From positions 1 through 64,000 of the forward strand of contig CAIUMD010000047.1 of assembly GCA_903900155.1 (NCBI GenBank): a DNA stretch of 64,000 nucleotides. The letters are read 5' to 3'. The notes under the pieces were generated by a model. That model ran no database searches, had not been told where the DNA came from, and saw nothing but the letters and a program-made list of their open reading frames with translations. The DNA is from an uncultured Caulobacterales bacterium. Its GTDB lineage: Bacteria > Pseudomonadota > Alphaproteobacteria > Caulobacterales > Caulobacteraceae. Made by a program: the position numbers and the translations under genes. How positions within the stretch are numbered: the first letter of the stretch is position 1; every line of letters starts with the position of its first letter. Below are positions 1-64,000 of this stretch, piece by piece.

Positions 1-66
1 ACCCGTCTCGATCACGAACGGCGCGAAGAACGCCCACTCTTCATCCGACATCAAGCCGCGAACCAA
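1..66 (-). mobile_element. IS5-family-like transposase, N-terminal fragment (runs off the window)
   Basis: Minus-strand translation from TTG at 66 (or ATG at 51) gives LVRGLMSDEEWAFFAPFVIETG..., typical of IS5-type transposase N-termini; truncated by the window edge. Confidence 0.65.
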
Positions 67-173
67 GGCCGCTCTCCTCAAAAAGCAGCCTTGAATCAGC
101 GATCAGCCAATTTGGAAATCCATTTTGTCAACAGGACCTAGGACCGAGCGGTATTCTCTAGCAGGACTGTCTC

Positions 174-803
174 ATGTCGCAGGTCACCGTCGTCAGCCAC
201 CCGCTCGTCCAGCACAAGCTGACCAAGATGCGCGACAAGCAGACCTCGACGAAGACCTTCCGGGCCCTGATGCGCGAGGTCGCGACGCTGATCTGCTACG
301 AGATCACCCGCGACCTGCCGATGGACCCGGTGCAGATCGAGACCCCGGTCGCGCCGACCACGGCCTATGAGATCGCCGGCAAGAAGCTGGTCTTCGCCCC
401 GATCCTGCGCGCGGGGCTGGGGATGTGCGAGGGCATGCTGGACCTCGTCCCGTCGGCCCGCGTCGCCCACATCGGCCTTTATCGCGACCACGATACGCTC
501 GAAGCGGTCGAGTACTACTTCAAGGCCCCCGAGGACATCGCCGGCCGCCTGGTCATCGTGGTCGACCCGATGCTGGCCACCGGCCACTCGGCCATCGCCG
601 CCATCACCCGGCTGAAGGAGAAGGGCGTCGCCAACCTGCGCTTTGTCTGCCTGCTGGCCGCCCAGCCGGGCGTCGAGGCCCTGCAAGCCGCGCACCCGGA
701 CGTGCCGATCTGGACAGCGGCGGTGGACGCGACCCTGAACGAGCACGGCTACATCGTGCCAGGCCTGGGCGACGCGGGGGATCGGACGTTCGGCACGCGC
801 TGA
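174..803 (+). CDS. upp: Uracil phosphoribosyltransferase
   Basis: Full-length 209 aa; PRPP-binding motif [10 protein letters not shown] and C-terminal [13 protein letters not shown]. Confidence 0.97.
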
Positions 804-863
804 TCTTGATTGCCACAGAGATTGACGTCATATTCGTCATTCTGAGTGGCAATGGAGATTGTC

Positions 864-1214
864 ATGGGTTTGGCCAAATATGCCGACGACGGGTTCTTCG
901 CCCCGCGCAAGATCGCCGACGTCCTGCGCACGACCAGCGAAGAGGTCGCTCGCACGGCCGGCCTGGGCCGCGACGCGGTTGTGCGCCAGGAGCGCTCGCG
1001 CTCGGCCAAGACCCAGCGCCGCCTGCGCGAGATGGTCGAGGTCATCAACAAGGTCGAGCCGCGCTTCGGCTCCGAACTGATCGCCTATGCCTGGTACCGC
1101 TCCGAGCCGCTGCCGGGCTTCTCGGGCCAGACGGCCATGCAACTGGTCCGCGAGGGGCGCATCGACGAGGTGCTGGACTATGTCGACGCGATCGACGCCG
1201 GCGTCCACGCCTGA
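864..1214 (+). CDS. Xre/MbcA/ParS-type antitoxin
   Basis: Short HTH-like protein with C-terminal toxin-binding region (WYRSEPLPGFSGQTAMQLVREGRIDEVLDYVDAIDAG), directly upstream of a RES-domain ORF; start at 864 favoured by a GGAG SD (ORF track starts at 846). Confidence 0.85.
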   Translation: MGLAKYADDGFFAPRKIADVLRTTSEEVARTAGLGRDAVVRQERSRSAKTQRRLREMVEVINKVEPRFGSELIAYAWYRSEPLPGFSGQTAMQLVREGRIDEVLDYVDAIDAGVHA

Positions 1215-1220
1215 CCGGGC

Positions 1221-1724
1221 ATGTATCGAGGGCTGCTCTATCGCGCCTTGAACCCCGTCTATGCCTGTGAGCCGCTATCGGATCGCGGGGCGCAGCTCTA
1301 TGGCGGCCGGTTCAACGCCAAGGGGACGCCGGCGCTCTACGCGTCGCTGAGCGTCATGACGGCCTTGCGCGAGGCCAACCAGGTCGGGTCGCTGCAGCCC
1401 ACAACGCTGGTCTCCTACGACGCCGAGATCGAGCGGGTGTTCGACGGCCGTGACGCGACGGCCTTGGCCGAGCACGCGATGGACGACGAGGCCCTGGCCG
1501 ACGCTGGCTGGCGCGACCAGATGAAGGCAAAGGGGGAGGCCAGGACCCAGGCCTTCGCGCGAGGTCTCATCAAGGCCGGCTATCAGGGCCTGCTGGTCAG
1601 GAGCTTCGCGCGCGGCGCTCGGCCGGACGACCTGAACCTGGTGTTGTTCGCCTGGGGCGAAGGCCCGCCGTCGCGCCTGACCCTGATCGACGACGAGCAG
1701 CGCTTGGCCCAATCAGCAGGCTAG
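1221..1724 (+). CDS. RES-domain toxin (ParT/MbcT type)
   Basis: RES fold signature: YRALNPVYA...LYGGRFNAKGTPALYASLS..TALRE; paired with the Xre antitoxin 6 bp upstream. Confidence 0.87.
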   Translation: MYRGLLYRALNPVYACEPLSDRGAQLYGGRFNAKGTPALYASLSVMTALREANQVGSLQPTTLVSYDAEIERVFDGRDATALAEHAMDDEALADAGWRDQMKAKGEARTQAFARGLIKAGYQGLLVRSFARGARPDDLNLVLFAWGEGPPSRLTLIDDEQRLAQSAG

Positions 1725-2623
1725 TTCGGCAGCGCCTTGACGAACGCCTTCACCACCGTCGCGGAATTGTCCGAGGCCAGGGCCATGAAGGTCCCCATCT
1801 CGTTTTCGCCCGCGCCGCCGCCGGCCAGGTCAGAGAGGCTGCGGAAGGCGATGAAGGGGGTCTTGCTGACCAGAGCCACGTGGGCGACGGCGGCGCTTTC
1901 CATGTCGACCACGCGGGCGTCGAACGTGGCGCGCAGGTACTTGCGGTAGGCGGCGTTGTCCAGAAACACCGGGGCCGATACGCCCTTGCCGCCCACCACC
2001 ACCTGGGGCGGATGGATCAGGCACTTGTCGGCGGCGCAGCGCTGCAAGGCGACCTGGGCCGCGACCTTGCGGGCGGTGGCCAGCAGGGCCGGATCGGCCG
2101 GGAACCACACGCGAGCCGGAGCGCCCAGGGCGTCGCCGGGCAGAACGATCCCGCGCGGATAGATCATGCCGTAGTTGGCCAGGTCGCTGTTGCGGATGAA
2201 CGACTGGACCTCGAAGCCCTTGTCGGTCTCGCGGGCGAAGGCGCTTTCCAGGTTTTGGGCCCACTGGTCGGCGACCACGACGTCGCCGATGTCCAGGCTC
2301 TCGTCGACGCCGCCGGCGATGCCGGAGAAGACGATGCGGGTGATGTTGAAGCGATCCAGCGCCATCTGGGTGGTCATGGCCGCATTGACCATCGACACGC
2401 CGCTGAGAAATACCACGACCGGCTTGCCCTCCAGCCTGCCGGTCATGAACCGCACGCCGTTGACTTCGTAGGTCTTCTGCTCGCCGGTCGCCGCGTTCAG
2501 GGCCCCGATCTCGGGCGGGAAGGCCGAGATCACGGCCACGCGCGGGGTCTCGTCCAGGCGCTGGGCGAAGGCCGGCGAGGCGACCAGGAACAGGCAGGCC
2601 AAAACGAAAGCGGGTAGGCGCAT
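1721..2623 (-). CDS. Exported 5'-methylthioadenosine/S-adenosylhomocysteine nucleosidase-like protein
   Basis: Signal peptide MRLPAFVLACLFLVASPAFA; PNP/UDP family motifs VFSGIAGGVDESLDIGDVVVADQW and VVDMESAAVAHVAL. Confidence 0.8.
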   Translation of the reverse strand: MRLPAFVLACLFLVASPAFAQRLDETPRVAVISAFPPEIGALNAATGEQKTYEVNGVRFMTGRLEGKPVVVFLSGVSMVNAAMTTQMALDRFNITRIVFSGIAGGVDESLDIGDVVVADQWAQNLESAFARETDKGFEVQSFIRNSDLANYGMIYPRGIVLPGDALGAPARVWFPADPALLATARKVAAQVALQRCAADKCLIHPPQVVVGGKGVSAPVFLDNAAYRKYLRATFDARVVDMESAAVAHVALVSKTPFIAFRSLSDLAGGGAGENEMGTFMALASDNSATVVKAFVKALPN

Positions 2624-2778
2624 GACGACTCCTTGCAATGGCCAAGCCTTAGCCGCCCGGCGGCGCGGACCCAAGCGCCTTGGGCGCAAAGCGCGTCAAA
2701 CCTGAGAACGTGGTTTGACGCCTTAACCATCTTGAGCTTCAACCGCTCGAACGGCGTGCAGCGTCGAACACCGAGTCT

Positions 2779-3159
2779 ATGCAATCGATGTCCAAGAGCG
2801 TGCCGCTGATCTACGTCGCCGACGACGACGAGCCGACGCTGGAGCTGATCGAGGCCTTCCTGGCCCGCGACGGGCTGGACGTGGTCGGCTTTCCGGACGC
2901 CGCGCGGCTGATCGCGGCCATCGCCGGCCGCAAGCCCGACGCTATCCTGCTGGACGTGCGCATTCCTGGCCTGAGCGGCCTGGACGCTCTCAAGACCCTG
3001 AAGGAGTCCGACGCCGCCGCCATTCCGGTGCTGATGCTGACCGGCGATGGTCGCTTCGATCGCATCGTCCAGGCCATGCAGCTGGGCGCCAAGGGCTATG
3101 TGATGAAGCCGTTCGACGGCCCCAAGCTGGTCGGCGAAGTCCGGGCGATGCTGAAATAG
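2779..3159 (+). CDS. Response regulator receiver (CheY-like)
   Basis: YVADDDEPT...DAILLDVRIPGLSGLDAL...VLMLTG...GAKGYVMKPF. Confidence 0.92.
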   Translation: MQSMSKSVPLIYVADDDEPTLELIEAFLARDGLDVVGFPDAARLIAAIAGRKPDAILLDVRIPGLSGLDALKTLKESDAAAIPVLMLTGDGRFDRIVQAMQLGAKGYVMKPFDGPKLVGEVRAMLK

Positions 3160-3792
3160 CTAGCCGATCAAGCCCTTCAGCCAGGCCATCACCTCGCCGC
3201 ACCAGGCCAGGAAGTTCTCAAGCAGGCCGGGCGCCTTCACCGGCGCCGGCGGCTTGGCCTCGACCGGGACGAACCAGCTGGGCGCGGCCGGCGGGGCGCA
3301 GTTCATCCGCATGCCGACGCCCTTGAGATAGCCGCGCCGCACGCCGCCGGATTGGATGGCTTTCGCGATCGCCCTGTCGTGCTTGGCCGCGCCGGTCAGC
3401 TTGCGGATCCAGCTGCGGAACGGCAGCACGTCCCGCGTCGTGTCGCGCACGCCCGAGACGCCGACGCCATAGGCCGCGTCGGCGACCTTCTTGCCCTTCG
3501 AGCGATTGTCCGGCGGCGGGGCCTCGTCCAGGTCGGGGCCCAGAGCCGCGTCCAGCCGGCCGATCTCGGCGGCGATCGGCTCGCAGCGATTGAGGCCGGT
3601 CATGTCGTAGGGATCGGCGACGGCGCGCTGCAGCACCGCCGGAATGCTCTTCTGCTTGAGGTTCAGGTCCTCCAGCGGCGCGGTGGCGGCGTCGCGGAAG
3701 GTGTCGTGCTGCTGCATCGTGCCCTGGTCGGTCTGGGCGATCGCCGGACCGGCAACAGCGAGCAGCAGGAGGGCGGGCAGGGCGCGCATCAT
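3160..3792 (-). CDS. Hypothetical exported protein
   Basis: 210-aa ORF with signal peptide [20 protein letters not shown]. Confidence 0.7.
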
Positions 3793-5066
3793 GGCCGCCG
3801 CACCACCTGGCCGCCCTTCATGACGAAGACGACGTCGCGGGTCGCCTCGATCGCCTGGGTCGGGTCGCCCTGAACCGCCACGATGTCGGCCAGATAGCCG
3901 GGCTTCAGCTGGCCCAGGTCGCCGGCGCGGTCCAGCACCTTGGCGTCGACGGCCGTGGCGGCCAGCAGCGCCTGGGCGGGGGTCATGCCCTCCCTGACCA
4001 GCCAGATGATCTCGCGGGCGTTGTCGCCGTGCCTGAAGACGCCGACGTCGCTGCCCATGCCGATGGTGACGCCGTTCTTCACCGCCAGCTTGAAGGCGCG
4101 GTCGGCATTGTTCATCGCGGCGGTCGGCGGGGTCTTGCCGGCGACATAGCCGCCGAAATAGGTCGAGGTGCTCTCGACCGCCGTCAGGGTGGGGAAGAAC
4201 GCCACGCCCTTCTCGGCCATCAGCTTGAAGGTGGCGTCGCTGCCGCCATAGCCGTGCTCGATGGTGTCGACCCCGGCCAGCACCGCCCGTCGCATGCCCT
4301 CGTCGCTGGAGGCGTGGGCGGCCACGGGCCGGCCGCTGGAATGGGCCGCCTCGACCAGGGCCTTCAACTCCTCGATCGAGAAGGTTGGCTGCGTGGAGCC
4401 ATCAGGTCCAATTCGGTAATCGGCGTAGACCTTGATCCAGTCGGCGCCTGCGCCGGCCTGTTCGCGCACGGCCTTGATCACCTCGGCCACGCCGCTGGCT
4501 TCCTGGGCGCCCTGGGGCAGGTCGGCCTCGGGATTGTAGTTCTTGCGGGCCGGGCCGTAGGAGCCGGTGGCCACGATGGCGTTGGTCGCCACGAACAGGC
4601 GCGGACCGGGGATCAGGCCGTCGTTGATCGCCTTGCGCAGCGGCGCGTCGGCGGCGCCGACGCCCTCGGTGCCCAAGTCGCGCAGGGTGGTGAAGCCGGC
4701 CTCCAGCGTCGCCTTGGCCTGCACCGCCGCCCGCAGGGTCCGGTAGGTCGGCGTTTCCTTCAGCACCTGATCGTCCCACAGGGTCTCGTTGTAGGGATGC
4801 AGGAAAAGGTGGCTGTGCAGGTCCATCAGGCCCGGGATCACCGTCGCGCCGGGCAGGTCGACGACCTCGGCGCCCGCAGTATCGATCTGGGCGGCGGGGC
4901 CGACGGCGGCGATCTTGCCGTCCTTGACCAGCACGGCCCAGCCCTCGTGCGGCGGGCCGGCGTTCTCGGCGGTCCAGACGCGGGCGGGCTTCAGCAGGAT
5001 CGGCTGGGCCGCCTGGGCAAGACCGGGCGCGAGGATCAGGGCGAGGGCGGTGAGCAGGCGGCGCAT
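3789..5066 (-). CDS. Exported amidohydrolase (imidazolonepropionase-like)
   Basis: Signal peptide; [40 protein letters not shown] metal/active-site motifs. Confidence 0.88.
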
Positions 5067-5124
5067 GGACGACTCTGTGTTGGGACGCCCAGCTAAGCCG
5101 AAATCGCGCCAACTACCAAAGTGA

Positions 5125-5562
5125 TCAGGCGCCAAAGCGCAGATGGATCAGCGGATAGGGGCGACCCTGGCCGTCCAGCTCGGAGCGGCCGGTGCGTTCG
5201 AAGCCCATGTGCTCGTAGAAGCCGACAGCCTGGGCGTTCTGCTCGTTGACGTCGGTGGTCAGGGTCGGGTGAACGGCCAGGGCGTAGTCGATCATGTTCG
5301 CGCCGACGCCCGCCCCGCGGTGTTCGGGATCGATGAACAGCGCCTCCATGTGGCCGTCGTCGATCAACATGAAGCCCAGCGGCCGGTCGCGGTCGTCGAC
5401 GGCCAGGGTCATGGGGGCGTAGGGCAGGAAACCCTCGACCTCGGCGCCGATCGCGGCGCGATCTTCGGGCGAGAGGAAGTCGTGGGTGGCGTCGACGGCG
5501 GCGGCCCAGATCTCGACGACGCGCGGGCCGTCTTCGGGACGGGAAGGGCGGAGCTTGATCAT
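5125..5562 (-). CDS. GNAT family N-acetyltransferase
   Basis: [16 protein letters not shown]...[21 protein letters not shown]...[13 protein letters not shown]. Confidence 0.9.
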
Positions 5563-5630
5563 GATGCGTCGATAGAAGGTCGCGGCGCAAAGAGGAAGGG
5601 CCGGAGCTTCCGCCCCGGCCCTTCGCCCGA

Positions 5631-7127
5631 TCAGATTTCTTGATTATATTTGCCGACGCGGTCGCCCAGGCGCGGCTTCACTTCCTGGCGGAACAGCGCG
5701 CGCATGTCGTCTTCCGACTGGGTGCTCTCGACGACCACCACGACCTCGGGCTTGTTCGACGAGGCGCGGACCAGGACCCACGAGCCGTCTTCCAGATGCA
5801 CGCGCACGCCGTTGACGGTGATCACCTCGGTGATCTTGCGGCCCAGGACCCGGCCGCCGGCGGCGAACAGGTCCTGGTATTCCTTCACCACCTCGTCGAC
5901 GACGCCGTACTTCACCTCGTCGCCGCACTTGGGGCTCATGGTCAGCGAGGTGAAGGCCACCGGCAGGGCCTTGCGCATGTCCGACAGCTTCATGCCGCGA
6001 TTGCGGTCCAGCATGGCCAGGATGGCGGCCGCGGCGGTCAGGCCGCAGTCGTAGCCGTAGCCCAGGTCGCCGTTCATGAAGAAGTGGCCGCTCTTCTCGA
6101 AGCCGGCCAGGGCCTTGAGCTCGGCGCTCTTGCGCTTGATGTAGCTGTGGCCGGTCTTCCAGTAGATCACCTTGCAGCCGTGCTGCTGCAGGATCGGGTC
6201 GGTGGCGTAGAGGCCGGTCGACTTCACATCCACCACGAAGGTCGCCCCCGGGTTCAGCGGGGCCAGGTCGCGGGCCAGCATCAGGCCGATCTTGTCGGCG
6301 AAGATCTCCTCGCCCTCGTCGTCCACCACGCCGCAGCGGTCGCCGTCGCCGTCGAAGCCGAAGGCCAGGTCCGCGCCGGTCTCACGCACGGTATGCGCCA
6401 TGGCGTGCAGCATCTCGGCGTCTTCGGGGTTGGGATTGTACTTGGGGAAGGTGAAGTCGAGATCGGTGTCCATCGGCACGACGTCAGCCACGCCCATCTT
6501 CTGCAGGGCCTCGACCACGAAGGCGCCGGCCGTGCCGTTACCGCAGGCGGCGATCACTTTGAGAGGACGCGTGACGCTGGCGCGCTTGGCGACGTCGTCG
6601 ATATAGCGCTGGGCCTCGCCCTGCACGCGGATCAGCTTGCCGCCGTCGCGCTCGACGAACTGCGCGCCCAGCACGATGGCCTTCAGGCGGCTCATCTCGT
6701 CGGGGCCGAAGGTCAGGGGCTTCTGGGCGCCCATCTTCACGCCGGTCCAGCCGTTCTCGTTGTGGCTGGCGGTGACCATGGCCACGCACGGGATGTCGAG
6801 ATCGAACTGGGCGAAGTAGGCCGTGGGCGACAGGGCCAGGCCGATGTCGTGGACCTCGCAGCCGGCCGACAGCAGGCCGATGATCAGGGCGTTCTTGATC
6901 GAGGTCGAGTACGAGCGGAAGTCGTGGCCGACCACGATCTTCGACTGGCCCAGTTCGTGGATATAGGTCCCCAGACCCAGGCCCAGGGCCTGCACGCCCA
7001 GCAGGTTGATCTCGGGACCAAACAACCAGCGCGCGTCGTACTCGCGGAAGCCGGTCGCCTTGACCAGCGGTTCGTTTTCATACGCGGCGGTATTGGCAAC
7101 GAGATCGGCGCGGGGCGCGGAGAACAT
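5631..7127 (-). CDS. Phosphomannomutase/phosphoglucomutase
   Basis: VGHDFRSYS, TASHNENGWTGVKMG active site, GFDGDGDRCGVVD, ASSNKPEVVVVVES. Confidence 0.93.
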   Translation of the reverse strand: MFSAPRADLVANTAAYENEPLVKATGFREYDARWLFGPEINLLGVQALGLGLGTYIHELGQSKIVVGHDFRSYSTSIKNALIIGLLSAGCEVHDIGLALSPTAYFAQFDLDIPCVAMVTASHNENGWTGVKMGAQKPLTFGPDEMSRLKAIVLGAQFVERDGGKLIRVQGEAQRYIDDVAKRASVTRPLKVIAACGNGTAGAFVVEALQKMGVADVVPMDTDLDFTFPKYNPNPEDAEMLHAMAHTVRETGADLAFGFDGDGDRCGVVDDEGEEIFADKIGLMLARDLAPLNPGATFVVDVKSTGLYATDPILQQHGCKVIYWKTGHSYIKRKSAELKALAGFEKSGHFFMNGDLGYGYDCGLTAAAAILAMLDRNRGMKLSDMRKALPVAFTSLTMSPKCGDEVKYGVVDEVVKEYQDLFAAGGRVLGRKITEVITVNGVRVHLEDGSWVLVRASSNKPEVVVVVESTQSEDDMRALFRQEVKPRLGDRVGKYNQEI

Positions 7128-7230
7128 CGAAAGCTCGCTTCAGTTGAGATGGTGTGGCTTTAGCCGTGCGAAGCCCGCGCGACTAGCGCGTTCGCATGAC
7201 AAAGTTCGATAAATTCAGATGTGACCTAAA

Positions 7231-7273
7231 GCACGGCAGCCAAAAGTGTTTGCGGTTTTGGCGGCTGCCGTGC
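7231..7273 (-). terminator. Stem-loop between kdsD-like gene and phosphomannomutase gene
   Basis: gcacggcagcc/ggctgccgtgc 11-bp stem with adjoining aaaa/tttt, just downstream of the KpsF/GutQ stop. Confidence 0.6.
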
Positions 7274-7281
7274 GTCAAACT

Positions 7282-8238
7282 TCAAATCACGCCGGCGCGC
7301 AGCAGGTCGTGGACATGCAGTATGCCCACCGGACGATCAGCCTCGACGACGAACAGCACGGTGATCCGGCGGTCGTTCATGATCTTCAGCGCCTCGGCCG
7401 CCAGGGCGCCGGGCGCGATGGTCAGGGGAGCCTTGGTCATCACCTGGCCGGCCGCGTGGGTCAGCAGGCCGTCCATGTGCCGGCGCAGGTCGCCGTCAGT
7501 GATCATGCCGGCCAGGGCGCCGGCGTCATCGACCACGCCGACCGCACCGAAACGCTTCTCGCTCATCATCAGCAGGGCATCGGGCATGGCGGCGTCAAGG
7601 CCGACCAGCGGCAGTTCTTCAGCCCCATGCATCAGGTCGCCGACCGTGCGCAGCATGGCGCCCAGCTTGCCGCCGGGGTGGAAGACGCGGAAGTCGCTGG
7701 CCGTGAAGCCGCGCCGCTCCAGCAGGGCCACGGCCAGCGCGTCGCCCAGGGCGATCTGCAGGGTCGTGGAGGTGGTGGGGGCGTTGACCTCGGCCGTGGC
7801 CTCCGGCGCGTCGGGCAGCAGCAGCACGATGTTCCCGCCGCGCCCCAACTGGCTGCCTTCGAAGGCGGTCATGGCGATCAGCGGGATCGAGAACCGGTTG
7901 GCGTAGGCGATGATGTCCGACAGCTCGCGCGCCTCGCCCGACTTCGACAGGGCCAGCACCACGTCGTCGGGACCGATCATGCCTAAGTCCCCGTGCGAGG
8001 CCTCGGCGGGGTGGACGAACATCGCCTGGGCGCCGGTCGAGGCCAGGGTGGCGGCGATCTTGCGGGCCACGTGGCCGGACTTGCCCATGCCGGTGCAGAC
8101 GATGCGGCCCTTGGCGTTGAACATTGTCTCGACGGCGTGGACGAAGGCCTCGCCCAGCGAGTCGGCCATTGTGCGCAGGGCGTCGGCCTCGGCGCCCAGC
8201 ACGCGGCGGCCGATGGCGACGGCGTCGAAGCTCCTCAT
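7282..8238 (-). CDS. kdsD: KpsF/GutQ family arabinose-5-phosphate isomerase
   Basis: SIS domain (GMGKSGHVARKIAATLASTG, HPAEASHGDLGMIGPDDVVLALSKSGEA) plus two CBS domains. Confidence 0.92.
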   Translation of the reverse strand: MRSFDAVAIGRRVLGAEADALRTMADSLGEAFVHAVETMFNAKGRIVCTGMGKSGHVARKIAATLASTGAQAMFVHPAEASHGDLGMIGPDDVVLALSKSGEARELSDIIAYANRFSIPLIAMTAFEGSQLGRGGNIVLLLPDAPEATAEVNAPTTSTTLQIALGDALAVALLERRGFTASDFRVFHPGGKLGAMLRTVGDLMHGAEELPLVGLDAAMPDALLMMSEKRFGAVGVVDDAGALAGMITDGDLRRHMDGLLTHAAGQVMTKAPLTIAPGALAAEALKIMNDRRITVLFVVEADRPVGILHVHDLLRAGVI

Positions 8239-8480
8239 TGCGGGACCTGGTCCGGCATCTGGCTGGCGGCCTCGACGGCCTTCTTGGCGGCTTCGTCGCG
8301 GCGGGCGGCGGCGTCTTTCTCACGCTGCAGCTTGGCCTGCATCTCGGGCGTCTGCTGCACCGGCGCGTGACCGAACGGACCCCACGAGCGGTCGCCTTCG
8401 CCTTGCGGCCAGACAAGCGAAAAGGTGATCAGGGCCAGGGCGATAAGCCCCATCAGCGGCATGAAGAAACGATCCTGCAT
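8235..8480 (-). CDS. Small hypothetical membrane protein
   Basis: N-terminal TM helix; stop overlaps kdsD start (ATGA). Confidence 0.65.
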   Translation of the reverse strand: MQDRFFMPLMGLIALALITFSLVWPQGEGDRSWGPFGHAPVQQTPEMQAKLQREKDAAARRDEAAKKAVEAASQMPDQVPQ

Positions 8481-8611
8481 GGTCCGCCTATAGCACGGCC
8501 TTTGGGGCGGGGGAGAGGCGATGACGGGAGAGGGCGTGGCATCGGTGCTTGACGCTGCGCCCGCCTGGCCTTAGCCCGCGCCATACCTCCCCGATATACG
8601 AAGGAAGCCCG

Positions 8612-9325
8612 ATGCCGACGCTTGTCCTGCTCCGCCATGGCCAGAGCCAGTGGAACCTGGAAAACCGCTTCACGGGCTGGGTCGATGTCGACCTGACCGC
8701 CGAGGGCGAGGCCCAGGCCAAGAAGGGCGGCGAGCTGATCGCGGCGGCCGGCATCGATGTCGACCACCTGTTCACCTCGGTCCAGACCCGCGCCATCCGC
8801 ACGGGCAACCTGGCCCTGGACGCCGCCAAGCAGTCGTTCGTGCCGGTGACCAAGGACTGGCGCCTGAACGAGCGTCACTACGGCGGCCTGACCGGCCTGA
8901 ACAAGGCCGAGACCGCCGAGAAGCATGGCGTCGAGCAGGTCACCATCTGGCGCCGTTCGTATGACATCCCGCCGCCGGAACTGGCCCCGGGCGGCGAGTA
9001 CGACTTCAGCAAGGATCGCCGCTACAAGGGCGCGACCCTGCCGTCCACCGAGAGCCTGGCGACGACGCTGGTGCGCGTGCTGCCCTACTGGGAAAGCGAC
9101 ATCGCTCCGCACCTGAAGGCCGGCGAGACCCTGCTGATCGCCGCCCACGGCAATTCGCTGCGCGCCATCGTCAAGCACCTGTTCAACGTGCCGGACGACA
9201 AGATCGTCGGCGTCGAGATCCCGACGGGCAATCCGCTGGTCATTGAACTGGACGCCGGGTTGAAGCCGACCGGCGCGCGCTACCTGGACGAAAGCCGGGC
9301 CGAAGCGCTGCCGCCGGTCGCTTAA
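8612..9325 (+). CDS. gpmA: 2,3-bisphosphoglycerate-dependent phosphoglycerate mutase
   Basis: LVLLRHGQSQWNLENRFTGWVDVDLT, RLNERHYGGLTGLNKAE, AAHGNSLRAIVKHL. Confidence 0.96.
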   Translation: MPTLVLLRHGQSQWNLENRFTGWVDVDLTAEGEAQAKKGGELIAAAGIDVDHLFTSVQTRAIRTGNLALDAAKQSFVPVTKDWRLNERHYGGLTGLNKAETAEKHGVEQVTIWRRSYDIPPPELAPGGEYDFSKDRRYKGATLPSTESLATTLVRVLPYWESDIAPHLKAGETLLIAAHGNSLRAIVKHLFNVPDDKIVGVEIPTGNPLVIELDAGLKPTGARYLDESRAEALPPVA

Positions 9326-9398
9326 CCTTCACCGGAAGCCGTTGGAAACACGGCGTTAATTTTGGTCTGCGCATGGTGATCCCTCACTACGGGATTCC

Positions 9399-10667
9399 AT
9401 GCCAGACATGAGCGCGCCCGCGCCCTCCAATCAGGAATACAAGCGCCTGACGCAGTATGACGTTGATGTCATCTGCGCCAAGCACGATCGCCTGTGGTCG
9501 GCCCGGATGGGCGGCGCGCGCGCCGTCTTCGCCTTCTGCGACCTGTCGGGCCTGTCAATGACGGGCCGCAATCTGTGCGACGCCGACTTCACCGGCGCGA
9601 TCATGGTCGGCTGCGACCTGCGCAAGACCAAGCTGGACAACGCCAACTGCTACGGCGCGGACATGCAGGGCGCGGACCTGACCGACGCCAGCCTGCGCCG
9701 GGCCGACCTGCGCGGCTCCAGCCTGCGCGGCGCGAACCTGACCGGCGCCGACATGTTCGAGGCCGACCTGCGCGAAGGCACGATCGCCGCCGCCGACCGC
9801 AAGGAAGGCTACAAGGTCATCGAGCTGACCCAGCGCGAGGCCTATGCCAGCGGCGCGAACCTCTCGGGCGCCAACCTGGAGCGCTCGCGCCTCTCGGGCA
9901 TCGTGGCGACCAAAGCCGATTTCAGCGACGCGATCCTGAAGGACGCCAAGCTGGTCCGCGCCAACTTGAAACAAGCCAATTTCAACGGGGCCAATCTGGC
10001 CGGCGCCGACCTGTCGGGCGCCAACCTGGCCGGCGCCGACCTGCGCAACACGGTCCTGGTCGGCGCCAAGACCATGTCGTGGAACGTCAACGACACCAAT
10101 ATGGAAGGCGCCCTGACCGACAAGCCGTCGGGCACCAGCGTCTCGGACCTGCCTTACGAGCAGATGATCGCCGACCACGCCAAGTGGATCGAGACCGGCG
10201 GCGGCGAGGGCAAGCCATCGGTGTTCGACAAGGCCGACCTGCGTAACCTGCGCTCGATCCGCGGCTTCAACCTGACGGCTCTCTCGGCCAAGGCGGCGGT
10301 GTTCTACGGCCTCGACATGGAAGGCGTGCAGATGCAGGGCGCCCAGCTGGAGGGAGCGGACCTGCGGGCGTGTAACCTGCGCCGGGCCGACCTGCGCGGC
10401 GCGCGGCTGAAGGGCGCCAAGCTGACGGGCTCGGACCTGCGCGACGCCCAACTGGGCCCGCTGCTGATCGCCGCCGACCGCGTGCTGCCGTGCGACCTGA
10501 CCGGCGCCATCCTGACCAATGCCGATTTCGCGCGCGCCGATCTGCGCCAGGCCCGGATGGCCGGCGCGGACGTCTCGCGCGCCAACTTCACGGGAGCCCA
10601 GCTCAAGGACGTCGATCTGACCGGCGCGATCCGCATGGCGGCGCGCGGACTGGATGACGTTATCTGA
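9399..10667 (+). CDS. Pentapeptide-repeat protein
   Basis: Tandem A(D/N)LxG repeats in N- and C-terminal blocks. Confidence 0.93.
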   Translation: MPDMSAPAPSNQEYKRLTQYDVDVICAKHDRLWSARMGGARAVFAFCDLSGLSMTGRNLCDADFTGAIMVGCDLRKTKLDNANCYGADMQGADLTDASLRRADLRGSSLRGANLTGADMFEADLREGTIAAADRKEGYKVIELTQREAYASGANLSGANLERSRLSGIVATKADFSDAILKDAKLVRANLKQANFNGANLAGADLSGANLAGADLRNTVLVGAKTMSWNVNDTNMEGALTDKPSGTSVSDLPYEQMIADHAKWIETGGGEGKPSVFDKADLRNLRSIRGFNLTALSAKAAVFYGLDMEGVQMQGAQLEGADLRACNLRRADLRGARLKGAKLTGSDLRDAQLGPLLIAADRVLPCDLTGAILTNADFARADLRQARMAGADVSRANFTGAQLKDVDLTGAIRMAARGLDDVI

Positions 10668-10765
10668 CAGATTTTTGCGACATTCGGACGCAGGCTTAAC
10701 TGTTCACTCGTCCATCGCTGCTACAGTCCGCGTAACATAAAAGAACACTAACGGGGACCATCGTT

Positions 10766-12031
10766 ATGAACGCCGCGCAGAGCGTGGCCGGGCGGCGACG
10801 CCTGAGCCAAGCCGAGCTCGACATGATCGTAACGGCGCACGAGAAATTCGTTACCGGCAAGCAGGGGGGCAAGCGAGCTTCCCTACGCTTCATGCAGCTG
10901 TCGGGCCTAGATCTGTCGTTCCGGAACTTGACCGACGCGGACCTGACCGCCTCGATCCTTGAAGATTGCCGCATGGTCCGCACCAAGCTGGACCGCGCCA
11001 GCCTGTTCGGCTGCGACCTGCGCAAGAGCGATATGCGCCAGGCGTCGCTGGTGCGCGCCGACCTGCGCGGCGCGTGCCTGCGCGGCGCGAACCTGGCCCA
11101 GGCCGACCTGACCCAGGCCGACTTCCGCGAAGGCCAGATCGCCATTCCGCACCCGCGCAAGGGTCTGGAGACCATGCGCCACGAGACCCGCCAGGGCGAG
11201 GTCGACGAGGTCAACTTCTCGGGCGCCACCCTGGATGGTTCGCAGTTCGAGGGCGTCTCGGCATTCAAGGCCGATTTCAGCGACTGCTCGCTGCGCGGCG
11301 CCAAGCTGTCGGGCGCCAACCTCAAGGAAGCCAATCTGGTCGGGGCCATCCTGGACGGCGCCGACGTCAAGGGCGCCAACCTGGAGGGCGCGAACCTGTC
11401 GGGCGCGGTCATGGCCGGCGTCGACACCTCCACCGCCCGCACAAGCGGCGCCAGCATGAACGGCGTCGTGGGCGCCGTGACCCGCGAAGCGCTGAGCAAG
11501 GCCGAGGAGCTCTACAACCGCTGCCTGGGCAACCAGCGCTGGTGCCAGACCGGCGGCAAGGAAGGGCGGGCGGCCCGTCTCGACGGCGAGGATCTGCGTC
11601 CGCTGGGCGCCAAGCTGAAGGGCCTGCGCCTGACGGCCATGAGCGCCAAGGGCGCCTGCATGGTCGGGCTGGACCTGTCCGGCGCCCAATTGCAGGGCGC
11701 CAACCTGCAGAACGCCGACCTGCGCGCGGCCAATCTGCGCGGGGCCGACCTGCGCGGGGCCAAGCTGACCGGCGCCAACCTGACGAAGGCCGACCTGCGC
11801 CAGGCCTTCCTGTCGCCCCTGCCGCTGGGGCCGACGCGCCAGACGCAGGCCAACCTGCAATCGGCCCGCATGCGCTACGCCATGGTCCAGACGGCTGATC
11901 TCAGCGAGGCGGTGCTTGACGGCGCTGACCTGCGCGGCTCGGACTTCACCGGCGCCCGCGTGGTCAAGGCCAGCTTCCGCGACGTGGACCTCAAGCAGGT
12001 CCAGGGCCTGGATTTCTCATTGCCGGGCTAG
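10766..12031 (+). CDS. Pentapeptide-repeat protein, paralogue of the preceding gene
   Basis: Same architecture as 9399..10667 (N-terminal helix, repeat block, linker, second repeat block). Confidence 0.93.
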   Translation: MNAAQSVAGRRRLSQAELDMIVTAHEKFVTGKQGGKRASLRFMQLSGLDLSFRNLTDADLTASILEDCRMVRTKLDRASLFGCDLRKSDMRQASLVRADLRGACLRGANLAQADLTQADFREGQIAIPHPRKGLETMRHETRQGEVDEVNFSGATLDGSQFEGVSAFKADFSDCSLRGAKLSGANLKEANLVGAILDGADVKGANLEGANLSGAVMAGVDTSTARTSGASMNGVVGAVTREALSKAEELYNRCLGNQRWCQTGGKEGRAARLDGEDLRPLGAKLKGLRLTAMSAKGACMVGLDLSGAQLQGANLQNADLRAANLRGADLRGAKLTGANLTKADLRQAFLSPLPLGPTRQTQANLQSARMRYAMVQTADLSEAVLDGADLRGSDFTGARVVKASFRDVDLKQVQGLDFSLPG

Positions 12032-12058
12032 GGAAGAGTTTCGACCTTAACCCTTCAT

Positions 12059-12089
12059 CGTCATCCCGCGAACAAGTCGCGGGATGACG
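12059..12089. repeat. Palindromic cgtcatcccgcg...cgcgggatgacg element
   Basis: 12-bp perfect inverted repeat, 7-nt loop. Confidence 0.7.
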
Positions 12090-12110
12090 GGATTTGGTCA
12101 GCTGAACATG

Positions 12111-12137
12111 AAAAAGGCGGCGCATCGCTGCGCCGCC
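12111..12137 (-). terminator. Intrinsic terminator downstream of hsp20
   Basis: Minus strand: GGCGGCGCA-GCGA-TGCGCCGCC-TTTTT. Confidence 0.8.
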
Positions 12138-12180
12138 CAAGTTCAGAGGGGATTGGGGAGACTAGAAACAGGGCCGCCGG

Positions 12181-12642
12181 TTAGGCGGCCTTTTCGCCTT
12201 CGATCAGGGTCGAGGGCGCGGCCGACTTGATCTCCACGGTGCGGGGCTTCAGGGCTTCCGGCAGTTCACGCTTCAGCGCGATCGACAGCAGGCCGTTCGA
12301 CAGATCGGCATCGACCACCACCAGATAGTCGGTCAGCTGGAACTTGCGCTCGAAGTTACGCTCGGCGAGCCCGCGGTGCAGGTACTGCTTGGCGTCGCCA
12401 TCGTTGGCGGCCTTGCGACCGGTGACGGTCAGCAGGTTTTCCTTCACCTCGACGTTCAGTTCTTCCGGCTTGAAACCGGCCACCGCGATCTCGATGCGGT
12501 AGTCGTTCTCGCCGGCGCGTTCGATGTTGTAGGGGGGATAGCCCGAGGCCGCTTCGGTGCGGGCGGCGGCGTCCAGCTGGTCGGCGAGGCGGTCGAAGCC
12601 GACGAGCGAGCGGTACAGGGGCGAAAGGTCGATCGTACGCAT
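12181..12642 (-). CDS. Hsp20/IbpA-family small heat-shock protein
   Basis: Alpha-crystallin domain: YRIEIAVAGFKPEELNVEVKENLLTVTGRK...YLHRGLAERNFERKFQLTDYLVV. Confidence 0.95.
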   Translation of the reverse strand: MRTIDLSPLYRSLVGFDRLADQLDAAARTEAASGYPPYNIERAGENDYRIEIAVAGFKPEELNVEVKENLLTVTGRKAANDGDAKQYLHRGLAERNFERKFQLTDYLVVVDADLSNGLLSIALKRELPEALKPRTVEIKSAAPSTLIEGEKAA

Positions 12643-12740
12643 AGGGTCAGATCCTTCTCATCAAGCAAGGTCTTTGAATGTTCGTCCCGTCGGCGACCCG
12701 AGTTCGGCATCGCCAGGTGGTCCGGAAGGCCCGGGTTTCC
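12643..12740 (-). promoter_or_regulatory. Candidate ROSE-type RNA thermometer in hsp20 5' UTR
   Basis: Minus-strand UTR ends ccUUGCUugaugagAAGGAucugacccuAUG; UUGCU-type anti-SD can pair with AAGG SD (stem at 12653..12670). Confidence 0.65.
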
Positions 12741-12888
12741 AGCGCCTTCGTGAAACTAATTGGTGAGCGGATTTTCGGGTTCAAGGGGGCTCCCGATCAA
12801 AGAACGTGAATCGTTTGACGCACCGGTTCCCCCGGCTAAGGTCGCGCCTCCCATCTCCGTCGTCCAACTCGTCGAAGGACACGTCCCC

Positions 12889-13731
12889 ATGCCGCTTCGC
12901 CGTCACGTCCTGCTGCTGGCCGCCGCCCTGACCCTGGCCGCGCCCGCCGCCTTCGCCTCCACCGACGCCGCCCTGAAGGCCGCCGTGGCCTCGCCGACCC
13001 GTCCCGCCGGCGACGTCGCCCGCGACGGCGCGCGTCATCCGGTCCAGAGCCTGGACTTCTGGGGTCTCAAGCCCAAGCAGACCGTGATCGAGATCTCGCC
13101 CGGCGGCGGCTACTGGACCGAGATCCTGGCCCCGTACGCCAAGGCCACCGGCGGCACGTATGTGGCCGGCGTCGCCGACCTGTCGAATCCGAAGATCTCG
13201 GAAGGGGCCAAGAAGAGCCGCGCCGACTTCGAAGCCCGGTTCTCCGATCCCGCCAGGTACGGCAAGCCGCAGTTCGCCAATTTCGGCGCGGCCTCGGGGC
13301 CGCTGGGCGCGCCGGGCTCGGCCGACCTGGTGCTGACCGCCCGCAACGTCCACAACTGGACGCAGGCGCCGGGCATGGCCGACAAGGCGTTCGCCGACTT
13401 CTTCGCCGTGCTGAAGCCGGGCGGCATCCTGGCGATCGAGGATCACCGCGCCGATCCGCGCTCGGAAAAGGACGCCGGCGCCGACGGTTATCTGAACACC
13501 GCCACCGTGATCGCCCTGGCCGAGAAGGCCGGCTTCAAGCTGGACGCCAAGTCCGAGATCAACGCCAACCCCAAGGACACCAAGGACCATCCCTTCGGCG
13601 TCTGGACCCTGCCGCCGACCAAGCGCACCGCGCCGGGCGGCCAGCCGGCCAATCCGAATTTCGATCGCACCAAGTACGATGCGATCGGCGAGAGCGACCG
13701 CATGACCCTGCGCTTCAAGAAGCCGGCCTGA
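12889..13731 (+). CDS. Exported class I SAM-methyltransferase-like protein
   Basis: Signal peptide MPLRRHVLLLAAALTLAAPAAFA; VIEISPGGGYWTEILAPYA; DLVLTARNVHNW. Confidence 0.82.
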   Translation: MPLRRHVLLLAAALTLAAPAAFASTDAALKAAVASPTRPAGDVARDGARHPVQSLDFWGLKPKQTVIEISPGGGYWTEILAPYAKATGGTYVAGVADLSNPKISEGAKKSRADFEARFSDPARYGKPQFANFGAASGPLGAPGSADLVLTARNVHNWTQAPGMADKAFADFFAVLKPGGILAIEDHRADPRSEKDAGADGYLNTATVIALAEKAGFKLDAKSEINANPKDTKDHPFGVWTLPPTKRTAPGGQPANPNFDRTKYDAIGESDRMTLRFKKPA

Positions 13732-13780
13732 CTTTGGCCAAGGTCGAGGGGCACTGTGTTGGGTGCGTTACGGGGGAATG

Positions 13781-14671
13781 ATGCTTCCAGCTCGGTATTG
13801 GTCGCGGCGAGGCGTGCTGGCCAGCGTTAGTGCGCTGGCGCTCACCGCCTGCGGCAAGAAGAACGACCCGGCCAAGACGGAGGCGAAAGCCGCCGATAAG
13901 GCCGGGCCCAGGACGATCGAGGCGGTGGTGGCCGGCGACTGGCGCCGGCCCGAGGACCGCGCCCGCGACGTCTGGCGCCATCCGGTCGAGACCCTGAAGT
14001 TCTGGGATCTCAAGCCCGGCCAGACGGTCGTGGAGTTCTGGCCCGGCGCGGGCTGGTACACCGACATCCTCGCCCCTTACCTGGCCGACACCAAAGGCCG
14101 TCTCTACGAGGCGCTGCTGCAGACCGACCCCGCCGACCCGGCCGCGGCCGAGATCGCCGAGGGGTATCGTCGCAAGCTGACCGAGAAGAAGAAAGTCTAT
14201 GGCGACGTGCAGTTCACCGCCTTTGGCCCCACCAGCGGTCCGGTGGCGCCGGCGGGCACGGTCGACCTGGTCCTCTTCCTGCGCAACCTGCACAACTGGA
14301 TGGCGGGCGGCATCGCAGAGAAAGCCTTCAAGGACGCCCTGGCGGCGCTGAAGCCCGGTGGCGTCCTGGGCGTCGAGGAGCATCGGGGCGAGCCGGGGCG
14401 GGTGCAGGACGTGCTGGCCGAGGACGGCTACGTCCAGCAGGACTATGTGATCCAGATGGCCAAGGAGGCCGGCTTCGTGCTGGTCTCCGCCAGCGAAATC
14501 AACGCCAATCCCAAGGACACCAAGGACCACCCGTTCGGCGTCTGGACCCTGCCGCCCACGCGGCTGTCGGCCCCGCGCGGCGAACCGGCCGAGCCGGGCT
14601 TCGACCACGCCAAATACGACGCGATCGGCGAGAGCGACCGCATGACCCTCAAGTTCATGAAGCCGAAGTGA
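13781..14671 (+). CDS. Methyltransferase-like lipoprotein, tandem paralogue of the preceding gene
   Basis: LTACGKK lipobox; VVEFWPGAGWYTDILAPYL; C-terminus NPKDTKDHPFGVWTLPPT..YDAIGESDRMTL shared with 12889..13731. Confidence 0.8.
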   Translation: MLPARYWSRRGVLASVSALALTACGKKNDPAKTEAKAADKAGPRTIEAVVAGDWRRPEDRARDVWRHPVETLKFWDLKPGQTVVEFWPGAGWYTDILAPYLADTKGRLYEALLQTDPADPAAAEIAEGYRRKLTEKKKVYGDVQFTAFGPTSGPVAPAGTVDLVLFLRNLHNWMAGGIAEKAFKDALAALKPGGVLGVEEHRGEPGRVQDVLAEDGYVQQDYVIQMAKEAGFVLVSASEINANPKDTKDHPFGVWTLPPTRLSAPRGEPAEPGFDHAKYDAIGESDRMTLKFMKPK

Positions 14672-14829
14672 CAAGCCCTGCCGCGCAGGTAAAGTTGACA
14701 AGAACCCCGACTAGGGTCGCCTTCTATCAGGGGAAGAAATAAGAGTCTGGGTCGTCTGAACGGTGTTTACTTAACCGGGCGGCCCGGTCTAGCTTTTCGC
14801 AACAACTCGCGCAGAGGGAGATCGCGCAT

Positions 14830-15138
14830 ATGGCCACGCTTCAGGAAATCACCGACCGCATCAAGGGCGCCGTGGGCGACGACAGCGGTCTTGGCAAGAG
14901 CCTCAAGTTCGACCTGAAGGACGCCGGCGTCATCCACATCGACGGTGGCTCTGTCACCAACGAAGACAAGCCGGCCGATCTGACCATGACGCTCAGCCTG
15001 GACGACCTGCTGGCCATCGGCGCCGGCTCGCTGGACCCGACCATGGCCGTCATGACGGGCAAGCTGAAGCTGTCGGACATGGGCACGGCCATGGCCCTGC
15101 AGCCCAAGATGGGCGCCCTGTTCGCCAAGATGCGCTAA
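14830..15138 (+). CDS. SCP2 sterol-binding domain protein
   Basis: ADLTMTLSLDDLLAIGAGSLDPTMAVMTGKLKLSGDM-like SCP2 signature. Confidence 0.88.
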   Translation: MATLQEITDRIKGAVGDDSGLGKSLKFDLKDAGVIHIDGGSVTNEDKPADLTMTLSLDDLLAIGAGSLDPTMAVMTGKLKLSDMGTAMALQPKMGALFAKMR

Positions 15139-15143
15139 GCCGA

Positions 15144-16124
15144 ATGGGAGAGGAGCCGCGTCTCGTCTCGATTGAAGACGCTCCGGTTCCTAACCACGGT
15201 AAGGCTGAATGGTTTCGCGGCGCGGATGGGGCGACCCTCCGCGCCGCGAAGTTCTTCCCGGACGGGCCTGCCCGGGGTTCGGTGGTGCTCAGCCCCGGAC
15301 GCAGCGAGCCCCTCGAGAAGTATTTCGAGGTCGTCGACGACCTCCTGAAGCGCGACTTCGCCGTGCTGCTGCATGACTGGCGAGGGCAGGGGCTGTCGGC
15401 CCGCAGCCTGCCGGACCGCCTCAAGGGCCACGCCCGGGGCTTCAAGACCTTCATCGCCGACTACACGGCGCTGCTCGATACGTTCGAGACGCGGATGCCC
15501 AAGCCCTGGATCGCCGTCTCGCACTCGATGGGCGGCTGTCTAACCATGCTGGCCCTGGCTCATGGCGAGACACGGTTCGCCGCCACGGTGCTGTCGGCGC
15601 CGATGCTGGGCCTCAACACGGCCGGGGTGCCGCCCTGGTTGGCCAAGCCCCTGGCCTGGACCATGTCCCGTATCGGCAGGGCCGGGGACTATGTGTCGGC
15701 GCCCTATGATCCGCTGGTCCAGACCTTTCAGGGCGACGGCCTGACCCACGACGAGGCGCGCTACGATCGCTATCAGGCCCAACTGCGAGCGGATCCCGAG
15801 ATCGCGCTAGGCGGCATGACCTGGGGGTGGGCGGACTTCGCCATCTCGGCTTGCGACTGGCTGAGGACCACCAAGGGCGTGGAGGCCATCGCCTCGCCGG
15901 TGACCATCGTCGGCGCCGAGCTCGACAACCGCGTGCTGAATTCGGACGCCCAGGCGATCGCAGGGCGCATCCTCAAGGGCCGCTATGTCGAGGTCCCGGG
16001 CGCGTTCCACGAGATCCTGATCGAGACCGATCCCCGCCGGGCGATCTTCTGGCAGGCGTTCGACGAGACCGTCGATCCCGTCGCCCCGCGCGAGCCGCTT
16101 ATTTCGCCGAACGTTTCAGACTGA
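15144..16124 (+). CDS. Alpha/beta hydrolase (lysophospholipase-like)
   Basis: LHDWRGQGLSAR, VSHSMGGCLTMLAL nucleophile elbow. Confidence 0.9.
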   Translation: MGEEPRLVSIEDAPVPNHGKAEWFRGADGATLRAAKFFPDGPARGSVVLSPGRSEPLEKYFEVVDDLLKRDFAVLLHDWRGQGLSARSLPDRLKGHARGFKTFIADYTALLDTFETRMPKPWIAVSHSMGGCLTMLALAHGETRFAATVLSAPMLGLNTAGVPPWLAKPLAWTMSRIGRAGDYVSAPYDPLVQTFQGDGLTHDEARYDRYQAQLRADPEIALGGMTWGWADFAISACDWLRTTKGVEAIASPVTIVGAELDNRVLNSDAQAIAGRILKGRYVEVPGAFHEILIETDPRRAIFWQAFDETVDPVAPREPLISPNVSD

Positions 16125-16127
16125 CCA
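16103..16127. repeat. Direct repeat copy 1: ttcgccgaacgtttcagactgacca
   Basis: 25-bp exact match to 16903..16927. Confidence 0.97.
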
Positions 16128-16140
16128 AGGATACTCCAAG

Positions 16141-16162
16141 CCCCAAAAGGACTTGTTTGGGG
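16141..16162 (+). terminator. Hairpin ccccaaa-N8-tttgggg
   Basis: 7-bp perfect stem between the hydrolase stop and the HigB-like gene. Confidence 0.45.
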
Positions 16163-16180
16163 TGTACTATATATGGTACA
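16163..16180. promoter_or_regulatory. Palindrome TGTACTATATATGGTACA, candidate TA operator
   Basis: 18 bp, 8 of 9 base pairs symmetric, upstream of the higBA-like genes. Confidence 0.6.
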
Positions 16181-16245
16181 GATTTGGCAATCTGGAAGGA
16201 GATTGCGCATGGCTACATGCATCGTGCTGACGGGGAGAGCTCCGT

Positions 16246-16587
16246 ATGTTCAGCGTTGTGTTCTACGAAACGGCCACCGGAAATAAGGTCGTAAAAGACT
16301 GGCTTTTGAGTTTCGCCAAACCAGACCGTGCGGTGCTGGGCGAGGATCTTAAAACAATCCAGTTTGGCTTTCCGATGGGCTTGCCGCTTTGCCGGTCGCT
16401 CGGAAACGGTCTTTGGGAAGTTCGCAGCACGCTACCGGTGAAGCGCACCGAAGCTAGAATGATTTTCTATCAGGACAGCGAGAGCGCAGCGCTTGTCGTT
16501 GTGCACGGCTTTATCAAGAATACTCAGAAAACGCCCAAACGCGATATCGAGATCGCGTTACGTCGCAAACGTGAGGCCAGTCCCTGA
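16246..16587 (+). CDS. Gp49/HigB-like toxin (RelE superfamily)
   Basis: VVFYETATGNKVVKDWLLSF...LGNGLWEVRSTLPVKRTEARMIFY..VVVHGFIKNTQKTPKRDIEIA. Confidence 0.9.
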   Translation: MFSVVFYETATGNKVVKDWLLSFAKPDRAVLGEDLKTIQFGFPMGLPLCRSLGNGLWEVRSTLPVKRTEARMIFYQDSESAALVVVHGFIKNTQKTPKRDIEIALRRKREASP

Positions 16588-16598
16588 CGGGAGACGCC

Positions 16599-16898
16599 AT
16601 GATCGACAAAGCTCCAATCAACCGCGTGGCGCAATTCGAGACGCTCGATGACTTCCTCGACGAAGAAGGCATTCGTGAGGAAGTCACTGCGCGGGCCATC
16701 AAGCGCGTGATCGCCTTGCAGCTTCAAGAAGCCATGAAGGAGCGTCAGTTGACCAAGGCGGCGATGGCCGACCTTATGGAAACCAGTCGCGCGCAATTGG
16801 CGCGAGTGCTCGATCCCGAAGAGTTCAATGTCACGCTCGATACGCTGACAAGAGCCGCCAAGGTCGTCGGACGCAAATTGCGGATCGAACTCGTCTGA
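16599..16898 (+). CDS. HigA-like Xre antitoxin
   Basis: HTH: KERQLTKAAMADLMETSRAQLARVLDP; 11 bp downstream of the toxin. Confidence 0.9.
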   Translation: MIDKAPINRVAQFETLDDFLDEEGIREEVTARAIKRVIALQLQEAMKERQLTKAAMADLMETSRAQLARVLDPEEFNVTLDTLTRAAKVVGRKLRIELV

Positions 16899-17735
16899 CT
16901 ACTTCGCCGAACGTTTCAGACTGACCAGCGCCTCGTCCAGCGGGCGGCGGTCGCCGGAGATGACTATCTGGCCGCCGTTCGGGCCGACAGGTTCGCCGCG
17001 CCAGTTGGTGACCAGGCCGCCGGCGCCTTCGATCAGGGGGATGGCGGCTTCGATGTCCCAGGACTTCAGGCCGGCCTCGATGACCATGTCCATCTTGCCC
17101 ATGGCGACCATGGCGTAGGCATAGGCGTCGCAGCCCTGGCGGGCCAGCTTGGCGGCGGCGCGCACCTGCAGCCAGGCGCCGCGTTCGGCGCCGTCGAAGC
17201 AGGCGTCGGCGTCGGTGGTGGCGATGACGGCGTCGGTCAAGTCGGCGCACGCGCGCACGCGCAGCGGCGTCTCCTGGCCACGCGCGAGAAGGCGCGAGCC
17301 GCCGGCATGGCCGACGAAGATCTCGCCAACATAGGGCTGGCCGATCGCGCCCAGCACGGGGCGGCCTTGATGGCGCAGGCCGATCAGGGTGGTCCACAGC
17401 GGCAGGCCCGAGATGAAGGCGCGCGTGCCGTCGATCGGGTCCAGCACCCAGACGAACTCGGCGTCCGGGCGGTCCTCGCCGTACTCTTCGCCGATCACGC
17501 CGTGCTCTGGATAGCGCTCGGAAATCAGTTTCCGGATCGCCGCTTCCGCGCCGCGGTCGGCCTCGGTCACCGGGTCGAACGCCGCGTGGGCGCCACGCGG
17601 CAGGTTCTTGCCCGCCCCCTTGTCGTCCAGGCCGTGGTCGGCCCGGAACAGCGGCAGGATCACCTGCGCCGAAGCGCGGTTCAGGTCGATGATGAAGGCG
17701 TCGAGCGTCGCGAGCGTGTCAGCGGAGAGCGTCAT
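16899..17735 (-). CDS. hisN: Histidinol-phosphatase, inositol monophosphatase family
   Basis: VIGEEYGED, WVLDPIDGTRAFISGLPLW, SWDIEAAIPLIEGAGGLVTNW. Confidence 0.9.
   Translation of the reverse strand: MTLSADTLATLDAFIIDLNRASAQVILPLFRADHGLDDKGAGKNLPRGAHAAFDPVTEADRGAEAAIRKLISERYPEHGVIGEEYGEDRPDAEFVWVLDPIDGTRAFISGLPLWTTLIGLRHQGRPVLGAIGQPYVGEIFVGHAGGSRLLARGQETPLRVRACADLTDAVIATTDADACFDGAERGAWLQVRAAAKLARQGCDAYAYAMVAMGKMDMVIEAGLKSWDIEAAIPLIEGAGGLVTNWRGEPVGPNGGQIVISGDRRPLDEALVSLKRSAK
16903..16927. repeat. Direct repeat copy 2 (3' end of hisN)
   Basis: 25-bp exact match to 16103..16127. Confidence 0.97.
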
Positions 17736-17786
17736 GGGGCGGGGTTTAACGCCCCCGCCCTAGGTACGCTAGCTTGCTCGGCCAAC

Positions 17787-18176
17787 TTACGCGTCGGCGT
17801 GCTCGGGACCGCCGCCGTTCAGCGACTTGGCCAGGTCCAGCAGGCGACGGCGCGGACGCTCGCCCAGCAGATAGTAGGCGCGGATCAGGTCCAGCGTCTC
17901 CTTGCGGGCGAACATTTCGCCGCCCTCGGCCGACTCGCCGGTGGTCTCGCGGCGCACGTCCGACAGGCCGTCGTAGAAGTAGCCGACCGGCACTTCCAGG
18001 GCCTCGGACAGTTGCCACAGACGCGCGGCGGAGATGCGGTTGGCGCCGCACTCGTACTTTTGGATCTGCTGGAACCGCACGCCGACAGCGCCCGCCAGCT
18101 GCTGTTGGGTCAGGCCCAGCAGACGGCGGCGGCGGCGAAGGCGCTTGCCCAGATGGGTATCGATGTCGTTGCCCAT
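17787..18176 (-). CDS. Xre-family transcriptional regulator
   Basis: GKRLRRRRRLLGLTQQQLAGAVGVRFQQIQKYECGANRISAARLWQLSEAL. Confidence 0.9.
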   Translation of the reverse strand: MGNDIDTHLGKRLRRRRRLLGLTQQQLAGAVGVRFQQIQKYECGANRISAARLWQLSEALEVPVGYFYDGLSDVRRETTGESAEGGEMFARKETLDLIRAYYLLGERPRRRLLDLAKSLNGGGPEHADA

Positions 18177-18387
18177 GGAAACCATGCCCTAGTTTTCCCG
18201 ACCCGTCCCGAAACGGAACGGCCTGGGCTGACAGCCGCAAGTCGCGTGCCGGGCGAGCGCGTTAGGCGAAAGTGCGCGCGGTTTCGCCGGCCAACGCGCT
18301 CGAAGCATAAGAACCGGAGCCGATCTGTTTCAGATCGGCCCCGGAGCAAAGTTGCGCGATACGTGCGGGCGAGCCTACTAAGGACCC

Positions 18388-19338
18388 ATGTCGGATAAGC
18401 GTCAGCCCTGGGTGCAGGACCTTCTGTGGCGGTTGGAGGCCTTGGGCTTCGACCTCTTCATCGGCGCGGTGCGCCTGATGGGCGTGGATCGCGCCTCGGA
18501 CTTCGGCGGCTGGCTGGGCAAGACGTTCGGGCCGATGAGCGGGGCGCACAAGGTCGCCACGCGTAATCTGAAGCTCGCCTTCCCGGACAAGGAGGCCGCC
18601 TGGCACGCCCGCATCCTGGAGGAGCAGTGGGAGGGCCTGGGCCGCTCCTTCGCCGAATTTCCGTTGATGGACAAGATCTTGCCGTCGACCGGCCGGGTCG
18701 AGGTGGTCAACAAGGAGCGCCTGACCGAGATCGCCCGGAGCGATATCCCGGTGGTGTTCGTCTCGGGCCACCTGTCGAACTGGGAGGTCATGCCGGCCGC
18801 CATCGTCGACAGTGGCGTGGCCTGCGAGATGACCTACCGCGCCGCCAACAACCCCTATGTCGACAAGCGTATCCGTGACAGCCGCTTCCGCTACGGGGTG
18901 CGTCTGTTCGCGCCGAAGGGCGGCGACGGCTCGCGCGAGCTGCTGAGGGGCATGAACCAGGGCCGGTCCGTCGCGCTGATGAACGATCAGAAGTTCAATA
19001 GCGGCGTGGCGGCCCCGTTCTTCGGCCACGACGCTCGCACCGCGCCGGCGCCGACGCGGATGGCGATCCGTTTTGGCACGGTCCTGCAGACCATGTCCGT
19101 GCAGCGGGTGAAGGGCGCCTATTTTCGGGCGGTGGTGCACGACCCGATCGTCCCGCCCAGCACCGGCGACCGCACGGCCGACATCGAGGCGGGCGTGCGG
19201 ATGATCAACGCCTTCCTGGAAGACCGCATTCGCGAGCGGCCGGCCGAGTGGTTTTGGGTCCACCGGCGCTGGCCGAACGAAGTCTATGCGGAACTGGCCG
19301 AGCGCGAACGCGCCCAAGCGGCCAAAGAGAGCGTCTAG
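18388..19338 (+). CDS. Lysophospholipid/lipid A acyltransferase (LpxL/HtrB family)
   Basis: VSGHLSNWEVMPAAI motif; PAEWFWVHRRWPNE. Confidence 0.9.
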   Translation: MSDKRQPWVQDLLWRLEALGFDLFIGAVRLMGVDRASDFGGWLGKTFGPMSGAHKVATRNLKLAFPDKEAAWHARILEEQWEGLGRSFAEFPLMDKILPSTGRVEVVNKERLTEIARSDIPVVFVSGHLSNWEVMPAAIVDSGVACEMTYRAANNPYVDKRIRDSRFRYGVRLFAPKGGDGSRELLRGMNQGRSVALMNDQKFNSGVAAPFFGHDARTAPAPTRMAIRFGTVLQTMSVQRVKGAYFRAVVHDPIVPPSTGDRTADIEAGVRMINAFLEDRIRERPAEWFWVHRRWPNEVYAELAERERAQAAKESV

Positions 19339-19844
19339 ATCTCGACCGAGGCGTCCTTCTCGCCGGCGCGGCGGAAGGGGCCCGGATGGTGCGGGTCGAC
19401 GCGGCGACGGCGGCACGGACCGAAATAGTCGGCCGAACGGATGAACGGCCGCGGGTGGTAGATCACCGTATTGATGCGATCCAGCAGCGAGCGGGCGGTG
19501 ACCGGCTTTACGACCACCTCGGTCACGCCGACGTCGCGGGCCTCGAACACGCGGTGACGCTCGGCGAAGCCGGTCAGCATGATGATCGGCAGGAACGGAT
19601 CGACGCTGTCGGGCGAGTTGCGGACCAGCTGGGTGAACTGAACGCCGTCCAGCGGCGCCATCTTGAAGTCGATGATGGCGATGTCGGTCTGCCAGTCGCG
19701 CAGAATCTGCAACCCCTCGGCGCCGTCCATGGCCTCGCGGATGTGGCGGACGCCGACACCCTTGAGGATGGCCGAGACGATCGAGCGGATATGCTGGTTA
19801 TCGTCCACCAGCAAAAAGCGCAGCTTTTCCAGCGCCGCCGACAT
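19335..19844 (-). CDS. Response regulator receiver protein
   Basis: FLLVDDNQHIRSIV...DIAIIDFKMAPLDGVQF...IIMLTGFAE..VVKPVTARSL. Confidence 0.92.
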   Translation of the reverse strand: MSAALEKLRFLLVDDNQHIRSIVSAILKGVGVRHIREAMDGAEGLQILRDWQTDIAIIDFKMAPLDGVQFTQLVRNSPDSVDPFLPIIMLTGFAERHRVFEARDVGVTEVVVKPVTARSLLDRINTVIYHPRPFIRSADYFGPCRRRRVDPHHPGPFRRAGEKDASVEI

Positions 19845-19971
19845 GCGGGAGCCGCCTCCTCAAGGATCTTGCGGAAAGACCGAAACCTTGGCGTCCGTTC
19901 CCCCGACGGACCCCCTATCCCGATCGGCGGCATAGCTAGCGAATGATTTTAACTCGCGCCAGGGGGGAAAC

Positions 19972-20820
19972 TTAAGCTTGGAAAGGCCCTGCGCCGACCA
20001 GCAGGGACGGGTCAAGGTTGCGGCCGCGCCACTTCATGCGCCAGCACAGGTGCGGGCCGGTCGCGCGGCCTTCCTTGCCGGTTTGCGCGATCAGCTGGCC
20101 TTGCTTCACATAAGTGCCTGTGGGCGCGAGGATTTTCGACAGGTGCAGATAGGCGGTGACCAGGCCTTGGCCGTGATCCACCAGGACGAGACCGCCTTCA
20201 TAATGCAATCCGGTCTCGGCGAAGGCGATGACGCCGCCGGCCGGAGCGCGCACCGGCGCGCCCACCGGCGCAGCCAGATCGACCCCATAATGGGGACGCT
20301 TGGGCTCGCCATTGAGGATCCGCTGGCCGCCGAACCGGGCCGAACGGCGGGCGCCTACAACCGGTAGTATGAAACCGTCGCGAAACCCCTCCAGGTCGGC
20401 CTGGCTGGCGAAGCCGGCGACCTTGCGGACATTCTCGGCGGTGATCCGTTCCAGCAGGGCCGGGTCGGTCGGAGTGACCTGTTCGGGCGGCAGGCCGTCG
20501 ATGCGCTGGATGTCGAAGTCGCCCGGCGCGATCGTGCGCTCGTCGATGGCTGAGCCGTCGGGCGTGGTCACCGTCAGCTTGCTGGCCGGCGGCGCGTCGC
20601 GGTCGAAGCCGATCACGAACCAGCCGTTGGCCGAAGCGGTGGTCAGCATCTGGCCGTCGACATCGATCATGGCGCGTGGCGTGGTGCGGCCAACGGCATA
20701 GCCGCCCTGGACGAACTTGCCCCACAAGGAGAGGCCCGGCGCGGCGGCGTGCGCAGCCCCGACCAGACCGGAAAGCGGAAGCGCGGCGATGACCGCGCGG
20801 CGGCTCAGGCCTCTTGCCAA
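19972..20820 (-). CDS. M23-family metallopeptidase
   Basis: TAT-like leader LSRRAVIAALP; HYGVDLAAPVGAPVRAPAGGVIAFAE...VDHGQGLVTAYLHLS..GRATGPHLCWRM; TTG start inferred. Confidence 0.9.
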   Translation of the reverse strand: MARGLSRRAVIAALPLSGLVGAAHAAAPGLSLWGKFVQGGYAVGRTTPRAMIDVDGQMLTTASANGWFVIGFDRDAPPASKLTVTTPDGSAIDERTIAPGDFDIQRIDGLPPEQVTPTDPALLERITAENVRKVAGFASQADLEGFRDGFILPVVGARRSARFGGQRILNGEPKRPHYGVDLAAPVGAPVRAPAGGVIAFAETGLHYEGGLVLVDHGQGLVTAYLHLSKILAPTGTYVKQGQLIAQTGKEGRATGPHLCWRMKWRGRNLDPSLLVGAGPFQA

Positions 20821-21020
20821 CGCTTCAGCGCCTCGGCGGGGCCGGCATAGGCTTCCTGGTGCTCGGGGCTCCAGTAGCGCAGGGCTTCCAGCGGGATCTG
20901 CTTGTTGGTCACGGCGCACAGCACGAAGCGGCCGGGGCTGAGCACGGCATATTCGCCGTCGCCATAGTGCAGGACGGCCAGGCCGTCGGACTTGCCGAGA
21001 TCTCGATCGAAAGCGTTCAT
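20805..21020 (-). CDS. DUF2093-domain protein
   Basis: LHYGDGEYAVLSPGRFVLCAVTNKQIPLEALRYWS. Confidence 0.85.
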   Translation of the reverse strand: MNAFDRDLGKSDGLAVLHYGDGEYAVLSPGRFVLCAVTNKQIPLEALRYWSPEHQEAYAGPAEALKRWQEA

Positions 21021-21048
21021 GGCTCTTACTCTACGCCAAGCCGGGGGT

Positions 21049-22575
21049 TCAGAACAGGTCGCCCTGATCGGCCGGCGGCGCGGCCGGCTTGGGGCGAGGT
21101 TTCGGTGCGGGCGCCGCTGCTGGGGCAGGGGGCGGAACGAAACCGCCTTCGCCGTCGATCACCGCGTCGCGGTCGCCGCTCTTGAATTTCAGGTTCACGC
21201 GCTCGCCCGAGACCAGGTCGGCGGCCGAGCGGGCCAGGGTCCCGTCGCCCTTGCGGACCAGGGCGAAGCCCAGCTCCAGCGGACGCTCGGGGTTCAGCGA
21301 CTGGCGCAGCTTTTCCAGGCTGGCCAGGCGGTCGGCGTCGCGCTGCAGGCGGCGGTCGCCGGCGGCGTTCAGGCGCTGCCACAGCGCGGGCAGGCGAGCG
21401 TGCTGGGCGGCGCGGTCGGGGACGCGGCGGGCGGCCAGGTCCAGGCGCTTGCCGAGATCGGCGACGCGGTCGGCCTTGGTCGCGTGCTGGCGGCGCAGGG
21501 CGTCCGGCGTCAGGCGCGCGGTGACCTTCAGCAGCTCTTGAGCATGGACGGTGGTGTTGCGGTGCAGGGCCGCGTCCAGGCGGCCCGAAGCGATGTCGAA
21601 CCGCTGCTGGGCCAGCGCGAGAATGTCGTCAGGTCGGGGCAGGCCGCGGGCGGCGCTGACCAGACGCGTGCGGCGGTCCTCGATCAGCCGTGCGCCCGAG
21701 CGGGCCAGGCGGCGGTCGAAGTCCGAGATCAGGGCGCGCAGCTCGGCCAGCACGGGCGTGGCCATCTCGGCGGCGGCCGTCGGCGTGGGCGCGCGGCGGT
21801 CGGAGACGAAGTCGATCAGGGTGGTGTCGGTCTCGTGGCCGACGGCCGAGATCAGCGGGATGGTCCCCTCGGCCGCGGTGCGGGCCAGACCCTCGTCGTT
21901 GAAGGCCCACAGGTCCTCGACCGAGCCGCCGCCGCGCGCGACGATCAGGATGTCGGGACGCGGCACGGGGCCGCCGGGCTGGATGGCGTTGAAGCCTCGG
22001 ATGGCCGCGCTGACCTGGCCGGCGGCCGCGTCGCCCTGCACGACGCACGGCCAGACCAGCACCTGGCAGGGCCAGCGGTCGCGGATGCGATGCAGGATGT
22101 CGCGAATGACCGCGCCGGTCGGGCTGGTGATGACGCCAACCACGGCCGGCATCGAGGGGAGGGGACGCTTGCGCTCCTGGGCGAACAGGCCCTCGCCAGC
22201 CAGCTTGGCCTTCAGGCGTTCCAACTGGGCCAGCAGCGCGCCGACGCCGGCGGCCTCCATGCTGTCGATGACGATCTGGTAGCGCGAGCCGGCCGGATAG
22301 GTGGTGATCTTGCCGGTGACGATGACCTCGAGTCCATGCTCGGGCCGCACGCCAAGGCCTCGGACGTTGCCTTTCCAGACGACGCCGTCGATCGCGGACT
22401 TGTCGTCCTTGAGGGTCAGATAGACGTGGCCGTTGCTGTGGTGCGTGACCTTGGAAAGCTCGCCGCGCAGCCGCACGAAGCCATAGCGGTCCTCCAGCGT
22501 GCGCTTCAGGGCGAAGGCCAGCTCGGAAACCGAATAGGGCGGCGCGTTGGAATCGTTCGGCGCAAGGTCCGTCAT
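21049..22575 (-). CDS. xseA: Exodeoxyribonuclease VII large subunit
   Basis: [29 protein letters not shown] fold, [44 protein letters not shown]. Confidence 0.97.
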
Positions 22576-22620
22576 GGGAGCTTATCTAGGGCGGAAGTCG
22601 GGGCAGGTCACGCCGTAGTA

Positions 22621-22714
22621 GCGCCCCCTCCGTCACGTCGCCTATCGGCGCCGCGCCACCTCCCCCGCAAGCGGGGCAGGAAGCTGCGGATACGCAGCGT
22701 GACGGAGGGGGCGC
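22621..22714. repeat. 94-bp palindromic repeat element
   Basis: gcgccccctccgtcac / gtgacggagggggcgc perfect 16-bp terminal inverted repeats plus inner hairpin. Confidence 0.85.
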
Positions 22715-22796
22715 TCAACGACGAGGGCCCAGAAACGCAAAATCCCGGGACGCGTGAGCGCCCCGGGATCCGCCGCCTGAGAGACTTTTGTTCTTC

Positions 22797-23321
22797 TTAG
22801 ATGTAGCGGCGAAGCGAACGGGCGAGCTCGGTGGCGCCGCCCTTCTTCTTGGTCTGCTGCGGCTGGTACGCCACGCGGGCGTGTTCGACGCAGTAGGGGC
22901 CTTCCGACGAGCGGCGGCCGCAGAAGGTGAAGCCTTCCGTCGACGGGTCGCCGATCGGCCACTTGCACATGTGCGCGCCCAGGGTCAGCACGGTGGCCGA
23001 ACCCGGCTCTTCATGCCGGAAGGCCGGCAGCGGCGCGGGGGCCGAGGCCACCGGAACCGACGAGGTCGGGGCCTCGACCGGGGTCACGCGGCGCGGGGCC
23101 GACGGCATGGCCTGGGCGGCCGGACGCGCCGGACGCGGAGCCTTGAACGCCGGACGCGCCGGTTGCGAGGGGGCCGCGCGGCCCGACAGGCCCAGGCGGT
23201 GCACCTTGCCGATAACGGCGTTGCGCGTGACGCCGCCCAGTTGTTTGGCGATCTGACTGGCCGACAGGCCGTCCAGCCAGAGCTTCTTCAAGGTCGAGAC
23301 TCGCTCGTCGGTCCAGCTCAT
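22797..23321 (-). CDS. gcrA: GcrA cell-cycle regulator
   Basis: MSWTDERVSTLKKLWLDGLSASQIAKQLGGVTRNAVIGKVHRLGLSGR; C-terminal CKWPIGDPSTEGFTFCGRRSSEGPYCVEHARVAYQ. Confidence 0.97.
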   Translation of the reverse strand: MSWTDERVSTLKKLWLDGLSASQIAKQLGGVTRNAVIGKVHRLGLSGRAAPSQPARPAFKAPRPARPAAQAMPSAPRRVTPVEAPTSSVPVASAPAPLPAFRHEEPGSATVLTLGAHMCKWPIGDPSTEGFTFCGRRSSEGPYCVEHARVAYQPQQTKKKGGATELARSLRRYI

Positions 23322-23559
23322 AACCCGTCTCCGCCGTTTACGTGGGGAGACAGGCGTCCCCACGCCCATCACCCCATATATGGTGATCGGACCGCCCCGC
23401 CGGCGGTCGTCCTACTAGATATCGTAAAGAATGCGTTAAAACGCACAATGGGCGCCTGCGACTCTGTCCACAGAAACAAGATGTTGATTCAGGCAAGCCC
23501 GAGCTTGCGAAACGCCCCCTCAAGGCGCACATGGCCAAGCAGAACAACGGGTTGAGCCG

Positions 23560-24381
23560 ATGAGAGACATGGCCAAGAGCGTCATTCCGCCGCAGCCGCG
23601 CGACTACCACGGCTGGAACTGGTCCGGGTTCGTCACCCTGTATCAGCGTGAAATCCGCCGGTTCTGGAAGGTCGGGACTCAGACGGTGGCCGCGCCGGTG
23701 GTCACGACGCTGCTCTACATGCTGGTCTTCGTGGTCGCCGTCGGCGCCAGCCGGCCGGCCGTGGGCGGGGTGACCTTCGGCCATTTCGTGGCCCCGGGCC
23801 TGATCATGATGGCGATCCTGAACAACGCCTTCGCCAACTCGTCCTCGTCGCTGATCCAGGCCAAGATGATGGGCCTGACGCCGGACTTCCTGACGCCCCC
23901 GCTGTCGGCGCTGGAGCAGATCCTGGGCTTCGCCCTGGGCGCGGCGACGCGCGGCATCGTGGTCGGCGCGGTCACGGCCATCGTCATCGGCGTGCTGCCG
24001 GGCGCGGGCCTGTCGATCGCCCACCTGTGGGCCATCCTCTATTTCGGCGTCGCGGCCTCGCTGATCCTGGGCCTGGCCGGCGTGCTGGCCGGCCTGTGGT
24101 CGGAGAAGTTCGACCAGTTGGCGGCAGTGACCAACTTCCTGATCATGCCCATGACCTTCCTGTCGGGCACCTTCTACCTGGTCGACAAGCTGCCCGAGCC
24201 GTTCCGCACGGCCAGCCACTTCAACCCGTTCTTCTACCTGATCGACGGCTTCCGCTATGGCTTCATCGGCCATGCCGACGGCTCGATCCTGATCGGCGTC
24301 GTCGCGACCGGCGCGCTGACCGTGGCGATGTTCCTGTGGTGCTGGCGTCTGTTCGTCACCGGTTACCGTCTGAAGAGCTAG
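23560..24381 (+). CDS. ABC-2 type transporter permease
   Basis: FVTLYQREIRRFWKVGTQTVAAPVVTTLLYMLVF... FLIMPMTFLSGTFYLVDKLPEPF. Confidence 0.93.
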   Translation: MRDMAKSVIPPQPRDYHGWNWSGFVTLYQREIRRFWKVGTQTVAAPVVTTLLYMLVFVVAVGASRPAVGGVTFGHFVAPGLIMMAILNNAFANSSSSLIQAKMMGLTPDFLTPPLSALEQILGFALGAATRGIVVGAVTAIVIGVLPGAGLSIAHLWAILYFGVAASLILGLAGVLAGLWSEKFDQLAAVTNFLIMPMTFLSGTFYLVDKLPEPFRTASHFNPFFYLIDGFRYGFIGHADGSILIGVVATGALTVAMFLWCWRLFVTGYRLKS

Positions 24382-24456
24382 GTTTTTCAGGGCTCTTTTC
24401 ACAGTCCGTTGATTGACAGGACATCGTTCCACGGCGACAACCTGCGGCCTTCCGGT

Positions 24457-24477
24457 CCCCGCACTTGCAGTGCGGGG
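24457..24477 (+). terminator. Hairpin ccccgcact-tgc-agtgcgggg
   Basis: 9-bp perfect stem followed by a T-rich tract, between permease and argD. Confidence 0.6.
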
Positions 24478-24505
24478 GCTTCTTTCCTTCTAGGAGGGCC
24501 GGTCC

Positions 24506-25720
24506 TTGAGCACCGCGACGTCGTCCAACCCCGCACAACACCACATCATGGGCGTCTACAACCGCGCCCCGCTGGCGTTTGAGCGAGGCCGAGGCGCGCG
24601 ACTGTTCTCGACCACGGGCGAGGATTATCTGGACTGCGTGGCCGGCATCGCCACCTGCGGCCTGGGCCACGCCCACCCCGTGCTGGTCGACGCGCTGAAG
24701 ACCCAGGGCGAGAAGCTCTGGCACGTCTCCAACATCTACACGATCCCCGAGCAGGAAGTGCTGGCCGACAAGCTGTGCGCGGCCACCTTCGCCGACGTGG
24801 TGTTCTTCACCAACTCGGGCACCGAGGCGATCGAGTGCGCGCTGAAGGCCGCTCGCCGCTATCACGTGATCAACGGCCAGTCCGAGCGGATCGACATCAT
24901 CGGCTTCGACGGCTCGTTCCACGGCCGCTCGTACGCCGCGGTCAACGCCTCGGGCAATGCCGGCTATCTGGATGGCTTCGGCCCGCGCCTGCCGGGCTTC
25001 ATCCAATTGCCGTTCGGCGACTTCGACGCCCTGAAGGCGGCGATCGGCCCGACCACGGCCGGCGTCATCATCGAGCCCGTGCAGGGCGAGGGCGGCGCTC
25101 GCGCGCTGACCGAAGCCCAGCTCTTGGAACTGCGCCAGATCACCCGCGACGCCGGCGTCCTGCTGATCTACGACGAAGTCCAGAGCGGCATGGGCCGGAC
25201 CGGCAAGCTCTTCGCCCACGAATGGGCGCCGGGCAGCGAGCCGGACATCATGTGCGTGGCGAAAGCCCTGGGCGGCGGCTTCCCGGTCGGCGCCTGCCTG
25301 GCCACCAACGAAGGCGCCAAGGGCATGACCCCCGGCACGCACGGTTCGACCTACGGCGGCAATCCGCTGGCCATGGCGGTCGGCAACGCGGCCTTCGACG
25401 CGATCAACAGCGAAGCGCTGCTGGACAACGTCAAGACCGTCGCCGGCTTCTTCACCCAGCAGCTGAACGGCCTGAAGGACCGCTTCCCGGACGTCATCGT
25501 CGACATCCGCGGCAAGGGCCTGCTGGTCGGCATCAAGGTCGTGCCGAACAATCGCGAGTTCATGGTCATGGCCCGCGACCAGAAGCTGCTGATCGCCGGC
25601 GGCGGCGACAACTGCGTGCGCCTGCTGCCGCCGCTGAACCTGACCGTCGAGGAAGCCAGCGAGGCGATCGCCAAGCTGGAAAAGGCCTGCGAGACCGCGC
25701 GCGCCAAGGCCTCGGCCTAA
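24506..25720 (+). CDS. argD: Acetylornithine/succinyldiaminopimelate aminotransferase
   Basis: [21 protein letters not shown] lysine [15 protein letters not shown]; followed by argF. Confidence 0.94.
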
Positions 25721-25779
25721 ACGACAACAAGCACTAACCGCCCGCTCCGGACGCCGGGGCGGGCGGAACCGTTAGGGAT

Positions 25780-26724
25780 ATGGCCAAGATGACCACCCCC
25801 CGGCACTTCATCGACCTGTGGAAGCTGGACGGCGCGACCCTGCGCCTGATGCTGGACGACGCCCACGCCCGCAAGGCCGCCCGCAAGGGCTGGCCGCAGG
25901 GCAAGGTCGACGCCGACGCGCCGGCCAAGGATCGCGTACTGTCGATGATCTTCCAGAAGAACTCGACCCGCACCCGCTTCTCGTTTGACGCGGCCATGCG
26001 CCAGCTGGGCGGCAGCGCCATCATCTCGACGTCCAACGACATGCAGCTGGGTCGCGGCGAGACCATCGAGGACACCGCCAAGGTGCTCTCGCGCATGGTC
26101 GACGCGGTGATGATCCGCGCCAACAGCCACGCCGACGTCGAGCGCTTCGCCCAGGTCTCGACCGTGCCGGTGATCAACGGCCTGACCGACAAGAGCCACC
26201 CCTGCCAGATCATGGCCGACATCCTCACCGTCGAGGAGCATCGCGGCCCGATCGCCGGCAAGACCATCGCCTGGGTCGGCGACGGCAACAATGTCTGCTC
26301 CAGCTTCATCCACGCCGCGCCGCTGCTGGGCTTCGAGCTGAAGATCGCCTGCCCGGCGGTCTATCACGCCGACCTGCACGACTTGGCCCGCGCCGAGGGA
26401 CTGCAGGGCCGCGTCAGCATGGGCGCGGACGCCAAGGAAGCCGTGAAGGGCGCCGATGTCGTCGTGGCCGACACCTGGGTCTCGATGGGCGACACCGACC
26501 ATGACGAGCGCCTGGCCGCCCTGGAGCCCTACCAGGTCGACGACAAGCTGATGGATCTGGCGGCCGGCAACGGCGTCTTCCTGCACTGCCTGCCGGCTCA
26601 CCGCGGCGAGGAAGTCACCGACGAAGTCCTGGACGGCCCCCGCTCGCTGGTCTGGGACGAGGCCGAGAACCGCATCCACGCCCAGAAGTCGGTGCTGGCC
26701 TGGTGCTTCGGCGCGATCGGGTAA
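25780..26724 (+). CDS. argF: Ornithine carbamoyltransferase
   Basis: [34 protein letters not shown]. Confidence 0.97.
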
Positions 26725-26780
26725 GCAGCTAAAAGGGGGACACTCGCAATTGTCGCCCCGCTATCCTATCTAGCCTCCCC

Positions 26781-27710
26781 ATGACCGACATCGCTCCCAA
26801 TACCGGCGTCCTCGACGACGTCGTTTCCGCGTTCCAGATCGAAGGCCTGCCCGTGCGCGGCCGCATGGTCCGTCTCGGCGACGCCGTGGACGAGGTGCTG
26901 ACCCGTCACGACTATCCCGAGGCGGTCGCCAACCTGCTGGGCGAGGCCTGCGCGCTGGCCGCCCTGGTCGGCTCCAGCCTGAAGTTCGAAGGTCGCCTGA
27001 TCGTCCAGGCCCAGGGCGACGGCCCGGTGCGTTACGTCGTGGTCGACTACGACACCGGCGGCGGCCTGCGCGGTTACTGCCGTTTCGATCCGGACGAGGT
27101 GGCCAAGGCTTCGGAAGGCTTCACGCGTCCGGGCGCCAAGACCCTGCTGGGCGGCGGCGTGTTCATCATGACGCTGGACCAGGGCGCCGACATGGAGCGC
27201 TATCAGGGCGTCACGCCGATCGAGGGCGAAACCCTGGCCCTGTGCGCCGAGCAGTACTTCCAGCAGTCGGAGCAGACCCCGACCCGCGTGCGCCTGGCCG
27301 TCGGCCAGGTCGACACGGGCGAGGGCCCCAAGTGGCGCGCCGGCGGCATCCTGATCCAGGTCATCGCGGGCGACGCCGCGCGCGGCGACACCCAGGACGC
27401 CTGGACCCACGTGCAGGCCCTGTTCGAGACCACGGGCGAGGACGAGCTGATCGACCCGACCGTCTCGACCCCGACCCTGCTGTGGCGGCTGTTCAACGAA
27501 GATGGCGTGCGCCTGCTGGAAGAGAAGCCGCTTCGCGCCTTCTGCCGCTGCTCGGAAGACCGGATCGGCGTGGTGATGGACTCTTTCTCGGCCGAGGAAG
27601 TGGCCGACATGGTCGAGCCCGACGGCAAGATTCACGTGACCTGCGAGTACTGCTCGCGGGTGTACAAGCTGGACCCGCCGAAGAGCGAAACCCCGGCGGC
27701 GTCGGCCTGA
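26781..27710 (+). CDS. hslO: Hsp33 redox-regulated chaperone
   Basis: C-terminal zinc motif CRCSEDR...CEYCSRVY. Confidence 0.95.
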   Translation: MTDIAPNTGVLDDVVSAFQIEGLPVRGRMVRLGDAVDEVLTRHDYPEAVANLLGEACALAALVGSSLKFEGRLIVQAQGDGPVRYVVVDYDTGGGLRGYCRFDPDEVAKASEGFTRPGAKTLLGGGVFIMTLDQGADMERYQGVTPIEGETLALCAEQYFQQSEQTPTRVRLAVGQVDTGEGPKWRAGGILIQVIAGDAARGDTQDAWTHVQALFETTGEDELIDPTVSTPTLLWRLFNEDGVRLLEEKPLRAFCRCSEDRIGVVMDSFSAEEVADMVEPDGKIHVTCEYCSRVYKLDPPKSETPAASA

Positions 27711-27720
27711 CAGACTCCAT

Positions 27721-27747
27721 CCACGCCGCCGCGAGGCGACGGCGTGG
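27721..27747. terminator. Hairpin between convergent hslO and 27758..28666
   Basis: ccacgccg...cggcgtgg inverted repeat. Confidence 0.55.
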
Positions 27748-27757
27748 CGGGTTCCGG

Positions 27758-28666
27758 CTAGCGGCGCTTCACGGGCAGCACGGTGACGTGGGGCGTGGCG
27801 TTTCGCAGCCGCTCGTTGGGCCGCGCGGTCAGGCTGACAAGCTCCGGAAGGGCGGCGCCGTCGGCGAGACCATAGACCAGGGTCGTCGTCACGCCCGCCC
27901 GATTGCCGATCTCGTAGACCTCCGGGACGCCGACCAGGGGGATGGCGTTCTCGTCGGCGTCGGGCGTAGCGACCTGCAGAGCATCCGCGCTGAGGGGCGC
28001 GCTGTCGACGGGGCGCCGGATCAGCACCTGAAGCTCGGCGCTGCCTGTGATCAGATTGTAGGCCAAATCCGCGCTGATGATTTGGTCGTCGCTACTCAGC
28101 CCGACCTCCTTCAAGGTCGTGGACGAAGAGGTGCTGTCCGACGCCGCCGCGGCCAGCGCACCGCCGGCCGTCGCGCTGCCGTTGACCGTCCAGGTCTGGG
28201 TCACCAGAACGCTGTTGTTGGTGGCGTTGATCAGCTTGCCTTGGAAGAAGAGATCGATCGCGTACGACGTGCCTGCCCTCACGTTGTTGAAGCCGGGCGC
28301 ATCCGTCATCCAGAAGTCCGCGCCCGTGGCCTGATTGGGGTTGGTGTAGCGATCGTGCGTCATGGTGCAGGCGCGATAGCCGTAGGCGGTGCAGCCGGCG
28401 CAGCTCGCGCCGTTGGGCGGGCAGCCGTCTTCGTAGTAGACGCTGGTCGACAGGACGATCGCGCCGCACAGCACGTGCCGCAGTGGCGAGCCGTTGGCGG
28501 TGAACGAGCCCATCACGTATTGGCGATAGGCGCCCGCGGCGCAGGTCTCGCCCGACCCGCAGGTAAAGGTCGCCGTGTTGCTGAAGGATCCGGCGTAGCG
28601 ACCGCCGTTGAAAATGGGGGTCACGTTGGCGGTTGGCGTGACAAAGCTTGAATAGCCGATAGCCAT
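27758..28666 (-). CDS. Uncharacterised Cys-rich protein
   Basis: 302-aa ORF with SD (aacaggagatttcc ATG); CGSGETC...CPPNGASCAGCTAYGYRAC; no family recognised. Confidence 0.8.
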   Translation of the reverse strand: MAIGYSSFVTPTANVTPIFNGGRYAGSFSNTATFTCGSGETCAAGAYRQYVMGSFTANGSPLRHVLCGAIVLSTSVYYEDGCPPNGASCAGCTAYGYRACTMTHDRYTNPNQATGADFWMTDAPGFNNVRAGTSYAIDLFFQGKLINATNNSVLVTQTWTVNGSATAGGALAAAASDSTSSSTTLKEVGLSSDDQIISADLAYNLITGSAELQVLIRRPVDSAPLSADALQVATPDADENAIPLVGVPEVYEIGNRAGVTTTLVYGLADGAALPELVSLTARPNERLRNATPHVTVLPVKRR

Positions 28667-28830
28667 GGAAATCTCCTGTTCGGAGGACGCGCGACGTCGC
28701 GTGTCGCGAGGGGGCGCGATGAAGGGGAATGGACGGCCTAGCTCAGGCCATGGTCGCGAGTTGAGGTCTTCTCGGTGAAATGTGAGCGAGCGCCAGAATT
28801 TCGCCCGCTCACACCTTCGGGCCCGGAAGT

Positions 28831-29499
28831 CTATTTGACGACTTGGGTCGACCAGCTGCCGTCCGCGTTGAGCGAGGCGTTGATGATCGAATAGCCGCCC
28901 GTGAAATCACAGATGGCGGAGTTGACGCTCGACTGGGTGAAGTTCATCACCGTACCGGCCGTATATTTGCCGGTTTGGACGTAGTACTTCAGGATCGGTT
29001 GGCAGTCGGTGTGGCTGGACGGATTGGCGACCACGAAGTTCGACAGCGTGATTCCGCCGTTCACCTCGACCGCCGAGCCCACATTGTAGATGGACGGCGG
29101 CGACAAATAGGTGGGGGTCGTGATCCGGAAGGCGCCGGGTTGAACATTGACGCCGGCGCTCGGCTGCGACAGGCCCAGCGGGTCGATTGACGCCATCGTC
29201 GCGCTGTTGGCGCTGCCGGTGGCCGGCGTCAGGTCGATGGCCCGGCTGGCCGAGGCGTAGCCCGAGGTCTGCCCGATGGTCGGCGTCCTGTGCGCCTGCT
29301 GGATGCCCGCGTAGTACTGCATGTTCACTTGGAACGTGAGCTGGGCGCCGGTTTCCTGGTAGTTGCCGAGGCTCTGGGAGTAGAGGCTGTTGCTGTAGAC
29401 GGCGGAACCGCCGCTATAGACCGCAGGCTGCTGAAAGAAGTAGAATTCTTGGGTCGAAGCGCCAAGATTAGTGACGTTGATGGTCAATAGCGTAGACAT
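28831..29499 (-). CDS. Uncharacterised protein
   Basis: ORF from ATG at 29499 with strong SD (cagggagataaat ATG); MSTLLTINVTNLGASTQEFYFFQQPAVYSGG...; no family recognised. Confidence 0.8.
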   Translation of the reverse strand: MSTLLTINVTNLGASTQEFYFFQQPAVYSGGSAVYSNSLYSQSLGNYQETGAQLTFQVNMQYYAGIQQAHRTPTIGQTSGYASASRAIDLTPATGSANSATMASIDPLGLSQPSAGVNVQPGAFRITTPTYLSPPSIYNVGSAVEVNGGITLSNFVVANPSSHTDCQPILKYYVQTGKYTAGTVMNFTQSSVNSAICDFTGGYSIINASLNADGSWSTQVVK

Positions 29500-29679
29500 A
29501 TTTATCTCCCTGTAAAATTGATTTCGAGGAGATCGCGGCATCGAGGCACCTGGCAACTTTGAAAAGGTGCTCGATGCCTCCGATTACTTTGGTCCCCTCA
29601 CTCAAAATTTAGCGACATTCGACGGGGGCATGCCACGACGTGCTGTTTACCGACGGTATGTGTGAGCATGAGATTTTAC

Positions 29680-30060
29680 CTATGGTTGATGATCGCCAGG
29701 CGCGCCTGACCACGACAGGGGCGGGATTTCCCGGATCAGCGCGACCAGGACCTTGGAGATTCGCGTCGGCCGCTCTCGAAGCCTGCCGATGATGTCGAGT
29801 TCGGCCTCGCTCAGTCGATCGGGCAGCAGCCAGTCGGGTCCGTTGCGACCCATCAGGAACCAGTCCAGCGAGATATCCAGCACCGTGGCCAGGGTGCAGG
29901 CATGGTCGACCGACATCGAATGCCCCTGCGTCCACTTGGTCAGCGCGGCAGGCGAGATATTGAGATCGGCGGCGAGCGCCGTAGCCTTCCGGTGGCCGCG
30001 CGTCATCATCGCCTGCCGCAGTCTCGTCCCACGCTCTTTAGAGAGTCGTTGATTGATCAT
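29680..30060 (-). CDS. Xre/cI-like transcriptional regulator
   Basis: KERGTRLRQAMMTRGHRKATALAADLNISPAALTKWTQGHSMSVDHACTLATVLDISLDWFLMGR. Confidence 0.85.
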   Translation of the reverse strand: MINQRLSKERGTRLRQAMMTRGHRKATALAADLNISPAALTKWTQGHSMSVDHACTLATVLDISLDWFLMGRNGPDWLLPDRLSEAELDIIGRLRERPTRISKVLVALIREIPPLSWSGAPGDHQP

Positions 30061-30253
30061 GGTTGCTCTCCCCAACTGCAACCATGAGAAGGCATTATCA
30101 TTAATACTCGCTTTGAGGGAATTTGTATACGCGTAAGCTTGGCCCCGCAGCGTTCGACGCAGCGGACCCTCCAGCCTTGCGGCCGTGGAGATGATGGTGA
30201 GTTTTGGAGGAAGCTTCGATGGCCAGGCGCCGAACCGGAGCCTGGCCTTGTCG

Positions 30254-30676
30254 TCAGTTCAGCTTCGCCGCCGCGCCGGGCAGGTGCAGCGAGAATTCCG
30301 GGATCTCGACGTCGAACAACTCGCCCTCGTCGGTGACCATGGCGTAGCTGCCCTTCATCGCGCCCGACGGGGTGGGCAGGGGGCAGTTGGAGACGTAGCG
30401 GAAGGCCTCGCGGGGCTTCAGCTCCGGCTGCTCGCCGACCACGCCCGAGCCCTCGACGTCGTTCACGCGGTTGAAGGCGTCGACGATGGTCCAGCGGCGC
30501 GACACCAGGGTCACGGTCTCGACGCCATGGTTCTCGATCTCGACCGTGTAGGACCACAGGTACAGGCCCTGCTCGGGCGAGGATTCCTCGGCCGCGTAGA
30601 TCGGGAAGACGCGCACGACGATGTCGCGCGTGCGCGCTTCATAGGCCGCGCCGTCCTGGCCGCGACGCCGACGCAT
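30254..30676 (-). CDS. apaG: ApaG domain protein
   Basis: FVWSYTVEIEN-like core, LVSRRWTIVDAFNRVNDVEGSGVVGEQPELKPREAFRYVSNCPLPTPSGAMKGSY. Confidence 0.95.
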   Translation of the reverse strand: MRRRRGQDGAAYEARTRDIVVRVFPIYAAEESSPEQGLYLWSYTVEIENHGVETVTLVSRRWTIVDAFNRVNDVEGSGVVGEQPELKPREAFRYVSNCPLPTPSGAMKGSYAMVTDEGELFDVEIPEFSLHLPGAAAKLN

Positions 30677-30698
30677 GCGCTGCATCGGGGGAGAGGTT

Positions 30699-31883
30699 TC
30701 ACGCCTGATCGAGCGCACGGATCACATCCCGCTTGAGGTCTTCGAGGCTTTCCAGGCCCACCGACAGGCGCACGCCGCCTTCGGTAACGCCCAGCGACGG
30801 ACGTTGCTCCTCGGGCACCGAGCGGTGCGTGGTGGTCGGCGGATGGGTCGCCATGGATTTCGCATCGCCCAGGTTGTTGGAGATGTCGACGATCTCCAGG
30901 GCGTTCAGGAACTTGAAGGCCGCCTCGCGCGAGCCCAGGTCCAGGGCGATCACGGTGCCGCCGCCGCTCATCTGCGACTTGGCGACGTTATGGCCGGGGT
31001 GGTCGGGACGGAAGGGGTAGAGCACCGTCTGCACCTTCTTGTGCTCGGCCATGATGTTGGCCAGGGCAAAGGCGCTGTCGGTCTGGCGGCGCACGCGCAG
31101 GTCCAGCGTCTCCAGGCCCTTGACCATGACCCAGGCGTTGAACGGCGACAGCGAGGGGCCGGTGTGGCGCAGGCTGTCGCGGTAGAATTCCTCGTTGATC
31201 GCCTCGCTGGTCAGGAGGGCCCCGCCCAGCACGCGGCCCTGGCCGTCGATATGCTTGGTGGCCGAGTAGACGACGACGTCGGCGCCCAGCTCCAGCGGCT
31301 TCTGGAAGATCGGGGTGGCGAAGACGTTGTCGACAATGACCTTGGCGCCGACCGCGTGGGCCAGCTCCGACACCGCGCGGATGTCGGTGATTTCCAGGAC
31401 CGGGTTCGAGGGTGTCTCGATCAGCACCGCCTTGGTGTTCGGACGGATCGCCGCTTCCCATTCGCGGATGTCGGTGGCGTCGACGAAGGTGGTCTCGACG
31501 CCGAAGCGCGGCAGCCATTCGTTGACGATCCAGCGGCACGAGCCGAACAGGGCGCGGCCGGCCACCACGTGGTCGCCGGCGCGGACCAGACCCATCAGGG
31601 CGGCGTGGATCGAGGCCATGCCGGTCGCCTGGGCGCGGCAGACTTCCGCGCCTTCCAGCAAGGCCAGGCGGTCCTCGAACATCTTTACGGTCGGGTTGTT
31701 GAACCGCGAATAGACGAAGCCGGGATCCTCGCCGGCGAAGCGGCGGTCGGCGCCCTCGGCGCTGTCATAGGTGAAGCCTTGCGTCAGGTAGAGCGCCTCG
31801 GCGGTCTCCATGAACTGCGAACGCGCAAGGCCCCCACGAATGAGCTTCGTCGCGACGTCCCAGTCTTTTGGATCCTCGGCCAC
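30699..31883 (-). CDS. metZ: O-succinylhomoserine sulfhydrylase
   Basis: Cys/Met metabolism PLP enzyme: SATKHIDGQGRVLGG, SRFNNPTVKMFEDRLALLEGAE. Confidence 0.92.
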   Translation of the reverse strand: MAEDPKDWDVATKLIRGGLARSQFMETAEALYLTQGFTYDSAEGADRRFAGEDPGFVYSRFNNPTVKMFEDRLALLEGAEVCRAQATGMASIHAALMGLVRAGDHVVAGRALFGSCRWIVNEWLPRFGVETTFVDATDIREWEAAIRPNTKAVLIETPSNPVLEITDIRAVSELAHAVGAKVIVDNVFATPIFQKPLELGADVVVYSATKHIDGQGRVLGGALLTSEAINEEFYRDSLRHTGPSLSPFNAWVMVKGLETLDLRVRRQTDSAFALANIMAEHKKVQTVLYPFRPDHPGHNVAKSQMSGGGTVIALDLGSREAAFKFLNALEIVDISNNLGDAKSMATHPPTTTHRSVPEEQRPSLGVTEGGVRLSVGLESLEDLKRDVIRALDQA

Positions 31884-32064
31884 GGGCCTTGCCTCATCTC
31901 ACGCGTAAAACCGCCGGCATAAGGAGCGGGGAGGGGGGCCTGGTCAAGCGCCAACGCCCCATCCGCGACCGGAGAATTGTCACGGGCGAAAAACACATTG
32001 TCACGGGCGAGCTTGCCACGGTCTTACCTTGCCTTTGGAGCGAGGTTTGGCGAGTGTCGCGCCG

Positions 32065-33090
32065 ATGACCGACGCCCACGCCGCAGGGATTCTGCCCTGC
32101 CAAAATATCGAAGATTTGATCGTCCAGGAGGCGATCACCTCAGCCACGCCGTTCGACGTCGATCAGGTGCAACCCGCCAGCCTGGACCTGCGCCTGGGCG
32201 CGCGCGCCTGGCGGATCCGCGCCTCGTTCCTGCCGGGCCTGCACCGCAAGGTGCCGGAGCGTCTGAAGGACGTGGCCATGCACGAGCTCGATTTGGCCAA
32301 GGGCGCGGTGCTGGAGAAGGGCTGCGTCTACATCGCCGAGATCCAGGAGCGCCTGGCCCTGCCGATGACGGTGTCGGCGCGCGGCAACCCCAAGAGCTCG
32401 ACGGGCCGGGTGGACGTGTTCGTCCGCCTGCTGACCGACCACAGTCGCGCCTTCGACGATGTCGACGCCGGCTATACGGGCCCGCTCTATATCGAGATCG
32501 CGCCGCAGACCTTCTCGGTGCTGGTCCGCGCCGGCACGCGCCTGAACCAGCTGCGCCTCAAGCGCGGCGAGCCGGCCAAGCTGGCCACCCGCAGCGTCGG
32601 CGTCGACCTGACCTCGGACACCGGCGTCGTCGGCTTCCGCGGTCGTCGCCACGCCGGCGTCGTCGACCTGGACCACGAGGACGGCCACGACCCGCGCGAC
32701 TACTGGGAGCCGCTGGAGGCGCGCCATGGCGAACTGCTGCTGGATCCGGGCGAGTTCTACATCCTGGCCTCCAAGGACGACATCGAGATCCCGGTGCTGG
32801 AAGCCGCCGAGATGACCCCGATCGATCCGTCGGTCGGCGAGTTCCGCGTCCACTATGCCGGCTTCTTCGACCCCGGCTTCGGCACGGAAGAGGCGGCGGC
32901 GGTCGGCTCCAAGGGCGTGCTGGAAGTGCGCAGCCACGAGACGCCGTTCCTGCTGGAGGACGGCCAGACCGTCGCGCGGCTGGTCTATGAACCGCTGACC
33001 TCGCGGCCGGTGCGCCTCTATGGCGAAGGCGGCTCGCACTACCAGCGCCAGGGCCTGAAGTTGTCCAAGCATTTCAAGGCCTGGCGCTGA
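32065..33090 (+). CDS. dcd: 2'-deoxycytidine 5'-triphosphate deaminase
   Basis: QPASLDLRLGARAWRIRASFLPG; ARGNPKSSTGRVDVFVRLLTD; dUTPase/dCTP deaminase fold. Confidence 0.88.
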   Translation: MTDAHAAGILPCQNIEDLIVQEAITSATPFDVDQVQPASLDLRLGARAWRIRASFLPGLHRKVPERLKDVAMHELDLAKGAVLEKGCVYIAEIQERLALPMTVSARGNPKSSTGRVDVFVRLLTDHSRAFDDVDAGYTGPLYIEIAPQTFSVLVRAGTRLNQLRLKRGEPAKLATRSVGVDLTSDTGVVGFRGRRHAGVVDLDHEDGHDPRDYWEPLEARHGELLLDPGEFYILASKDDIEIPVLEAAEMTPIDPSVGEFRVHYAGFFDPGFGTEEAAAVGSKGVLEVRSHETPFLLEDGQTVARLVYEPLTSRPVRLYGEGGSHYQRQGLKLSKHFKAWR

Positions 33091-33189
33091 TCGGGCGCAA
33101 GCTGAGTCGTTATGTCGCGGCGGCCGTTCACTAACGGCTGACCAGACTCGCGCTTATCTCGGGGCCTAGTTTCGGTCGGGCCTTAAGAG

Positions 33190-34080
33190 ATGTTTCGTGG
33201 CGTATTGAGACGTCTGTCGCGCGGGGCGATCGCGGCGGGTCTCGTGTGGATGGTCGGTGTTGGCGTCGCCAATGCCGCCCCGGCGATGTGGGAAGTCCGC
33301 GACAAGGACTCCGTCGTTTATCTGTTCGGCTCGATGCACGTGCTGCGTCCGGACGTGCGCTGGCGCACCCGGGCCTTCGATCACGCCTATGCCGCCGCCG
33401 ACCGGGTATGGTTCGAGACCCGCGCAGACCTGCCGCCCAGCGAGGTCAAGGCCCTGGTCGACCGCTATGGCGTCGACGCCGATCGCTCCCTGACCCAGAA
33501 GCTGTCGCCGATCGCGCTCGCCACCCTGCGGCCGGTGCTGGATCGCGACGGCGTGCCGCTGGAGCGCGTCGAGCGCCTGCGGCCCTGGGCGGCGGCGATG
33601 ATGCTGTCGGTCGCGCCGATGACTCGCGAGGGCGGAGCGGTGGCCAGCGGCGTCGACCAGGCCACCACCCAGCGCGCCAGGACGGCCGACAAGCCGATCG
33701 CGACCTTCGAGACCTTCGAGCAGCAGCTGCGCATCTTCGCCGACCTGCCCGAGCAGGCCGAGCTCGACTACCTGGACGACGTCGCCCGCGAACAACTGAC
33801 CCCGCCGCGCGACGGCGTCGCGCTGGAGCGCGCCTGGCTGGCCGGCGACATGAATCGGCTGGGCAGCCGCCTGGTCGATCGCATGAAGACGGACCGTCCG
33901 GCGCTCTATGACGCTCTGCTGAAGCGCCGTAACCTGGCCTGGGCCGATCGCCTGGACGCCGAGATGCGGCAGGGGCGGGGCGCGGACCTGGTGGTCGTCG
34001 GGGCCCTGCACATGGCGGGCGGCGAGGGGCTTCCGGCCCTGATGAAGGCCCGCGGCTACCGCGTTCGAAGGATCCAATGA
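33190..34080 (+). CDS. TraB/GumN family protein
   Basis: MWEVRDKDSVVYLFGSMHVLRPDVRW; VVVGALHMAGGEGLPALMKARGYRVRRI. Confidence 0.92.
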   Translation: MFRGVLRRLSRGAIAAGLVWMVGVGVANAAPAMWEVRDKDSVVYLFGSMHVLRPDVRWRTRAFDHAYAAADRVWFETRADLPPSEVKALVDRYGVDADRSLTQKLSPIALATLRPVLDRDGVPLERVERLRPWAAAMMLSVAPMTREGGAVASGVDQATTQRARTADKPIATFETFEQQLRIFADLPEQAELDYLDDVAREQLTPPRDGVALERAWLAGDMNRLGSRLVDRMKTDRPALYDALLKRRNLAWADRLDAEMRQGRGADLVVVGALHMAGGEGLPALMKARGYRVRRIQ

Positions 34081-34221
34081 ACTGTCGCAGCGCCTGTCGC
34101 GCGGCAACGCGCCGCACCACATCTGGTGGACAGTTGGTGCGCTTACACAAATCCTAGTGGCTGTCCTCGTGAGGCGCGACTCAGTCTCGCCGAGGGCAAA
34201 TCGAGTTCCACGGAGGCCCTT

Positions 34222-34518
34222 ATGGCCCGTACAGCACAAGACCCGTTCCTGATCCTGCAAGGCCGTGTCGAGGCCTGGGAGCGGTGCGCGCGTATCCCCG
34301 GCTGCGACAAGGCGGTCTGGCGCCAGGACAGCGAGGGCCGGGTGATCCGCTGGTCCGACTTCAGCGACCGGTTCTCGCGCTACGGCTGGGAAGTCGTCAG
34401 CCGCCCGCGCCCCGGCATGCTGGGCCGCGCCCTCAAGCGCCTGGAGGCCGTTCACTGGCGCGGCGTCACCGGCGAGACCCTGTCGGTCGATCCGTTCCTG
34501 GGCCGCGAGGCCGCCTAG
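34222..34518 (+). CDS. Hypothetical protein
   Basis: ATG at 34222 (MARTAQDPFLILQGRVEAW), 99 aa, good SD (ggagg). Confidence 0.65.
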   Translation: MARTAQDPFLILQGRVEAWERCARIPGCDKAVWRQDSEGRVIRWSDFSDRFSRYGWEVVSRPRPGMLGRALKRLEAVHWRGVTGETLSVDPFLGREAA

Positions 34519-34634
34519 AAACGTCAAGCTTCTCCGTCCTTTAGTCGATACTGCCTGACAAAATGACAACCACGCTTGACATTGCGTGCGCCTGAGTGAC
34601 AAATGTCCTTGTCATTTAGACGGGGTGGCTTGTC

Positions 34635-35078
34635 ATGGAAAAGATCGAAGCGCGTAAGGTGGTCAGCCGGGAGGAGATCGCTCAGCGGATCCTGGTCGGG
34701 TGTGGCGTCTTCGGCGGGCTGGTCGGCGCCGGTGGCGCTCTCGCGAACCGTCTGGAAATCCAGATCCCGATGCCCGTCATCGCGGTCGGGACGGTCATCA
34801 CGCTGATGGTGATGGCCGGAGTGACGGCGATCTACTGGCGCATGATCGACGAGGCCGCCCGCGAGGCGCACAAGTTCGCGTGGTTCTGGGGCGGCATGGC
34901 CGGGGCCGCCGTGGCGCTGATGATCGGCGCCGTCACGGACTCGGCCTGGCTCACGGCGATGTACGGCGACCTCAAGCCCGCCGGCTGGCTGATCCTGGGC
35001 ATGGGCGGGCTGCTGATCGCCCAAACCATCGGCTACGGGCTGGCCTGGGCCGGCTGGTGGCTGATCCGCCAGCGCTGA
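34635..35078 (+). CDS. Hypothetical multi-pass membrane protein
   Basis: Several hydrophobic segments; first gene of apparent operon with Xre regulator. Confidence 0.75.
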   Translation: MEKIEARKVVSREEIAQRILVGCGVFGGLVGAGGALANRLEIQIPMPVIAVGTVITLMVMAGVTAIYWRMIDEAAREAHKFAWFWGGMAGAAVALMIGAVTDSAWLTAMYGDLKPAGWLILGMGGLLIAQTIGYGLAWAGWWLIRQR

Positions 35079-35089
35079 GGGAGGGGACG

Positions 35090-35491
35090 ATGCGCAACTT
35101 CCAGACCCCCGCCGCCCGCAACTACCTGCGCCGCTTCGTTCCGGCCATGACCGGCTATGTCGTGGTGTTGATGGGATCACTCTGGTTCATCGAGGGCTAT
35201 CATCCCAGGGGGCCGCTGCTGTGGCTGCTGGGCATGGCGCCGGCCATCCCGATCATCGGCGTGATCGCCGCCATGGGTCTCTACCTGATGGAGGAGACCG
35301 ACGAGTTCCTGCGCACCGTGCTGGTCCAGTCGCTGCTGTGGGGCATGGGCGTCACCATGGCGCTGGCCACCGCCTGGGGCTTTCTGGAGAACGTCGAGGC
35401 GGTCCCGCACTTCCCGCTGTACCTGATCTTCCCGGTGTTCTGCGGCGCGTTCGGCCTGGCCCAGCCCTTCGTCCGGAGGCGCTACCAATGA
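35090..35491 (+). CDS. Hypothetical membrane protein
   Basis: MRNFQTPAARNYLRRFVPAMTGYVVVLMGSLWFIEGY; SD gggagggg. Confidence 0.75.
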   Translation: MRNFQTPAARNYLRRFVPAMTGYVVVLMGSLWFIEGYHPRGPLLWLLGMAPAIPIIGVIAAMGLYLMEETDEFLRTVLVQSLLWGMGVTMALATAWGFLENVEAVPHFPLYLIFPVFCGAFGLAQPFVRRRYQ

Positions 35492-35682
35492 AGAACCGCC
35501 TCAAGGTGCTGCGCGCCGAGCGCGACTGGAGCCAAGCGGATCTGGCCGAGGCGCTGCAGGTCTCCCGCCAGACGATCAACGCGCTGGAGACCGGCAAGTA
35601 CGATCCCAGCCTGCCGCTGGCCTTCAAGATCGCCCGGCTGTTCGGGCAACCCATCGAAACCATCTTCCAGGACGAGGCCTGA
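35488..35682 (+). CDS. Small Xre regulator (YgzD-like)
   Basis: MKNRLKVLRAERDWSQADLAEALQVSRQTINALETGKYDPSLPLAFKIARLFGQPIETIF; overlaps upstream gene by 4 bp. Confidence 0.93.
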   Translation: MKNRLKVLRAERDWSQADLAEALQVSRQTINALETGKYDPSLPLAFKIARLFGQPIETIFQDEA

Positions 35683-35687
35683 TCGCC

Positions 35688-36356
35688 ATGACCCTCGTGT
35701 CGCAATTTTCCAAGGCTTACCAGTCCAACCGCCTGGTCCGGGGCCTGGTGTATGGGATCGCCGGCGCGCCGTTCGGCTATCTGTTCGGCCGCTGGCTGGG
35801 AAGCTTCAAGGATTTCGGGGAATGGAATCCTACCTGGCCCGACATGATGGCCGCGCTGCTTGGGGTGTTCATGTTCGGCCTGGGCCTTGGCGTCCTGGCC
35901 GTCTGCGCCAGCCGCAAGGCGCTGGGCCGGCAGCTGGATCCCGAGGGCCGCCGCCCCGCGACGAAGGCCCAGGTCTTCTTCTACGCCCAGAACGGCGTGG
36001 TGCTGCTGCTGGCGGGCGTCATGATGGTCGCGCCGGTCGCGATTAGCACAGCGTTTGACCCCGTCCCGACGTTGGTCGGCTCGGCCGCGATGATCGGCCT
36101 GATCGCGCTGTTCCTGCTGCAGACGGCCATGAACATCTCGGTCTGGATGCGCAGCGACGAACTGCTGCGGCAGGCGATGATCGAGGTCGGCGCGCTGTGC
36201 TTCGTGATCCTGCAAGGCGCCATGTTCCTGTGGGCGGCCGGCGGAAAGCTGGGCCTGCTGCCGGTCATGACCCTGTGGGACGCCGTGCCCGTGATGATGG
36301 GGATGTATCTGCTGATCGCCTTCGCCGTCACCTGGCGTCGCGGCCTGGCCGCCTAA
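35688..36356 (+). CDS. Hypothetical multi-pass membrane protein
   Basis: Multiple TM segments; 5 bp after the Xre gene. Confidence 0.75.
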   Translation: MTLVSQFSKAYQSNRLVRGLVYGIAGAPFGYLFGRWLGSFKDFGEWNPTWPDMMAALLGVFMFGLGLGVLAVCASRKALGRQLDPEGRRPATKAQVFFYAQNGVVLLLAGVMMVAPVAISTAFDPVPTLVGSAAMIGLIALFLLQTAMNISVWMRSDELLRQAMIEVGALCFVILQGAMFLWAAGGKLGLLPVMTLWDAVPVMMGMYLLIAFAVTWRRGLAA

Positions 36357-36445
36357 GCCCAAACAGTACCTCACAAGCGTCCCGTTCCGTCGGCGTCACC
36401 AGACGCCGAAGCCTTCCGCACGTCCCTATCGGGGGAGAGAAACCC

Positions 36446-37330
36446 ATGCTGCGCAAACGCTTCCACCTGTTCGTCACCGCCTTCGCCATCCTGGCCGCCC
36501 TGGGCGTGTTCGGCGGCAACAAGGCCCATGCCGCTGACCGGATGACCGTCACCGTCACGGGCAAGGGCTCCGACGTCATCCTGATCCCCGGCCTGGCCTC
36601 GTCCGGCGCGGTCTGGGACGCCACGGTCAAGCAGCTGGCCGCCTCGCACCGCGTCCACGTCGTCCAGGTGGCGGGCTTCGCCGGCGCGCCGGTCGGCGGC
36701 AATGCCGAAGGACCGGTGGTCGACCCGCTGGTCGAGGCCGTCGACGGCTATATCAAGGCCAACCACCTGAAAGCGCCGGCCGTGATCGGCCACTCGATGG
36801 GCGGCTTCACGGGCCTCTTGCTAGCCCGCCGCCACCCGGAGGACGTCGGTCGGCTGATGATCGTCGACAGCCTGCCGTTCTTCGCCGTGCTGTTCTCGCC
36901 GGGCGCCACGGCCGAGGCCATCAAGCCGCAGGCCGCCATGATGCGCGATGGCATCATCGCCATGGCCCCCGACGCCTTCGCCGCCCAGCAGGCCGCCACG
37001 GCGCCGCGCTTCGTCAAGTCGCCGGACGGCCAGAAGCTGGTTCTGGACTGGTCGAAGACCTCGTCGCAACCGGTCGTGGCTCGCGCCATGTACGACCTGC
37101 TGACCACCGATGCGCGCGGCGAGCTGGCCGCGATCAAGACGCCGGTCACGCTGGTCTACGCCCTCGACGAGACCTTGGGCTTCCCGGCCGAAATGGTCGA
37201 CAAGACCTATGCCGACGCCTACGCGGCCCTGCCGGGCGTGACGCTGAAGCGGATCGACGACACCCGTCACTTCATCATGCTGGACCAGCCCCAGGCCTTC
37301 GCTGCGGCGGTCGAGAGCTTCCTGAAATAG
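36446..37330 (+). CDS. Exported alpha/beta hydrolase
   Basis: Signal peptide; VILIPGLASSGAVWD, VIGHSMGGFTGLLLA, DDTRHFIMLDQP. Confidence 0.92.
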   Translation: MLRKRFHLFVTAFAILAALGVFGGNKAHAADRMTVTVTGKGSDVILIPGLASSGAVWDATVKQLAASHRVHVVQVAGFAGAPVGGNAEGPVVDPLVEAVDGYIKANHLKAPAVIGHSMGGFTGLLLARRHPEDVGRLMIVDSLPFFAVLFSPGATAEAIKPQAAMMRDGIIAMAPDAFAAQQAATAPRFVKSPDGQKLVLDWSKTSSQPVVARAMYDLLTTDARGELAAIKTPVTLVYALDETLGFPAEMVDKTYADAYAALPGVTLKRIDDTRHFIMLDQPQAFAAAVESFLK

Positions 37331-37386
37331 CCTTGCGCACCCGCGCTAACGCTCCATTCTCGACCTCAAGTCATTCGGGGATTTCT

Positions 37387-38265
37387 ATGCTTCGTCATCT
37401 GCGCCGCGCCGCGGCAGCCCTCGTCTCGGTCGCCGTCCTGGGCTTCGGGGGCTCGGCTCTGGCCGAACCCGCCCTGTGGGCCATCAAGGACAAGGACTCG
37501 ACCATCTATCTGTTCGGCACGATCCACGTGCTCAAGCCCGATACCCAGTGGCGCTCGGCCAAGATCGACAAGGCCCTGGCCGACAGCGGCGACCTGACTC
37601 TGGAGATCATCGGCTCGGACGACCCGGCGGTGATGCAGCCGCTGGTGCTGAAGTACGGCATGGATCCGGCCAACCCGCTGTCGGGCAAGATCGCGCCCGA
37701 CAAGTTCAAGAAGGCCAGCGACCTGGCCCAGGCCAGCGGCATCCCGCCTCAGGCGGTGAACATGATGCGCCCGTGGCTGGCGGCGGTGACGCTGTCGATG
37801 ATCCCGGTGATCAAGGCCGGCTACGACCCCAAGAGCGGCGTCGAGTTCGTGCTGGCCAAGGAGGTCCGCGCCGCCGGCAAGGCGCAGAAGGCCTTCGAGA
37901 CGCCCGATCAGCAGATCCGCTTCTTCGCCGACCTGCCGGCCAAGAGCGAGGCCGACTTCCTCAGCGCCACCCTGGATGACGTCGACGAAGGCGTGGCCAA
38001 GATCGACACCATGGTCGCCGCCTGGGCCGCCGGCGACACCGCCAAGCTTGAGGCCGAGTTCGTCTCGGAGATGAAGGGCAAGTACCCCGAGCTCTATGAC
38101 CTGCTGATCACCAAGCGCAACGTGGACTGGGCCCAGCAGCTGAAGACCAAGCTGGCCGGCTCGGGCGTCAGCTTCGTCGCCGTCGGCTCGGGCCATCTGG
38201 TGGGTCCCGACAGCGTCCAGGTCCAACTGGCCAAGCTGGGCGTCAAGGCCCAGCGGGTGGAGTAG
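37387..38265 (+). CDS. TraB/GumN family protein
   Basis: LWAIKDKDSTIYLFGTIHVLKPDTQW; FVAVGSGHLVGPDSVQVQLAKLG. Confidence 0.93.
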   Translation: MLRHLRRAAAALVSVAVLGFGGSALAEPALWAIKDKDSTIYLFGTIHVLKPDTQWRSAKIDKALADSGDLTLEIIGSDDPAVMQPLVLKYGMDPANPLSGKIAPDKFKKASDLAQASGIPPQAVNMMRPWLAAVTLSMIPVIKAGYDPKSGVEFVLAKEVRAAGKAQKAFETPDQQIRFFADLPAKSEADFLSATLDDVDEGVAKIDTMVAAWAAGDTAKLEAEFVSEMKGKYPELYDLLITKRNVDWAQQLKTKLAGSGVSFVAVGSGHLVGPDSVQVQLAKLGVKAQRVE

Positions 38266-38275
38266 AAGCGTAAGA

Positions 38276-38300
38276 TGCTCCCCCGCGATGCGGGGGAGCA
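38276..38300. terminator. Hairpin tgctcccccgc-gat-gcgggggagca
   Basis: 11-bp perfect stem between convergent genes. Confidence 0.7.
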
Positions 38301-38303
38301 ATC

Positions 38304-38903
38304 TCAAGTCCGCAGATAGATCGAGCGTTTGGGTACGCTCATCACCCGCTGCAGCATGGGTTCGAACGCTTCCAGGGGCATCGACTTGAAGTTCGGGTCG
38401 AAGGCCTCCTGGTCGTACACATGGCAGAACTTGGCCGTGTGCTCGAAGTCCGGATGGCCGCGGAACTGGTCGCGCATGTCGCGGTCCAGGCCCAGGTGGT
38501 GGAAGAAGTAGTAGCCCTGGAAGATCGCGTGGTGGGCCACCATCCAGTGGTTCCGCTCCGACACGAAGGGCTGGAGGATGGCGGCGGCGATGTCGGCGTG
38601 ATTGCGCGGGCCCAGGATGTCGCCGATGTCGTGCAGCAGGGCGCAGACCACATATTCTTCGTCCTCGCCGGCCTGGTGGGCGCGGGTCGCGGTCTGCAAG
38701 CTGTGGTCCAGGCGATCGATGGCGAAGCCGCCGCAGTCGCCCTTCAACAGGTTCAGGTGCGCGATCAGCCGGGTGGGCAGCTCGCGCCCGAACTCCACCG
38801 AAGCGCCCGCGATAATGCCCCAGTCCTCGGGCGTGCCGTCCGTCATGGCGTGGAACTTTGCCCGGTTGTCTTGGGCGCGCGGATGATCCTCGCCGTCGGC
38901 CAT
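38304..38903 (-). CDS. HD-domain protein (PhnZ/MIOX-like candidate)
   Basis: HSLQTATRAHQAGEDEEYVVCALLHDIGDILGPRNHADIAAAILQPFVSERNHWMVAHHAIFQGYYFFHHLG. Confidence 0.8.
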   Translation of the reverse strand: MADGEDHPRAQDNRAKFHAMTDGTPEDWGIIAGASVEFGRELPTRLIAHLNLLKGDCGGFAIDRLDHSLQTATRAHQAGEDEEYVVCALLHDIGDILGPRNHADIAAAILQPFVSERNHWMVAHHAIFQGYYFFHHLGLDRDMRDQFRGHPDFEHTAKFCHVYDQEAFDPNFKSMPLEAFEPMLQRVMSVPKRSIYLRT

Positions 38904-38981
38904 GATGCTTCTCCCCAAACATCTGTTTGAGGCGATCGTGCGCCCGAAGTTCAGGAGCGTCAACGCGATGTCGGGAGACCT

Positions 38982-39056
38982 TGGAGCGGGCGGGGGGAAT
39001 CGAACCCCCGACATTCAGCTTGGGAAGCTGACGTTCTACCTCTGAACTACGCCCGC
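38982..39056 (-). tRNA. tRNA-Gly(CCC)
   Basis: GCGGGCG/CGCCCGC acceptor, anticodon loop TTCCCAA, GTTCGATTC T-loop, encoded CCA. Confidence 0.95.
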
Positions 39057-39182
39057 CAGAGGGACGCTTCGTTTAGCCCGCCTCGCCACGGTACTCAAGC
39101 CAAGGATCGAGCGACTTGATTTCTCGCCGCGATCCGACCTCTAGTCGCCTTCGGTTTGGGCGACAATTTCAAGTAGATTCTC

Positions 39183-41153
39183 ATGTTCAAGCTTACGCGC
39201 ATCGTCCTGATCGGGCTGCTGCTCGCGCCGGCTGTCGGCCATGCGGCGGACGCGGCCCAGGCCTTTGGCGCGCGGCCGGCGGTGTTGGACGCCAGCCTGT
39301 CGCCGGACGGCCAGTCGATCGCCCTGATCCAGCCGCTGGCCGGCGGCCAGGCCAGCGCGCTGTTCGTGGCCAAGCTGGACGGGACGGGCCAGCCCAAGCC
39401 AATCCTGACCTCGACTGGCAAGCCCGACCGCCTGAACGGCTGTGGTTGGGTCTCGAACACCCGCCTGATCTGCGACATCTACATGGTGACGACCGTGGAC
39501 GCCCAGCGGATGGTTTTCACGCGCGTGTTGGTCCTGAACGCCGACGGGACCAAGGTTCAGGAACTGAGCGCCAACTCCAGCAACTACGTGCTGAGCTACC
39601 GGCAGTTCGGCGGCCAGGTGATCGACTGGCTGGTCGACGATCCGGCCGGCGGCGCGGTCCTGATGACGCGGTCGTTCCGCGAGGAGGCCTCGACTGGCAC
39701 CCTGCTGGCCAACCAGCGGCGCGGCCTGGCGGTCGAGAAGGTCGACACCAACAGCCTGCAACGCACCCTGGTCGAACAGCCGCGCGAAGACGTCGTGCGC
39801 TACATTTCCGACCAGCACGGCGCGGTGCGGATCTACGGCCTGCGGTCGACGACGAACCAGGGCTACGCCACCAGTAAGGTCATCTACTATTACCGCTCGG
39901 CCGAGGGCGGACCCTGGAAGCCGCTGTCGACCTATGACGGCGAGGCCCACACCGGCTTCGAGCCGGTCGACGTCGATCGCGACCTGAACGCCGCCTACGG
40001 CTTCGAATGGGTGAACGGCCACGTGGCCGCCGTGCGCGTGGCGCTGGACGGTTCGGGCAAGCGCGACGTGCTGGTCTCGCGCGACGACGTCGATGTCGAT
40101 CGGCTGATCCATGTGGGCCGCCAGCGCAAGGTGGTCGGCGCCAGCTACGCTACCGACCGTCGGCAGGTCGAGTTTTTCGATCCGGCGCTGAAGGCCACGG
40201 CCACGGCGCTGGCCAAGGCCTTGGGCCAGCCGATGATCCGCTTCGTCGACGCCAGCCAGGACGAGACGCGCCTGCTGCTATGGGCGGGCACGGACGTCGA
40301 TCCGGGCCGCTACTACCTGTTCGACAGGACCGCCAAGCGCCTGGCCGAGGTCATGCCCGGGCGTCCCGAACTGGCTGGCTACAAGCTCTCGCCGGTCAAG
40401 GCCATCACCTACGCCGCCGCTGACGGGACCCAGATCCCGGCCTATCTGACCCTGCCGCCGGGCTCGGACGGCAAGAACTTGCCGGCCATCGTCATGCCGC
40501 ACGGCGGCCCCAGCGCCCGTGACGAGTGGGGTTTCGACTGGCTGGCCCAGTACTTCGCCCATCAGGGCTTCGCGGTGCTGCAGCCCAACTTCCGCGGCTC
40601 GGCCGGCTATGGCGAGGAATGGTTCCAGAAGAACGGCTTCCAGTCGTGGAAGACCGCGATCGGCGACGTCAGCGACGCCGGCCGCTGGCTGACCGCCCAG
40701 GGCGTCGCCGCGCCGGGCAAGCTGGCGATCGTCGGCTGGTCGTACGGCGGCTATGCGGCGCTGCAAAGTGCGGTGGTCGATCCGGATCTTTTCAAGGCTG
40801 TCGTCGCCATCGCCCCGGTCACCGACCTGGAGGCCTGGCGCCAGGAGTTCAGGACCTTCACCAACTACAAGGTGGTCGACGCCTTCGTCGGGCGCGGGCC
40901 GCACGTCAAGGAGGGCTCGCCGGCCCAGAACGCCGCGCGCATCAAGGCGCCGGTTCTGATGTTCCATGGCGACCAGGACGTCAATGTCGGCGTGGGCGAA
41001 TCCCGCCTGATGCAGGCCCGGCTGAAGGCGGTCGGGGCTAAGTCCGAGCTGGTCGTCTATCCGGGCCTGGACCATCAGCTGGACGACGCGGCGACGCGCG
41101 GCCAGATGCTGGGTCAGATCGACCGGTTCCTGCGCGCCGCGCTGGGGATGTAA
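39183..41153 (+). CDS. S9-family peptidase (prolyl oligopeptidase-like)
   Basis: Propeller N-terminus; PHGGPSARDEWGFDWLAQYFA..QPNFRGSAGYG; GWSYGGYAAL; HGDQDVNVG; HQ/H catalytic region. Confidence 0.94.
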   Translation: MFKLTRIVLIGLLLAPAVGHAADAAQAFGARPAVLDASLSPDGQSIALIQPLAGGQASALFVAKLDGTGQPKPILTSTGKPDRLNGCGWVSNTRLICDIYMVTTVDAQRMVFTRVLVLNADGTKVQELSANSSNYVLSYRQFGGQVIDWLVDDPAGGAVLMTRSFREEASTGTLLANQRRGLAVEKVDTNSLQRTLVEQPREDVVRYISDQHGAVRIYGLRSTTNQGYATSKVIYYYRSAEGGPWKPLSTYDGEAHTGFEPVDVDRDLNAAYGFEWVNGHVAAVRVALDGSGKRDVLVSRDDVDVDRLIHVGRQRKVVGASYATDRRQVEFFDPALKATATALAKALGQPMIRFVDASQDETRLLLWAGTDVDPGRYYLFDRTAKRLAEVMPGRPELAGYKLSPVKAITYAAADGTQIPAYLTLPPGSDGKNLPAIVMPHGGPSARDEWGFDWLAQYFAHQGFAVLQPNFRGSAGYGEEWFQKNGFQSWKTAIGDVSDAGRWLTAQGVAAPGKLAIVGWSYGGYAALQSAVVDPDLFKAVVAIAPVTDLEAWRQEFRTFTNYKVVDAFVGRGPHVKEGSPAQNAARIKAPVLMFHGDQDVNVGVGESRLMQARLKAVGAKSELVVYPGLDHQLDDAATRGQMLGQIDRFLRAALGM

Positions 41154-41268
41154 GGTTTCCGCCTGTCCGAACGGCGGACCAAATTGCGCCTCAACTTGAC
41201 GTCCATATGCGCGCGCAGTCGCAGTGGGAGTCGATCGTCGCGTGCCAGTTCAGACGGAAACCGCTCAC

Positions 41269-41724
41269 ATGGCGTTTGGCGACGTCACCATCGATGTCGA
41301 CCGTCGCCGCGTCCGAGCGCCCGGCGGGGCCAGTTGCCTGGAGCCCCGGACCTTCGACCTGCTGATGACCCTGGCCGAGCGGCCCGGTCTGACCGCCTCG
41401 CGCGATCACCTGATCGAGACCGTCTGGAGCCCCGACCAGGGCTCGTATGTCGCCTTGAACCGGGCGGTGGCCGACCTGCGCAAGGCCTTGGGCGACGACG
41501 ACCAGGCGCCGCGCTTCATCGAGACGGTGCCGGCCATCGGCTATCGCTGGATCTATGAGGAAGCGCCCGGCAGCAGGCCGCCCGAGCCGCGCTGGAATGT
41601 GGGTCCCGCCTGGGTGGCGGCCGGGGCGGCCCTGGCCATCGTCGTGGGCGGCGTCGCGAGCCTGGGCGCCTATGCCTGGGCGCAGGACGATGATCCGCCG
41701 CCGCGCGTCATCGCCAGGCGCTAG
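41269..41724 (+). CDS. Winged-HTH regulator with C-terminal TM helix (CadC/OmpR-type DNA-binding domain)
   Basis: RAPGGASCLEPRTFDLLMTLAERPG...VDLRKALGDDDQAPRFIETVPAIGYRW; hydrophobic AWVAAGAALAIVVGGVASLGAYAW. Confidence 0.88.
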   Translation: MAFGDVTIDVDRRRVRAPGGASCLEPRTFDLLMTLAERPGLTASRDHLIETVWSPDQGSYVALNRAVADLRKALGDDDQAPRFIETVPAIGYRWIYEEAPGSRPPEPRWNVGPAWVAAGAALAIVVGGVASLGAYAWAQDDDPPPRVIARR

Positions 41725-41727
41725 CCT

Positions 41728-41777
41728 AGAGCCCTTTCCGATCTGATCGAAACGATCAGTCGGATAAAAAGGGCTCT
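41728..41777. repeat. Palindromic repeat agagccctttccg...aaaaagggctct
   Basis: Inverted repeat with inner gatctgatcgaaacgatcag hairpin. Confidence 0.75.
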
Positions 41778-41791
41778 CAATCAAAGACCTG

Positions 41792-41829
41792 GAGCATTTC
41801 ACCGATCCGTTCGGATCGGAAAATGCTCT
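41792..41829. repeat. Palindromic repeat gagcatttcaccgatccgttcggatcggaaaatgctc
   Basis: Near-perfect palindrome abutting the GH9 stop codon. Confidence 0.8.
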
Positions 41830-43693
41830 AGCGCATGGTGTCGTCCAGGAACGCCGAAGCCCAGACCAGCGGCGCGTTCCAGTTGATGGCCACCTCGTTC
41901 TGCGTGAAGGCGCGGTAGTCGTCGGTCCAGCAGGTCTGGGGTTTGCACTGGCCCTTCATGGTCTTGGCCACGTCGTCGCCCATGCTGGTCGAATTGGGCC
42001 CGCCCGAGACCACGCCGGCCGGCGGGGCGGGATAGGCGCCATTGGCCTGCCTGGCCCAGAAGCGGTGGTGCGGGTTCCGCATCGCCCGCGCGCCGAAGCC
42101 GGTGACGTACGAGCGGTCCAGCGGATTGCGGCCCAGGACATAGTCCATGGCGTCGACCGCGCCGTAGCGATAGGCGATCTCGCCCGTGAAGTCATAGGCC
42201 AGGCCCAGCACCACGGCGCGGTTCAGCACCGAACTGTTCGAGCCCCACGGATAGCCCGGCGCGGCATAGGGCAGGGCGTAGCCTTGGCCGATGTCGTCGG
42301 ACAGGTATTTGCCGGCGCTGGCGGTCAGGTTGGCGCGGGCCTGGGCGATCTCCGCGGGCTTCAGGCCGTTGGGGGCGAGCGCCAGGGTGATCGTGCCCAA
42401 GGCCCCGACCGAGCCCCAGCTGATGTCGCCGGTCGATCGCGTCCCGGCCGTTGGCGAGGCCAGGAACAGGGGCGAGGCGCGCAGCGTCTTCTCGGCGTTC
42501 GCGTCGCCCGTCGTGACGTAGAGCTCGGCGGCGGCCCAGTAGAGCTCGTCGGTCAGGTCGCCGTCGCCATAGCCGCCGCTGCCGGTGAACGGGCCCAGCT
42601 GGTAGATGTCGGGATGGCGCAGGGCGGCGGCGAAGGCGCGGCGGGCGGCCTCCAGACAGCGGGCCGAGAACGCCGGGTCGATCGTCTTCCACACCCGCGC
42701 GGCCTGAGCCGTGACGGCGGCCAGGTTCAGGGTCGCAGCCGTCGTCGGGTAGTAGAGATAGCGCACCTGCTTGTCGTCGGCCGGCGCGGTCGGCAGGCCG
42801 GTCCAGTAGCGGTCGGCGATCTTCTGGTGAGCCATGCCCGAGGCGTCGATGGCGGTCAGGGCCAGTTTGCCGTCGACCGGCTTCTGCTTGCCGACCGGGA
42901 CCTTTAGCGTCTTGCCGTCCGGAACCTGCATGGCCAGCAGGAACGACAGCTCGAAGCGGGCTTCATCCAGGATGTCGGGCACGCTGTTGGCGTTCTCCGG
43001 CAGAGCCTGCGAGCCGTCGCCCAGGGCCTTCAGCGCGCCGGGACGTTTGAGCACGGCCGCGCGCTCATAGGCGTTGACCAGGGTCCAGACCGCGATGCCG
43101 CCGTTGACCACGTACTTGCCGTGGTCGCCGGCGTCGTACCAGCCGTCGCTGGCGTCCAGCGTGTAGTCGCAGCCCGGCCAGACCTGGCCGCGCTCGTCGG
43201 CCTGGTCGAAGCAGGTGGCCTTGTCCGGCGCGTGGCCGGCGGGGCGGGCCAGGTCCGGGCGCTCGACGAAGCGGGCCTCGATCGGGACGCTGGCGCGCTG
43301 CTGGTAGAAGAACGACAGGGCCGCGCGGGTCAGCCTGCCGTCGGGCCTGGCGCGCAGGGCGAAGGGGCGGCTCTCGGCGGCGCCGACCCTCAGGCGATAG
43401 CCGTCGCCGGCTTTGCGGAAAGCGGAGAAGTCGATCTGGTGGACATGCTCGCCTGATGCGGCGTCGTCGCCGAACGCCTTGGTCCTGCCGCTAGCGACGA
43501 CTGCGCCGGAGGCGTCTAGCAGGGTCCAGTCCAGCGCCGTCTTGGCGGAATCGGCCATCACGGCGCGCTTGGGGCCGTTGGCTTCGAGCCCGGTCTGGTT
43601 CAGGCGGATGGGGCGGGGGGCCTCTTCGGCCCGGGCGGCGCTGCCCAGCACCAGCAGCGAGGCGAACGACAGGGCGGCCAGGCGGGTCATCAA
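41828..43693 (-). CDS. Glycoside hydrolase family 9 protein (endoglucanase/cellulase-like)
   Basis: Signal peptide; GWYDAGDHGKYVVNGGIAVWTL; YVLGRNPLDRSYVTGFG..NPHHR; ALTQNEVAINWNAPLVW. Confidence 0.92.
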   Translation of the reverse strand: MMTRLAALSFASLLVLGSAARAEEAPRPIRLNQTGLEANGPKRAVMADSAKTALDWTLLDASGAVVASGRTKAFGDDAASGEHVHQIDFSAFRKAGDGYRLRVGAAESRPFALRARPDGRLTRAALSFFYQQRASVPIEARFVERPDLARPAGHAPDKATCFDQADERGQVWPGCDYTLDASDGWYDAGDHGKYVVNGGIAVWTLVNAYERAAVLKRPGALKALGDGSQALPENANSVPDILDEARFELSFLLAMQVPDGKTLKVPVGKQKPVDGKLALTAIDASGMAHQKIADRYWTGLPTAPADDKQVRYLYYPTTAATLNLAAVTAQAARVWKTIDPAFSARCLEAARRAFAAALRHPDIYQLGPFTGSGGYGDGDLTDELYWAAAELYVTTGDANAEKTLRASPLFLASPTAGTRSTGDISWGSVGALGTITLALAPNGLKPAEIAQARANLTASAGKYLSDDIGQGYALPYAAPGYPWGSNSSVLNRAVVLGLAYDFTGEIAYRYGAVDAMDYVLGRNPLDRSYVTGFGARAMRNPHHRFWARQANGAYPAPPAGVVSGGPNSTSMGDDVAKTMKGQCKPQTCWTDDYRAFTQNEVAINWNAPLVWASAFLDDTMR

Positions 43694-43866
43694 CGCTTCC
43701 TCCGTGGCGCGTCGACTTGCGCGCCTTGGCGGCGAAGCTAGTGCAGCTCCGACAGCGTTGTCACGATCTTTGTTACCGGTATCGAGACGTTCGATATTTT
43801 GAGGCGGAAGCGAAAACGCCGCCCGAGGTCATCGGGCGGCGTTCGAAGCGGTTCGGGCAGCAGCGC

Positions 43867-44208
43867 TTAGTTCTGCGGCGGCGGGCCTTCCGGCGGCGGA
43901 CCCGGAGGCGGGCCGTCGCCATGCTGGGCGCGACGCTGGCGCATCTTCTCGAAGGCGGCCTTCATCTCGTCCAGGGTGATCTTGCCGTCCTTGTCGGCGT
44001 CGATCATGGCGAACCGATCTTCCGGCCGGCCGGCGCCGGTCCATTCGGCCTTGTCGACGACGCCGTCGCTGTTGCTGTCCCAGCGCTTGAAGACGTCTTC
44101 CGGAGCCGGCATCTGGCGCGGGCCCGGAGGCGGGCCTTCCTGCGCCATGGCGGCGCCAGCCACGAAGGTGGAGAGCGCGCCGAGCGCGACGATGAGCTTA
44201 CGGCTCAT
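43867..44208 (-). CDS. EF-hand domain protein, exported
   Basis: Signal peptide MSRKLIVALGALSTFVAGAAMA; FKRWDSNSDGVVDKAEW and MIDADKDGKITLDEMKAAF. Confidence 0.88.
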   Translation of the reverse strand: MSRKLIVALGALSTFVAGAAMAQEGPPPGPRQMPAPEDVFKRWDSNSDGVVDKAEWTGAGRPEDRFAMIDADKDGKITLDEMKAAFEKMRQRRAQHGDGPPPGPPPEGPPPQN

Positions 44209-44559
44209 AGAGGGGGTTTCCTTCCCAGGGTTAAGTCCCTGGATCGTTGAGATGGGCCCAGATTGTTGCGGGCTTATTTCGCAAAAGGGGCGGGAAAGGA
44301 CGGGCGCACATGCGAAACGCCGCCCGGTCGCTTCGGCCACGAAAACATCATCAGAGCCACCGCGCTTCCACGCCTTGCAGGTATTTTTGCCCTCCATGAG
44401 CAACGCGGCCAAGTTCGAGACATCAGACAGCCGCTTGGTTTCTCGGCATATGCCCTCAGCGCTTCGGCGCTGGCCTTCGCATTGATCTGTCGCTCCAAAT
44501 CGGCCAGTTTGGCCTCTTTCTCGGCAAGGACTGTCGGGCAAGGGATGTAGCCGCTCCCA

Positions 44560-44582
44560 CATGACGGCCAAGGGCCGTCATG
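44560..44582. repeat. Perfect hairpin catgacggcc-aag-ggccgtcatg
   Basis: 10-bp stem, 3-nt loop. Confidence 0.8.
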
Positions 44583-44643
44583 CCCTTATGCAGAAGCGCC
44601 GCCTTGGCAAAGCAAAGGCGGTTGGGTCCGCGCCCGTCCGGGG

Positions 44644-45165
44644 CTAGTGGGACCCGAGCTGAAATACGCTCACGCCTCCCATCCTCACGGGCAAGAACAG
44701 CCTGGCGGAGCGGTCAGCGAGCCGAAACACACAAACCACATACGGTCTCCGGGTTCGCCCGGCCGCTCCGTCGCCTCCCCATGAGCCTTCAGCGGTCAAG
44801 CCGCGTGAAGTCGCCAAGCCGTGCCGGCTCAGCACTGGCCCCCACCTGAACCCGCTGCGCGGGTCTGTCCGCCCCCAAGGGGGGCGGAGATCGTATTTCA
44901 CATCGCCGGACGCGCGGATCATCACGCGCTGCTGATCCATCGGCACATTTGCGAAACGGGCGGCCACGTCCTGCGTCAGGGTGTCGAGCGTGGTGGGCTT
45001 GCCGTCCACGGTGAGCTGACCGTCGGGCTGCATCCCGACGGTCGTCCTGGGCGCTTCGGCGGGCGGCAGCTCGATGCGGATCGACGTGATGCTTATGCAG
45101 AGCGTCAAAACGATCGCCGCGAGGCCGATCAGGACGCCGATCGCGATCTTCGTCCCCCGCTTCAT
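44644..45165 (-). pseudogene. ExbD/TolR-like protein, apparently C-terminally truncated and replaced
   Basis: MKRGTKIAIGVLIGLAAIVLTLCIS..IELPPAEAPRTTVGMQPDGQLTVDGKPTTLDTLTQDVAARFANVPMDQQRVMIRASGDVKY then unrelated Arg/Gly-rich tail from about 44895. Confidence 0.6.
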
Positions 45166-45167
45166 CG

Positions 45168-46106
45168 TCAGCCCTTCCCGCGATCGCGGCCGAAGTTCGG
45201 CAGGGCGCTTTCCTGGCCCGCCGCGACGATGCCTCGGCGGATGGCGCGGGTGCGGGTGAAGTGGGCGTGCAGGGTGTCGGCGTCGCCCCAGCGGATGGCG
45301 CGGCTCATGGCTTGCAGGTCCTCGGTGAAGCGGCCCAGCATCTCCAGCACCGCGTCCTTGTTGGCGACGAAGATGTCGCGCCACATGGTCGGGTCGCTGG
45401 CGGCGATGCGGGTGAAGTCGCGGAAGCCCGAGGCCGAGTACTTGATGACCTCGTTCTCGGTGACGTTCTCGAGATCGGCCGCGCTGCCGACGATCGTGTA
45501 GGCGATCAGGTGGGGCAGGTGGGAGACGACGGCCAGCACCAGGTCATGGTGCTTCTCGTCCATCAGCTCGACCTGGGCCCCGAAGGCGCGCCAGAAGGCC
45601 GAAAGCTTGGCGACGGCCTCGGCGTAGTGTTCGTCGTCGCTCTCGAAGGGGGTGAGGATCGTCCAGCGGCCCTCGAACAGCTCGGCGAAGCCGGAGTCGG
45701 GACCCGACTGCTCGGTGCCGGCGATCGGGTGGCCGGGGATGGCGTAGATCTTCGACAGGTCCTGGGCGCGGAAGGCCTCGCCGACATTGGCCTTGGTCGA
45801 GCCGACGTCGGTCAGGGTGGCGCCGGGCTTCATCGCAGGGATGACCTGGGCCGCCAGTCCGGGGATCGACAGCACCGGCGTGGCGATGACCACCAAGTCG
45901 GCGTCCTTCACGGCGTCGGCGATGTCGCCGGTGACGTGCTCGGCGATGCCCAGCTGGGCGACGCGGGCGCGGTTGGCCTCGCTGGCGTCGGCCACGGTGA
46001 CCTCGCCGACGACGCCGTGCTCACGCGCCGCGCGGATCACCGAGCCGCCGATCAGGCCGCAGCCGATGACGGTGAGCTTGGGGTAGAGGATGCCCGGGGC
46101 CGACAT
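45168..46106 (-). CDS. tyrC: Prephenate/arogenate dehydrogenase
   Basis: TVIGCGLIGGSVIRAAREHG; DVGSTKANV; PGHPIAGTEQSG. Confidence 0.93.
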   Translation of the reverse strand: MSAPGILYPKLTVIGCGLIGGSVIRAAREHGVVGEVTVADASEANRARVAQLGIAEHVTGDIADAVKDADLVVIATPVLSIPGLAAQVIPAMKPGATLTDVGSTKANVGEAFRAQDLSKIYAIPGHPIAGTEQSGPDSGFAELFEGRWTILTPFESDDEHYAEAVAKLSAFWRAFGAQVELMDEKHHDLVLAVVSHLPHLIAYTIVGSAADLENVTENEVIKYSASGFRDFTRIAASDPTMWRDIFVANKDAVLEMLGRFTEDLQAMSRAIRWGDADTLHAHFTRTRAIRRGIVAAGQESALPNFGRDRGKG

Positions 46107-47219
46107 CTAGCGGCCCATGAACTGGGCCAGCAGGTCCACGACGGCGCGGTTCTGCTCTTCCAGCCCGATGGTGATGCGGATGCCGTTGGGCAGGCCGTAG
46201 TTGGCCACGGCGCGGACCAGGTAGCCCTTCGACGCCAGGAAGGCTTCGGCCTCCTTGGCGGTCTTGCCGGGCGTGGTCGGGAAGGTCGCCAGTACGAAGT
46301 TGGCCGCCGACGGCGTCACGTCCAGACCCAGCCCGCCCAGCTGCTGGGCCAGCCACGGACGCCACTGCTCGACCAGGGCCAGCGAACGGGCCTGGAACGC
46401 GTCGTCGAACAGCGCCGCGACGGCGGCTTCCTGGCCGGGGATCGAGGTGTTGAACGGCGGGCGGATGCGCTCGAGCGGCGCGATGATGTGCTCGGGCGCA
46501 TAGCCCCAGCCCACTCGAAGCGCGGCCAGGCCGTGCAGCTTCGAGAAGGTGCGGGTGACGATCACGTTCTCGGCGGTGCGGGCCAGATCGAGGCCGTCCT
46601 CGAAGCGCGGGTCGCTGCAGAATTCAGAGTAGGCGCCGTCCAGCACCAGGATGACCGACGGCGGCAGGGCCGCGTGCAGGGCGCGGATCTCCTCGCCCGT
46701 CAGCCAGGTGCCGGTCGGGTTGGCGGGGTTGGCGATGAACACCAGACGCGTGCGCTCGTCGACGCACTTGACCGTCTCGTCGATGTCGACGCGGTGGTTG
46801 ATCTCCTTGGCCATCCGCACCTCGCCCTGGCAGGCGCGAGCCCCGATGGCGTAGGCGGCGAAGCCGTGCTCGCCCTGGACGATGTTGTCGCCGGGCTCGA
46901 GGTAAACCTGGCACAGCAGGGCGAAGATCTCGTCGCTGCCGTCGCCGAAGGTCAGGCGCTCGGGCTCCAGCTCGAAGCGTTCGGCCACGGCGGCGCGCAG
47001 GATATTGGCCTTGCCGTCCGGATAGATGTGCAGCCGGTCGACGGCGTTGCGGTAGGCGTCCTTGGCCTTGTCGCTGCTGCCCAGGATGTTCTCATTGCTC
47101 GACAGCTTGATAGGGTGATCGACGCCTTCGACCTTCGACTTGCCGCCGACATAGGCGTGGATGTCCATGATCCCGGGCTTGGGGACGGGACGGGGCGCGG
47201 CGAAGCGGTCGGTGGTCAT
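46107..47219 (-). CDS. hisC: Histidinol-phosphate aminotransferase
   Basis: KLSSNENILGSS; NPANPTGTWL; TRTFSKLHGLAALRVGWGYA. Confidence 0.95.
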   Translation of the reverse strand: MTTDRFAAPRPVPKPGIMDIHAYVGGKSKVEGVDHPIKLSSNENILGSSDKAKDAYRNAVDRLHIYPDGKANILRAAVAERFELEPERLTFGDGSDEIFALLCQVYLEPGDNIVQGEHGFAAYAIGARACQGEVRMAKEINHRVDIDETVKCVDERTRLVFIANPANPTGTWLTGEEIRALHAALPPSVILVLDGAYSEFCSDPRFEDGLDLARTAENVIVTRTFSKLHGLAALRVGWGYAPEHIIAPLERIRPPFNTSIPGQEAAVAALFDDAFQARSLALVEQWRPWLAQQLGGLGLDVTPSAANFVLATFPTTPGKTAKEAEAFLASKGYLVRAVANYGLPNGIRITIGLEEQNRAVVDLLAQFMGR

Positions 47220-47249
47220 CGGGATACTCAGTCTAGAGACGGGCGTCTC

Positions 47250-48050
47250 TTACACGTCGAACTGTTCGGGCGCAGCCCCGATGACGCCCGTAAGTTGGCC
47301 GGGCGCGCGGGCCAGGCGGTCGTCCTGGGGCTGGAAGAAGCCCGACAGCGAGAACAGCTTCAGGCCGCCGGCCTCGGCGATCTGTTCGGCGGCGACGCCG
47401 TCCTGGCTGAGGGCGTCGACGATGGCGCTCGCGCTCTTGGCCGAGTCGGTGACCCAGAAGGTCTGGTCGCCGCCGGTGGGCTCGACCTCGACTTCGGCCA
47501 CGGCCAGCGCGGCTTGCGGACCCCAGGTCGCCAGGCAGGGCAGGGCGGCGAACACCTTCAGCTTGGGTTCGGCCAGCAGGCGGCCCCACCAGGGCGTCTC
47601 GGCGGCCAGCGGCAGGACGGCCACGCCCCAGGGGGCGCGGGCGATGGCCAAGGCGTCCTGGGCGGTCGGGACGATCGACAGGCGCGGGGCGGCGCCGAAG
47701 CGCAGGCGAGTCAGCTCGACCGTGCGGGCGGCTTCGCGGCCGCCGAAGACGCCCAACTGGTAGGGGCCCTGGCGCGCCAGGTTGTCGGCCATGATCTCGC
47801 GCCAGATGCGGATCACCAGGGCGTTGCTGGCGCCGGTGCGCGGAGCGGCAAGCAGCTTGCGGACGATCTGGGCCTCGCGGCCGGGGCGCAGGCCAAAGCC
47901 GGTGTCGCCGGAGGCTCGCTTGGCGGCCGCGACGGCGCCGGCCAGGCTGGCGCGCTCGTCCAGCAGCTTCAGGAGTTCAGTGTCGATGGCGTCGAGCCGC
48001 CATCGGACCTCTTCGAGAGACGGTGTGGCGTCCGTCGCGTCGCTGCCCAT
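47250..48050 (-). CDS. Chorismate mutase domain protein
   Basis: LEEVRWRLDAIDTELLKLLDERASLAGAVAAAKRA...REAQIVRKLL. Confidence 0.9.
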   Translation of the reverse strand: MGSDATDATPSLEEVRWRLDAIDTELLKLLDERASLAGAVAAAKRASGDTGFGLRPGREAQIVRKLLAAPRTGASNALVIRIWREIMADNLARQGPYQLGVFGGREAARTVELTRLRFGAAPRLSIVPTAQDALAIARAPWGVAVLPLAAETPWWGRLLAEPKLKVFAALPCLATWGPQAALAVAEVEVEPTGGDQTFWVTDSAKSASAIVDALSQDGVAAEQIAEAGGLKLFSLSGFFQPQDDRLARAPGQLTGVIGAAPEQFDV

Positions 48051-48154
48051 GTTCTTCCCCGAAATTGGAGGGCGGACCATAGTCTTTGCCGCCGAACACG
48101 CAATAGCCCACCCCTTCGGGGAAGAAAATTGCGTTTCCAGCGATCAGCGATCGA

Positions 48155-49186
48155 TCAGTAGACCTTCGGCGCGGGGCCGGTATCGATCACGCCCAGGTAC
48201 GAGCGACCGTTCTGGAATTTCAGGTCGGCCTCGATCACCGGCTCGGCGCCCATGGCCTGGGCGGCGGCGGCCACGGCCTGTTCCGGCGTCTTGATCGGCT
48301 GGCCGGGCATGGCCCGTTCCTTGATCGCGACGTTCAGCGAGCCGGTTACGCGGCCCTCGTCGTCGACCGAGAGCACGCCGGACTTGGCCTTGCCCTCGGC
48401 GTCGCCGGCCAGGATCTGGCTCTGCTGCAGCGTGATCTGGCCCCCGGCCTGGCTCCAGCGCTTCACGGCCGCTTCCCAGTTGCGGCCGCGCAGCTGCGAG
48501 ACGTGCGACAGGCGGGTCTCCAGCAGCATCGAGGCGGTCTTGTCCTGGGCGATGCGGCCCAGCAGGCCGGTGAAGGCGGTCTTGGCGCCGTCGGCCTTGA
48601 AGAACACCGCGCCCTGGTCGTCGGGACCGGCGCGGGTATGCAACTGCATCTTGTCGGCCGAGACCAGCTGGAACGGCTTGGTTCCCGGGGCGGGGGTAAA
48701 GGTGAGCTTCGCACCCTCGACCGAAATGCGGGGCGGATATTCGGCGACGCGCGAGATGCTGGCGCGTAGCGCCTGGCCGGTGATGGTCACGTCGCCGGCC
48801 TCGGGCCGGGTCAGCACCACGCCCTGCTCGGCGACCAGCACCCAGTGGGTCAGGTCGAAGATCTCGGCCTCGCCCTTCAGGATCGGCGCGCGGACGGCCC
48901 AGCCGGTGGGCTCGGCGATGCGGGCGTTCGTCAGGTCGACATTCATGCGGAACGGGAAGCCGTGGAAGGTGCGAGCGCTCCAGGACAGGTCGTAGCCGCG
49001 CGACTTCAGGTCGGCCGCCTGGGCGTCCATCCGCTGCTCGGCCTGACCGCGCAGCCAGAACCAGCCATAGCTCCAACCGCCCGCGATAATGGCGGCGAGA
49101 ATGAAAGGCGTGAACAGGCGACTGCGCCGTGCTTTTGGGGGGGCTTTGCGAGACGGGCGGGCGTCGTTATGGGTCATGAATAGGCG
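48155..49186 (-). CDS. DUF2125-domain protein
   Basis: RGYDLSWSARTFHGFPFRMNVDLTNARI; VLTRPEAGDVTITGQALRASI; start uncertain. Confidence 0.8.
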   Translation of the reverse strand, partial: RLFMTHNDARPSRKAPPKARRSRLFTPFILAAIIAGGWSYGWFWLRGQAEQRMDAQAADLKSRGYDLSWSARTFHGFPFRMNVDLTNARIAEPTGWAVRAPILKGEAEIFDLTHWVLVAEQGVVLTRPEAGDVTITGQALRASISRVAEYPPRISVEGAKLTFTPAPGTKPFQLVSADKMQLHTRAGPDDQGAVFFKADGAKTAFTGLLGRIAQDKTASMLLETRLSHVSQLRGRNWEAAVKRWSQAGGQITLQQSQILAGDAEGKAKSGVLSVDDEGRVTGSLNVAIKERAMPGQPIKTPEQAVAAAAQAMGAEPVIEADLKFQNGRSYLGVIDTGPAPKVY

Positions 49187-49205
49187 CGTCCAGTCGGGAT
49201 CGGGA

Positions 49206-49754
49206 ATGGGTTTGGCAGGCGATAGCGAGGATCGCTGGGTGTTCGGATACGGATCGCTCATGTGGCGGCCCGGGTTCCCGTTCATAGACCGAAGAACGGC
49301 CGTGCTCCACGGTCGGCGACGGGCCTTCTGCATCTATTCGGTGCATCATCGCGGCACCTACGAGCGTCCCGGCCTGGTGCTGGGCTTGGCCCCCGGCGGC
49401 GCGGTGCGCGGCGTGGCCTACCGCGTGGAAGCCGCGCAGTGGGAAGAGGTCTACGCTTACCTGCGCGAACGCGAGCAGCCGACCGAGACCTATTTCGAGA
49501 CCTGGCGCGACGTGAAGATCGACGGCAACGGCAAGGCTCCGGCCTTGGTCTTTCTGTCGGACATGAAACACAGCCAGTGGGCGGGCGCCCTGACCCTGGA
49601 GCAACAGGCGGCGCTGATCGCCGGCGCCACGGGCCTGTCGGGACCGAACATCGACTATCTGCGCGACCTGGTCCTGCACCTGCGCGAGGACGGCGTGCGC
49701 GATCACGCGATGGAGAAGCTGCTGAAGATGGTCGAGGCGATCGAGGGGGCTTGA
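49206..49754 (+). CDS. Gamma-glutamylcyclotransferase, ChaC-like
   Basis: WVFGYGSLMWRPGFPFIDRRTAVLHGRRRAFCIYSVHHRGT; GLVLGLAPGGAVRGVAYRV. Confidence 0.93.
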   Translation: MGLAGDSEDRWVFGYGSLMWRPGFPFIDRRTAVLHGRRRAFCIYSVHHRGTYERPGLVLGLAPGGAVRGVAYRVEAAQWEEVYAYLREREQPTETYFETWRDVKIDGNGKAPALVFLSDMKHSQWAGALTLEQQAALIAGATGLSGPNIDYLRDLVLHLREDGVRDHAMEKLLKMVEAIEGA

Positions 49755-49778
49755 GCGATCGGACCGTTGGGCCGAAAT

Positions 49779-49865
49779 CCTCGTCCTTCGACAAGCTCAG
49801 GATGAGGATTTCTACTGAACCGCCGCCGACAATAGCCCTCATCCTGAGCTTGTCGAAGGACGAGG
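49779..49865. repeat. 29-bp perfect inverted repeat with 29-bp spacer
   Basis: cctcgtccttcgacaagctcaggatgagg (49779-49807) and its exact reverse complement (49837-49865). Confidence 0.95.
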
Positions 49866-49881
49866 GCGACCGCGCGGAAGC

Positions 49882-50586
49882 CTAGAGGCCCTCGTCCTCT
49901 AACGCCTTGGTCGCGCCGTCGATCTTGGTCTGCAGCTCGCGCATGAACTCGCCGCGTTTCAGGCCGGCGGGGATGGGCTCCAGATAGTCGAACACGATCA
50001 CGCCCGGCTTGATGAGAAAACCTTTGTTCCAGTGGCTGCCGCAGTTCAGGGCCAGCGGGATGACGGGCATATCCAGCTCGCGATAGAGCGCGGCGATGCC
50101 GGGCTTGTAGTCGCCGGGCTCGCCGACCTTGCCGCGCGTGCCTTCCGGGAAGATCACGATCTGGCGGCTTTCCTTCATGCGCTCGACGGAGTCGCGGACC
50201 AGCTTCTTCAGCGCGGTTGAGTGACCGCCGCGATCGACCACGATCATGCCGCCCTTCAGCCCGTGCCAGCCGAACAGCGGCACCATCAGCAGTTCCTTCT
50301 TCATCACGAAGCAGGCGTCGGGCAGCAGGGCGAACTGGCTGAAGACGTCGAACATCGACTGGTGCTTGGGCGCGACCAGGGCGGGGCCGGTCGGGCGCTG
50401 GCCGCGGATCTCGACCTTGACGTCGGCCAACCAGCGCAGGCCCCAGATCAGGCCGCTGGCCCAGGTCGACAGGCACCAGGTGTTGGCGCGGCGGGGCAGG
50501 GGATAGGTCACGATCATGCCCACGGCCCAGGTGATGGACCACAGCCAGAAGAACAGCTGGAACAGGAACGAACGCAGATAGATCAA
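49882..50586 (-). CDS. plsC: 1-acyl-sn-glycerol-3-phosphate acyltransferase
   Basis: KHQSMFDVF, FPEGTRGKVGEPGDYKPGIAALYRELDMPVIPLALN; TTG start. Confidence 0.93.
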   Translation of the reverse strand: MIYLRSFLFQLFFWLWSITWAVGMIVTYPLPRRANTWCLSTWASGLIWGLRWLADVKVEIRGQRPTGPALVAPKHQSMFDVFSQFALLPDACFVMKKELLMVPLFGWHGLKGGMIVVDRGGHSTALKKLVRDSVERMKESRQIVIFPEGTRGKVGEPGDYKPGIAALYRELDMPVIPLALNCGSHWNKGFLIKPGVIVFDYLEPIPAGLKRGEFMRELQTKIDGATKALEDEGL

Positions 50587-51200
50587 GACGCTTCCTTCGC
50601 CGCCGAGGCGGCCTTCTCCTTCGGACCCAGGCCCAGGAACGCTTCGCGGCCCAGGATCGCCAGGTACTTGCAGTATTCCACGATCATCCGCCGGGCGCTG
50701 ATGGACGTCTTCCACCAGCGATGGGCGTTCAGATCGGTCTTCACCGGATAGGGCGACAGCTTGACGCCCGGCATGGCGGCGCTGAGTTCCAGCATCGAGC
50801 GCGGCATGTGGTAGTCGGCCGTGACCACAATAAGGCTGGTATAGCCCTTGGACTTGGCCCACTCGGCCGTTTCCAGCGCGTTGCCCACGGTGTTGGCGGC
50901 GGCGAAGCCTAAGTCCACGCAGCAGTCGTAGATCGGCTTGACCGCCTTGGTCACCGTCTGGACGTCGGCGCGGGTGGCCTCGCGGTTGACGCCGGAGATC
51001 AAGAGGCGCTTGCCCTTGCCCTCTTCCAGCAAGCGGGTGGCGGCTTCCAGGCGCACGTTCGAGGCGCCGGTCAGCACCACGACGCCGTCGGCGGTGGGCG
51101 GTTCGGGCGCGGGCGTCGACTGGTCCACGCGGCCGGTGAAGGCCAGCAGGCCCAGGCCCCAGATCATCAGCGCTATCAACAGCGCGGCCAAGGTCTTCAC
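50583..51200 (-). CDS. YdcF family protein
   Basis: DGVVVLTGASNVRLEAATRLLEEGKGKRLLISG...VVTADYHMPRSMLEL; GTG start. Confidence 0.9.
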   Translation of the reverse strand: MKTLAALLIALMIWGLGLLAFTGRVDQSTPAPEPPTADGVVVLTGASNVRLEAATRLLEEGKGKRLLISGVNREATRADVQTVTKAVKPIYDCCVDLGFAAANTVGNALETAEWAKSKGYTSLIVVTADYHMPRSMLELSAAMPGVKLSPYPVKTDLNAHRWWKTSISARRMIVEYCKYLAILGREAFLGLGPKEKAASAAKEAS

Positions 51201-52090
51201 GGCATCTCCCCCACGATGCGCGACGCCGCCAGACGGGCCGAGAGGCCGGCGATTAGGGCGGCTGCCACCGGCGCGGGCAGGGCGGCCAACAGATCGATCC
51301 AGGCCAATGGCAGAACCGGCGCAACCCCCGCGCCGCCGCCGAAATAGCGTGCAACGGCGCCGATGATGGCCGCGCTCGCGCCCCCCAGCAAGCCCGCCAG
51401 CGCGCCCATGGTGGCGAAGCGGTTCTGGAACAGGCCGGTGATGAAGCCTTGCTCGGCTCCTGAGAAGTGCAGCACCTCGATGACGTCGCGGCGTGCGGCC
51501 AGGCCCGCACGGGTGGCGAAGGCGATGACGGCGGCCGTGGCGGCGGCGATCAGGGCGAAGACGCCCAGGGCCGCCAGCCGCGCCAGGTTGGCGGCGCGCT
51601 CGATGTCGGCGATCCAGCGGCTGTGGTCGTCGACCGTGGCGTCGACGCCGGCGACCTTCAGGGCGCGGTCCAGGGTGTCGGCGGTGGGCGGGGTCTTGGG
51701 ATCCAGCTCCAGGGTCACCAGGCGCGGCGTGGGCAGGTCGTCGACCAGGGCTTCCTTGCCGATCCAGGGTTCCAGCAGGGCCTCGGCCTTTTCGCGGGTC
51801 AGGGCCTGGGCCTCGACCACGCCCTTGATGCCGGCCAGGGTCTCGGCGGCGCGGGCGGCGGCGCTGTCGGGGGTCTCGTTGGCGCGGGCCCGGACGACGA
51901 CCGTGGCCGAGCCGGTCAGCTGGCTGGTCCAGCCGTCGGCGGCGCGGTTGGCGGCCAGGGCGGCGAAGCCCGTCAGGCAGGCCAGGAAGCACAGCACGGC
52001 GACCACGAAGACCAGCGCGCCGTCACGGCTGTCGCGCGGCGGTAGCAGCGGGCCGGGCTTCCAGCGGGCGACCTGGAAGAACTCGCTCAT
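51197..52090 (-). CDS. ftsX: Cell division protein FtsX
   Basis: Adjacent to ftsE; four TM segments; FALIAAATAAVIAFATRAGLAARRDVIEVLHFSGAEQGFI. Confidence 0.92.
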   Translation of the reverse strand: MSEFFQVARWKPGPLLPPRDSRDGALVFVVAVLCFLACLTGFAALAANRAADGWTSQLTGSATVVVRARANETPDSAAARAAETLAGIKGVVEAQALTREKAEALLEPWIGKEALVDDLPTPRLVTLELDPKTPPTADTLDRALKVAGVDATVDDHSRWIADIERAANLARLAALGVFALIAAATAAVIAFATRAGLAARRDVIEVLHFSGAEQGFITGLFQNRFATMGALAGLLGGASAAIIGAVARYFGGGAGVAPVLPLAWIDLLAALPAPVAAALIAGLSARLAASRIVGEMP

Positions 52091-52794
52091 TTGCGGCCTC
52101 CCAGGTCCACGAGACGGCCTTGCTCCAGGTGCAGGGTCGGACGCGCGGCGCGGGCCACCAGGTCCTCGTCGTGCGTCGCGATCAGCACCGTGGTGCCCAG
52201 GCGGTTCAGTTCGACGAAAAGGCGCAGCAGGCGCAGCGACATGGTCGGATCGACATTGCCGGTCGGCTCGTCGGCCAGCAGCACGTCGGGGCGGTCGACC
52301 ACGGCGCGGGCGATGGCCAGGCGCTGCTTCTCGCCGCCCGACAGGGTGGCGGGCAGGGCGTGCATGCGGTCGCCCAGGCCCACCCAACTGAGCAGCTCGG
52401 CGACGTCCTCGCGATAGGTGGCCGGCTTGCGCTTGAGGATGCGCAGGGGCAGGGCGGCGTTGTCGAACACCGACAGGTGCTCCAGCAGCCGAAATTCCTG
52501 GAACACCACCCCGATCCGGCGGCGCAGGAACGGCAGGTCCGAGGTGTGGGTCAGGCTGACATCACGCCCGAAAAGCTCGACGCGACCCCGTGACGCACGG
52601 TGGGCCAGATAGATCAGTTTGAGCAGCGAACTCTTGCCCGCGCCGGATGCGCCGGTCAGGAAATGAAACGAGCCCTGGTCCAGGGAAAAGCTTATGTCCC
52701 TTAGGGTTTCCGGCGCTCGCCCGTAACGCATCGAGACGCCTTCGAAGCGGACCACCGGAAGAGCGTCATCGCCCTGTTGTGTGTCGATCCGCAA
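52087..52794 (-). CDS. ftsE: Cell division ATP-binding protein FtsE
   Basis: GASGAGKSSLLK, LSGGEKQRLAIARAVVDRPDVLLADEPTGNVDP. Confidence 0.95.
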   Translation of the reverse strand: MRIDTQQGDDALPVVRFEGVSMRYGRAPETLRDISFSLDQGSFHFLTGASGAGKSSLLKLIYLAHRASRGRVELFGRDVSLTHTSDLPFLRRRIGVVFQEFRLLEHLSVFDNAALPLRILKRKPATYREDVAELLSWVGLGDRMHALPATLSGGEKQRLAIARAVVDRPDVLLADEPTGNVDPTMSLRLLRLFVELNRLGTTVLIATHDEDLVARAARPTLHLEQGRLVDLGGRK

Positions 52795-52876
52795 GGCGCG
52801 TCACTTGGGTTTCTGGACATCAGGGTTAAAATCGGCGACCCCGTTTAGGTGTGTGGGGAGCGTTCGATTCGCGGCC

Positions 52877-53806
52877 ATGATACTGACCTGTCCGGAGTGC
52901 GCCAGCCGCTATTTCGTCGACGACTCCAAGGTGGGCTCGGCGGGTCGCGTCGTGCGCTGCGCCTCGTGCGGGAACAGCTGGACCGCGCATAGCGAAGAGC
53001 CGCTCGACCTGTTCGACGACCCCGAAACCCCGACCCTGGCCAGCCAGGTCGAGTCCGCCGAACAACTGCCCGAAACCGTCGTCGACCAGGCCGAGGACGC
53101 GCCGGTCAGCGCCCTGCCGGGCGAGGAACTGCCCAAGGTCTTCCGCGCTCGCGCCGACGCTGAGCGTCGCCTGCGCGAAGCCACCGCCACCGGCGTCATC
53201 TGGGCCGGCATGGCCGCCGCCATGGCGGTGGTCGTGGTCGCCGCCCTGATCTTCCGCATCGACGTGGTCAAGATCCTGCCGGGCTCGGCGGGCGCCTACG
53301 CCGCCGTCGGCCTGCCGGTGAACACCGTGGGCCTGGTCATCGACCGCTCCAGCATCAAGGCCCAGCCCTCCATGCAGGACGGCCACGCCGCCGTGACCAT
53401 CACCGGCTCGATCCGCAACATCACCGAGCATGCCGTCCTGTCGCCGCCGCTGCGCGTCGAACTGCTCAGCAAGGACGACAAGCGTGTGGCCGGCCAACTG
53501 GCCGCGGCCGCCGACGCCAAGATCCCGCCGGGCGAGGTGCGCCACTTCTCGATCACCTTCCTGGATCCGCCGCGTTCGGCCAAGGACCTGCAGATCGGCT
53601 TCGCCACCGAACCGGGCGCCGCCAAGGCGGTGAAAACGGCCCTGAAGAAGCCTGAGGAGCACGTCGGCGAGCCCGAACTGGCCCTGCGCGGGGCGCAAGA
53701 CGCCCCCGCCGAGCACGAAGCGGCTGGACAGGAACCCCCGGGACATGAGAGCGGGGAGGCAACTCCTCCCCCAGCAGACTCTCATGAACCCGCCAACCAT
53801 GAATGA
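52877..53806 (+). CDS. Zinc-ribbon (MJ0042) / DUF3426-like protein
   Basis: MILTCPECASRYFVDDSKVGSAGRVVRCASCGNSWTA; central TM; C-terminal beta-domain. Confidence 0.88.
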   Translation: MILTCPECASRYFVDDSKVGSAGRVVRCASCGNSWTAHSEEPLDLFDDPETPTLASQVESAEQLPETVVDQAEDAPVSALPGEELPKVFRARADAERRLREATATGVIWAGMAAAMAVVVVAALIFRIDVVKILPGSAGAYAAVGLPVNTVGLVIDRSSIKAQPSMQDGHAAVTITGSIRNITEHAVLSPPLRVELLSKDDKRVAGQLAAAADAKIPPGEVRHFSITFLDPPRSAKDLQIGFATEPGAAKAVKTALKKPEEHVGEPELALRGAQDAPAEHEAAGQEPPGHESGEATPPPADSHEPANHE

Positions 53807-54329
53807 CATCAAACAGCCCGAAGTCCTGATCTCGGAAGCCGAGATCGCCGAGCGGGTTCAGAAGCTGGCCGAGACCATCGCGCCGCGCATCGACGACGAC
53901 ACCGTCGTGGTCTGCCTGCTGACCGGCGGCCTGTGGTTCGCCGCCGACCTGACCCGCGCCCTCTACAAGGCCGGCCGCGACGTACGGTTCGACGCCCTGT
54001 GGCTGGCCTCGTACCACGACGAGCGCAAGAGCTCGGGCCGCTGCGAGGTCCGCGCCGACCTGCAGCGCCCGCTGGTGGGCCGCCGCGCCCTGGTCGTCGA
54101 TGACGTGTTCGACACCGGCCTGTCGCTGTCCGAAGCCGCCCGCCTGGTCAAGGACGCCGGCGCCAGCGAAGTGCTGACCGCCGTCTTCGCCCGCAAGCCC
54201 TGGCCCAAGGATCGCGGCATGGAGCCCGACTTCGTCGCCTGGGAAGCGCCGGCGCGCTACCTGGTCGGCTACGGCCTGGACGACGAAGGCAAGAGCCGCG
54301 GCCTGCCGTACATCGGCGCGCTGGACTGA
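53799..54329 (+). CDS. Hypoxanthine phosphoribosyltransferase-like
   Basis: PRPP motif ALVVDDVFDTGLSLSEAARLVK. Confidence 0.88.
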   Translation: MNDIKQPEVLISEAEIAERVQKLAETIAPRIDDDTVVVCLLTGGLWFAADLTRALYKAGRDVRFDALWLASYHDERKSSGRCEVRADLQRPLVGRRALVVDDVFDTGLSLSEAARLVKDAGASEVLTAVFARKPWPKDRGMEPDFVAWEAPARYLVGYGLDDEGKSRGLPYIGALD

Positions 54330-54340
54330 GCCGACTAAGC

Positions 54341-54370
54341 AAAAGGCCCGCTCGATCGAGCGGGCCTTTT
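54341..54370. terminator. Bidirectional intrinsic terminator
   Basis: aaaaggcccgctcgatcgagcgggcctttt perfect palindrome between convergent genes. Confidence 0.93.
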
Positions 54371-54381
54371 CTCTTTGGGCG

Positions 54382-55662
54382 CTACACCCAGTCCGGCACG
54401 AGATCCCGCGCCAGCATTTCCTCGTAGGTCGGTCGCTTGCGGATCACCGCGTAGCGATCGCCGTCGACCAGGACCTCCGGCACGAGAGGGCGAGTATTGT
54501 ACTCGCTGGCCATGGCCGAGCCGTAGGCGCCTGCCGACATGAAGGCCACCAGGTCGCCTGCCGCCAGCGGCGGCAAAACGCGATCGCGGGTGAAGGTGTC
54601 GCCGGTCTCGCAGACCGGACCCACGACGTCATAGACGGTCTCGCCACCCTTTTGGCTTTCTGGGCGCTTCACCACGGGACGGATGTCGTGGAAGGCGTCG
54701 TACATGGCCGGGCGGACCAGGTCGTTCATGGCCGCGTCGATGACCAGGAACTTGCGGCCTTCCGGGCGCGCGTGGACGTGGATCACTTCCGAGACCATCA
54801 CGCCGGCGTTGGCGGCGATCACCCGGCCCGGTTCGAAGGCCAGCTTCACGGGTAGGCCCTTGGTGACCTCGCCGACCATGGCGGCGAAGTCGGCGGGCGA
54901 GGGCGGTTCGGGATGGTTGAAATAGGGCACGCCCAGGCCGCCGCCCAGGTCCAGGCGCTGGACCGACAGGCCTTCGCCCAGCAGTTGCTCGACCAGGCCC
55001 CGCATCTTGCTGAAGGCCTCGCGCATCGGCGTCAGATCGGTGATCTGGCTGCCGATGTGGCAGGCCACGCCGACAGGCTCGAGATTGGCGTTGTTGCTGG
55101 CGTTGGCGTAGAGGCGCGCGGCCTCGGCGAACGAGACGCCGAACTTGTTCTCGGACTTGCCGGTGGCGATCTTGGCGTGACCCCCGGCCGCGACGTCCGG
55201 ATTGACCCGGAAGGCGACCTTGGCGCGGACGCCCAGTTCGGCCGCGACTTCCGCGATCAGGTTCAGTTCCGGCTCGGACTCGACATTGATCTCGGCGACG
55301 CCGGTCTTCAGGGCGAACGCGATCTCGCGACGTGCCTTGCCGACGCCGGAGAAGACGATGCGCTCGGGCGGGATGCCGGCGGCCAGGGCGCGACGGACCT
55401 CGCCCTCCGAGACCGTGTCGGCTCCGGCGCCCAGGTCGCCCAGCACCTTCAGCACCGCGACGTTGGAATTGGCCTTCACGGCGTAGGCGACCAGCGGGTC
55501 GACCACGCCGGCGGCGACCAGGGCGTCGCGGAACACGGTGAAGTGCCGCTCCAGCGTGGCGCGGCTGTAGACATAGACGGGCGTGCCGACCTCGGCCGCG
55601 ATCCTGGCCAGGGCCACGCCTTCGCAGGCCAGGCCCTCGGGGCCGTACTCGAAGTGGTTCAA
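54382..55662 (-). CDS. lysA: Diaminopimelate decarboxylase
   Basis: AYAVKANSNVAVLKVL, DLGGGLGVPY, GPVCETGDTFTRDR, GAYGSAMASEYNTR. Confidence 0.97.
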   Translation of the reverse strand: MNHFEYGPEGLACEGVALARIAAEVGTPVYVYSRATLERHFTVFRDALVAAGVVDPLVAYAVKANSNVAVLKVLGDLGAGADTVSEGEVRRALAAGIPPERIVFSGVGKARREIAFALKTGVAEINVESEPELNLIAEVAAELGVRAKVAFRVNPDVAAGGHAKIATGKSENKFGVSFAEAARLYANASNNANLEPVGVACHIGSQITDLTPMREAFSKMRGLVEQLLGEGLSVQRLDLGGGLGVPYFNHPEPPSPADFAAMVGEVTKGLPVKLAFEPGRVIAANAGVMVSEVIHVHARPEGRKFLVIDAAMNDLVRPAMYDAFHDIRPVVKRPESQKGGETVYDVVGPVCETGDTFTRDRVLPPLAAGDLVAFMSAGAYGSAMASEYNTRPLVPEVLVDGDRYAVIRKRPTYEEMLARDLVPDWV

Positions 55663-55671
55663 TGTCGTCTC

Positions 55672-55977
55672 TTAGTTCGGGGTAGCGCCGGGGAAGCCCT
55701 TGGCGGACGGGCCGCCGAACGGGTCCTTGGTGCCGGGCAGCGGCGCGGCGCGGATGGTGCGGTTGCTGGTGGCCGGGTCGCGGATTTCCTGGTCGCCGCC
55801 GGCGCGGGCCGGCTGGTTGGCCTGGGCCGAGGCGGCGCGGCGTTCGGCTTCCCAGGCGGCCTTCTTGGCCGGGTCCCACATCGGGGCCGGACGCTCCAGG
55901 GCGCCTTGCTTACCGCAGGCGGCGGCCGTGACGGCCAGGGCGGTCAGCGCGATCAGGGTGACGGGACGCAGGTTCAT
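55672..55977 (-). CDS. lptM: LptM-like small lipoprotein
   Basis: [30 protein letters not shown] lipobox; between argH and lysA. Confidence 0.85.
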
Positions 55978-57395
55978 GCGAGCACTTCCTTCCAACGCGC
56001 GATCTGGGCGCGGACCTGGGCGGGGGCGGTCCCGCCGTAGCTCATGCGGCTGGCCGCCGAGGCGGCCGGAGTCAGAACGGCGTAGACGTCCTGGGTGATC
56101 CGGGACTCGATCGCCTGGAACTGTTCCAAGGTAAGATCGGCCAGGTCGACGCCAAGACCCTCGGCCGCCTTCACGGCGGAGCCTGTCACGTGGTGAGCGT
56201 CGCGGAAAGGCATGTTCAGCGTCCGCACCAGCCAGTCGGCCAGATCCGTGGCGGTCGAGAAGCCGGCGCCGGCCGCCTTGGCCATGTTTTCGGTGTTCGG
56301 GGTCAGGTCGGCCACCATGCCGGCCATGGCCAGCAAGCTGAGTTCCAGGGCGTCGAAGGCCTCGAAGGTCGGGACCTTGTCCTCCTGCATGTCCTTGGAA
56401 TAGGCCAGCGGCAGGCCCTTCATGACCACGGTCAGGGTGGTCAGCGAACCGAGAATCCGGCCGACCTTGGCGCGGATCAGCTCGGCCGCGTCGGGGTTCT
56501 TCTTCTGCGGCATGATCGAGCTGCCGGTCGTGAAGGCGTCGGTCAGCTTGATGAAGCCGAACATCGGCGTCGTCCACAGCACGATCTCCTCGGCCAGGCG
56601 CGACAGGTGCGTGGCGGTGATCGAGGCGGCCGACAGGGCTTCCAGCGCGAAGTCGCGGGCCGAGACGCTGTCCAGCGAGTTGGCGGTCGGGCGGTCGAAG
56701 CCCAGCGCCGCCGCCGTCTGGTGGCGGTCGATCGGGAAGGGCGAGCCGGCCAGGGCCGCCGCGCCCAGCGGGCACTCGTTCATGCGGGCGCGGGCGTCGC
56801 GGAAGCGGCTGGCGTCGCGGCCGAACATCTCGACATAGGCCATCAGGTGGTGGCCGAAGGTCACCGGCTGGGCCGGCTGCAGGTGGGTGAAGCCCGGCAT
56901 CAGGGCGTCGGCATGGGCCTCGGCCTGGGCCAGAAGGGCCTTCTGGAGCGCTTCCAGCTGGGCGGCCGAGCGGTCGGCGGCGTCGCGGACCCACAGGCGG
57001 AAATCGACGGCCACCTGGTCGTTGCGCGAGCGGGCGGTGTGCAGGCGGCCGGCGGTCGCGCCGATCAGCTCGCGCAGCCGCGCCTCCACGTTCATGTGGA
57101 TGTCTTCGTACTCGTCGCGGAACGGGAAGGTCCCGGTGGCGATCTCGTCCTCGATCTTGGCCAGGCCGCCGAGGATTTCCTCGCCATCGCTGCTTGAAAT
57201 CACGCCCTGGTTCATCAACATCCGCGCGTGGGCGCGGGAGCCTGCCAGGTCTTGCGCCCACAGGCGCTTGTCGAAGCCGATGGAGACGTTGATCGCCTGC
57301 ATCAGTTCCGCCGGCTTGGCCGTGAATCGACCGCCCCACATGGCTTGACCCTGGCCCGTATTGGCCTTGGGCGTATCGGAGGCGTTGTCGGTCAT
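55974..57395 (-). CDS. argH: Argininosuccinate lyase
   Basis: [42 protein letters not shown]. Confidence 0.97.
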
Positions 57396-58019
57396 ATGAG
57401 CGAAGTCCAATCGGAGGCGGCAGCCAAGAAGCGCAACCCTGTGAGGTTGGCGCTTGGGGGCGTCATCCTCGTCGGCGTGGCGGCGGTTCTATACGTCATC
57501 GCCAGTGCTTCGTTCAAACCCTCAGGGCCCGCCGATCTCACAGAATTCAAGAAAGGGACGCTGGTGAAGCTGGACGTGCCGACCGCGCCGCGCGCCGCGC
57601 CGACCACCGTCTTCACCAGCCTGGACGGCAAGCCGACCACCCTGGCCGACTTCAAGGGCCGCGTGGTGGTCATGAACCTGTGGGCCACCTGGTGCGCGCC
57701 GTGCAAGGCCGAGATGCCCACCCTGGCCAAGCTGCAGGCGGCCTACGCCACCCAGCCGGTCACCGTGCTGCCGATCAGCGTCGACCGCGACAGCGACCTG
57801 AACCTGATCAACGAAGAGATGGCCGCCAACCCGCCGCTGAAGACGTATCGCGATCCGGGCTACAAGCTGTCGTTCGCCATGGACCCGCGCGCGGCCGGTT
57901 ATCCGACCACGGTGATCTATGACCGCCAGGGCCGCGAGCGCGCCCGCATGTCGGGTCCCGCCGACTGGTCGGGTCCGGAAGCCCGCGGCATCGTCGAGAA
58001 GCTGCTCGCCGAGAAGTGA
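57396..58019 (+). CDS. TlpA-family thiol:disulfide oxidoreductase
   Basis: N-terminal [27 protein letters not shown]. Confidence 0.94.
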
Positions 58020-58759
58020 TGGGCCGAGACATGATCGACCCGGCGCTCTTGGAACCCCTGGCCGACGACGCGTGGCCGGCGCGCGAGCGTGACCGGCTGG
58101 GCGGCTGGCGGCTGAACGCTTCGTCCGGCCGCTCGATGCGGATCAACGCCTGCTGGCCCCTGGGGGCGCCGGACCGGGACCCGGAGGCGGCGCTGGACGT
58201 GGCCGAGGCGTGGTTCGTCGCCAGGGGGCTGCCGCCACGGTTCAAGCTGACGGACGGCTTGGTCGCGCCGGCGGACCTGGCGCAGCGCCTGGCCGCGCGG
58301 GGCTATGCCGCCATCAAGGAGACGCTGGTCATGCTGGGCCCGACGGGCGGGGAGGGCGACCCGGCCCTGCGCGTCTCGGACGCGCCCGACGCGACCTTCG
58401 AGGCGGTGTTCACCGCCACGGCGGGCGATCCCGAGGATGGTCGCGAGCGGCTGGAGGCCCTGAGCCGCATTCCCGCGCCGGCGCGGTTCGCCCGGCTCGA
58501 CGTCGACGGCGCGCCGGCGGCGATCGGGGCGGCGGCTATCGACGGCGGCTTCGCGGGCGTCTTCGGCATGCGCACCACGCCGGACCATCGGCGCAAGGGC
58601 CTGGCCCGGCGTGTACTGCGCGGGCTCCTGGCCGAGGCGGGGGCGCTGGGCGCCGAGCGGGCCTGGCTGCAGGTCGAGGCCGACAATGCGTCGGCGATCG
58701 CGCTGTATGCCGATGAGGGGTTCGAGCCGGCTTATCGATATCGGTACTGGGCGCGCTGA
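58016..58759 (+). CDS. GNAT family N-acetyltransferase
   Basis: GVFGMRTTPDHRRKGLARRVLRGLLAEAGALGAERAWLQVEADNASAIALYADEGFEPAYRYRYW. Confidence 0.93.
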   Translation: MMGRDMIDPALLEPLADDAWPARERDRLGGWRLNASSGRSMRINACWPLGAPDRDPEAALDVAEAWFVARGLPPRFKLTDGLVAPADLAQRLAARGYAAIKETLVMLGPTGGEGDPALRVSDAPDATFEAVFTATAGDPEDGRERLEALSRIPAPARFARLDVDGAPAAIGAAAIDGGFAGVFGMRTTPDHRRKGLARRVLRGLLAEAGALGAERAWLQVEADNASAIALYADEGFEPAYRYRYWAR

Positions 58760-58796
58760 GCGGTCCGGCAACCCCCAAACCATTCCACCACACCGT

Positions 58797-58932
58797 CTTC
58801 CTGGGCCTTGTGCCCGGGATCCATCGCGCGGCTTGGCTGCGGCTCCGCAGGGAGAGCGCCGCCAGCGTTGGCGTGCGCGCTGCTGAAGCCCCGAGCGCTG
58901 AACCATGGGCCCTAGGCACAAGGCCTAGGGAG
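58797..58932. repeat. About 135-bp element with imperfect terminal inverted repeats
   Basis: cttcctgggccttgtgcccgggatccat ... atgggccctaggcacaaggcctagggag. Confidence 0.7.
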
Positions 58933-59052
58933 GCAATTTGGGGGATCCAACCAACTATTCCCGCGCCTTCAAAATATCTGCGTTATATAGACTAGTTTAC
59001 AAAACAAACTTGTTGATCCATGGTGCGGCGACCTTGAGAGGGGAGCCAACCC

Positions 59053-60270
59053 ATGCACGCGCCACTCAGCGCCACTGACCGTTCGACGGCGGCCCAGATC
59101 GGCGGCCGCAACGCCCCGATCGGCGCCTTGCGCGCCTTCATCACCCTGCTGGTGATCGCCCACCACACGGCGCTGGCCTACCACCCGTACGCGCCGCCGC
59201 CGAAGGCGTTCGACGCCCAGCCGATCCTGTGGACGGCGTTCCCGGTGGTGGATCCGCAGAAGTTCGGCGGATTCGGCCTCTTCACCCTGGTCAACGACAT
59301 GTTCTTCATGTCGCTGATGTTCTTCATCTCGGGACTCTTCGTCGCCGACGGCCTGCGGGCCAAGGGCGACGGCGGGTTCCTGAGAGGGAGGGTCCTGCGC
59401 CTGGGCGCCCCGTTCATCCTGGGCGTGGGACTGCTGGCGCCGCTGGCCTATTTTCCGGCATGGCTACAGGCGGGCGGGGCCAGTTCGCTCCCGGCCTTCG
59501 CGGACGCCTGGGTCCACCTGCCGTTCTGGCCCAGCGGCCCGGCCTGGTTCCTGTGGGTGCTGCTGGCCTTCGGCGCGATCGTGACGGCGATGCATCTGGT
59601 CGCGCCCGGCGTCATCGACGCCCTGGGCGGCCTGGCCAAGGGCGCCGAGCGCAAGCCGGCGCGGTTCTTCTGGGGCCTGGTCGCGCTGAGCGCTCTGTTC
59701 TACCTGCCGCTGGCCATGACCACGCCGTTCGGCCACTGGAGCCTGTGGGGGCCGTTCCTGTTCCAGACCGCCCGCATCGGCCACTACTTCGTCTACTACC
59801 TGGCCGGCGTCGCCGTTGGCGCGGCCGGCGTCGGCTACGGACTGACCGATCCGGAAGGCAAGCTCGCCAAGCGTTGGCAGCTCTGGCATCTGGCCCCGAT
59901 CCTGCCGATCGTCGGCGGCGTGGGGACCATGATCGTGGCCTTCTCGCCGAACCCGCCGCCCCGAGCTGTCCTGGACGTCGTGGGCGGGGTCAGCTTCTGC
60001 CTGGCCTGCGCGACCCTGTCCTTCGCGGCCCTGGCCACGTTCCTGCGCTTTGTCCGCAAGACCGGCCCGGTGGGCGCGAGCCTGCAGGCCAACGCCTACG
60101 GCATGTATCTGGTCCACTACGTCTTCACCTCGTGGTTGGCCTTCCTGCTGCTGCCGCAGAGCTGGGGCGGCCTGGCCAAGGGCTGCGTGGTCTTCGTGGG
60201 CGCGGTGGTCCTCAGCTGGCTGACGACCATGGTCCTGCGCCGCGCGCCGCTGTTGGGACGAATCCTGTGA
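59053..60270 (+). CDS. Acyltransferase 3 family membrane protein
   Basis: LRAFITLLVIAHHTALAYH; MFFISGLFVADGLRAKG; multi-pass TM. Confidence 0.9.
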   Translation: MHAPLSATDRSTAAQIGGRNAPIGALRAFITLLVIAHHTALAYHPYAPPPKAFDAQPILWTAFPVVDPQKFGGFGLFTLVNDMFFMSLMFFISGLFVADGLRAKGDGGFLRGRVLRLGAPFILGVGLLAPLAYFPAWLQAGGASSLPAFADAWVHLPFWPSGPAWFLWVLLAFGAIVTAMHLVAPGVIDALGGLAKGAERKPARFFWGLVALSALFYLPLAMTTPFGHWSLWGPFLFQTARIGHYFVYYLAGVAVGAAGVGYGLTDPEGKLAKRWQLWHLAPILPIVGGVGTMIVAFSPNPPPRAVLDVVGGVSFCLACATLSFAALATFLRFVRKTGPVGASLQANAYGMYLVHYVFTSWLAFLLLPQSWGGLAKGCVVFVGAVVLSWLTTMVLRRAPLLGRIL

Positions 60271-60305
60271 ACGGTCATGATGCGGCGCTGAAGGGGGCAA
60301 GGCCC

Positions 60306-60941
60306 ATGAACGACAAGCTGAAGACGGCCCAGGACGACCTGGCCTTCCTGCGCGGCCTGGCCGAAGGCGGCAACGAGCGCGGCGGGCTGGGCGTGGCCGG
60401 CGGCGCGCTCTACGGCTCGGCCGGCGTGCTCTACGGCGTCCAGACCCTGAGCTATTTCCTCCAGGAGCGGGGGCTTCTGGCGATGGGGGCGACCGGGAAC
60501 ATCGTGATGGCCTGGGCGCCGACGGTGATCTTCCTGGTCCTGATGACCATCGTCATCATCGTCGATCGCAAGAACCCCCAGCGCGGCGTCACCAACCGCG
60601 CCGTCAATGCGGCCTTTTCGGGCACGGGCATCGCCAACCTGGCGCTGGTCCTGGTCTTCGCCTCGGCCGCCATGCGCAATCACGACTTCCGCTACTGGCT
60701 GTTCCATCCGGCGGTGGTGTTCATCCTGCAGGGCGCGGTGTGGTACGTGGTCTTCGTGCTGCGCAAGCGGGCCTGGATGGCGCTGATCTCGATCGGCTGG
60801 CTGGTGTCGGGCGTGGCCATGGGGATGCTGATCCACCGCGCCGACCTCTACCTGGCGATCTCGACGTTCGGCCTCTTCGCGCTGATGGGAGGCCCCGGCT
60901 TCTTCATGATGCGCCAGGCCATGCTGCAGCGCGCCGCCTGA
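60306..60941 (+). CDS. Hypothetical membrane protein
   Basis: MNDKLKTAQDDLAFLRGLAEGG...; six hydrophobic segments. Confidence 0.8.
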   Translation: MNDKLKTAQDDLAFLRGLAEGGNERGGLGVAGGALYGSAGVLYGVQTLSYFLQERGLLAMGATGNIVMAWAPTVIFLVLMTIVIIVDRKNPQRGVTNRAVNAAFSGTGIANLALVLVFASAAMRNHDFRYWLFHPAVVFILQGAVWYVVFVLRKRAWMALISIGWLVSGVAMGMLIHRADLYLAISTFGLFALMGGPGFFMMRQAMLQRAA

Positions 60942-60948
60942 GGCGATC

Positions 60949-61263
60949 GTGGCGCCCAAGTTCGACATCAGCGGGCTGGACGACGTCATCCATGGCCGGG
61001 TGCGGCTGGGCATCGTCGCCTATCTGGCCAGCGCCGAGGTGGCCGACTTCACCGAGCTGAAGACCCTGCTGGAGGTCACGCAAGGCAATCTGTCGATCCA
61101 CCTGCGCAAGCTGGAAGAGGCCGAGTACGTCTCGATCGACAAGAGCTTCGTGGGCCGCAAGCCCCTGACGCGCGTGCGCCTGACCGAGACGGGCCGGGCG
61201 GCCTTCGCCAGCTATCTGAAGGCGATGAGCCAACTGGTCGAGCAGGCGGGGGGCGGGGGCTAG
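60949..61263 (+). CDS. Winged-helix transcriptional regulator
   Basis: LDDVIHGRVRLGIVAYLASAEVADFTELKTLLEVTQGNLSIHLRKLEEAEYVSIDKSFVGRKPLTRVRLTETG. Confidence 0.92.
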   Translation: MAPKFDISGLDDVIHGRVRLGIVAYLASAEVADFTELKTLLEVTQGNLSIHLRKLEEAEYVSIDKSFVGRKPLTRVRLTETGRAAFASYLKAMSQLVEQAGGGG

Positions 61264-62099
61264 AACCCCAGTTCCGCCCGCAGCTCTGCGGGCGTCGTTC
61301 CAGCCGCCCGCAATTCCCGCAGCGTTTGAGCCTTGTCGCGCTTGGCGTACCGTTTGCCGTCCGGACCGACCAGCAGGCCATGATGGCGATAGGTCGGCGT
61401 CGGATAGCCGAGCAGGGCCTGCAGCAGGCGCTGGATGTGGGCGGCTTCGAACAGGTCGACGCCGCGGATCACGTGGCTGACGCCTTGCAGCGCGTCGTCA
61501 TGGACCACGGCCAGGTGGTAGGCGACGCCGACGTCCTTGCGGGCCAGGACGATGTCGCCGGCGGTCTCGGGGCGGGCCTGGATGACGCCGGTTTCGCCGT
61601 CGGGTCCCGCGCCCTGCTCAACGAAGGTCAGGCCCTCGAACCCGCCCAGGACCCGCCGCGCCGCCGCCAGCGACAACCGCCAGGCGAAAGCCTCGCCGCG
61701 GTCCAGGCGCCGGGCTTCCTCGTCGACGGGGAGGGGCGAGCCCACATACGGAACGGCCGGCTCATGCGGGGCGCGGCCGATGTCGATCTCCTTGCGGGTC
61801 TTGAAGCAGCGATAGACCAGGCCGCGCTCGCGCAGCGTCTCGATGGCCGCGTGGAAGTCGGCCAGGTGCTCGGACTGTCGGCGAACAGGCGTCTCCCACT
61901 CCAGCCCCAGCCAGGCCAGGTCCTCGAAGATCGCCGCGTCGTATTCCGGCCGGCAGCGGGTGGCGTCGATGTCCTCGATGCGTAGCAGGAAGCGGCCGCC
62001 GGCCTCGCGCGCGGCCCGATAGGCCGTGAGCGCGGAAAAAGCATGGCCGCGATGCAGGTAGCCCGTCGGCGACGGGGCGAACCGGGTGACGAGGCTCAC
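61260..62099 (-). CDS. gluQRS: Glutamyl-Q tRNA(Asp) synthetase
   Basis: TRFAPSPTGYLHRGHAFSALTAYRAA; RIEDIDATRCRPEY; KRYAKRDKA. Confidence 0.95.
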   Translation of the reverse strand: MSLVTRFAPSPTGYLHRGHAFSALTAYRAAREAGGRFLLRIEDIDATRCRPEYDAAIFEDLAWLGLEWETPVRRQSEHLADFHAAIETLRERGLVYRCFKTRKEIDIGRAPHEPAVPYVGSPLPVDEEARRLDRGEAFAWRLSLAAARRVLGGFEGLTFVEQGAGPDGETGVIQARPETAGDIVLARKDVGVAYHLAVVHDDALQGVSHVIRGVDLFEAAHIQRLLQALLGYPTPTYRHHGLLVGPDGKRYAKRDKAQTLRELRAAGTTPAELRAELGF

Positions 62100-62100
62100 A

Positions 62101-62727
62101 TCAGTCCTGAGTGGCGGTGAACTTGGCGAACATGCCCAGGTGCTCGAACACCGCGCGCAGGAAGGCTTCCTCGCCGCCCAGTTGGGCCTTCAGCGGCGCG
62201 AACTGCTTGAAGCCGATCATCTCGGCCAGGCCGTGGCCGGCGCACCAGGCGGCGATGGTCGCCAGCTCCAGGTCGATCTCGCTGACGCCGCCGCCGGCAT
62301 TTTCGTCGATCGTATTGCGCACCTGACAATAGGCGCCGTCGTCCTTCAGTTGGTCGGGCAGAGCGTCCTTGTCGCGGGAGCGATCGTACATCACCCGATA
62401 CAGGGCCGGGTTGTCGCGGGCGAAGCAGACATAGGCCACGCCCAGATTGGTCATCCGCGCGCGGGAGTCCTGGGTCGAGGCGCGGGCGGTCGACAGGGCC
62501 AGGTCCAGCTCGTGCCAGCCTTCGTGGGCGACGGCTTCCAGCAGTTCGGCCTTGTCCTTGAAGTGGTGATAGGGCGCGGCGGGGCTGACCCCGGCCTCAC
62601 GCGCCACGGCCCGCAAGGACAGGGCGGCGGGGCCGTCCGTCTCCAGGATCTTGCGGGCGGCGTCGACCAGGGCGCGGCTCAGGTCGCCATGGTGATACGG
62701 GCGGGATTCGGCGGTCGCGGTGCTCAT
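62101..62727 (-). CDS. TetR/AcrR family regulator
   Basis: LSRALVDAARKILETDGPAALSLRAVAREAGVSPAAPYHHFKDKAELLEAVA. Confidence 0.95.
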   Translation of the reverse strand: MSTATAESRPYHHGDLSRALVDAARKILETDGPAALSLRAVAREAGVSPAAPYHHFKDKAELLEAVAHEGWHELDLALSTARASTQDSRARMTNLGVAYVCFARDNPALYRVMYDRSRDKDALPDQLKDDGAYCQVRNTIDENAGGGVSEIDLELATIAAWCAGHGLAEMIGFKQFAPLKAQLGGEEAFLRAVFEHLGMFAKFTATQD

Positions 62728-62795
62728 CGGCCCTCACTGTAACCCCACCTTTCTAAAATTTCATCCAAACGCTGTAAAGATCATCTTGACGTCGT

Positions 62796-62814
62796 TTAGA
62801 TATGCGCTATCTAA
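62796..62814. promoter_or_regulatory. Palindrome TTAGATA-TGCGC-TATCTAA, candidate TetR operator
   Basis: 7-bp perfect arms lying between TTGACG (62786-62791) and TATCTA (62808-62813), a 16-bp-spaced -35/-10-like pair. Confidence 0.65.
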
Positions 62815-62881
62815 GCATCGTCCAGATTGGCTCGGCCAATCGCCCGCTGGGGGCGAGGACAACAAGAGAGGGACTATCGTC

Positions 62882-62992
62882 ATGCAACGCACGCTCAACG
62901 CCTTTGAAGCCGCTTTCGACCGTCTGGCCGCCGGCTACTTCCTCGTGATCGCCCTGGGCGTCGCCGCCGCCGTCGTCGGCGTGGCCATCTAA
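62882..62992 (+). CDS. 36-aa single-pass membrane microprotein
   Basis: SD gagaggga + ATG; MQRTLNAFEAAFDRLAAGYFLVIALGVAAAVVGVAI. Confidence 0.7.
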   Translation: MQRTLNAFEAAFDRLAAGYFLVIALGVAAAVVGVAI

Positions 62993-63178
62993 GGTTCGAT
63001 TGCTCGCGAACGGCGGGGCGTCCCTGATCCCCCTATTCTTGGGGAGGGGAACCCCGCCGCCGCGTTCGGCTTGAACCGTTCCGGAGACGGAGCTAACCAA
63101 GCCAGGACGCGTTAGGCCTTAGACGCCGCAACACCGTCGTGCGTCCCAGGCTTTCTCCATGATCCAAGACTTCTTCCG

Positions 63179-63661
63179 ATGAGCGTCGCCTTCACCAAAG
63201 AGGGCGACAGCGAGGCCTTCGCGGCGGACCTGCCCGATCGCCCGATCTCGACCCATCCCAACCTGGTGACGCCCGAAGGGCTCGAGCAGATCGAGTCTGA
63301 GTTGGCCGCCGCGCGCGCCGCCTACTCGACAGCCCAGAGCGTTGGCGGGGCCGCCGACGGCGACCGCACCGCCATGGCCCGCGCCACCCGCGACCTGCGC
63401 TACTGGTCCTCGCGCCGCGCCACCGCCCAGCTGATGGAGCGCGACCCGGCCAAGACCGTCGTGCAGTTCGGCGACCGGGTGACCTTCGAGCGCGAGGACG
63501 GCCGCGTGCAGACCTTCCGCATCGTCGGCGAGGACGAGGCCGATCCGACCCAGGGCTCGGTGTCCTACGTGGCGCCGATCGCCCGCGCTCTTCTTGGCAA
63601 GGCTGTCGGCGACGTGTCGCCGGCCCCAGGCGGCGAGATCGAGATCACCTCCATCGAATAG
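63179..63661 (+). CDS. GreA/GreB-family elongation factor
   Basis: LVTPEGLEQIESELAAARAAY...VVQFGDRVTFEREDGRVQTFRIVGEDEADPTQGSVSYVAPIARALLGKAVGD. Confidence 0.93.
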   Translation: MSVAFTKEGDSEAFAADLPDRPISTHPNLVTPEGLEQIESELAAARAAYSTAQSVGGAADGDRTAMARATRDLRYWSSRRATAQLMERDPAKTVVQFGDRVTFEREDGRVQTFRIVGEDEADPTQGSVSYVAPIARALLGKAVGDVSPAPGGEIEITSIE

Positions 63662-63713
63662 TTCAGCAAGTTCCGGATTGTCAGCGGCCGCGGGGCAGGG
63701 TCCCTTGCCGTCG

Positions 63714-64000
63714 ATGTTCGTTCCGCCGACCGCCGCCGCCCTTCTGGAAGCCCGCAAGCATCTCGCCGCCGTCGACCCGGCCCTGGCGGCGATGGAGGCC
63801 GTGACCCCGGCGTTCGAATGGCGTGTCGGCCTGGGCGGCTTTCCGGGCCTCCTGAAGATGGTCGTGCAGCAGCAGGTCAGCCTGGCCTCGGCCGCCGCCA
63901 TCTGGGCGCGGGTCGAGGCGGGGTTGCCGCAGATGACGCCCGAGGCCGTGATGGCCCACGAGGACTCCTATCTGCTGACCCTGGGCCTTTCGCGTCCCAA
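63714..64000 (+). CDS. DNA-3-methyladenine glycosylase-like (partial, runs off the window)
   Basis: Open frame from ATG 63714: MFVPPTAAALLEARKHLAAVDPALAAMEAVTPAFEWRVGLGGFPGLLKMVVQQQVSLASAAAIWARV... Confidence 0.8.
   Translation, partial: MFVPPTAAALLEARKHLAAVDPALAAMEAVTPAFEWRVGLGGFPGLLKMVVQQQVSLASAAAIWARVEAGLPQMTPEAVMAHEDSYLLTLGLSRP

What the first reader, a model, noticed from the sequence alone, without database searches (positions are those of the whole stretch)
27758..30081. Accessory block between hslO and apaG: two uncharacterised proteins plus a cI-like repressor
Between housekeeping argF-hslO and apaG-metZ lie three minus-strand genes: an Xre repressor, a 223-aa protein (MSTLLTINVTNLGASTQEFYFFQQPAVYSGG...) and a 302-aa Cys-rich protein. 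Spacing is loose, with long structured intergenic regions, unlike the flanks. Both proteins have very strong SDs, are rich in Ser/Thr/Asn/Gly/Tyr as in beta-rich extracellular or capsid-like proteins, and lack an obvious signal peptide. A repressor next to two abundant-type beta-proteins could be a regulated secreted, aggregating or toxin-like system. This is my best candidate for an undescribed system in the window.
Basis: partly seen in the sequence, partly recalled or inferred. Interest (0 to 1): 0.72.

Follow-up and report, generated by a model that had tools for sequence, protein, structure and literature searches.

The report
Repressor-controlled RhiA-type accessory gene cassette
Between two housekeeping genes of a Caulobacter-type bacterium sits an exchangeable three-gene cassette whose main protein is a distant cousin of RhiA, an abundant root-zone protein of Rhizobium known since 1984 whose job is still unknown; a switch protein beside it probably turns it on and off.

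Summary
The three genes are real and conserved as a unit. The 222-aa protein (P1) is not family-less: it belongs to a broad superfamily with RhiA of Rhizobium leguminosarum, an abundant cytoplasmic, quorum-sensing-induced protein of unknown function. The P1 subfamily is 53-85% identical across Alpha- and Gammaproteobacteria, often on conjugative plasmids, and its usual neighbour is the same type of Xre regulator. The 302-aa protein (P2) is an unrelated orphan family, found in 10 of 61 genomes of the genus and once outside it. The hslO-apaG gap is a genus-wide variable site: 23 of 53 assessable genomes carry a RhiA-type cassette there, with interchangeable parts, whereas 13 have 150 bp or less; a very near relative (99% ApaG) has an 80-bp empty site. 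An operator-like ACC-N3-GGTA site lies between Xre and P1 in four divergent modules with the same Xre type (0 of 1000 shuffles). So the cassette is real, mobile and probably repressor-controlled. Secretion, aggregation and toxicity are unsupported; RhiA is cytoplasmic and not released. It is best filed as a new variant of a known but functionally unsolved kind. Structure predictions failed (pLDDT 41-47).

The parts
29680..30060 (-). Xre/cI-type DNA-binding regulator, 126 aa (P0003)
   Evidence: Pfam PF07022 3.7e-6, PF01381 7.9e-6, PF13443 1.3e-4, all above cut-off; 60-71% identical to the Xre beside P1 in G801, Roseibium and Pararhizobium
29644..29658 (-). predicted operator TACCGTCGGTAAACA (ACC-N3-GGTA) between Xre and P1
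   Evidence: unique in the window; ACC-N3-GGTA at 22-36 bp after the Xre stop also in G801, Roseibium/Stappia and Pararhizobium; 0 of 1000 shuffles share any such gapped repeat across the four regions
28831..29499 (-). P1, 222-aa RhiA-superfamily protein
   Evidence: relatives 53-85% identical in Alpha- and Gammaproteobacteria; RhiA-family HMM scores it 18.5 bits, best decoy 13.9; strong link through the congeners' P1c proteins
27758..28666 (-). P2, 302-aa orphan protein with an N-terminal part holding invariant Cys
   Evidence: 10 of 61 genomes of the genus and one other genome of the class; no Pfam, NCBIfam, PHROG or PADLOC match; not related to P1 (hhalign probability 0.5%)
27711..30253 (.). 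variable site between convergent hslO and apaG that holds the cassette
   Evidence: gap is 2549 bp here, 80 bp in G031 whose ApaG is 99% identical; 23 of 53 genomes hold a RhiA-type cassette, 13 have 150 bp or less

Best explanation
This is a horizontally exchanged accessory cassette. Shown: P1 belongs to the same protein superfamily as RhiA; P1 genes are regularly preceded by the same type of Xre regulator; P2 is a genus-enriched partner; cassettes of this kind are gained, lost and reassorted at the hslO-apaG site. Inferred: the Xre protein represses the P1(-P2) transcript from an operator between its own gene and P1. When it is relieved, by a cue that is not known (in Rhizobium the cue for rhiA is cell density in the root zone), P1 is made in large amounts and stays in the cytoplasm as a soluble or self-assembling beta-rich protein, with P2 as a lineage-specific partner. 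It serves growth in a crowded or host-associated niche, as rhiABC is reported to do, rather than acting as a secreted toxin.
For: Superfamily: the profile of the congeners' P1-type proteins finds RhiA in the whole pRle248a record at E 1.1e-6; a protein 40% identical to RhiA from another proteobacterium is found by the same family's HMM at 1.7e-11; a RhiA-family HMM scores the P1c group at 40-51 bits and window P1 at 18.5, best of about 7400 shuffled or reversed decoys 13.9; hhalign 91-99% probability. Module: Xre-P1 in Roseibium, Stappia, R. rhizogenes, R. acidisoli, Pararhizobium, A. vitis and Caulobacter; A. vitis has Xre-P1-P1b-RhiC, RhiC 60% identical to Rhizobium RhiC; R. acidisoli has it beside a LuxR and an AHL synthase. 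Mobility: 101 plasmid records, 79 typed conjugative; empty sites. Operator. Relative's biology: RhiA highly expressed, cytoplasmic, not released (PMC2275737); rhiABC induced in rhizospheres (PMC3333776) and density-controlled (PMC4149787).
Against: Window P1 itself meets the RhiA family only weakly; the link rests on intermediates. RhiA's molecular function is unknown, so the analogy gives setting, not chemistry. No expression data. The operator is a motif in four regions, two of which (window, G801) may share it by descent, and it was found after the test was adjusted. P1-type genes are not always with Xre (G805, G806, G807 have no Xre hit at the site), so the repressor is not essential to the family. 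No LuxI/LuxR pair was sought for the window genome.
Confidence: 0.6

Rival explanations
1. The hslO-apaG cassettes are a defence or competition hotspot: Xre-controlled, interchangeable beta-rich proteins with a DUF4347 or P2 partner act against phage or rivals.
For: One chromosomal site with many alternative cassettes and empty sites; a regulator of repressor type; in eight congeners a stand-alone DUF4347 protein replaces or joins P2 (Pfam 1.1e-6), with His in 8 of 8 and Cys in 4 of 8 at a dyad-like position; P2 evolves fast (dN/dS 0.54).
Against: No PADLOC match for P1, P2 or the DUF4347 protein; P1 is under strong purifying selection (dN/dS 0.16); half of the DUF4347 proteins lack the Cys; nothing catalytic is recognised in P1 or P2.
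Confidence: 0.15
2. P1 is a storage or inclusion protein like PixA/AidA: made in bulk, forming intracellular bodies.
For: Strong Shine-Dalgarno sequences, no evident signal peptide, S/T/N/G/Y-rich composition; RhiA is very abundant (PMC2275737).
Against: No match to Pfam PixA at E up to 1; no report of RhiA inclusions found.
Confidence: 0.13
3. A secreted, surface or toxin-like system.
For: One congener (G033) has an RTX/cadherin-like protein at the same site; small neighbours with apparent signal peptides in Rhizobium and Phaeobacter modules.
Against: No evident signal peptide on P1 or P2; RhiA was not detected in supernatant; no toxin-family match.
Confidence: 0.07
4. A prophage or phage remnant.
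For: cI-type HTH; RhiB in the rhi operon is annotated as a tail-fibre protein.
Against: No phage record with P1, no viral-contig relative, no phage gene in the block.
Confidence: 0.03

Closest known systems
RhiA / rhiABC of Rhizobium leguminosarum bv. viciae (Cubo et al. 1992, cited in PMC2275737)
   Same: Same protein superfamily as P1; size 22-25 kDa; no Pfam domain; no evident signal peptide; plasmid-borne accessory operon with small partner genes; in A. vitis a P1 module carries an RhiC homologue
   Different: Separate subfamily (tree); rhiA is driven by LuxR-type RhiR with AHL and sits with rhiB and rhiC; here an Xre gene and P2, no RhiB or RhiC, chromosomal site
PixA/AidA inclusion-body family (PF12306)
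   Same: By my own knowledge: small, abundant, cytoplasmic proteins, some under density control
   Different: No sequence match
DUF4347 proteins (PF14252)
   Same: Stand-alone DUF4347 proteins occupy the P2 position or its neighbourhood in congeners
   Different: None in the window cassette; otherwise, by my own knowledge, DUF4347 is mostly a domain of large surface proteins

Membership tests
RhiA superfamily | full-length profile similarity to RhiA | tested here: met
   RhiA-family HMM: window P1 18.5 bits, best decoy 13.9; P1c 40-51 bits; hhalign P1 group versus RhiA group 91% over 192 columns
RhiA proper (orthologue in a rhiABC operon) | clusters with RhiA and sits with rhiB and rhiC under a LuxR/LuxI pair | tested here: not met
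   P1 and RhiA fall in separate supported groups; no rhiB or rhiC beside window P1
RhiA superfamily | abundant, cytoplasmic, not released | not testable with these tools
   reported for RhiA only (PMC2275737); no expression data for the window
Xre / cI-type repressors | Cro/cI helix-turn-helix above curated cut-off | tested here: met
   PF07022, PF01381, PF13443 above cut-off
Xre / cI-type repressors | binds an operator and represses the neighbouring genes | tested here: inconclusive
   conserved ACC-N3-GGTA between Xre and P1; binding not testable
PixA/AidA (PF12306) | Pfam PixA match | tested here: not met
   no family up to E 1 for P1 or P2
Known anti-phage defence systems | PADLOC model match of the effector | tested here: not met
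   none for P1, P2 or the DUF4347 protein
Phage structural proteins | PHROG match or phage homologue | tested here: not met
   only E 0.06 and 0.21; no phage record

The most novel reading that the evidence does not exclude
The hslO-apaG site of the genus is a dedicated exchange site for an undescribed modular system: Xre-switched, RhiA-type proteins combined with interchangeable partners (P2, DUF4347 His/Cys protein, 95-aa protein), with relatives carried between orders by conjugative plasmids, working together as one machine in competition, defence or host association.
Probability: 0.25. Interest if true: 0.7.

Novelty: new variant of a known kind. Interest (0 to 1): 0.5.

Why it matters
RhiA has been a marker of root-zone life for four decades without a function and without a recognised family. 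Placing it in a superfamily that reaches Caulobacter, roseobacters, Serratia and Azotobacter, with a simple one-gene switch in place of quorum sensing, gives tractable laboratory models in which to ask what RhiA-type proteins do. Naturally empty sites in close relatives give matched controls.

Tried and rejected
Pfam, NCBIfam, PHROG, PADLOC and PDB sequence searches of P1 and P2: nothing useful. The P2 hits to designed armadillo proteins at 250-288 are treated as chance: almost all are designed sequences, the stretch is about 38 residues and no Pfam family is matched. AlphaFold2 with the thin permitted alignments gave pLDDT 41 and 47, and fold searches on these models gave TM-scores of 0.1-0.24 (query-normalised) or no significant match; only 'mostly beta' is kept. 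Viral contigs and phages: no relatives. A general inverted-repeat test of the intergenic regions was not significant in the window; an earlier shared-motif test demanding two flanking bases found nothing; the one-base form with the G801 region added did, so the operator was found after adjustment and is only a prediction. Rfam: one sub-threshold chance match.

Full report
The three genes are open, in the stated order and strand, with strong ribosome-binding sites. The regulator is Xre/cI-type. P1 and P2 have no Pfam or PADLOC match and only chance-level NCBIfam and PHROG ones. The claim of long structured intergenic regions is not supported by terminator, Rfam or inverted-repeat tests.

Conservation. 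P1 has full-length relatives at 85% in Caulobacter sp. BP25, 76-77% in Roseibium and Stappia and 68% in Rhizobium rhizogenes, and in 101 plasmid records of Rhizobium, Phaeobacter, Serratia, Agrobacterium, Pararhizobium, Parasedimentitalea and Azotobacter, 79 of them typed conjugative. An Xre gene of the same type precedes it in most chromosomal and several plasmid modules read. P1 is often followed by a paralogous second copy, P1b. G801, a congener, has Xre-P1-P1b-P2 in one block, so the window module may be a version that lacks P1b. P1 is under purifying selection (dN/dS about 0.16 against BP25), P2 much less so (0.54). P1 has lower GC (0.61) than its flanks (0.67-0.69), and Xre a lower GC3 (0.77 against 0.90-0.95). 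The window Xre is 61% identical to that of Roseibium but 35% to that of BP25, while P1 is closest to BP25: the parts are reassorted.

The site. Positions of ApaG and HslO in 61 genomes of the genus give 53 where both lie on one contig: 23 hold a RhiA-type cassette (gap 0.7-6.6 kb) and 13 have a gap of 150 bp or less, including G031 whose ApaG is 99% identical to the window's (80 bp with a terminator-like hairpin). G031 has no P1-type or P2 match anywhere. Cassette content varies: Xre-P1-P2, Xre-P1c-DUF4347, tandem P1c, P1c plus a 95-aa protein, or fusions P1-P2-P1.

Identity of P1. The search led to plasmid pRle248a, which carries both a P1 gene and the annotated rhiA and rhiC genes. A profile of the congeners' P1c proteins finds RhiA in that record at E 1.1e-6. 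Proteins from two other proteobacteria of the phylum sample are 40% and 32% identical to RhiA and are found by the P1c HMM at 1.7e-11 and 8.7e-11. With eight RhiA-family members as query and about 7400 shuffled or reversed decoys, P1c proteins score 40-51 bits, window P1 18.5, the best decoy 13.9; profile-profile probabilities are 91-99%. The tree puts P1b, P1c and RhiA each in one supported group and P1 next to P1b. In A. vitis CG957 one module has Xre, P1, P1b and an RhiC homologue at 60% identity, and in R. acidisoli the module lies beside a LuxR gene and an AHL synthase. P2 is unrelated to P1 and almost confined to the genus.

Working model. Shown: family, linkage, variable site, purifying selection. 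Inferred: Xre represses P1-P2 from ACC-N3-GGTA at 29644-29658, a site shared by the four modules with this Xre type and unique in the window; when relieved, P1 accumulates in the cytoplasm. The literature on RhiA supports abundance and cytoplasmic location (PMC2275737), induction in rhizospheres (PMC3333776) and density control through RhiR (PMC4149787). Its biochemical role is not known, so the function given here is setting and behaviour, not chemistry.

Limits. Structure prediction was restricted to few sequences and failed. Literature search covers open-licence papers only; the original rhi paper was not held. Genome samples are one per species. Gene calls in unannotated loci are my own and some reading frames, those antisense to genes above all, may be spurious.

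Noticed in passing
G007 C1:1913860-1941492 (ends in L129, L130): In this congener hslO and apaG are 27.6 kb apart: a large island sits at the same site, with a TonB-receptor-like gene next to apaG.
   Followed up: no
L118, L123, L124 (G818, G010, G005): A second genus site with a tandem pair of divergent RhiA-type genes; in L118 it lies between a two-component system and a purL-like gene.
   Followed up: partly
L111 4373-5035 (G814): A P1-subfamily copy without Xre lies near purN-like and ndk-like genes, away from the hslO-apaG site.
   Followed up: partly
L029 2373-5933 (G033): A 1186-aa RTX/cadherin-like protein stands at the hslO-apaG site beside a P1-P2-P1 fusion.
   Followed up: partly
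L139 4491-6756 (G063): The only P2 relative found outside the genus lies next to two DUF2589 proteins and no RhiA-type gene.
   Followed up: partly
L008, L025, L029, L030, L066, L112, L115, L122: Stand-alone DUF4347 proteins with an invariant GHG motif; the Cys of an LYGC/LFGC motif is kept in 4 of 8.
   Followed up: partly
L044 5989-6939 and L042 7001-7944: P1 relatives on Azotobacter and Serratia plasmids carry an extra C-terminal part of roughly 90 residues; the Serratia copy in L042 has a broken frame.
   Followed up: no
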